Shown: piece after piece, positions 1 to 32,436 of the stretch
Layout: every line of letters begins with the position of its first letter
Position numbering within the stretch: position 1 is the stretch's first letter
Assembly (NCBI GenBank): GCA_945905295.1
Contig: CAMDPX010000066.1
Location: 1 to 32,436 of the forward strand
DNA: 32,436 bases
Reading direction: 5' to 3'
Origin: Planctomyces sp. SH-PL62
Lineage (GTDB): Bacteria > Planctomycetota > Planctomycetia > Planctomycetales > Planctomycetaceae
The notes under the pieces: generated by a model
What the model saw: only the letters and a program-made list of their open reading frames with translations
Databases searched by the model: none
Told to the model about the DNA's origin: nothing
Translations under genes and position numbers: made by a program

Positions 1-89
1 GTTCGCATCGTCGTGCGGCATGAAAAAGACTCCCGACCCCTTCTCTGCTACCATGTCGGCCGTCCCGTTTGAGCGTGAGAGGAACCGCC

Positions 90-1469
90 ATGATCACGAT
101 CTCCGGCCAACCGATGCGAACGTGCGAGGGAGTCACGCGGCGCGAATGGCTGCGTGTCGGCGGGCTAGGTTGGATGGGATTGCCGGGCCTCGGCCTGCCC
201 TCGCTCTGGCAAGGACACGCGACGGCGAGCGAACACAAGCCGCGAGCTAAGGCTTGCATAGTGCTGTTTATGTTCGGAGCTCCTGCGCACCAGGACACCT
301 GGGATTTGAAGCCGAACGCTCCGTCCGCCGTACGCGGTGAGTTCCAGCCCATCTCGACGAACGTGCCGAGCATTCAAGTCGGCGAGCACATTCCTCGGCT
401 GGCTCAACTGGCGGATCGGTATCTGCAAATCCGCTCGCTCACGCATCCCGACAACACACACACGGTCGCGATGCACTACATGCTTTCCGGAGTGCGTCAT
501 CGCCGGCCCGCGACCAATCCGCAAAACGCGGCGGACGATTTCCCCTGCTTCGGAGCCGTGCTGAACCATGTTCGCCGAGGCCACGAATCCGTCACAGGCG
601 GACTGCCAACCTCGGTCAGCCTCAACGCGCCGGCCAATCAGGTGTCGGCGAACAATCACATCTTCCCCGGCTTCTTCGCTGGCTTCTTGGGCCAAGAATC
701 CGATCCGCTGTTTATCCCGCAGCACGCCAATCGAGCAGACTTTCAGCCTCTGCCAGCGATCGAGAATGCACGGCGACTGTGGGATCGTCGCCGCTTGTTG
801 GCGCAGTTCGATCAGCAGTCGGCGCATCTCAATCAGTTGGCCTCGGTCCAAGGATTCGGCGGCTATCACGAGCAAGCGTTTCAATTGCTGACCTCGCCCG
901 CCGTGCGGAGCGCATTCGACGTCGCTCAAGAACCGATCCCGCTGCGCGAGCGCTACGGCCAGACGCCATTCGGCCAAGGCTGTCTGTTGGCGCGGCGACT
1001 CGTCGAAGCCGGCGTCTCGCTGGTCACGGTGAATTGGGAACGGGACGACGCTTATTGGGACACACACTCGGACAACTTCAACCTCCACAAGAAGAAGTTG
1101 CTGCCCAATATGGATCAAGGCTTCTCCGCGCTGTTGCTCGATCTGGAAGAGCGCGGCCTGTTGGACGAAACGTTGATCGTCTGGTTGGGCGAGTTCGGCC
1201 GCACTCCCACGATCAACAAGAACGCTGGCCGAGACCACTGGGCCGCCTGCAACACCGTGGTCCTCGCCGGGGCCGGCCTGCACGGCGGCATGATTCACGG
1301 AGCCTCCGATCGTCAAGCCGCCTATCCCGCGCGCGACCCTGTCGGCCCGGAAGACCTCGCCGCCACGATTTATCATCTGCTCGGCATCGACCCGCATCGC
1401 CTGCTGCGCACGCCCGAAGGCCAGCCAGTGCCGCTCTCCACCGGCGAGCCGATTCACGCGATTTTGTGA
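90..1469 (+). CDS. DUF1501 family protein, Tat-exported
   Basis: A 459-residue protein of the DUF1501 family, which has a sulfatase/alkaline-phosphatase-like fold and is abundant in planctomycetes. No member has a firmly known reaction. The N-terminus carries a twin-arginine signal (TRREWLRVGG, RR at residues 17-18) followed by a Gly/Leu-rich segment, so export through Tat is likely. Family landmarks are FMFGAPAHQDTWDLKP near residue 60 and the GEFGRTP...GRDHW block near residue 375. I chose the ATG at 90 because GAGAGGA lies 6 nt upstream; a TTG at 69 would also be in frame. DUF1501 genes usually follow a PSD1 cytochrome-like gene; its partner would lie left of this window. The first 89 bases hold no recognisable gene end. 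Confidence 0.9.
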   Translation: MITISGQPMRTCEGVTRREWLRVGGLGWMGLPGLGLPSLWQGHATASEHKPRAKACIVLFMFGAPAHQDTWDLKPNAPSAVRGEFQPISTNVPSIQVGEHIPRLAQLADRYLQIRSLTHPDNTHTVAMHYMLSGVRHRRPATNPQNAADDFPCFGAVLNHVRRGHESVTGGLPTSVSLNAPANQVSANNHIFPGFFAGFLGQESDPLFIPQHANRADFQPLPAIENARRLWDRRRLLAQFDQQSAHLNQLASVQGFGGYHEQAFQLLTSPAVRSAFDVAQEPIPLRERYGQTPFGQGCLLARRLVEAGVSLVTVNWERDDAYWDTHSDNFNLHKKKLLPNMDQGFSALLLDLEERGLLDETLIVWLGEFGRTPTINKNAGRDHWAACNTVVLAGAGLHGGMIHGASDRQAAYPARDPVGPEDLAATIYHLLGIDPHRLLRTPEGQPVPLSTGEPIHAIL

Positions 1470-1650
1470 CGAGAGTTAGGTTCGGCGAACAGGAAAGAGA
1501 TCAACCTCGAAAACTCATCCTTGTTCCCGCTGCGGATGGACGAGCTCATGGCATCAAGCCGAGTCGCGAATTATTCTCCACAACGTCAAGGTCACTAACT
1601 GCGGTCGGCAGACGAATCGCGACCGTGGAAGTCGGAATCAGGAGTTGACG

Positions 1651-1929
1651 ATGTCCAGCGTATTGATTTCGGCGAGTCTTCAACCCTTCGTGGAGCGTGA
1701 AGTCTCGAGCGGGAAGTTTCGCAGCCCGGCCGAAGTCGTCGAAGCCGGTTTGCGTTTGCTGCAAGACCGCGAACGGCGTCTGGAAGCGCTTCGCGATGAA
1801 ATTCAAGAAGGGCTGGACAATCTCGATGATGGGCAGGGAATTCTGCTTCCTGATGAGACCGCTCAGCACGATTTCTTTGAAGCGATCAAGTCGGAAGGCC
1901 GTGCTGCCCTCAAAGGGCCGACGACATGA
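1651..1929 (+). CDS. ParD-like antitoxin (type II TA system)
   Basis: A 92-residue protein matching the ParD/CopG-type antitoxin pattern. The N-terminal half (SVLISASLQPFVEREVSSG, then FRSPAEVVEAGLRLLQDRE) is the beta-strand plus two helices of a ribbon-helix-helix DNA-binding domain. The C-terminal half is acidic and would wrap around the toxin. The ATG at 1651 has AGGAG 6 nt upstream; a TTG at 1645 has no room for a ribosome site. Its TGA overlaps the start of the next gene in an ATGA arrangement, as expected for a co-translated antitoxin-toxin pair. Autorepression by the pair is usual for the family, but I did not identify an operator in the 180-base gap upstream. Confidence 0.88.
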   Translation: MSSVLISASLQPFVEREVSSGKFRSPAEVVEAGLRLLQDRERRLEALRDEIQEGLDNLDDGQGILLPDETAQHDFFEAIKSEGRAALKGPTT

Positions 1930-2183
1930 CGCCAGCGTATCGCGTGTCGCTGCCTGCCCGAAGCGATCTGCGAGCCATCTGGTCGTACATCGCGCGCGAC
2001 AACTTGGCCGCCGCCGATCGGATGTTGGATCGTTTTGAAACCAAGTTCGCGATGGCAGCTCGGCAGCCGCTGATTGGGACGGTATGCCCAGAACTCGGAG
2101 CCGGTTTGCGTTCGCTGGTTGTTGGCAAATACATGGTCTTTTACCGTGCCGTGGAAGAAGGCTCGCTCGTGGAAATCGTGTGA
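1926..2183 (+). CDS. RelE/ParE family toxin, C-terminus cut by a stop codon
   Basis: An 85-residue ParE-type toxin overlapping the antitoxin by ATGA. Residues such as YRVSLPARSDLRAIWSYIA, the Arg/Leu-rich middle and the closing strands (LRSLVVGKYMVFYRAV...SLVEIV) fit the ParE fold; members inhibit DNA gyrase or cleave ribosome-bound mRNA. The frame stops with TGA at 2181-2183, exactly where family members continue with R-V-x-H-G-A-R-D. The same frame then reads VIHGARDIGHLFGT and stops at 2226-2228, a normal ParE ending. A single CGA-to-TGA change explains this, and an intact form would have 100 residues. The toxin is therefore probably inactive or weakened, unless the stop is a sequencing error or is read through. 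Confidence 0.85.
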   Translation: MTPAYRVSLPARSDLRAIWSYIARDNLAAADRMLDRFETKFAMAARQPLIGTVCPELGAGLRSLVVGKYMVFYRAVEEGSLVEIV

Positions 2184-2228
2184 GTGATTCATGGTGCTCG
2201 TGACATCGGGCACCTTTTTGGAACGTGA
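2184..2228 (+). pseudogene. Detached C-terminal tail of the ParE toxin
   Basis: Fourteen codons in the same frame as the toxin gene, directly after its TGA, encode VIHGARDIGHLFGT and then a TGA. The H-G-A-R-D motif is the conserved last strand and tail of RelE/ParE toxins, so this stretch was almost certainly part of the toxin before the nonsense change. Confidence 0.75.
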
Positions 2229-2343
2229 TGATCGCGTTCCAACTTGGATGTTTTTTGTTTGGCAGCAGACGTCTGGTCGAACGTGTCGATGTTGCGCACG
2301 CATCGTATCGCGCGAAACCCGGCCTACAAATCCACGAGCAAAC

Positions 2344-3477
2344 ATGAGCAATCTTCGCGATCAACCTCAGCCGCCAGCGTGGCCGCTTCTCGATGAAGCG
2401 GTGGAGGCGGCACTGCGGCGCGCGTTCGCGGATGGCTCGTGGGGCAAGTACCACGGCTCGAACTGTCGCGAACTTGCCGATCGACTGGCGGCGCTGCATG
2501 AGTGCGAACAGGTCGTGCTGACATGCAGCGGCACGGCGGCGGTCGAGTTGGCGCTGCATGGATTGAACGTCGGCACCGGCGATGAAGTGATTCTCTCGGC
2601 CTACGACTTCGAGGGGAACTTCAAGAACGTGCTGATGGTCGGTGCGAAGCCGGTGCTTGTCGATGTCGATGCGTGGACCGGACAGCTCGATGTCAGCCAG
2701 CTTGAAGCGGCTCGGTCTTCTCGGACGAAGGCGCTCATCGCGTCGCACTTGCATGGGGGAGTCGTCGCGATGCCGGCCGTGCGAGCGTTCGCCGATCAGC
2801 ACGGGATCGCTGTGATCGAAGATGCCTGCCAGATGCCGGGCGCGATTGTGCAGAGCCGCGTCGCCGGGATGTGGGGCGATGTTGGCGTGCTGAGCTTCGG
2901 CGGCAGCAAGCTGCTGACTGCGGGACGAGGCGGCGCGCTGGTGACTTGCGATGACGGGATCGCTCAGCGAATCCGTGTTCACACGCAGCGTGGCAATGAC
3001 GCTTATCCATTGTCCGAGTTGCAAGCGGCGGTGCTTGTGCCGCAGTTGGATCGGTTGGCGGAACGGAATCAGTTGCGAACGGAGAACGTGTCGCGGTTGC
3101 TGATACTACTGAGCGATGTTGCGGGGCTGCGCTGTTTTGTGGAAGCGGCGAGGGCGGGAGATCCGCGCCGAGCGCAGTCACTCGAAACACTGCCGGGGTT
3201 CTACAAGCTGGGCTTCTGGTTCGATGCCGCGGCGTTTGGATGCTCGCGAGATGACTTCGCGTCTGCGATGCGAGCACACGGGATCGCACTTGATCCCGGT
3301 TTTCGTGCGTTGCATCGGACTCACGCTCGTGGGCGGTTCCGAGCGGTGAATGATCTGCCGAATGCGACTCGTGCGGATGAGTCGATCATGGTGCTGCATC
3401 ACCCGGTGCTGCTGGGAACGGCGAAAGACATGCAAGCGATTCGCGACGCGATCGGCGTTGACCTCGCCCGTCCATGA
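2344..3477 (+). CDS. DegT/DnrJ/EryC1/StrS family PLP aminotransferase
   Basis: A 377-residue protein of the fold-type I, PLP-dependent sugar aminotransferase family, acting in the cytoplasm on keto-sugar nucleotides or related ketones; the substrate cannot be read from the sequence. Seen motifs: SGTAAVELAL at the cofactor phosphate site, HLHGG, IEDACQMPGA with Asp160 facing the pyridine nitrogen, and SFGGSKLLTAGRGGA with Lys189 as the Schiff-base lysine. I chose the ATG at 2344, which gives the usual family start just before a GSWGKYHG segment; there is no strong Shine-Dalgarno. No sugar-nucleotide or polysaccharide genes flank it. It ends 40 bases before a large palindrome and converges with the HlyD-type gene. 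Confidence 0.85.
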   Translation: MSNLRDQPQPPAWPLLDEAVEAALRRAFADGSWGKYHGSNCRELADRLAALHECEQVVLTCSGTAAVELALHGLNVGTGDEVILSAYDFEGNFKNVLMVGAKPVLVDVDAWTGQLDVSQLEAARSSRTKALIASHLHGGVVAMPAVRAFADQHGIAVIEDACQMPGAIVQSRVAGMWGDVGVLSFGGSKLLTAGRGGALVTCDDGIAQRIRVHTQRGNDAYPLSELQAAVLVPQLDRLAERNQLRTENVSRLLILLSDVAGLRCFVEAARAGDPRRAQSLETLPGFYKLGFWFDAAAFGCSRDDFASAMRAHGIALDPGFRALHRTHARGRFRAVNDLPNATRADESIMVLHHPVLLGTAKDMQAIRDAIGVDLARP

Positions 3478-3517
3478 ATTGAGACAGGCGAGCGGAGTCA
3501 GCCTTTTGCGCGACGCT

Positions 3518-3592
3518 CATCAGCCGGAACACGCTAGCGTCCGGTTCGCGCAAATCATCGGGAAACCGGACGCTAGCGCGTTCCGGCTGATG
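3518..3592. repeat. Palindromic element between convergent genes
   Basis: Two 29-base arms (3518-3546 and 3564-3592) match as inverted repeats with one mismatch around a 17-base loop. Each arm also contains its own hairpin: CCGGA and TCCGG flank a CGCTAGCG core. It fills the gap between the ends of the aminotransferase and HlyD genes, so it could act as a bidirectional terminator, though no T-run is present. The paired-hairpin plan resembles REP/BIME elements but lacks GTAG ends. Confidence 0.85.
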
Positions 3593-3600
3593 GGCCACGA

Positions 3601-5784
3601 TTACAGCCAGAGATATTTCTGAATGAACTCGACGACGTCGCCGAAGAGGACGTAGCCCAGACTACGTTGGCCACAGTTGATCTTCGCGCGGACCTCGGCC
3701 CCGATGCGGAGCCGTGTGTTGTCTTGATTCTTCTCGAGGTCGTCTTTGTTGATATCCACGCGGACGTTGACGATGGCTTTGTCTTTGTCCGTCGAAGCGT
3801 TCGAGCGGGATTCGATGTTGGCTTTGCTCAGCTTGCCGCTGAAGCGGTCTTCGACATTCGTGGCCAATTGGAATTCCACATCGAGCTTGGCCGCCTGGAA
3901 CAACTCATCCAGTCGGCGACCGTCTTCTTCGGTGGCAGGGGCGATCCCCTTCCGATGAGTTTCCAGCAAAGCACGCAACTGGCGACCTTCTCCCGGTTTG
4001 CTGGCTGTCAGGTCCGCGACGGTCTGATCGAGTTTCGCTTCGACAGCGCGGAGCATGTGTCCCATGCGGCCCTCGGCGACTTCCAATTGCAGCCACCACG
4101 CGCCGGCTTCGTCTTTGATTTCCAGCAGCAGTTCGCCGCGGCGCACGGGACGATTCAGGAGTTGGCGTTCGACTTCGAACGTGGCGATCGTGCCGGCTCG
4201 CGGAGCGAGGACCGTCAGATCGGCGACACGGCGTTCCAAGATTCTGAGGAGCCGCTGAGCTCCGGCGATTTCCACGTCGGTGGCTTCGATCTTCCCCTCC
4301 AAGCGGGTGATATCGAGGTTGCTGCCGTTCTTCTTGGCGACGTCCAATTCGCCCAATAGGCTGTATCGCGTGGACTGCTTTTCGTGGAGCGTGGTCTCGG
4401 CGGTGACCTGTGCCTGGAACAGTTCGGGGCTTTGCAGCCGCATCAGAACGTCGCCGGCTTGAACTCGCTCGCCACCTTTGATGGCGATCTCGACGACGTT
4501 GGCGTCCGCCGGGGCGAAGACATCTTTCTGGCTCGACGGCATCAGGCGGCCTTTGCCTTCGACACGGTAGTCCCAGGGAACGATGCAGAGCGCGGCGATG
4601 GCGGCAGCGGTCGCGATTACGGCACCTGCCGCTTTCAGCTTGCCGCGGCCTTCCATGAAGCGGAATGTCTCGCCGAGAAAATCCCACAGCGGCAGCAGGA
4701 ACAGCCTGTTGTGCTTGAGGCTGTTGTGCATCGCTTCGGAAATATGATCGGACAGCGAATCGACCTTCTCCTGCAAGCCGGGTCGGGGCTGGCTTTCGGA
4801 GATTTGTTCGATGATCAGGCCGCCGATCGGCTTCTTCTGTTTATCGAGCCGCTTGACCCCTTTCTCGTCCGCCTTGATGACCGCTTCGCTTTCGAACAGC
4901 GGCCAGACGATGACCATCCGCGAGCCGCTCTCTTGGATGTAGTCGGCCAGCGGAGTCGTGATCTGCGGCGGGAGATGATCGAGCTTGCCGGAGTAGGTCA
5001 GCGGCTCGCGCATCAGGATGACTTTGTTGGCAATGTTGCGCATGCGTTTGACGAGATTGGCTCGCTGATGCACGGAGTCCTGACCGCTGATCGCTTTGAT
5101 GACCGTCTTCTTACCGTATTGAACGGCGACGCTCAGCCGGTCGCAGCCGAGCAACAGCCGGCCATCGTTGGCGGCGGTCGCGGCGACTTCGCCGACGTTG
5201 AGGCTGCGGTGCAGTTGCAACAAGAACTGTTCGAACTGTTCGGTCAGCTTCGGCTTGTTCTCGGCCGGCTTCGGCGCGGATTGGCGGTCGAGATAGCGGC
5301 AGGCGTAACCGCACATCTGCTCGACGAATTGCAGGAAGCCGGGGCGTGCCTGATGCGGCGTATCGACTCGCTGAAAAATCTCGACGACGCCGACGCATTG
5401 CTTCTGCTGCTGAAGCGACGCGAGCACGATCAAGTCGTTGGTCGGGACTTGCACGCCGCTGCCGTCGTTGGGGCTGTGCGTGCAGGCTTGGCCGTTGGAC
5501 ATGACTTCGTCCAACAATTTTTGGTTGAGTCCCGCCGCATCGGTCTTCTCGAAATAGCCGGTCGTTTTGAGATTCAGGTCGGTAAACAAGTTGAGCTTGT
5601 TGCTGCCATTGCGGAGCCAGACAGCACCCGCGCGAGCTCCGACCGCGCCGACGACTCGGCGCAGGAATTCGCTGAAGAACGCGTCCGGCGGCATGTTGGA
5701 CCGCGAGTGCTCTTCGATCTCTTTGGCGAGCTGAATGATCTTTTCGCGGACGTTCTTGACACTATCGGATTCGGTCGTGGACAT
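3601..5784 (-). CDS. GAF-like domain/HlyD family membrane-fusion protein
   Basis: A 727-residue protein. Residues about 20-160 look like a GAF-type sensor domain (AGAVWLRNGSNKLNLFTDLN), and a second GAF-like region runs to about 340. One membrane helix (AVIATAAAIAALCIVP, about 383-403) follows. The C-terminal part is an HlyD/RND-adaptor barrel-sandwich: VFAPADANVVEIAIKGGERV and later TVLAPRAGTIATFEVE are the two lipoyl-like halves around a coiled coil. Such adaptors bridge an inner-membrane transporter to the envelope. No transporter, outer-membrane channel or peptidase M50 gene is next to it. I chose MSTTESDSV as the start because the 59 upstream codons look unlike family sequence. It lies 187 bases downstream of the TadG-like gene on the same strand. 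Confidence 0.82.
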   Translation of the reverse strand: MSTTESDSVKNVREKIIQLAKEIEEHSRSNMPPDAFFSEFLRRVVGAVGARAGAVWLRNGSNKLNLFTDLNLKTTGYFEKTDAAGLNQKLLDEVMSNGQACTHSPNDGSGVQVPTNDLIVLASLQQQKQCVGVVEIFQRVDTPHQARPGFLQFVEQMCGYACRYLDRQSAPKPAENKPKLTEQFEQFLLQLHRSLNVGEVAATAANDGRLLLGCDRLSVAVQYGKKTVIKAISGQDSVHQRANLVKRMRNIANKVILMREPLTYSGKLDHLPPQITTPLADYIQESGSRMVIVWPLFESEAVIKADEKGVKRLDKQKKPIGGLIIEQISESQPRPGLQEKVDSLSDHISEAMHNSLKHNRLFLLPLWDFLGETFRFMEGRGKLKAAGAVIATAAAIAALCIVPWDYRVEGKGRLMPSSQKDVFAPADANVVEIAIKGGERVQAGDVLMRLQSPELFQAQVTAETTLHEKQSTRYSLLGELDVAKKNGSNLDITRLEGKIEATDVEIAGAQRLLRILERRVADLTVLAPRAGTIATFEVERQLLNRPVRRGELLLEIKDEAGAWWLQLEVAEGRMGHMLRAVEAKLDQTVADLTASKPGEGRQLRALLETHRKGIAPATEEDGRRLDELFQAAKLDVEFQLATNVEDRFSGKLSKANIESRSNASTDKDKAIVNVRVDINKDDLEKNQDNTRLRIGAEVRAKINCGQRSLGYVLFGDVVEFIQKYLWL

Positions 5785-5971
5785 GAGGCGTCTCGTCGAG
5801 GGTAGGCGAAAACCATACGAACGAGCGGACTCGGCTGAGTGCCAAGCCATGCTCGAACCTCGCGAAACGTCCGAGAAATCGCCATCCAAAACCCGATGAC
5901 CACGGCTCCATTCCGCGCGGCGGAGTTTGTATTGGCAGTCGCCAAACAGTGACAAGAGCAAAGGTTGAGCG

Positions 5972-7714
5972 TCATCGGTCCGAGATGAGCTTCAGCGTGC
6001 GGCTGTTGGCGATCTCTCGGAAGACCGCATCCAACTGCGTCTGAACGGCGGCGATGCTGCTCCCGCCTGGCACGTTGAAATGCACTCCGCCCGTGATGTC
6101 GGCGACCTGTTGCATCAGGGAGGTGTCGGCTCCAGCTCCCAGGCTGATGGTCAGGATTTTGATTTTGTTGGTCTTGGCCAAGTTGGCTTCGGTGATGACC
6201 GCGGCCTTGGCCGTGGCCGCGTCACCCGGTTCATTGGCCACGCCGTCGGTCATCAAGACCATCAGGCGTGAGGAGCGCGGGCGTGCGTGCTGAACCAGTT
6301 CATTCCGTGCGACGTTCATTCCGGCGGAAATGTTCGTGCCTCCTTTGTAATGCCCCGCTTGGCGGTGTTGAGTCGTGCTTTTGACTTGGTCGAGATTCTT
6401 GCTGAGTCCATGCTCCAGGATCGCGCCGGTGGTGTTCGTGTGCGTGTAGATCGACAAGCCGACGTTGTCCTCGGCCTCCATTTCGACGAGATAATCTGTG
6501 AACTCACCGACGGCGTCCTTCATCACACCGACGGGTTGCTCGCTGGTTTTCCACAGGTCGGGCGTGTCCGCCGAGCTGTATTGCTGCGTCTGCAGGTATT
6601 CGAGCCAGGTCAGGTAACCGAACATGTCGCGATAGCCAGCGGTCTTGATACTGCTGCTCGACTTCTGCACTTCCTCAATGTAATCGTCCCAGCTTCCTCC
6701 GGGATACGGGTACGGAGAAGTCAGCCCCAGTGCCGTCTTGATGTTGGCAAAGGTGAAATCAAACTGCTCGCCCGAGTTGCCGGACGACAGATTGGCGTTT
6801 GAGCCAGAGATGACCCAGCAATTGGTGATGTCCTTACCGGCGTTGCCGCCCGTGCCCGCGAAGGTGCCGAGCAAACCGGACAGGCCCGAGAATGTCTGCG
6901 TCGCCCCATTGGAGAACTTGAGCTTCACCGTTTTCAGAGCGAGTGTCGAGGTGACGGCCACGGAGGCTCGCTTATACGTCACGTCGATGTGCGGAATCGC
7001 GCCGGAGGCGGCTCGTCCTTTGAGCATCGCGTACGTCGGCGTGAAGGTCAGGTTGCCGTAGACCGGCGAACCAAGCTGAGTCCACATCGTCTGCAGGTTC
7101 GATTCGACGGCGGTGCGGCCCAGTTTGCTGATCGCTCCCAAGCAACTGTCGTCGTTCATGGACCCGGAGAAATCCAGCACCACCATGATGTCGCGCGGCT
7201 GGAAGGTGGCAATCGACTCCGCCCCGACGTCGGCGTTCTGCGTGCCGATGGCCGGCGCGAAGAACAGCGGCAGGCGGTTATCGCCACCCGAGCTGGTGGT
7301 TCGCATGGCTCGCACTTTCACGACGTTGTACGGCGTCGCGTCTAAGCCCCACTGAATCGAATAATTCTGCGAGGCACCATTCCAAACCAGCTTGCCATAC
7401 GTGATGTCCGTATTCGGATTGATCGTGACCGAGGCTTTGTCACCGGCCCGGTACATGGCGGCGGTTTGGACGATCTCGCGGCTGGCATTCGCACGGACCA
7501 AGGCGGGATCGTCCGTGCCACTGAGTTCCATCGCGCCCGACAATGCCGCAGCGTCCGCCGCACATTGCAATTGTGTGCGGGTCAGTTGGATGAACCCGCT
7601 GTCCACAGTCATGGCGACAAACCCCAACAACACGATCATCAGCACTGCCGCGAGGACCAGAATCGCCCCGCGGCGGTCGTTCATCTGCGGAACCCGCGAC
7701 AAAAATCGTTGCAT
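5972..7714 (-). CDS. TadG-like protein with a von Willebrand factor A domain
   Basis: A 580-residue protein with the N-terminal TadE/TadG-type signature: a short basic head (NDRRGA), a membrane helix (ILVLAAVLMIVLLGFVAM), then VDSGFIQLTRTQLQCAADAAALSGA. A VWA domain follows with an intact MIDAS metal site, DFSGS starting at Asp181, and a second acidic element LMTDGVAN near residue 487. Proteins of this type sit in the cytoplasmic membrane with the VWA part outside, and in tad loci they assist pilus assembly. No other tad genes are visible, so the role here is open. The ATG at 7714 has AGAAGG about 10 nt upstream; an ATG at 7684 lacks one. Upstream is a long divergent gap shared with the TIGR03009-like gene. 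Confidence 0.85.
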   Translation of the reverse strand: MQRFLSRVPQMNDRRGAILVLAAVLMIVLLGFVAMTVDSGFIQLTRTQLQCAADAAALSGAMELSGTDDPALVRANASREIVQTAAMYRAGDKASVTINPNTDITYGKLVWNGASQNYSIQWGLDATPYNVVKVRAMRTTSSGGDNRLPLFFAPAIGTQNADVGAESIATFQPRDIMVVLDFSGSMNDDSCLGAISKLGRTAVESNLQTMWTQLGSPVYGNLTFTPTYAMLKGRAASGAIPHIDVTYKRASVAVTSTLALKTVKLKFSNGATQTFSGLSGLLGTFAGTGGNAGKDITNCWVISGSNANLSSGNSGEQFDFTFANIKTALGLTSPYPYPGGSWDDYIEEVQKSSSSIKTAGYRDMFGYLTWLEYLQTQQYSSADTPDLWKTSEQPVGVMKDAVGEFTDYLVEMEAEDNVGLSIYTHTNTTGAILEHGLSKNLDQVKSTTQHRQAGHYKGGTNISAGMNVARNELVQHARPRSSRLMVLMTDGVANEPGDAATAKAAVITEANLAKTNKIKILTISLGAGADTSLMQQVADITGGVHFNVPGGSSIAAVQTQLDAVFREIANSRTLKLISDR

Positions 7715-8204
7715 GATGTCATTGCCTTCTGGTCCGGCGGCAGTGCCGGACATTGTTAAACACGAGGATTCACTGACCAAGTTGAGCGGCCATTTGGGAC
7801 CGATGAGCCGCTGGAAAACCGACTCAAAAAAACCAACCCAAATCGTCCGCAGAGAAACCTAGGACACGATTCCGCTTGGGCAACGAAAATCTTCCGCAGG
7901 CATCCTGTAACGCCGCGGCAATCCAATCCGCGAAGACCGGGTACGCACGTCATACCGATTCTCCGTTTCCAGAAAGCAACATCCTGCTGCGAACCGGTCC
8001 GGGGTCGCACCCAAAGGGCGTCGTGCATCCGCGACTCTGACGATCGAAAAACCGGGGTAGAGGCGTTTCGCCGCGATGCCTAACATCCCGCCCCTGTTGT
8101 CCAGCGAATGGGCCGAAGGATCGGTCGGCGCGCTGGGCGAGCTGACAAGGATGTCTTCTCTGCACAGGACGATCATGCCGCGATCCAAATTCGGAAGGAT
8201 GCCG
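7715..8204. other. Divergent intergenic region, no gene seen
   Basis: About 490 bases separate the TadG-like gene (-) from the TIGR03009-like gene (+) and must hold the promoters of both. I found no convincing -35/-10 pair, riboswitch or large palindrome. In-frame ATGs at 8076, 8151 and 8175 allow longer starts for the right-hand gene, but the best ribosome site belongs to 8205. Confidence 0.5.
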
Positions 8205-9446
8205 ATGCGAGGACTCGTGTGGACGGCCACGTTTGCCGTAGGGTTGTGTTGGTTGGCGAATGCCGTCGCTCAAGTACGGCCGGCGGACGACCCGAAATTG
8301 CGTCCCGCCGGAGAGCCGTTGCGAGTCAACAATGTCCCTCCCGACTTGATGAAGATTCTCAAGGATTGGGAGCTTTCGTCGGCCAAGATCAAGAAGCTGG
8401 AAGGGAAACACCGCCGCTGGGAGTACGACTACGTCTTCAAAGTTTTGAAGCGGAACACCGGCGTGTTTTATTACGAGGCCCCCGATAAGGGACGCATTGA
8501 TCTGGAGCCGGTCCCGAATCCCGATCCTCCCAAGAATGTGAAGAACCCTCCGCCGCCGTTGGAGAAGGACAAGAAGCATTGGCTGACCGGCAAGGAGATG
8601 GATTTCGAACTGTCCCCCGGTCCTGCCGAGCGGTGGTACTGCAACGGCCAGCTCATCACGCAAGTCGATGACCAGTCCAAGACCGCCACGCAAATGGTCA
8701 TTCCGCCGCAGGCTCAGGGAGAACACATCTCCGACGGCCCGTTGCCGTTCTTGTTTGGGATGCCAGCGGCCAAGGCGATTCAGCGTTTCGACATGAAATT
8801 GATCAACGAAGATAAAAAGACGTCGAAGGCTTGGATCGAGGCCCGGCCGCGCTGGCAGACCGATCGGTCCAACTATCAGCTCGCGACCATCATCCTGGAC
8901 TTGAAGACGTTTCTCCCGGACGCCGTGCGTTTGATCGACCCGGCCGGGACCAAAGAGACCGCTTTCAAGTTCGGCGAATTGGAAGTCAACTCGAAGAGCC
9001 TCACGAAGCTGTTTCGAGGCGACCCGTTCAAGTTCGGCGAGCGAGGCTACAAGATCGTCAACAAGGCTCCGATCGACGAGCGGGCCGAGAAACCGGACGC
9101 GATCGGCGGCAACGGCAAAGTGACACCGGCCAGTGCGACTCGACCAGCCACCAAGTCTGCGGGCGAGAACTCCGGAAAGCCGACGGCGACACCGGCGAAC
9201 TCCAAAAACAAACCCGCTGCGGCCGTGAAGCCGCGAGTCCCTTCGGTCGTGGGCCTGGAATGGAAAAAGGCCCGCGAGATTCTCGAAGCGTCCGGCTACG
9301 AAGTCTCGTTGAAGAAAGGCTCGGAGGCGAACCGCGACGAAGAAGTGCATCGCATCGAACGACAGCAACCAGAACCGAAAGCCAATCTCGCCGAGGGCGA
9401 AACCGTCACGCTGTGGCTGTTCATCGCACCGAAAGAACCGGAATAG
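8205..9446 (+). CDS. TIGR03009-like planctomycete exported protein with C-terminal PASTA domain
   Basis: A 413-residue protein. MRGLVWTATFAVGLCWLANAVAQ is a clear signal peptide. Residues about 40-300 (W-x-x-S-S-x-K-I-K-x-L-E-G, VFKVLKRNTGVFYYEAPDKG, WYCNGQLI, LPFLFGM) follow the planctomycete domain TIGR03009, an outer-membrane lipoprotein carrier-like family of unknown function. After a Thr/Ala/Lys-rich linker, residues 343-410 form a PASTA-type domain (PSVVGLEWKKAREILEASG), known from penicillin-binding proteins and Ser/Thr kinases as a cell-wall or ligand sensor. The ATG at 8205 was chosen because GGAAGG lies 6 nt upstream; ATG 8175 is the main alternative. A perfect 33-bp palindrome follows the stop codon. 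Confidence 0.78.
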   Translation: MRGLVWTATFAVGLCWLANAVAQVRPADDPKLRPAGEPLRVNNVPPDLMKILKDWELSSAKIKKLEGKHRRWEYDYVFKVLKRNTGVFYYEAPDKGRIDLEPVPNPDPPKNVKNPPPPLEKDKKHWLTGKEMDFELSPGPAERWYCNGQLITQVDDQSKTATQMVIPPQAQGEHISDGPLPFLFGMPAAKAIQRFDMKLINEDKKTSKAWIEARPRWQTDRSNYQLATIILDLKTFLPDAVRLIDPAGTKETAFKFGELEVNSKSLTKLFRGDPFKFGERGYKIVNKAPIDERAEKPDAIGGNGKVTPASATRPATKSAGENSGKPTATPANSKNKPAAAVKPRVPSVVGLEWKKAREILEASGYEVSLKKGSEANRDEEVHRIERQQPEPKANLAEGETVTLWLFIAPKEPE

Positions 9447-9459
9447 GCGTTGAGAACGA

Positions 9460-9557
9460 GGGGTCGGGTCTACGATTTTTCGGAATTGGCCGGTTACAGT
9501 CTGATGGACACCACAACGGGTCATCGGCCAATTCCGAAAAATCGTAGACCCGACCCC
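9460..9557. repeat. Perfect 33-bp inverted repeat
   Basis: Bases 9460-9492 and 9525-9557 are exact reverse complements around a 32-base spacer. Pairing continues past a bulge, with GAACGAG at 9454-9460 opposite CTCGTTC at 9561-9567. The arms include GGTCGGGTCTACG and TTTTTCGGAATTGGCCG. It lies between the TIGR03009-like gene and the beta-CASP nuclease gene, ending 13 bases before the latter's ribosome site. It may be a MITE-like element, a terminator or an RNA hairpin. Confidence 0.92.
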
Positions 9558-9580
9558 GCTCTCGTTCACGGAGTCACGCC

Positions 9581-10978
9581 ATGCAACTCACGTTTTTCGG
9601 AGCCGCCGGTGAAGTCACTGGCAGCCAGCATCTGCTCGAAACGGATCAGCGCCGGATTCTGTTCGACTGCGGTCTCTTTCAAGGGCACCGCGCGGAGGCT
9701 CGCGCGAAGAACGAACGCTTTCATTGCGAGCCGAAGAAGCTCGACGCGGTGATTCTCTCACACGCACACATCGACCATTGCGGAAACCTGCCGGGACTCT
9801 TCAAGGCGGGCTTTCGCGGCCCGGTCTTCTGCACGCCCGCGACGGCGGATATCGCCGAGATCATGCTGCTGGACAGCGCGAAGATTGCGGGTGAGGACGC
9901 CAAGTATCTGCACGGCCGATTGCGGCCGGGGCATCCTTCCTTCGAGCCGTTGTACGTCGAGCGGGACGTTCACGAGTTGTGCAAACGGTTCGAGACAATC
10001 CCCTACGGCGAGTGGCACGAACTCGCGCAGGATGCCCGTTTGCGATTTCACGAAGCGGGACACATCCTCGGCTCGGCGATCACCGAATTGGAAATCACCG
10101 ATCACGGTGAAATGAAGCGAGTCATCTTCACCGGCGATCTGGGGCGGCGCAACCTGCCGCTGTTGGGCGATCCCGTGCTGATCGACAATGGCTGCGATGT
10201 GCTCATCACCGAAGCGACCTACGGCAACCGTGTGCATCTGCCGGCCGAGAATCTCAAAACAGAACTGCTCCGCATTTTGAAGGAGGCGTGCGCGCTCGGC
10301 GGCAAGGTCGTGATCCCTGCGTTCAGCCTCGGCCGGACGCAGGTGCTGGTCTATTTCCTGAATGAGTTGTTCAACGAAGGCCGACTGCCGCAGATTCCCA
10401 TGTTTGTCGATAGCCCGCTGTCGCGCAAGCTGACGCAGGTGCATCGCGACCATCAAGGTTCGCTCGATCCAGAAGCTCAGGAGCAGCGCGGTTCCGATAC
10501 GGATTTGTTTGGCTTCCGCGGGCTGACCTACATCGCCACTCCGCAAGAAAGCCGCGCGCTCAACGACCGCAAAGGCCCGTTCTTAGTCATCTCCGCCAGC
10601 GGCATGTGCGAAAGCGGCCGAGTCGTGCATCACCTGCGGCACGCGGTCGGCAGCGAGAAGAACACCATCGTCATGCTCGGCTATCAGGCGGAATACACGC
10701 TCGGCCGACGATTGGTGGAGCGTCAGCCGCGCGTCCGCATCTTCGACCGAGAAATTGACCTGCGAGCGAAAGTCGAAGTTCTCAACGGACTCTCGGCCCA
10801 TGCCGACGCCGAGGATTTCCAATGGTGGTTCGGACATCTCGCGAAGCACGGCGGCATCGGCCAAGCCTTCATCGTGCATGGCGAAACCGAGTCGGCTCAG
10901 GCGGTCGCCAAACTGCTGCACGACCAGTGCAACGAAGACCCGGTGATCCCGCAGTTCAAGCAGTCGTTTACGGTTTGA
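9581..10978 (+). CDS. Beta-CASP metallo-beta-lactamase fold nuclease (COG1236-like)
   Basis: A 465-residue cytoplasmic protein of the metallo-beta-lactamase/beta-CASP family, whose members are zinc-dependent RNA endo- or exonucleases related to CPSF-73 and RNase J. The metal motif H61-A-H63-I-D65-H66 is intact and the N-terminus begins with the typical LTFFGAAGEVTGS. Later beta-CASP landmarks are also present: EATYGNR, PAFSLGRTQ, VDSPLSRK, SASGMCESGRVVHHL, a YQAEYTLGRRL block and LSAHADAEDF, which supplies late metal ligands. Length fits the family. The ATG has GGAG 7 nt upstream. The neighbours do not suggest a specific RNA target. Confidence 0.9.
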   Translation: MQLTFFGAAGEVTGSQHLLETDQRRILFDCGLFQGHRAEARAKNERFHCEPKKLDAVILSHAHIDHCGNLPGLFKAGFRGPVFCTPATADIAEIMLLDSAKIAGEDAKYLHGRLRPGHPSFEPLYVERDVHELCKRFETIPYGEWHELAQDARLRFHEAGHILGSAITELEITDHGEMKRVIFTGDLGRRNLPLLGDPVLIDNGCDVLITEATYGNRVHLPAENLKTELLRILKEACALGGKVVIPAFSLGRTQVLVYFLNELFNEGRLPQIPMFVDSPLSRKLTQVHRDHQGSLDPEAQEQRGSDTDLFGFRGLTYIATPQESRALNDRKGPFLVISASGMCESGRVVHHLRHAVGSEKNTIVMLGYQAEYTLGRRLVERQPRVRIFDREIDLRAKVEVLNGLSAHADAEDFQWWFGHLAKHGGIGQAFIVHGETESAQAVAKLLHDQCNEDPVIPQFKQSFTV

Positions 10979-11126
10979 GGTGTGGCACCCAAATTCGCAA
11001 ATTGGCCAACCGTGAGACAACAGACGGGCAAACTGTAATGTCGCTCGACCTGCCGTTAAAACAACTCGGTCGCAGTCCCGACCCCTTCGCCAGCGTTCGC
11101 GTCCCTCATTGAGGCCAGCCAGCAAC

Positions 11127-12320
11127 ATGCCCACACCAGCGCCCGGTCAGCCAATTGTCGATTTGGAAGTCAAAGACGTTCGCGTCATCTTCAAACCGAT
11201 TTGGGAAGACTTGGTCGAGGACGTCGGCAAAGAGAGCCTGAGGTTTCCCAAAGAGATCATCCTGCTGGGAGGAGCCCCCGGAGCCGGTAAGGGGACACAG
11301 ACTCGCTTCATCATGGCGGCGCGCGGGTTGACCTGCCCGCCGATTGTGATCAGCGATCTGCTCACCACGCCCGAAGCCGAGAAACTCAAAGCTCAGGGAG
11401 CCATGGTCGGCGACAAAGAGGTCATCGGTCTGCTGCTCCGTAAGTTGCTCGAACCGCAGTTTCGTGACGGCGTGGTGCTGGATGGTTTTCCGCGAACTCA
11501 AGTGCAGGTGGAGTGCCTCAAGCTGCTGGTCGACAACATCAACCAGCTTCACAACGAATACGCCAACACGCCGCTGGCGATTCATTTCCGCCGCCCGACG
11601 ATTCACGCAATGGTGTTGTTCGTCAGTGAGAATACCAGCATCGCGCGTCAGCTCAATCGCGGCCGCGAGATTGCCGAGCACAACCGCAAGGTGACCGAGA
11701 CCGGCGTCGGCAAGCTCATCGAGCAACGCACGACGGACATGTCGGAAGAAACGGTCCGTCGCCGGTATCGCGTCTTCAAAGAGCAAACGTGGAACGCGCT
11801 GACCTCGCTCAAGCAGATTTATCACTACCACTTCGTCAACGCCGAAGGCCCGATTCAAGAGGTCGAGGAGAACATCCTCAAGGAGTTGCAGTATCAAAGC
11901 TCGCTGGAGTTGGACCCGCGCACGTTCGAGCGGCTGCGAACTCTGCCACTGGCTGACGAGATTACGCTGCACGCTCGGCAAGAATTGGTCCGGCGGCTCG
12001 ACAGTTACGAACTCGATCACACCGAGTTGCTGCAACGTATCGTGGGGCTCATCAAATCCAAGTTCATCCCGATCATCCAACGCCATGCGTTGTCGGGGCG
12101 GGCGCATGTAAATTCCGAAGATCCGATCTTCGAAGATCCGATGGCGATCTCGATGTTGATCGACCTGTTCTCTGAACGCGGCTTTCACGCCGTCGTCGAT
12201 AAGCACATCCGCGAAGTCCCCGATCGTGTCGATCTCGAAACCGGGCTGATCCATTCGCGGACGAAAGTGATCTACCGGATTCAGATCCACTTCAAAGGCT
12301 CAAAGATCCGCCGCGGTTGA
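11127..12320 (+). CDS. Adenylate-kinase-like nucleoside monophosphate kinase with a long C-terminal extension
   Basis: A 397-residue protein. A roughly 40-residue leader precedes a P-loop (GGAPGAGKGTQ, residues 48-58), followed by an NMP-binding region (ISDLLTT), GVVLDGFPRT and an Arg-rich lid region (EETVRRRYRVFKEQT). These are adenylate kinase landmarks, so phosphoryl transfer between ATP and a nucleoside monophosphate is likely. Usual adenylate kinases have about 190-220 residues. Here about 150 further residues, from LELDPRTFERLRTLP to the end, form a region I do not recognise. The ATG at 11127 has only a distant GAGG upstream; a TTG at 11109 is possible. The stop faces the PSD1 gene across a 33-bp palindrome. 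Confidence 0.8.
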   Translation: MPTPAPGQPIVDLEVKDVRVIFKPIWEDLVEDVGKESLRFPKEIILLGGAPGAGKGTQTRFIMAARGLTCPPIVISDLLTTPEAEKLKAQGAMVGDKEVIGLLLRKLLEPQFRDGVVLDGFPRTQVQVECLKLLVDNINQLHNEYANTPLAIHFRRPTIHAMVLFVSENTSIARQLNRGREIAEHNRKVTETGVGKLIEQRTTDMSEETVRRRYRVFKEQTWNALTSLKQIYHYHFVNAEGPIQEVEENILKELQYQSSLELDPRTFERLRTLPLADEITLHARQELVRRLDSYELDHTELLQRIVGLIKSKFIPIIQRHALSGRAHVNSEDPIFEDPMAISMLIDLFSERGFHAVVDKHIREVPDRVDLETGLIHSRTKVIYRIQIHFKGSKIRRG

Positions 12321-12403
12321 TCGGCGGGCCGAGTCCACTTCATCCGTGCTCCGGCTTTGCTATCCGTGCGGTCGCTCACTTTTTCCGAGTCGAGCACGAT
12401 GCG

Positions 12404-12493
12404 CTTCGCACACGGATGCGAGAGGCGCACACGGATGGAGGCAAGGTCAGCGATTCCTCGATCCGTGTGCGCCTCTCGCATCCGTGTGCGAAG
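12404..12493. repeat. Perfect 33-bp inverted repeat between convergent genes
   Basis: Bases 12404-12436 and 12461-12493 are exact reverse complements with a 24-base loop. The arm itself holds two copies of GCACACGGAT. It sits between the ends of the adenylate-kinase-like gene (+) and the PSD1 gene (-), whose stop codon is only 8 bases away, so it could terminate transcription from both sides. No T-run is evident. Confidence 0.93.
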
Positions 12494-12501
12494 TCCCCAT
12501 C

Positions 12502-15474
12502 TCAATCGAGAAATCGAAAGTCCACGCTCGCGAAGAGCGCCTGGAAGAGTCGTTCCCAAGCGATCGGGCTGGGAGTCGTGTTCTCCGCGCTGGGTGCGAC
12601 GATTCGCAGCGCGAAGACGCGTTCGCGTGGAGTTGGTTCACGGCCGACGGTCGTGCGGTAGGCGGCGATGACACGTTGCTCGTCGGTCAGGTCCGGCTGA
12701 GAAAGCAGTTCACGAGCGGCTTCGCGCGATTGATCCAGCACGAACGGCGAGTTCATCAGGTACAGCGCCTGAGTCGGCACCGTCGTGACGTTGCGGCGGC
12801 CGATCGACAAATTCGGGTCGGCGAAATCGAACGCCTCGAAGAGTTCCAGTAACCGATTCCGCAGGATAGGCGTGTAGACGCTGCGGCGCGTTTCGTCGAA
12901 GACGTAGGTCATCTCGCCGATGTTGGCGTTCGGGCCGTCTTGCTTGGGATTGCGCAGCGTGCGGCCGAACATCGTGCGCTCGAGCGAATCGCTGGTCAGC
13001 AGCATCGCATCGCGAATCGCCTCGGCCGAATGCCGGCGACGGTTTTGTCGCCAGAGCAGCCGGTTTTCAGGATCGGCTGACATTTGAGATTTGAAATCTG
13101 AAATTTGAGATTTGAGATTTGAACTCTCCGTCTGACTCGCCAGCCCATACGTCCGCGACAACACGATCTCGCGCACCAGCAATTTCACGGACCAGGCGTC
13201 GCTCATTAACCGCGTGGCGAGATGATCGAGCAATTCCGGGTGCGACGGCGTCTCACCGGTTGAGCCGAAATTGTCCACGGTGCGGACCAGGCCGACGCCG
13301 AACAGATGATGCCAAACGCGATTGGCCAGCACGCGGGCGGTTAGCGGGTTTGTCGAACTGGTCATCCACGCGGCTAGCTCGCGACGACCGCTTTCTTTCG
13401 GAGAGGGCAGGGCGGGGGAGCCGTAGGTGGCGACTTGTAAGAAGCCGCGCGGAACCTTGTCTCCCTTCGAGTGGACGTTGCCTCGAATGCGGATCTGAGT
13501 CTCTTCGATCTGCTTGGCCTCTTCGAGCGACATCGCCATCGGACGGTACGGGGCACGCTCGTTGAGTTCTTTGAGTTGCTTTTCGAGGTCTTTGAGGTCG
13601 GCGAGTTTGAGGCGAGCGGGGGGCGTCAGCCCCCCGGTCTGTTTAGATACCGCTCGCGAGGGACCGGGGGGCTGACGCCCCCCGCTCGCCTGAGCCGTCT
13701 CGACCGGCAGCAGTTGCAACGCATCGACGATGACGTGGCCATCGGTCCCTTCGTTGCTGATGAGGACATACCACTGGCCGGACTCGTCGAAGCGGTATTT
13801 CCCCAGCGACACAAAACGATGGTCGATCGGCGGCGAAGTGCGCTGATTGATCTTGAGATCGTGTTCGCCATCGAGATCCAGAATCTCGATCGGCACATTG
13901 GTCGCGCGGCTGTCGCCGGCGTTGTAGGCCAAGCGGACTTCATAGAGGCCGGCCTTCGGGACGGTCGGGCTGAACGTCAGCGTCTTTTGGCCTTTGTCTT
14001 TGTTGCCATCGTGCGAGTAGCCGTCGCCGATGTAGTGCTTGCTGAATTGCGAGTGCGTCCACTCGCCCACCTTCTTGGCGTCTGAGTCATCGACGACGAT
14101 GCCGGCGAATGCCTTGAGTTCAATCGGACCGCGCGGTGTGCCGGGCATGTCGTCGTCATCGTCGCCCACGTTCTTTTGGGCCGACGCGAGCCGTTTCTCT
14201 TCCGCCTTCACGGCGTCGATCTGCTTTTTGAGATCCGCGACTGCCAGTTCGTGTTGTTTGACCGAAGCAGCCAATTCAGCCGACATCGGGAGCGGGCGTT
14301 CGATCCACTTCGAGACGTTGTCGTGATCCAGCAAGTGCGTGCTGCGGAAGATGCCGGCCAGCGCGTAGTAGTCGCGCTGCGGGATCGGATCGAACTTGTG
14401 GTCATGGCAGCGAGCACAACCGATGGTCATGCCGAGCACCGCTTTGCCCAGCGTGTCGATTTGCTCGTCCACGACATCGAATTCGAGAGCCTGCTTGTCT
14501 TGCTCTTCGTAGTTCGTGGGACCGAGCGAAAGCAGCGCCGTCGCGACGATCAGTTCTTCTTGTTGTTGCGGAGAATTGAACGGGAGCAGATCGCCCGCGA
14601 GTTGTTCCAGCAGGAATCGGTCGAACGGCTTGTCGTTGTTGAACGAGCGGATCACGTAATCGCGATACCGCCACGCTTCGGCCAAGATCATGGATCGACC
14701 ACCGCCGCTCGATTCCGCGAAGCGTGCGATGTCGAGCCAATGCCGGCCCCAACGCTCGCCGAAGTGCGGCGAGGCCAGCAGTCGATCCACGACTTGCTCG
14801 CGCGCATCAGGCGAAGAATCCAAAACGAAGTCATCGATCTCGGCAGGAGTCGGCGGCAGGCCGATCAAGTCGAAGGTGACGCGCCGCAGCCACGTCGCGC
14901 GATCGGCGTCGCCGATTGGTCGAATGCCGACGGACTCTTGCTTCGCGAGAATGAAGCGGTCGATGTCAGCGCTGGGCCAAGACGGATCTTTCACGGCTGG
15001 GATCGCCGGCTGTGCGATAGGCCGGAAGCACCAGAATTGCTGGCCGGCAGCGATGTCGATCTCGCGCCGAGCCAATGCTTTTGCGGGAGCGGTGCGCGGG
15101 TCGGGAGCACCTTGCTCAATCCACTTCGCGAAGTCGGCGATGACTTCGTCGGGCAGCTTCCCTTTAAGGGGCATCTCCATGCCGTCTTCATGCTTCAACG
15201 CTTTGATAAGCAGACTGTCGTTGGGCTTGCTGGGCAGCAACGCCGGCCCCGAATCGCCGCCTCGTTTCCAACCATCGCGGCTGTCGAGCAGCAGCCCCCC
15301 CTTCACGGCTTTCGCCTCGGCCGAGTGGCATTCATAGCAATGCTGGACGAGGACCGGTCGGATCTTCTTCTCGAAGAATTCGATGCCCGTCGGTTCGTCG
15401 GCGGCCAAGACAATGGTGGGGAGCAGGCCCAACGCAAGAGAGGCCCAGCAGAGGATTCGATTCCGCATCGTCAT
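12502..15474 (-). CDS. PSCyt1/DUF1549/DUF1553 (PSD1) planctomycete cytochrome-like protein
   Basis: A 990-residue exported protein. A signal peptide (RILCWASLALGLLPTIVLA) precedes a PSCyt1 haem-binding-like domain with C46-Y-E-C49-H50. DUF1549 follows (DIDRFILAKQE, ATWLRRVTFDLIGLPP, FGERWGRHWLDIARFAES) with a second CxxCH in GCARCHDHKFDPI near residue 354. Residues about 450-592 resemble a golvesin-like beta-sandwich (GEWTHSQF, GYSHDGNKDKGQK, TNVPIEI, EGTDGHVIVDALQ). The C-terminal third is DUF1553 (LAAWMTSSTNPLTARVLANR, RNVTTVPTQALYLMNSPF). Function is unproven; members are thought to act in the periplasm and usually pair with DUF1501 proteins. Two repeat insertions are translated in it, near residues 595-621 and 783-798. 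ATGs at 15474 or 15468 are equally plausible; no ribosome site decides. Confidence 0.88.
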   Translation of the reverse strand: MTMRNRILCWASLALGLLPTIVLAADEPTGIEFFEKKIRPVLVQHCYECHSAEAKAVKGGLLLDSRDGWKRGGDSGPALLPSKPNDSLLIKALKHEDGMEMPLKGKLPDEVIADFAKWIEQGAPDPRTAPAKALARREIDIAAGQQFWCFRPIAQPAIPAVKDPSWPSADIDRFILAKQESVGIRPIGDADRATWLRRVTFDLIGLPPTPAEIDDFVLDSSPDAREQVVDRLLASPHFGERWGRHWLDIARFAESSGGGRSMILAEAWRYRDYVIRSFNNDKPFDRFLLEQLAGDLLPFNSPQQQEELIVATALLSLGPTNYEEQDKQALEFDVVDEQIDTLGKAVLGMTIGCARCHDHKFDPIPQRDYYALAGIFRSTHLLDHDNVSKWIERPLPMSAELAASVKQHELAVADLKKQIDAVKAEEKRLASAQKNVGDDDDDMPGTPRGPIELKAFAGIVVDDSDAKKVGEWTHSQFSKHYIGDGYSHDGNKDKGQKTLTFSPTVPKAGLYEVRLAYNAGDSRATNVPIEILDLDGEHDLKINQRTSPPIDHRFVSLGKYRFDESGQWYVLISNEGTDGHVIVDALQLLPVETAQASGGRQPPGPSRAVSKQTGGLTPPARLKLADLKDLEKQLKELNERAPYRPMAMSLEEAKQIEETQIRIRGNVHSKGDKVPRGFLQVATYGSPALPSPKESGRRELAAWMTSSTNPLTARVLANRVWHHLFGVGLVRTVDNFGSTGETPSHPELLDHLATRLMSDAWSVKLLVREIVLSRTYGLASQTESSNLKSQISDFKSQMSADPENRLLWRQNRRRHSAEAIRDAMLLTSDSLERTMFGRTLRNPKQDGPNANIGEMTYVFDETRRSVYTPILRNRLLELFEAFDFADPNLSIGRRNVTTVPTQALYLMNSPFVLDQSREAARELLSQPDLTDEQRVIAAYRTTVGREPTPRERVFALRIVAPSAENTTPSPIAWERLFQALFASVDFRFLD
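13082..13125. repeat. AT-rich short-repeat tract inside the PSD1 gene
   Basis: A tract built of GATTTGA/AAATCTG-type 7-9 base units, much richer in A+T than the surrounding gene. On the coding strand it is read in frame as SSNLKSQISDFKSQM. It closely resembles the longer tract inside the methionyl-tRNA synthetase gene at 28961-29072. Confidence 0.8.
13610..13691. repeat. Palindromic element translated within the PSD1 gene
   Basis: Two perfect 30-base arms (13610-13639 and 13662-13691) face each other across 22 bases. Each arm folds by itself: GGGGGGC-GTCA-GCCCCCC on the left and the mirror form on the right. Read in frame it adds ASGGRQPPGPSR and TGGLTPPAR between the golvesin-like and DUF1553 parts of the protein. 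It is a REP-pair-like element without GTAG ends. Confidence 0.9.
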
Positions 15475-15606
15475 GAGAGTGTCACCGGCGTAAGAGTTCG
15501 GAAGCGGTCGCATGATAGCGGACCAGCGGAGCGGATTTCACGGATCATTCCTGGAACGCCGCGGACTCGCTTCGCCGCCGGCGAGTTTGTGGGATATACC
15601 ACTCAC

Positions 15607-17748
15607 ATGGCGAACGGTGATGACAAAAAGTTGGGGAAGTACCTGTTGAAGTCCCAGTTGGGGCAAGGCGGGATGGGGATCGTCTATTTGGCGACCGATA
15701 CGCGGCTGAAACGAGATGTCGCGATCAAAGTTTTGCCCAAAGAGATGACGTCGAACGAAGAGGCGGTGAAGCGATTCCTGCGAGAAGCTCGCGCGGCGGC
15801 CCGGTTGAATCATCCCAACGTGGTCGCGGTGTACGACGTCGATCAGCAGCGCGGGTATTGCTACCTCGTGATGGAGTTGGTTAACGGTTGCACGGCGGCC
15901 GACTTGATCGCTCAAGGGCCGTTGTCGTGGGTGGAGGCCACGCGGTTGATCGCGGAGGCGTGTCGCGGGTTGGCGGCGGCTCATGAGGCGGGGCTGGTGC
16001 ATCGGGACATCAAGCCGTCGAACATCATGCGGACCCTCGATGGGCTGGTGAAGTTGGCGGATTTCGGATTGGCCAAAGTGGCGGATGGATCGAATAACCC
16101 CAAGAGTCCGCTGACGCGGTCGGGAACGATTCTCGGGACGCCGCATTACATGAGCCCCGAACAGTGCCAAGGTGAGTCGGTGGATACTCGCGGCGATTTG
16201 TATTCGCTGGGGGCGACGTATTTCGCGCTTCTGACCGGTCAGCCGCCGTTCCCTGATACGCAGCCGTTGCAGGTGATGTTCGCGCATTGCTCGAAGCCGA
16301 CCCCCGATCCGCGCACGCTGCGAGCGGATTTGCCGGCCGCTTGCTCGGCGGTGGTGATGAAGGCTCTGGCGAAGAACCGTGCCGAGCGATTCGCGTCGGC
16401 GAAGGAGATGCTCGCGGCACTGTGTGATCTACTGACAAATGCGCCGCAATTGGAATTGGCTCCGACCGGCCAGCCCAGTGTGATTCACGACAACTCGAAG
16501 GCGGCCACGGTTGTGACTCGCATCGGATCGGCCGAGTCGGAGCCTGCGGATGGCGAACGAACCGTCATCGTGGACTCGACCGGAATGCCGACTTCGACGG
16601 TGAGCCTGCCGAGCTTGGCGGGGATCGCCGCGAAACGCCGAGTCGTTGCTCTTTCGGTCGCTGGTCTCGCCACAATGTTGCTGCTGGCTGCCGGCGCGTA
16701 TTTTGGGACTTGGCCGTTTCATCCAGTGCCTCCTTACGTCGATCCGAGTTCGGGGCAGGATGATCCGCCGGCCGCGGCGACACCGCGTGCGAGCTCGTTG
16801 GAATTGCTCGCCGACTTTCCTGGCGTCGAAACGGAAATTCGGAGCGTCGCATTTTCGCACGACGAGCAGTCGCTCTTCACCAGTTCGCGCGACGGCGGCG
16901 TGCGGCAGTGGAGCCTCGCGGATCGGAAAGTCACGCGCGAGTTTCTGACAAAGGCCAAAGACGTGCATGCCGTTGCCGCGAGCCGACAGTGGTTGGCAGC
17001 GGGAGGGGACGATCGCGTCGTGTGGTTGTGGAAGCTCGGTGTCGATCAGCCGGCAATCCAACTCGCGGAGCTGAAATTCTCGATCATGTCATTGGCGATC
17101 AGCCCGAACGGTCGGCGATTGGCGGTCGGCACGTCCAATTCGGTCGAGCTGTTTGAACTGGATGCTCAGGGAGGAAAACGAATTCGCGAAGTCGCGACTT
17201 CGGATGACCGTTCGGCGATGGTGGCTCGATCGGTGCATAGCGTGGCGTTTTCCTCCGACAGTCGCTGGCTGGCGGCGGTGAGCTGGGAAAAGTGCGCCGG
17301 CATCTGGGATGCCAATACCGGTGACTTGCGTGCCGCTCGCAAAGACCTTGTTCACGAACTGATGAGCGTCGCGTTTGTGCCGCAGCAAGAGCGATTGGTT
17401 TTCGGGGCTCATTACACCGAAGGCTTGTTTGTGTGGGACTTCGGCAAACCCGAAGCGGCGGTTCGTTCGCTGACCTCCAGCACGGGGAAAAGCGTGCGGT
17501 CGCTCGCGGTCACTCAGCACGGCATCGCGTTCGTCAACGGCGAGTGGGATGGCTTCGTGCGGACCTACGACATCAACAGCGACACGTTCTTGGAAAAGTT
17601 CCAAAAGGAAACCCAAACGGGCGCGACCAACCTGGCGATCTCAGTTGCAGGCCGCCTGCTTGCGACCTGCGGCGGTGAGGAATCGAAACAGCGCGGCTAT
17701 CTGCACGTCTGGAAGTTGGTTCCGGATCAAGGAAAGAAATCGAAATGA
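15607..17748 (+). CDS. Receptor-type Ser/Thr protein kinase with C-terminal WD40 repeats
   Basis: A 713-residue Hanks-type kinase. The P-loop GQGGMGIV (19-26), Lys41 in AIKVL, the catalytic loop HRDIKPSN from His132, DFGLAK from Asp152 and GTPHYMSPEQ are all intact, so it should be active in the cytoplasm. One membrane helix (VVALSVAGLATMLLLAAGAYF, about 345-370) follows. Residues from about 408 to the end form WD40-like repeats (IRSVAFSHDEQSLFTSSRDG, VHSVAFSSDSRWLAAVSWE) that would lie outside the membrane and probably bind protein. The frame is open far upstream, but the ATG at 15607 is the first that gives a normal kinase N-terminus. It overlaps the next gene by ATGA, which links kinase and sigma factor. 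The promoter must lie in the 132 bases shared with the divergent PSD1 gene. Confidence 0.93.
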   Translation: MANGDDKKLGKYLLKSQLGQGGMGIVYLATDTRLKRDVAIKVLPKEMTSNEEAVKRFLREARAAARLNHPNVVAVYDVDQQRGYCYLVMELVNGCTAADLIAQGPLSWVEATRLIAEACRGLAAAHEAGLVHRDIKPSNIMRTLDGLVKLADFGLAKVADGSNNPKSPLTRSGTILGTPHYMSPEQCQGESVDTRGDLYSLGATYFALLTGQPPFPDTQPLQVMFAHCSKPTPDPRTLRADLPAACSAVVMKALAKNRAERFASAKEMLAALCDLLTNAPQLELAPTGQPSVIHDNSKAATVVTRIGSAESEPADGERTVIVDSTGMPTSTVSLPSLAGIAAKRRVVALSVAGLATMLLLAAGAYFGTWPFHPVPPYVDPSSGQDDPPAAATPRASSLELLADFPGVETEIRSVAFSHDEQSLFTSSRDGGVRQWSLADRKVTREFLTKAKDVHAVAASRQWLAAGGDDRVVWLWKLGVDQPAIQLAELKFSIMSLAISPNGRRLAVGTSNSVELFELDAQGGKRIREVATSDDRSAMVARSVHSVAFSSDSRWLAAVSWEKCAGIWDANTGDLRAARKDLVHELMSVAFVPQQERLVFGAHYTEGLFVWDFGKPEAAVRSLTSSTGKSVRSLAVTQHGIAFVNGEWDGFVRTYDINSDTFLEKFQKETQTGATNLAISVAGRLLATCGGEESKQRGYLHVWKLVPDQGKKSK

Positions 17749-18365
17749 GTGACGTGACTCCGCGAATGACCGCGCCCACGCCGAAATCGGTGCTCGAACA
17801 GATCTCGACCTGCTGGCCGATGATTCACAATCCGGTGCAGTTCGTGATGCGTTACGCGCGAGCGATCCAGAAATACGTCGCTGCCATCGTACGCGATTCA
17901 CACGATGCCGAAGAGGTTGCTCAGGATTTCTTGGTGCGTGTCTTCGACAAAGGCTTCTGCCCGGAAAACGTTTCGCGCGGGCGATTCCGCGACTACTTAA
18001 AGTCGGCCGTGCGATACGTCGCGATCAGCCATTTGCGCAAACGCCGCTCGGCCGACATGAGTGAGGAGCTGCTGGCCTCGATCGTTCAGCCCGATTCCGA
18101 TGCCGATCTCGCTTACTCCAGCGGGTGGCGCGATTGCTTGCTCGAACGAGTCTGGCAGTCGTTGGAGCTGCATCAGCAGGCGACGGCCGACAATCTGTTT
18201 TACTCGGTCCTGCGCCTGCACACCGAGAACCCGGCCGCGAGTTCCGATGACCATGCGGCCCGCCTCTCTGAGCAACTCGGCCGCACCGTCCGAGCGGACG
18301 CCTTTCGCCAGCAGCTTCATCGGGCTCGCAAACACTTCGCGAAGCTGATCGTGGCCGAGATTTAA
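17745..18365 (+). CDS. ECF-type sigma-70 family sigma factor, apparently cut short
   Basis: A 206-residue protein. Residues about 35-100 form sigma region 2 (QKYVAAIVRDSHDAEEVAQDFLVRVF, then RGRFRDYLKSAVRYVAISHLRKRR), which binds core polymerase and the -10 element. The C-terminal part (LGRTVRADAFRQQLHRARKHFAKLIV) fits a region 4 helix-turn-helix. Its ATG overlaps the kinase stop (ATGA), and AAGGAAAG lies just upstream inside the kinase gene, so the two are co-translated; kinase-linked sigma factors are a known planctomycete theme. The TAA at 18363-18365 interrupts a frame that continues with a plausible sigma C-terminus for 28 more codons. The original protein was probably 235 residues. Confidence 0.85.
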   Translation: MSDVTPRMTAPTPKSVLEQISTCWPMIHNPVQFVMRYARAIQKYVAAIVRDSHDAEEVAQDFLVRVFDKGFCPENVSRGRFRDYLKSAVRYVAISHLRKRRSADMSEELLASIVQPDSDADLAYSSGWRDCLLERVWQSLELHQQATADNLFYSVLRLHTENPAASSDDHAARLSEQLGRTVRADAFRQQLHRARKHFAKLIVAEI

Positions 18366-18452
18366 CAAACGATCCAGAACCCGACGGCTGAGTCGGTCGA
18401 GCAAGAACTCATCGACCTCGACCTGATGCCGTTCGTCCGCGAGTTTCTGTGA
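18366..18452 (+). pseudogene. Detached C-terminal tail of the sigma factor
   Basis: Directly after the sigma-factor TAA, the same frame runs 28 codons and ends in TGA. It encodes QTIQNPTAESVEQE followed by LIDLDLMPFVREFL, which resembles the closing segment of planctomycete ECF sigma factors (a Pro-Thr, an acidic helix, then a leucine-rich end). Of the 28 third positions 23 are G or C, as in real coding sequence here. A change of CAA, GAA or AAA to TAA would explain the break. Confidence 0.65.
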
Positions 18453-18475
18453 TGACTTTCGAGAGGAAGACTTTC

Positions 18476-18544
18476 GACAGGAAGATTGGGGACAGGAAAA
18501 TTAGGAACTGCGGTCGCCATATTCCTGTCCCCAATGTTCCTGTC
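18476..18544. repeat. Inverted repeat downstream of the sigma factor
   Basis: Arms 18476-18498 and 18522-18544 (23 bases each) match with one mismatch around a 23-base loop; the arms contain TTGGGGACAGGAA. It lies between the sigma factor and the giant surface-protein gene and could end the kinase-sigma transcript. The remaining bases to 18698 show no gene. Confidence 0.85.
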
Positions 18545-18698
18545 ATCCACTCTTCTTTCTGATTGAGCGATGAAGCTCAACTGCGGTTCGCCGCAGACGT
18601 TTCCGGCGGTACGTCACAACACCGTTTTCTCTCCGACTGGGGCCTGACAGCGATCGGATTGGTCGCCGAACACCACGGGCCTGAAGGGGAGAAACATC

Positions 18699-21600
18699 AT
18701 GTTGCTGGCAACGAAACTGACTGACTGGCTTGGGCTTTCCGGATCGGGGCGATCGCGTCGCCAGACGCGCGGGACGCGAGTCGCTCGGTCGGAAATGCTT
18801 GAGGATCGACGGCTGCTGTCGGCGGAATACTTCGTGGCGAACTCCGGCGACGATTGGGGAACCGGGGCGGTCGGCGATCCCTTCAAGACGATCCGCCGAG
18901 CACTCGATGCGGCCGAGGCCGGTGACACGATCACGCTGCGGAACGGCGTCTTCGAAGGCGGCTTCCAGATCGACATCGACAACCTGACGCTGCGGTCGAT
19001 GCCCGGCGAGTGGGCCGTCATCGAATCGCCATTGACGCAGCTCACCGACGGGCGACAGAACTCGGTCATCCGCTACAGCTACGACGTCGAAGGCGGGCGG
19101 TTGGAGAATCTCGAAATCACCGGCGGCTATTACTACGGCGTCATGTTCTGGGACTGGTGGGACTTCCCCTCGTTCGGTCCGGAGAGCACGCACGTCGGTG
19201 CGAGCGGCGTGACTCTGGATCATGTCAAAGTGCATGACACGGGCGTGGACGGCATCAAGATCACTCCGGCGGCGAACGACATCACGATCCTCAACAGCGA
19301 GATCTACAACACCGGCCGCCGCACGACCGCCAGCGCCGATGGCATCGACAACAACAACGGCGATCGGATGATCGCTCGCGGTAACTACATTCACGACGTG
19401 CCGGGCATCGGCATCCTGACGTCCGGCGGCACCGAGGATTCGCTGATCGAGCAGAACTTCATCGAAGAGACTGGCGGAGCCGGCATCGTCAACGGCTTCT
19501 ACACCGAGATGGAATGGATCGAACCGGACGCGAACCCCGGTCACTTCGCCAGCATCGACACCGTCGTCCGCAACAACATCGTCGTCAATGCGGGGCAGGC
19601 GGGAGTCGGCATCTACGGCGCGCTCAACGCTCAAGTTTACAACAACACGCTGGTCAACGCGGCAGATGATGCTCAGGCGCCGATTCAGTTCGGCGGCTAC
19701 GACATGTGGGTCTCGAACACGGCTCCGCACTACGAGCACATCGCGTCGGTCAATCCGAGCGTCCTCAACAACATCATCGTCACCAACCCGGAGAACCTGA
19801 CGCGGATGGTCGATATCCGCGAAGGCTCGATCACCGGCCCGCTGACGCTGGACTACAACCAGTACTACGGCACGAGCACTCGCGGCGTGCTGTTCATCGA
19901 CCGCAACCTCACCGGTGACGGCACGCCGGAGCAAACGCTGTCGCAGTGGCAGCAGAACTACGGCTACGACACGCACAGCTTCATCGCCGACCCGCAGTTC
20001 GATGCGAGTTGGCATCTGACCGCGAACAGCCCGGCGATTGCGCTGGCGGGATTGACGAATGATTTCGACGGCAATCCAAGAGTAGCTGAAGACGTGAGTC
20101 TTCAGTCGAACGGTCTGAACTCTCACGAGTTCAGCTACGACCTCGGTGCCGACGAATTCAATGCCGGTGCGAATCGCACGTTGCCTCCCGCTCCGTTCGG
20201 AGCACCGTCCATCGAGATCGCCGAACGTGGCTACCACGACTACGAAGCGAACACCATCAACGTGAAAGTCGTTCGGCACGGCTCGGCCAACGATACGGTG
20301 ACGGTGCAGTATCAAACACTCAACGGCAGCGCCGTCGGTCAGCCCCCTCAGGCGGATCCACCTGGAGTGCATACGGCCGATCCTCCTGGCGTCATTACGT
20401 CTGACTTCGTTCACGTCGCAGGAACGCTGACGTTCGCTCCGGGCGAGATCGAGAAGATCGTCGCCGTTCAACTCCTCGGCGACGATATTGCCGAAGGGGA
20501 CGAGCATTTCCTCTTCACGCTCAGCAACCCGACGACCGACGGCTCGTATCCGGTACGGCTCGGCCATCAATCAACGGCCAGCATGACGATCGACGACGAG
20601 GACACGCCGATCACGCTGCACTACGCCACGAAGTTCGTCAGCGGCGACGGGAGCGACGTGACTGGCGACGGCAGCGAGGCGCATCCGTGGCACTCGCTGC
20701 AACACGCGGCGGACAACGTCGGCCCCGGCGATTACGTTATCGTCCAGCCCGGCAAGTACTGGGGCTTCAATCTGACAACCGACGGCAAACCGGATGCGCG
20801 AATCACGTTTCACGCCATGCCCGGTGTCGAGATCGACGAGGCATTCCCCGGCCAGCAGGACGGCATCAATCTTGAAGGAGCTGATTTCGTCACCATCGAA
20901 GGCTTCTACGTCCACGACATGCCGCGAGCCGGTCTCCGTTCGGTCAACAACGACGGCGTCATCCTGCGAGGCAATCACACCGACCACAACACGATGTGGG
21001 GCATCCTCACCGGCTGGTCGGAAAACATCCTCGCCGAGAACAACGTCGCCTCGCGGTCGCAGGTCGAGCACGGCATCTACATCAGCAACTCGGCCGACGG
21101 TGCGATCGTGCGCAACAACGTCGTCTGGGGTAACAACGACAGCGGCATACAGTTCAACGCCGACCGCTACTTGCCGGGCGATGGCGTTCACTCGAACAAC
21201 CTCGTCGAAGGGAACGTCATCTTCGAAAACGGTCGCGGCGGCGGTGCCGCGTTGAACTTCGACGGCGTGCAGGACAGCGTCATCCAGAACAACCTGCTCT
21301 ACAACAACCACTCGACGGGCATCGTGCTTTACGTCGGGTTCGCGGCGGATTCGTCGACGAACAATCTCATCACAAATAACACGGTGGTGATGGCCGAGGA
21401 TGCTCGCTGGGCACTGCTGATGACCGACGGCAGCAGCGGCAACGTGGTGACCAACAACGTCCTGCTCAACAAGAACCCGAACCGCGGCTCGATGACCGTC
21501 GAGCACAACAGCCTGCCGGCTCTGTCCGATCACAACATCGTCGAAGACCTGTTCCAGATGGACGGCACAAACGGCAGCTTCGCCGCGTGGCAGAGCTTCT

Positions 21601-24215
21601 CCGGCGGAATGGACACGCACTCGATCGTCATCGGTGAGGGTGATCCGCCGGGTGAGCACGTCCAAGGCGATCCGCCGGGAGTGCTTGTCGAAGGCGACCC
21701 GCCGGGTGAATTCGACAGCCTGTTCGTCAATCCGGCCGCGAACGATTACCGCCTCAAGTCCGGCAGCTTGGCGATTGACGTCGGCGATCCGACGGGTGCT
21801 CCGGCGACAGACATCTTCGGTCACGCACGATCAGCCGGTGCCGGGATCGACATCGGAGCCTACGAATACGGCGAACTGGTCCCCGCCGTAAACGTGCAAT
21901 TCGAGTGGTCCAACGTCGTCGGCTACGAGTTCATCGGCATGGCGGAAGTCGCGGTGACTCGCATCGGCGACACCGAGGGAGCATTAGCCGTCGAGATCAG
22001 TCATTCACCCGGCTCAGCCGACAGCGACGACTACCGGGCGACTCGTGGCTATCTCGTCTTCCAACCGGGTGAGATGCGAAAGACCTTCCGAGTCTTCGTG
22101 AACGACGACGCCATGATCGAGCAGAACGAGACGGTGAATCTTGAGCTCAGGATCGTGGGTGATCCAACCGGCCTCTTCCCGACCGATCAAGTTGGCGATC
22201 CAACCGGACTGATTCCTGTAGCTTGGGACTCTGTCCCGAGTGGAGCGGCGGGAACAGAGGTCGGGACAGAGTCCCAACCTACGGTAATGCCGACGGATCA
22301 AGCCACGCTGCACATCATCAGCGACGACGCTTGGAAGCCGGGAACATTTCAATTCGATGCCAAGAGCGTCACGTTCAACGAGACCGACGGCACCGCGACC
22401 GTCACCGTCCACCGAGTCGGCGGCAGCAGCGGCGAGGTCAGTCTGAACTTCACAACCGACACCTTCTCGCCGCCGCGACAAGCGACCTGGATCAAGAAGC
22501 ACACCGAACTGCTCTATCCAACCGACCGCGACACTCCCGCTGTAGGACGGTCGCCCTCGGCCGTCCCGGATGAGGACGACGGTTCGGACGGCCGAGGGCG
22601 GCCATCCTACGACTTTCATCACGTCGCTGGTTTGCTGGACTTCGCCCACGGCGAGATGTCCAAGACCATCACCGTCCCGCTGATCAATGACGACTGGTAC
22701 GAAGGGGGCGAAGCGTTCGTGCTGAAGCTCAGCGAGCCAACCAACGGCGGGACGCTCGGTTCGCAAAGCGAGATCAAGGTCCGCATCGAGAGCGAGGACG
22801 TGAAACTTCCCGGCACTTTCGTGTTCGCGAGCGCTGCGTACTCGGTCGTCGAAGGGACGCCGTTCGTACACGTGACCGTCAACCGCATCAATGGCGGCAA
22901 CGTCGAGGCCAGTGTCCGTCTCTACGACACCGGAGCCGGCAACGGTTCGACAACCGCATCGGCTTGGGCACCGTCCGATTACAACGGCGTTCCAGCGATG
23001 CTGACGTTCGCTCCGGGTGAACTGTCCAAGACGATCAGCATCCCGATCGTCGATGACAGCAACACCGAGATCGACGAAGTCTTCTCGCTGCGATTCTACA
23101 GCCCGACCAACGACGCAACTGTCGGCAGCCCGGACACGACCTTCGTCACGATCCAAGACAACGAATCAACGTTCTACTTCCGAGGCGCGACACCTTCGAC
23201 CTACTCGTTCGAGTCGGTTGAAGGGACCGGCAAGATGCCGATTACTGTCGTGCGACAAGGCTCGCTGGTGCCCCCCGCGTCGGTAACGATTCGCACTAGC
23301 GACGGCTCGGCAGTCGGCGGTGTCGATTACACGCCAACCACCGTCACGCTCAACTTCGCCGCCGGTGAAGCGAGCAAGTCGTTCGACGTCCCCGTCACGA
23401 ACGACACGCTGATGGAAGCGAAGGAGAGCTTCTACGTCAGCATGTCGAACGTCGTCGGTGCTCAGCAGGGAAGCTGGAGTTGGTCGAGCTACATCGTCGA
23501 CGACGACGTAGCCGCGACTCCTGGCAAGTTCGAGTTCTCCGCCGCGACGTACTCGGTCGCCGAGAACGGCGGATCGCTCAACGTGACGATCACACGAGTC
23601 GGCGGCAGCGCCGGCACGGTGACGGTCCAATACCGCACGCTCGACGGAGCGACCGGCCAACCGTCCGATCAAATCGCCTATGCCGGCAGCGACTACTCGT
23701 CGAAGAGCGGCACGGTGACGTTCGCCCCAGGCGAGACCACGAAAACCATCAGCATCCCGATCACGAACGACAGCCGCATCGAGAAAAACGAGTTCTTCAC
23801 CCTCGAACTCCGCAACCCTGCCGGCGGTGCAGCGCTCGGCACCGTCGCCAAAGCGGTCGTCACGATTGTCGAAGACGACAGCGCCATCGAGTTCGGCACG
23901 AGCAACTACGTCGTCAACGAGAGCGCCGGCTACATCACGATCACGCTGATCCGCAAAGGAAGCACAGCCGGCAGCGCGACCGTCGATCTCAACATCAGCA
24001 GCGGCTCGGCGGAAGCAGGTAAAGATTTCATAAAGCCGGCCACTCCCACCGTGACCTTTGCCGACGGCGAGTCCACGAAGACGGTCCAGATCCAACTGAT
24101 CGACGACGTCTTCAAAGAAGCCGACGAGACGTTCTATCTCAGCCTGAGCAACGCCGTCGGAGCCAAGCTCGGCAGCTACCTCTACGGCAACGTGAAGATT
24201 CTGGCGAATGACTGA
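18699..24215 (+). CDS. Giant LEPR-XLL surface protein with two beta-helix regions and about seven Calx-beta domains
   Basis: An 1838-residue protein. The basic N-terminus ends in LEDRRLLSA (residues 34-42), the LEPR-XLL-type motif found at the start of many very large planctomycete proteins. Residues about 43-480 form a right-handed parallel beta-helix (NSGDDWGTGAVGDPFKTIRRAL, repeated NN-x-I turns). A Calx-beta domain follows (505-630), then a second beta-helix (645-1060, GSEAHPWHSLQHAADNVGPGD), then six more Calx-beta domains (about 1064, 1214, 1373, 1492, 1609 and 1729 to the end), each with FAPGE/FADGE and a closing DD pair. Calx-beta domains bind calcium; beta-helices often bind or cleave polysaccharide. 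A secreted, adhesive role is inferred. AAGGGGAG lies 7 nt before the ATG. Three GTAG-type palindromes and three short tandem repeats are translated in its loops. Confidence 0.9.
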   Translation: MLLATKLTDWLGLSGSGRSRRQTRGTRVARSEMLEDRRLLSAEYFVANSGDDWGTGAVGDPFKTIRRALDAAEAGDTITLRNGVFEGGFQIDIDNLTLRSMPGEWAVIESPLTQLTDGRQNSVIRYSYDVEGGRLENLEITGGYYYGVMFWDWWDFPSFGPESTHVGASGVTLDHVKVHDTGVDGIKITPAANDITILNSEIYNTGRRTTASADGIDNNNGDRMIARGNYIHDVPGIGILTSGGTEDSLIEQNFIEETGGAGIVNGFYTEMEWIEPDANPGHFASIDTVVRNNIVVNAGQAGVGIYGALNAQVYNNTLVNAADDAQAPIQFGGYDMWVSNTAPHYEHIASVNPSVLNNIIVTNPENLTRMVDIREGSITGPLTLDYNQYYGTSTRGVLFIDRNLTGDGTPEQTLSQWQQNYGYDTHSFIADPQFDASWHLTANSPAIALAGLTNDFDGNPRVAEDVSLQSNGLNSHEFSYDLGADEFNAGANRTLPPAPFGAPSIEIAERGYHDYEANTINVKVVRHGSANDTVTVQYQTLNGSAVGQPPQADPPGVHTADPPGVITSDFVHVAGTLTFAPGEIEKIVAVQLLGDDIAEGDEHFLFTLSNPTTDGSYPVRLGHQSTASMTIDDEDTPITLHYATKFVSGDGSDVTGDGSEAHPWHSLQHAADNVGPGDYVIVQPGKYWGFNLTTDGKPDARITFHAMPGVEIDEAFPGQQDGINLEGADFVTIEGFYVHDMPRAGLRSVNNDGVILRGNHTDHNTMWGILTGWSENILAENNVASRSQVEHGIYISNSADGAIVRNNVVWGNNDSGIQFNADRYLPGDGVHSNNLVEGNVIFENGRGGGAALNFDGVQDSVIQNNLLYNNHSTGIVLYVGFAADSSTNNLITNNTVVMAEDARWALLMTDGSSGNVVTNNVLLNKNPNRGSMTVEHNSLPALSDHNIVEDLFQMDGTNGSFAAWQSFSGGMDTHSIVIGEGDPPGEHVQGDPPGVLVEGDPPGEFDSLFVNPAANDYRLKSGSLAIDVGDPTGAPATDIFGHARSAGAGIDIGAYEYGELVPAVNVQFEWSNVVGYEFIGMAEVAVTRIGDTEGALAVEISHSPGSADSDDYRATRGYLVFQPGEMRKTFRVFVNDDAMIEQNETVNLELRIVGDPTGLFPTDQVGDPTGLIPVAWDSVPSGAAGTEVGTESQPTVMPTDQATLHIISDDAWKPGTFQFDAKSVTFNETDGTATVTVHRVGGSSGEVSLNFTTDTFSPPRQATWIKKHTELLYPTDRDTPAVGRSPSAVPDEDDGSDGRGRPSYDFHHVAGLLDFAHGEMSKTITVPLINDDWYEGGEAFVLKLSEPTNGGTLGSQSEIKVRIESEDVKLPGTFVFASAAYSVVEGTPFVHVTVNRINGGNVEASVRLYDTGAGNGSTTASAWAPSDYNGVPAMLTFAPGELSKTISIPIVDDSNTEIDEVFSLRFYSPTNDATVGSPDTTFVTIQDNESTFYFRGATPSTYSFESVEGTGKMPITVVRQGSLVPPASVTIRTSDGSAVGGVDYTPTTVTLNFAAGEASKSFDVPVTNDTLMEAKESFYVSMSNVVGAQQGSWSWSSYIVDDDVAATPGKFEFSAATYSVAENGGSLNVTITRVGGSAGTVTVQYRTLDGATGQPSDQIAYAGSDYSSKSGTVTFAPGETTKTISIPITNDSRIEKNEFFTLELRNPAGGAALGTVAKAVVTIVEDDSAIEFGTSNYVVNESAGYITITLIRKGSTAGSATVDLNISSGSAEAGKDFIKPATPTVTFADGESTKTVQIQLIDDVFKEADETFYLSLSNAVGAKLGSYLYGNVKILAND
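20082..20138. repeat. GTAG-hairpin/hairpin-CTAC element, in frame
   Basis: GTAG at 20082 is followed by a perfect 8-bp hairpin (CTGAAGAC-GTGA-GTCTTCAG), a 9-base spacer, a second 8-bp hairpin (CTGAACTC-TCAC-GAGTTCAG) that partly inverts the first, and CTAC. The 57 bases are exactly 19 codons, begin at a codon boundary, and are read as VAEDVSLQSNGLNSHEFSY between DFDGNPR and DLGADEF of the first beta-helix. Confidence 0.9.
20352..20399 (+). repeat. Two tandem 8-residue DPPG repeats
   Basis: Two tandem 24-base units encode ADPPGVHT and ADPPGVIT in the loop of the first Calx-beta domain, just before SDFVHVAGTLTFAPGE. A related DPPG repeat recurs at 21639. Confidence 0.8.
21639..21719 (+). repeat. 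Three tandem 9-residue GDPPG repeats
   Basis: Three exact 27-base periods encode GDPPGEHVQ, GDPPGVLVE and GDPPGEFDS near the end of the second beta-helix. Codons for GDPPG vary (GAT/GAC, GGT/GGA), so the copies are not brand new. Confidence 0.85.
22155..22217 (+). repeat. Two tandem GDPTG repeats abutting a palindrome
   Basis: A 36-base period encodes VGDPTGLFPTDQ and then VGDPTGLIP, in the loop before the last strand of the second Calx-beta domain. The second copy runs directly into the GTAG element that starts at 22218. Confidence 0.8.
22218..22282. repeat. GTAG-hairpin/hairpin-CTAC element, in frame
   Basis: Arms 22218-22239 and 22261-22282 match as inverted repeats with one mismatch. 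Each holds its own small hairpin (GGGACTCTGTCCC and GGGACAGAGTCCC) next to GTAG or CTAC. It starts at a codon boundary and is read as VAWDSVPSGAAGTEVGTESQP, with its last two bases opening a Thr codon, inside the second Calx-beta domain. Confidence 0.88.
22542..22610. repeat. GTAG-hairpin/hairpin-CTAC element, in frame
   Basis: Arms 22542-22566 and 22586-22610 match at 23 of 25 positions around a 19-base spacer. The left arm folds by GACGG/CCGTC and the right by GGACGG/CCATCC. The 69 bases are exactly 23 codons beginning at a codon boundary, read as VGRSPSAVPDEDDGSDG then RGRPSY, in the loop before DFHHVAGLLDFAHGE of the third Calx-beta domain. Confidence 0.88.
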
Positions 24216-24236
24216 GTTCGCCTCCGGGCCTAGCAC

Positions 24237-24284
24237 GACGCGCCAGCGAGTGGTCATGCGAGAAGGATCACTCGCTGGTGCGTC
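24237..24284. repeat. Inverted repeat after the giant gene
   Basis: Arms 24237-24252 and 24269-24284 (16 bases, one mismatch) flank a 16-base loop, 21 bases past the stop codon. It is a candidate terminator hairpin. The left flank contains AGCACGACGCG, which occurs twice more at the right end of the window. Confidence 0.8.
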
Positions 24285-24375
24285 AGATGGCCTTGTCTCT
24301 GGAAGTCTGAAAACCGACGTGTCATGCTGACGTGGACGAAAAGCAACACTCGGACGGACAACTGCGAGACTTGCG

Positions 24376-26436
24376 ATGACATCGGAACGGGCAGTCGGGA
24401 TTGATCTGGGGACGACGTTTTCCGCCGTCGCCTTTTTGGATGACGATGGCCGGCCGGTGACGGTGCGAAATGCCGAAGGGGACTTGATCACTCCCAGCGT
24501 CGTGTTTCTCGACAAGAGCGGCTGCATCGTCGGCAAGGAAGCCGTGAACGCCGCCGAGTTTGAGCCGCAACGCGTCGCTCGGTTTATGAAACGGGATATG
24601 GGCGAGTCCGTCTTCAGCAAGACATTGCGGGGCGAGCAACTCCCTCCCGAAGTGTTGCAGGCGGTCGTGCTGCGAAAGCTGCGGATGGATGCGGAGCTGC
24701 AACTCGGTCCGATTCGCAAAGCGGTCATCACCGTGCCGGCGTTCTTCAACGAGCCGTGCCGCAAGGCCACGATGGATGCGGGCCGGCTGGCGGGGATCGA
24801 CGTGCTGGACATCATCAACGAGCCGACTGCCGCCGCGATCTGTTACGGAATTCAACAAGGCTTCATCAATCGCGAGGGAGCCGCCGCACAGCGTGAAGTC
24901 GTGTTGATCTACGATTTGGGAGGCGGCACGTTCGACGTCACTCTCATGGAGATCAATGGCACCAAGTATCGCGCGCTCGCCACCGGCGGCGACGTGTACC
25001 TCGGTGGAGCCGATTGGGATCAGCGATTAGTGGATTATCTCGCCGAGGAATTCCAAAAGCAGTGTGGCAGCGATCCGCGAAAAGATCCCGCCAGCGCCGA
25101 GGCGCTTTTGCAGCGAGCGATTGAAACGAAACACGCGCTGTCGGCGCGCGAAGAGATGTCCGTGTTCGTCAGCATGAATAGCCAGCGAGCGCGAATCTCA
25201 GTCACACGCGCGAAGTTCGAGGAACTGTCCGCCGACTTGCTCGACCGCACGTTGCTGACCGTTCGCAAAGTGATCCGCGATGCCGAGGCCGCCCTCGCTC
25301 GCAACGACACAAAAACGGAAGCGATCGATCTCAACGTGACGCGACTGCTGTTGGTCGGTGGTTCCACCCGCATGCCGGCCGTCATCCGGATGCTCGAGAA
25401 AGAGTGCGAACTCGTCCCCGATCGTTCGTTGTCGCCGGATGAAGCGGTCGCGCACGGAGCGGCGGTGTATGCCGGCCTGCTGCTGAAGCAAGGGGCGGTG
25501 CGGCTCAAGGGGATCTCACTGACCAACGTCAGCTCACACGACTTGGGTGTGCTGGGGGTCGAAAAAGAGACGGGCCGTCCGCGCCGCAGCCGGATGATTC
25601 GAGCCAACACGCCGCTGCCGATCGCGGTCACGAAGACCTTTCCGCTCAGTCGCGACGGACAGTCCAGCGTGCGCATCGACGTCATCGAAGGAGGAGACGA
25701 TACCGGCAATAACTCAACCCCCATCGGCCGCTGCACGGTGCAGGGCTTGCCGACTGGCCTGCCGGCTCAGACGCCGGTCGCCGTCACGTTTAAGTACGCC
25801 CGCAATGGCCGGCTGACGGTGAAAGCCAATCTGCCGACCATCGGCCGCGACGCGAACCTCGTCATCGACCGCGCCGCTGGCTTGAACGATGCCGACTTTG
25901 ATCGCTGGCAACTTCGCTTGAATGAAGGACTGACGGATGCCTCCGTTCCACAAGCAGCCGCTCCGGTTGCTGTCGCCGTTCCCGCAGTTCCACCAGCCGA
26001 CGTTCCCATCGTTACGCCGGTCGTCGCTGCACCGAAGGCCGCTGCACCGATTGCTGCTGCACCGATTGCTGCTGTCGCGATTCCGGCGGCAATCGTGGCG
26101 ACCGCACCACCTGAGCCCGAACCACCACCGTTCACGTTTGCCGTGGCGGAGCCGTCCGACAACCCGTCCGACAATCCGTTTGACTTTCTCTCCGTCACCA
26201 ACGAGCCCGCTCCGGCTCCCATTCCCGCACCGGCCCCAGTCCCAGTCCCAGTCTCTACTCCCATTTCCTCTGAAACGGTCGTTGAATTGTCGGCTGCGGA
26301 TGAATCCGAGGAGACGACCGAGGTCGCTGCTACGGACGACGATCCCTTCCTCTCGATCGAACCGGACACGGACGAGTCGTCCGCGGTCGACGATGAGGAC
26401 GACCTGAGCGCCGGCTTTGAAAAGTTGTTTGGCTGA
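24376..26436 (+). CDS. Hsp70 family chaperone-like protein with Pro/Ala-rich acidic tail
   Basis: A 686-residue Hsp70-type protein. The ATPase domain is intact: GIDLGTTFSAVAF at residue 8, VPAFFNEPCRKATMDAGRLA, INEPTAAAICYG, YDLGGGTFDVTLME from Tyr179 and LLLVGGSTRMPAV near 325. A substrate-binding-like beta region follows (VSSHDLGVLGVE to about residue 515), but the usual helical lid is replaced by a Pro/Ala/Val-rich stretch (PIAAAPIAAVAIPAAI), a second Pro-rich stretch (PAPIPAPAPVPVPV) and an acidic end. It is therefore not a standard DnaK. The next gene, 40 bases on, encodes a J-like membrane protein with a similar low-complexity linker, so they probably work together. No strong ribosome site precedes the ATG. 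Confidence 0.9.
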   Translation: MTSERAVGIDLGTTFSAVAFLDDDGRPVTVRNAEGDLITPSVVFLDKSGCIVGKEAVNAAEFEPQRVARFMKRDMGESVFSKTLRGEQLPPEVLQAVVLRKLRMDAELQLGPIRKAVITVPAFFNEPCRKATMDAGRLAGIDVLDIINEPTAAAICYGIQQGFINREGAAAQREVVLIYDLGGGTFDVTLMEINGTKYRALATGGDVYLGGADWDQRLVDYLAEEFQKQCGSDPRKDPASAEALLQRAIETKHALSAREEMSVFVSMNSQRARISVTRAKFEELSADLLDRTLLTVRKVIRDAEAALARNDTKTEAIDLNVTRLLLVGGSTRMPAVIRMLEKECELVPDRSLSPDEAVAHGAAVYAGLLLKQGAVRLKGISLTNVSSHDLGVLGVEKETGRPRRSRMIRANTPLPIAVTKTFPLSRDGQSSVRIDVIEGGDDTGNNSTPIGRCTVQGLPTGLPAQTPVAVTFKYARNGRLTVKANLPTIGRDANLVIDRAAGLNDADFDRWQLRLNEGLTDASVPQAAAPVAVAVPAVPPADVPIVTPVVAAPKAAAPIAAAPIAAVAIPAAIVATAPPEPEPPPFTFAVAEPSDNPSDNPFDFLSVTNEPAPAPIPAPAPVPVPVSTPISSETVVELSAADESEETTEVAATDDDPFLSIEPDTDESSAVDDEDDLSAGFEKLFG

Positions 26437-26476
26437 CACGAACAGTGATTCCATCGAACATCCTTCCGAGAAATCC

Positions 26477-27892
26477 ATGAGCTCCGACTTTGATCCCTAC
26501 TATCTTTGGCTCGGCATTCCACCGCAGGAGCAGCCGCCGAATCACTATCGCCTGCTGGGGATCGCGGCGTTCGAGTCGAATGCGTCCGTGATCGACTCGG
26601 CGGCGAGTCGGCAATCGACGTACTTGCACTCGGTGGCTGCGGGACCGCAGAGGCAGGCGTCTCAGAAACTGCTCACCGAGATCGCGGGTGCGCGGAGAAC
26701 GCTGCTCAATGCCGAGTCCAAACAGGTCTACGATGCGGAGTTGAAAACTCGAATCGAATCGGCGGCACCCAAGCCGGTGGCTCTTCCCGTCGCGCGGCCG
26801 GTCGGCGTTCCAGTGGCTGTCCCGATCGCCGCTGCGGTTGCGGTTCCTGTTGCGGCACCGATCACGGCACCGATTGCTTCACCGATTGCGTCACCGGTGG
26901 CTGCTCCTGTCGCTGCCCCGGTTGTTGCGCCTGTCGCTGCACCAGTGGCTGTGCCTGTTGCCGTTCCCGTTGCCACACCGATCGCTGCTATCGTTGCGGC
27001 TCCTGTGGTGGCTCCCATCGCCGATCCATTCGCTCTGATTGCAGCGCCCGCCGAAGTCGAACCGTTGGCGAATTTGTTCGGCGACTTCCAAGAAGAAGCG
27101 AGCCACGAAGTCGAACCGCCGTCTCCTCCCGTTCCGATAATTTCGCCAAGTCCGACATCACCACCGGCTGACAGTCCCGCGGTTCGCCCTCCCTCCAAAC
27201 GCCTGATTTGGATGATCGGCGGAGGCGTGGGTTTGTTGGTCTTGATCCTGGGGTTCGTATTTTGGCCAAAAGGCAAACACGACGAAGCGCCCGCCAGTTC
27301 GCAGAAGAATTCGACTGCCAAGAAAACGAAATCGTCGACGACGCCCAAGGCCAAGCCTTCGCAGACTTCGAACATCGAACCGGTCGCGGTCGCGGCGGCG
27401 GCGGGCAATGCACCCAGACTCATCCGTTTCATTCGCATCGAATTGCCCCGCAAAGGAGTGCTGTCGCTGGCCGAGGTTGAAGCGCTGCACCCCGACGGCC
27501 GCAACGTCGCGTCCTATGGGACCGCCGAGCAATCGACGACGGAAGGACGCGGCGCGGCGCTCGCCATCGACGGCAAGACGTCTGGCAAGTTCGGCGACAA
27601 TACTCAATCGCTCACCAAAGACTCCGACAATCCGTGGTGGCAGCTTGATCTGGGTGGAGCCTATCCGCTCGAAAAAATCGTGATCCACAATTGCGCGGAC
27701 CCCGGTATGAGCGAGCGATTGGCGGGCTACACACTGCTCCTGTTGGACAACTACCGACGTCCGCTGGCGGAGATGAGAGATCAACCCGCACCCAACCCGC
27801 GATCGGAGTTTGTCGTCAGCAAACTGCCCTCACCTGCCCCGGCTTCCGCGACGCCCGGACCAGCGAAAGCGAAGCCGCGCAAGACGAAGTAG
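26477..27892 (+). CDS. Membrane-anchored J-domain-like protein with discoidin-type C-terminus
   Basis: A 471-residue protein. Residues about 7-95 (YYLWLGIPPQEQPPNHYRLLGI, QKLLTEIAGARRTLLNAESKQVYD) look like a J-type helical domain, but the HPD motif that stimulates Hsp70 ATPase is absent. Then come about 90 residues of Ala/Val/Pro repeats (units such as APVAAPVVAPVAAP), an acidic stretch, one membrane helix (MIGGGVGLLVLILGFVFW, about 242-264) and an outer domain (about 314-455) resembling F5/8 type C carbohydrate-binding modules (AIDGKTSGKFGDN, NPWWQLDLGGAYPLEKIVIHN). The protein would link a cytoplasmic Hsp70 partner to something outside the membrane. I chose ATG 26477, where the family-like DPYYLWLGIPP begins. 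Confidence 0.8.
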   Translation: MSSDFDPYYLWLGIPPQEQPPNHYRLLGIAAFESNASVIDSAASRQSTYLHSVAAGPQRQASQKLLTEIAGARRTLLNAESKQVYDAELKTRIESAAPKPVALPVARPVGVPVAVPIAAAVAVPVAAPITAPIASPIASPVAAPVAAPVVAPVAAPVAVPVAVPVATPIAAIVAAPVVAPIADPFALIAAPAEVEPLANLFGDFQEEASHEVEPPSPPVPIISPSPTSPPADSPAVRPPSKRLIWMIGGGVGLLVLILGFVFWPKGKHDEAPASSQKNSTAKKTKSSTTPKAKPSQTSNIEPVAVAAAAGNAPRLIRFIRIELPRKGVLSLAEVEALHPDGRNVASYGTAEQSTTEGRGAALAIDGKTSGKFGDNTQSLTKDSDNPWWQLDLGGAYPLEKIVIHNCADPGMSERLAGYTLLLLDNYRRPLAEMRDQPAPNPRSEFVVSKLPSPAPASATPGPAKAKPRKTK

Positions 27893-28029
27893 TCCACGCG
27901 GCCGAGACATTGGCGACAGGAGATGTCGTCAACGGATTGTGGCCGGCCGAATGCAGTGAGCCGCGAACGACAGTTCGGTGGTTGAGGTTCTCGCCAATCA
28001 ATCGGTGACTTGGCTAATATCCGCCCCCT

Positions 28030-28093
28030 CGTAGCCTGACTCTCCGAGTCGGGAGCAAACAATTCTGTCCCCGACTCGGAGAGTCAGGCTACG
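28030..28093. repeat. GTAG-hairpin/hairpin-CTAC element in the metG leader
   Basis: Arms 28030-28053 and 28070-28093 are perfect 24-base inverted repeats. Each arm folds on its own (GACTC-TCC-GAGTC and mirror) beside GTAG at 28031 or CTAC at 28089. It ends 6 bases before the GGAG ribosome site of metG, so it would sit in the 5' leader RNA and may affect translation, or act as a terminator or attenuator. Confidence 0.92.
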
Positions 28094-28108
28094 TTTCCCG
28101 GAGACTCC

Positions 28109-30271
<2,163 letters not shown>

Positions 30272-30278
30272 TCGACCG

Positions 30279-30590
30279 TTCGGCGAAATCGAAATCGCCG
30301 GCCGCAAGGCTGTCGGCGTGAATGTGACCCGTGAGGGACGTCGCCCCATCAATCTCTTCTTTGACAAAGAGACGTTTCACTTGGTGAGGACCGAAACCCG
30401 CGTCAAAGATGAGACGACCAGTCAGGAAGTGACCGAAGAGTCAACGTTTAGCGAATACAAACTGATTTAGGGTGCGCAGCAGCCGTTGAAGATCACCATC
30501 AAACGCAACGACAAACCGCACGCCGACGTTGAGGTCACAGAATTCAAATATGTGGAGAAGCTCGAAGACAGCGTGTTTGCAAAGCCCTGA
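30279..30590 (+). pseudogene. Remnant of a planctomycete exported-protein gene, 5' part missing
   Basis: Right after metG, one frame reads FGEIEIAGRKAVGVNVTREG, INLFFDKETFHLVRTETRV and EESTFSEYKLI, meets TAG at 30468-30470, then continues in the same frame as GAQQPLKITIKRND, DVEVTEFKYVEKLEDSVFAKP and TGA. This is the C-terminal beta-sheet of a family often seen in planctomycetes (FDKETGLLVK ... FSEFK ... MKI-x-I-x-R ... F-A-K-P pattern, related to outer-membrane lipoprotein-carrier-like proteins). There is no start codon in place and the N-terminal half is absent, so the gene is dead: truncated and interrupted by a stop. Confidence 0.7.
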
Positions 30591-30938
30591 CGCCGCCGCA
30601 GATCATGTTGGACCGGCTCGATGCGACCTGGTCCGCCGCGATGGCGTCGAGCCATTCGCTCGGGGCTGGGCCTTGGTCACGCGAGAGGTCTGCCAATTCT
30701 GAAGTGAAGTCGTCACGTGAATTCACCAGATCACCCTCAACCGGCGAATTGCCATCCAGGACGACAGAGCCGAATTCCTGATCGGTTTCTCCAGTCACGC
30801 CTGATGTCGAGATGAAAAAAAGACACCGCGGGCGGAGGCGAGACAGGAATGTTCCTGCTCGTCTCCACCAGCGGTGCTGGGCCCGGTCAAGGAGTGCATT
30901 GACCGGACGTTGCTCCATCTCTGTCGCCGCACTCGCCA

Positions 30939-31037
30939 CAGCCTGTTGAAAAACGTGGGGCACGTTTCCAACGTGCCCAATTTCTTCGGAGAATGAAGCA
31001 CGATGAAATCGTGCTCCACGACTTTTTCAACAGGCTG
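30939..31037. repeat. 99-bp element with CAGCCTGTTGAAAAA termini
   Basis: Perfect 15-base terminal inverted repeats (30939-30953 and 31023-31037) enclose two further hairpins: GGGCACGTT/AACGTGCCC and AGCACGAT/ATCGTGCT. Size and layout suggest a non-autonomous mobile element. No coding sequence is inside. Confidence 0.85.
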
Positions 31038-31054
31038 GCCAGAGTGCGGGTCGC

Positions 31055-31078
31055 CCGCGTTCTGGTGAACGCGGCTAC
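31055..31078 (-). repeat. Single GTAG-hairpin unit
   Basis: Read on the minus strand: GTAG, then a perfect 8-bp hairpin with a 4-base loop (CCGCGTTC-ACCA-GAACGCGG). It has the same plan as half of the paired GTAG elements, but no inverted partner is seen. It lies 15 bases from the stop codon of the C26-type gene. Confidence 0.8.
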
Positions 31079-31092
31079 GACAAGAGCGGTGA

Positions 31093-31917
31093 TTACGCCG
31101 CAGCGACGGCCTTGCGAGACACCTTCTGTGTGAAGGGAATGGTCATCGGCGCGGTATCCGCTCCGGTTCCGGCCAGACGGTCCACGCAGGCTTCGAGGAA
31201 GATTTCAAAGGCCTGCATGTCGAGCGCGGCGGCGGTGTCGCTTTCGGGATGCCATTGCACGCCGACGCAGAACCAATCGTCATCGACGGACTCAAAGGCT
31301 TCGATGACTCCGTCCGGCGCGGTGGCGCTGGCCTTGAACACCGGGGCGAGCTGATCGACACACATGTGGTGGTCGCTGTTCACTCGGATTTCGCCGGGGC
31401 CGTACATGACGTCCATGCGCGTACCGGGGACGATGTTGATGATGTGCCGCAACGTCCGCTCGACATGGTCGCGGTGCTGAATTGCTTTCGGGAAGTCTTC
31501 GGGAATGTGTTGGAACAACGTGCCGCCACAGACGACGTTGACGGTCTGCATTCCCGCACCGATCGCCAGAATTGGGAGCCGCATTTCGACCGCCATCTTT
31601 GCGAGACGACGATCAAAATCTTCGCGGCGAGTTGCCATCGGCTTCGTCGCCGGATGCTTGTCGAAGCCCAGTCGCCGCGGATCGAGGTCGAGCGAACAGC
31701 CTCCGAGCACCACGCCATCGCACTTTTCCAGCAACGCTCGCAAATCTTCGTCTTCGGCCAGCGGCGGCAGGATCATCGGGATGCCTCCCGGCGACTTGGC
31801 GGTTTTTCCGCCGCTGATTTGGTCGTAGTAACCGCTGGTGATCCAGGTCAGAGCAATGTGCTCGGCGGAGGCGGCGCGGAAATCAGCGTTGAGGGCGATA
31901 ATCGGCTTCGAGTTCAT
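31093..31917 (-). CDS. Gamma-glutamyl-GABA hydrolase-like (peptidase C26) protein lacking the catalytic cysteine
   Basis: A 274-residue protein with the class I glutamine amidotransferase fold of the PuuD/peptidase C26 family, whose active members hydrolyse gamma-glutamyl bonds. Family landmarks are present: GGCSLDLDPRRLG, REDFDRRLAKMAVEMRLPILAIG, VCGGTLFQHIPEDFP, SDHHMCVDQLAP and GVQWHPE with His223 and Glu225. However, the nucleophile elbow, usually G-I-C-R-G-M-Q, reads A-I-G-A-G-M-Q: the cysteine is Gly120 (codon GGT, one base from TGT). Hydrolase activity by the usual mechanism is therefore unlikely; a binding or regulatory role, or another chemistry, is possible. The start ATG at 31917 has GGAAGGGA 7 nt upstream. 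The gene stands alone. Confidence 0.87.
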   Translation of the reverse strand: MNSKPIIALNADFRAASAEHIALTWITSGYYDQISGGKTAKSPGGIPMILPPLAEDEDLRALLEKCDGVVLGGCSLDLDPRRLGFDKHPATKPMATRREDFDRRLAKMAVEMRLPILAIGAGMQTVNVVCGGTLFQHIPEDFPKAIQHRDHVERTLRHIINIVPGTRMDVMYGPGEIRVNSDHHMCVDQLAPVFKASATAPDGVIEAFESVDDDWFCVGVQWHPESDTAAALDMQAFEIFLEACVDRLAGTGADTAPMTIPFTQKVSRKAVAAA

Positions 31918-32436
31918 GCGGGAGTCCCTTCCAATGTTCAGCACTTCCTGTGCTGAGTTCCTGGCGAAAAGAAACGGAAACCGACTCGCGCCACCGAGTC
32001 GGCTCATGGCTCAAGCTCGGTCAGAAGATGGACTTGATTCGTAGTTCCGGCCGCAGCCGGTGCGGACCGCCTGAAGGCGGAGCTACGAACTGAAGGAGCC
32101 GCTGGGTTCGCGAAGCCGACACTGTCCTGTCAGCCAACCAGCTCAAATTGAGCGTCGCGTCCATGCGAATTCTCCGAGACCAATCCTTTGGTTCGAGCCT
32201 GCTCGCGACCAACCAGCCGCGACGGTCAGGTGCTCGCTCAAGGTTGTCTGCGATTTCAAATTGAGAATCTCAAATTCTGAAAGCGTCAGTGGCTCGCATC
32301 CATGAGCCGTCTTGAACAAAGCGGGCGGATCGTAGGAAGTGGTCAAGACCTGTCAACCAGATCGCAGATTTTGTTGCCGGAGCACGACGCGACCACTGTT
32401 GGTAGTGGTCAGGCCACACCAGCACGACGCGCGAGC
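31918..32436. other. Right-end intergenic region, no gene supported
   Basis: About 520 bases upstream of the C26-type gene. It holds a 7-bp hairpin CCGACTC/GAGTCGG at 31981-32002, a GTAG-type element at 32041-32086, an AT-rich GATTTCAAATTGAGAATCTC-type tract at 32252-32281, a GACCACT/AGTGGTC hairpin at 32391-32410, and two direct copies of AGCACGACGCG (32381 and 32421). The short open frames here look like chance. Confidence 0.6.
32041..32086. repeat. GTAG-hairpin/hairpin-CTAC element
   Basis: GTAG at 32041 is followed by a CCGGC-CGCA-GCCGG hairpin, a short spacer, a CCGCCT-GA-AGGCGG hairpin and CTAC at 32083-32086. The outer ends pair over 9 of 11 positions. It lies upstream of the C26-type gene. 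Confidence 0.82.

What the first reader, a model, noticed from the sequence alone, without database searches (positions are those of the whole stretch)
20082..22610. Three palindromic elements translated in the same phase in one giant gene
All three GTAG elements in the 1838-aa gene start at codon position 1 (GTA reads as Val) and span 57, 65 and 69 bases, two being whole numbers of codons and the third one base short. Each sits in a predicted surface loop (between DGNPR and DLGADEF of the beta-helix, or in Calx-beta loops). This parallels Rickettsia palindromic elements, which add peptides to proteins, and suggests insertion of frame-neutral cassettes into tolerant loops.
Basis: partly seen in the sequence, partly recalled or inferred. 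Interest (0 to 1): 0.74.

Follow-up and report, generated by a model that had tools for sequence, protein, structure and literature searches.

The report
Mobile DNA hairpins inside protein genes
Short mobile hairpin sequences of a known type (GTAG "REP" pairs) have landed repeatedly inside protein-coding genes of these uncultured Planctomycetes and appear to be translated as extra loops; the elements are of a known kind, but unrelated hairpin families have landed again and again in the same protein loops in different species.

Summary
Elements at 20082-20138, 22218-22282 and 22542-22610 are head-to-head GTAG hairpin pairs (REP/BIME type), open in the frame of an 1838-aa beta-helix/Calx-beta protein. 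The reading is partly right. Orthologues that cover the sites lack E1 and E3; E2 is shared with one species only. So these are insertions into length-variable loops. They are not frame-neutral cassettes with a preferred phase: in 1.63 Mb of the same genome I found 153 such pairs (0 in shuffles), 27 inside genes, with phase 14:13:0 (the zero is the frame that reads TAG) and length mod 3 of 9:8:10. Same phase in one gene is unremarkable; E1 and E3 are open in that frame only. Unrelated hairpin families repeatedly occupy the same loops in different species: two loops of this gene, plus HypF, an SNF2 helicase, DUF6797 and PSD1 proteins; a kinase loop empty in this genome carries three families elsewhere. 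Two REP-transposase-like genes flanked by E2-family REPs are a plausible mobiliser. Intragenic GTAG REP dimers were described in 2013, so this is a new member of a known kind; the loop re-use is the new part. Translation and mobility are inferred.

The parts
18699..24215 (+). Host gene, 1838 aa: probably exported (LEDRRLLSA-type N-terminus), right-handed beta-helix stretches and 7 Calx-beta stretches
   Evidence: ORF; Pfam; translation
20082..20138 (+). E1, head-to-head GTAG hairpin dimer (57 nt), read VAEDVSLQSNGLNSHEFSY, after the first beta-helix
   Evidence: absent in all orthologues that cover the site
20082..20105 (+). E1 left REP GTAGCTGAAGACGTGAGTCTTCAG
   Evidence: sequence; relatives in the same genome at 4 mismatches
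20115..20138 (-). E1 right REP GTAGCTGAACTCGTGAGAGTTCAG
   Evidence: sequence; 20 relatives at 2 mismatches
20334..20357 (+). Decayed single REP (GTCGGTCAGCCCCCTCAGGCGGAT); the same place in G002 has the intact REP GTAGGTCAGCCTTTCCAGGCTGAC and in G010 a dimer of a different family
   Evidence: alignment
22218..22282 (+). E2, head-to-head GTAG dimer (65 nt) of the TTGGGACTCTGTCCC family, read VAWDSVPSGAAGTEVGTESQPT, in a Calx-beta loop
   Evidence: (inverted repeat I24); shared only with G010 (L011); arms changed at 1 of 45 positions, spacer at 6 of 20
22542..22610 (+). E3, head-to-head GTAG dimer (69 nt) of the GGATGGCCGCCCTCGGCCGTCC family, read VGRSPSAVPDEDDGSDGRGRPSY, in a Calx-beta loop
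   Evidence: same family encodes PPSAV..DGRGRPSY in kinases of G008 and G010

Best explanation
The three segments are GTAG-tagged REP dimers (BIME-like units) that inserted as small mobile elements into a gene for a probably exported beta-helix/Calx-beta protein. Likely course: a RAYT-type HUH transposase copies or moves single-stranded REP dimers; most insertions into genes are lost, and those that survive in genes lie in tolerant loops with the downstream frame intact and no stop, so they are translated as about 17-42 extra residues. Shown: element structure, genome-wide family membership, species-specific presence, loop location in alignments, intact frames, RAYT-like genes including two flanked by E2-family REPs. 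Inferred: RAYT mobilisation, translation into protein, and selective neutrality of the peptides.
For: 153 dimers in 1.63 Mb against 0 in shuffles; 27 in genes (18%, against 81% of sequence called coding), phase 14:13:0. Orthologues at about 80-86% DNA identity (L103 68.5%) that cover the sites lack E1 and E3, and all but G010 lack E2. The empty sites are short loops (e.g. TDRDTSATAGADY for E3). G002 and G010 carry other-family REPs at the loop near 20334, and L099 carries a GTAGCCACGTTCGCC dimer at the E2 loop. Of 31 dimers with coding-like flanks on both sides, the 16 not in open frame fit gene boundaries, often with GTAG giving the upstream TAG stop; five of these pairs were scanned and none showed one family split across the two genes. 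Four Y1_Tnp proteins match the REP-associated transposase model best (60-70 bits, below its cut-off of 80); two more, 80% identical to each other, are flanked on both sides by E2-family REPs.
Against: No RNA or protein data, so translation is inferred from open frames. My gene caller is crude and requires open frames, although one search tested flanks without that demand. No RAYT was found next to E1- or E3-family REPs. E1 and E3 stand where relatives have 4-5 other codons rather than being clean additions, so the exact insertion junction is not resolved. The genomes are fragmented (476 contigs here).
Confidence: 0.88

Rival explanations
1. The loops are genuine insertion hot spots or swap sites: an older insert attracts or is replaced by later palindromes, so the loops work as variable cassettes that diversify exported and signalling proteins.
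For: Unrelated families fill the same loop in different species: the 20334 loop and E2 loop of this gene; HypF loop, with a second palindrome nested inside the first in G002; SNF2 loop with three unrelated palindromes in four species; kinase loop between VYDFG and YIVMEF with three GTAG families; DUF6797 loop with two; PSD1 loop with three GTAG families, a heptamer array and a non-GTAG palindrome.
Against: Junctions differ between families, empty orthologues exist (L126, L153, L103), and simple tolerance of loops plus purging elsewhere predicts the same pattern. No sign that peptide change is favoured.
Confidence: 0.2
2. The elements act at RNA or DNA level inside the gene (an mRNA hairpin that slows ribosomes or tunes decay, or a gyrase/supercoiling site); the peptide is a by-product.
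For: Strong hairpins. E2 arms changed at 1 of 45 positions between G000 and G010 while gene-wide divergence is 15% (P about 0.006) and the spacer changed at 6 of 20; in the PSD1 b-family dimer two changes are mirrored on both arms so pairing is kept.
Against: The same arm conservation could come from gene conversion, arm-to-arm repair, or independent recent insertions. Species lacking the elements have the same gene.
Confidence: 0.15
3. The elements are removed or bypassed (spliced, hopped over) and never reach the protein.
For: Strong hairpins within coding sequence resemble known bypass signals in general form only.
Against: All 27 genic copies are stop-free in the host frame, and none is in the frame that would read TAG; neither would be needed if the elements were skipped. 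(The gene caller favours this outcome, but the flank test found no clear exception.)
Confidence: 0.03
4. Ordinary divergent loops that happen to look palindromic.
For: Calx-beta loops vary in length anyway, and some variation is plain DPPG repeats without palindromes.
Against: 0 dimers in shuffled sequence against 153; exact arm copies elsewhere in the genome for the E2 and E3 families.
Confidence: 0.01

Closest known systems
Intragenic GTAG-tagged REPs and REP dimers (Di Nocera, De Gregorio and Rocco 2013, PMC3733652)
   Same: GTAG tag, short hairpin, head-to-head dimers with spacer, several families per genome, some inside genes encoding 20-30 aa, GTAG often supplying a stop codon to the neighbouring gene, families reported in Planctomycetes (R. 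baltica)
   Different: Different genus and hairpin families (not compared letter by letter with their Figure 1); same-loop re-use by unrelated families is seen here in many genes, whereas the paper mentions one such case (recB of two Xanthomonas)
Rickettsia palindromic elements (RPE; as described in PMC3767692 and PMC3733652)
   Same: Palindromic repeats inserted in reading frames without breaking them, in solvent-exposed regions, same family in unrelated proteins
   Different: RPEs are given as 100-150 bp, and RPE-4 and RPE-6 belong to the CGTC-tagged group without a dedicated transposase; here the tag is GTAG and RAYT-like genes are present. PMC3767692 leaves open whether RPE sites are hot spots of different origins or one diverged insertion; here different origins are visible directly
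REPtrons, RAYT/TnpA-REP transposase genes flanked by REPs (PMC2817692, PMC8266576)
   Same: L167 and L168: transposase-like gene with MPNHVH motif between E2-family REPs
   Different: Scores below the curated cut-off of the RAYT model; no activity data

Membership tests
GTAG REP / BIME (head-to-head dimer) | GTAG tetranucleotide at the foot of a short stem-loop | tested here: met
   All six half-elements of E1-E3
GTAG REP / BIME (head-to-head dimer) | Many copies in the genome | tested here: met
   153 dimers in 1.63 Mb, 0 in shuffles; the E2 family has at least 41 half-elements within 2 mismatches, the E3 family few
GTAG REP / BIME (head-to-head dimer) | Mostly outside genes, mainly between co-directional or convergent genes | tested here: met
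   61 co-directional, 15 convergent, 4 divergent, 16 genic, 6 edge with the first detector
GTAG REP / BIME (head-to-head dimer) | RAYT gene flanked by cognate REPs in the genome | tested here: inconclusive
   L167 and L168 fit for the E2 family but score below the RAYT model's cut-off; none found for E1 and E3 families
GTAG REP / BIME (head-to-head dimer) | Cleavage and transfer by the cognate TnpA-REP | not testable with these tools
   Needs biochemistry
Rickettsia palindromic elements | Insertion in open frames, same family in unrelated proteins | tested here: met
   E3-family peptide also in kinases; E2-family peptide VGWDSVPT..VGTESQPT in several genes
Rickettsia palindromic elements | CGTC tag (RPE-4, RPE-6) | tested here: not met
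   Tag is GTAG in all three
Rickettsia palindromic elements | Length 100-150 bp | tested here: not met
   57, 65 and 69 nt

The most novel reading that the evidence does not exclude
Certain protein loops are true hot spots where hairpin elements of different families replace or land in one another, so the loops act as exchangeable cassettes that diversify exported and regulatory proteins between species.
Probability: 0.15. Interest if true: 0.7.

Novelty: new member of a known kind. Interest (0 to 1): 0.48.

Why it matters
It shows, in environmental Planctomycetes, that small mobile hairpins can add peptides to conserved enzymes (HypF, SNF2 helicase, Ser/Thr kinase) as well as to a large exported protein, and that unrelated hairpins converge on the same loops. 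That bears on a question left open for Rickettsia in PMC3767692 (hot spots of different origins, or one diverged insertion). It also gives natural insertion maps of loops that tolerate foreign peptides.

Tried and rejected
Preferred phase and frame-neutral length: rejected by genome-wide counts. Broken genes around the dimers: candidates from the unbiased flank test look like gene boundaries; five pairs were checked by Pfam. Structure of the E1 region: model too poor to use. A search for REPs within about 1.5 kb of the best Y1_Tnp hits found copies at only two of eight; a wider look at weaker hits gave the E2-family pair. The Genome Research paper of Ogata on Rickettsia palindromes is not held. 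My first hairpin detector missed the E2 and E3 families; the second, based on arm-to-arm matching, recovers them.

Full report
Setting. The window is contig C66 of an 8.6-Mb, 476-contig genome. The related records found by sequence are mostly titled as uncultured Planctomycetes. The gene in question, 18699-24215 (+), encodes an 1838-aa protein with beta-helix and seven Calx-beta stretches.

Observation. The three elements are as described, at 20082-20138, 22218-22282 and 22542-22610. Each is two inverted GTAG-tagged hairpins with a short spacer. This is the head-to-head dimer of GTAG REPs defined in PMC3733652.

Are they real repeats? In 81 stretches of the same genome (1.63 Mb) two detectors together found 153 such dimers, against 0 in Markov-shuffled copies. 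E2-family half-elements number at least 41 within two mismatches, ten of them exact; the E3 right arm has three exact copies; E1 is a sub-variant of an abundant family.

Are they insertions? Five congeneric genomes hold all or part of the gene, and two more records come from the genome collection (L099 and L103). In the alignment (DNA identity to the window copy mostly 80-86%, L103 68.5%, one G005 fragment 76.5%) E1 and E3 are absent from every orthologue that covers the site, and E2 is present only in G010. The sites are not always clean additions: E1 and E3 stand where relatives have 4-5 other codons. Other orthologues carry other hairpins: G002 an intact single REP and G010 an E2-family dimer at the loop at 20334 (G000 keeps a decayed REP there), and L099 a dimer of a third family at the E2 loop. 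G003 has two further palindromic inserts elsewhere in the gene. So this gene alone shows at least six separate GTAG acquisitions, counting shared copies as one event each.

Phase and frame. Of the 153 dimers 27 lie at least 60 nt inside a called gene. Phase is 14 (GTA as a codon), 13 (xGT AGx) and 0 (TAG in frame); length mod 3 is 9:8:10. Three in one phase in one gene is thus unremarkable, the more so as E1 and E3 have stops in both other frames. Genic dimers are fewer than the coding share would give (18% against 81%), as expected if most genic insertions are lost. In a test that did not require open frames, 31 dimers had coding-like flanks on the same strand; 15 were open in frame and 16 were not. 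The latter fit gene boundaries, often with GTAG giving the upstream TAG stop, and five pairs scanned against Pfam showed no family split between the two sides.

Other genes. The genic dimers hit recognisable proteins: PSCyt/PSD1 proteins, HypF, an SNF2 helicase, a Ser/Thr kinase, a DUF6797 protein and others. Orthologues were fetched for five. HypF: the orthologue in G008 is empty; HypF paralogues at about 38% identity in G010 and G002 have another family in the same loop, in G002 with a second palindrome inside it. SNF2: GTAG dimer in G000, one non-GTAG palindrome in G002 and G003, another in G010, same loop. Kinase: a dimer in one loop of G000 only; another loop, empty in G000, holds three different GTAG families in relatives, one being the E3 family with nearly the same peptide. 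DUF6797: two families, and empty in G005. PSD1: three GTAG families, a heptamer array and a non-GTAG palindrome across orthologues. Of nine loops that carry, or carried, an element in G000 and were compared, six hold a different repeat in at least one relative. A rough hand estimate from the density of genic dimers (27 per about 440,000 codons) and a 20-codon window in five relatives gives under 1% expected per loop; this estimate is an inference, not a tool result, and the loops were not a random sample.

Mechanism. The genome has 13 Y1_Tnp matches. Four of the eight best resemble the REP-associated transposase model (60-70 bits, below its cut-off of 80). Two weaker matches, on C225 and C147, encode 271-aa proteins 80% identical to each other, with the MPNHVH motif, flanked on both sides by E2-family REPs. 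PMC8266576 shows that TnpA-REP enzymes cleave single-stranded REP DNA and depend on the GTAG motif. I infer that RAYT-like enzymes move these dimers. The base before GTAG is C in 53% of all dimer ends and 81% of genic ends, against 30% background, which may reflect target choice.

Where in the protein. A model of the region with E2 and E3 (mean pLDDT 59) puts both in segments below pLDDT 50 between beta strands. The model of the E1 region was too poor to use.

Selection on the inserts. Between G000 and G010 the E2 arms changed at 1 of 45 positions while the spacer changed at 6 of 20 and the gene at 15%. In the PSD1 b-family dimer two changes are mirrored on both arms. This may mean constraint on the hairpin, arm-to-arm repair or separate recent insertions; two cases do not decide.

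Verdict. The elements are GTAG REP dimers inserted in tolerant loops and most likely translated. Genic GTAG dimers are known (PMC3733652, including one same-site case in recB), so the kind is known. The repeated use of the same loops by unrelated families is the part worth following.

Noticed in passing
window 28943-29096 (gene 28109-30271): The gene encodes methionyl-tRNA synthetase and carries an array of 7-nt repeats that reads as a 7-residue repeat (SNLKSES...) in the catalytic region; four congeners lack it and G002 has only a short version.
   Followed up: partly
window 13072-13127 and 13610-13691 (gene 12502-15513, minus strand): The PSCyt/PSD1 gene holds the same heptamer repeat in a loop where paralogue L042 has a GTAG dimer, and an 82-nt non-GTAG palindrome after the Golvesin domain.
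   Followed up: partly
window 20355-20400 and 21638-21710: Short DPPG repeats in loops of the giant gene, variable in number among orthologues and not palindromic; in one loop they follow a decayed REP.
   Followed up: partly
window 3515-3595, 9460-9557, 12404-12493: Long non-GTAG inverted repeats (32-38 nt arms) between genes; similar GCTAGCG-type palindromes occur inside HypF and SNF2 genes of relatives.
   Followed up: no
   Followed up: no
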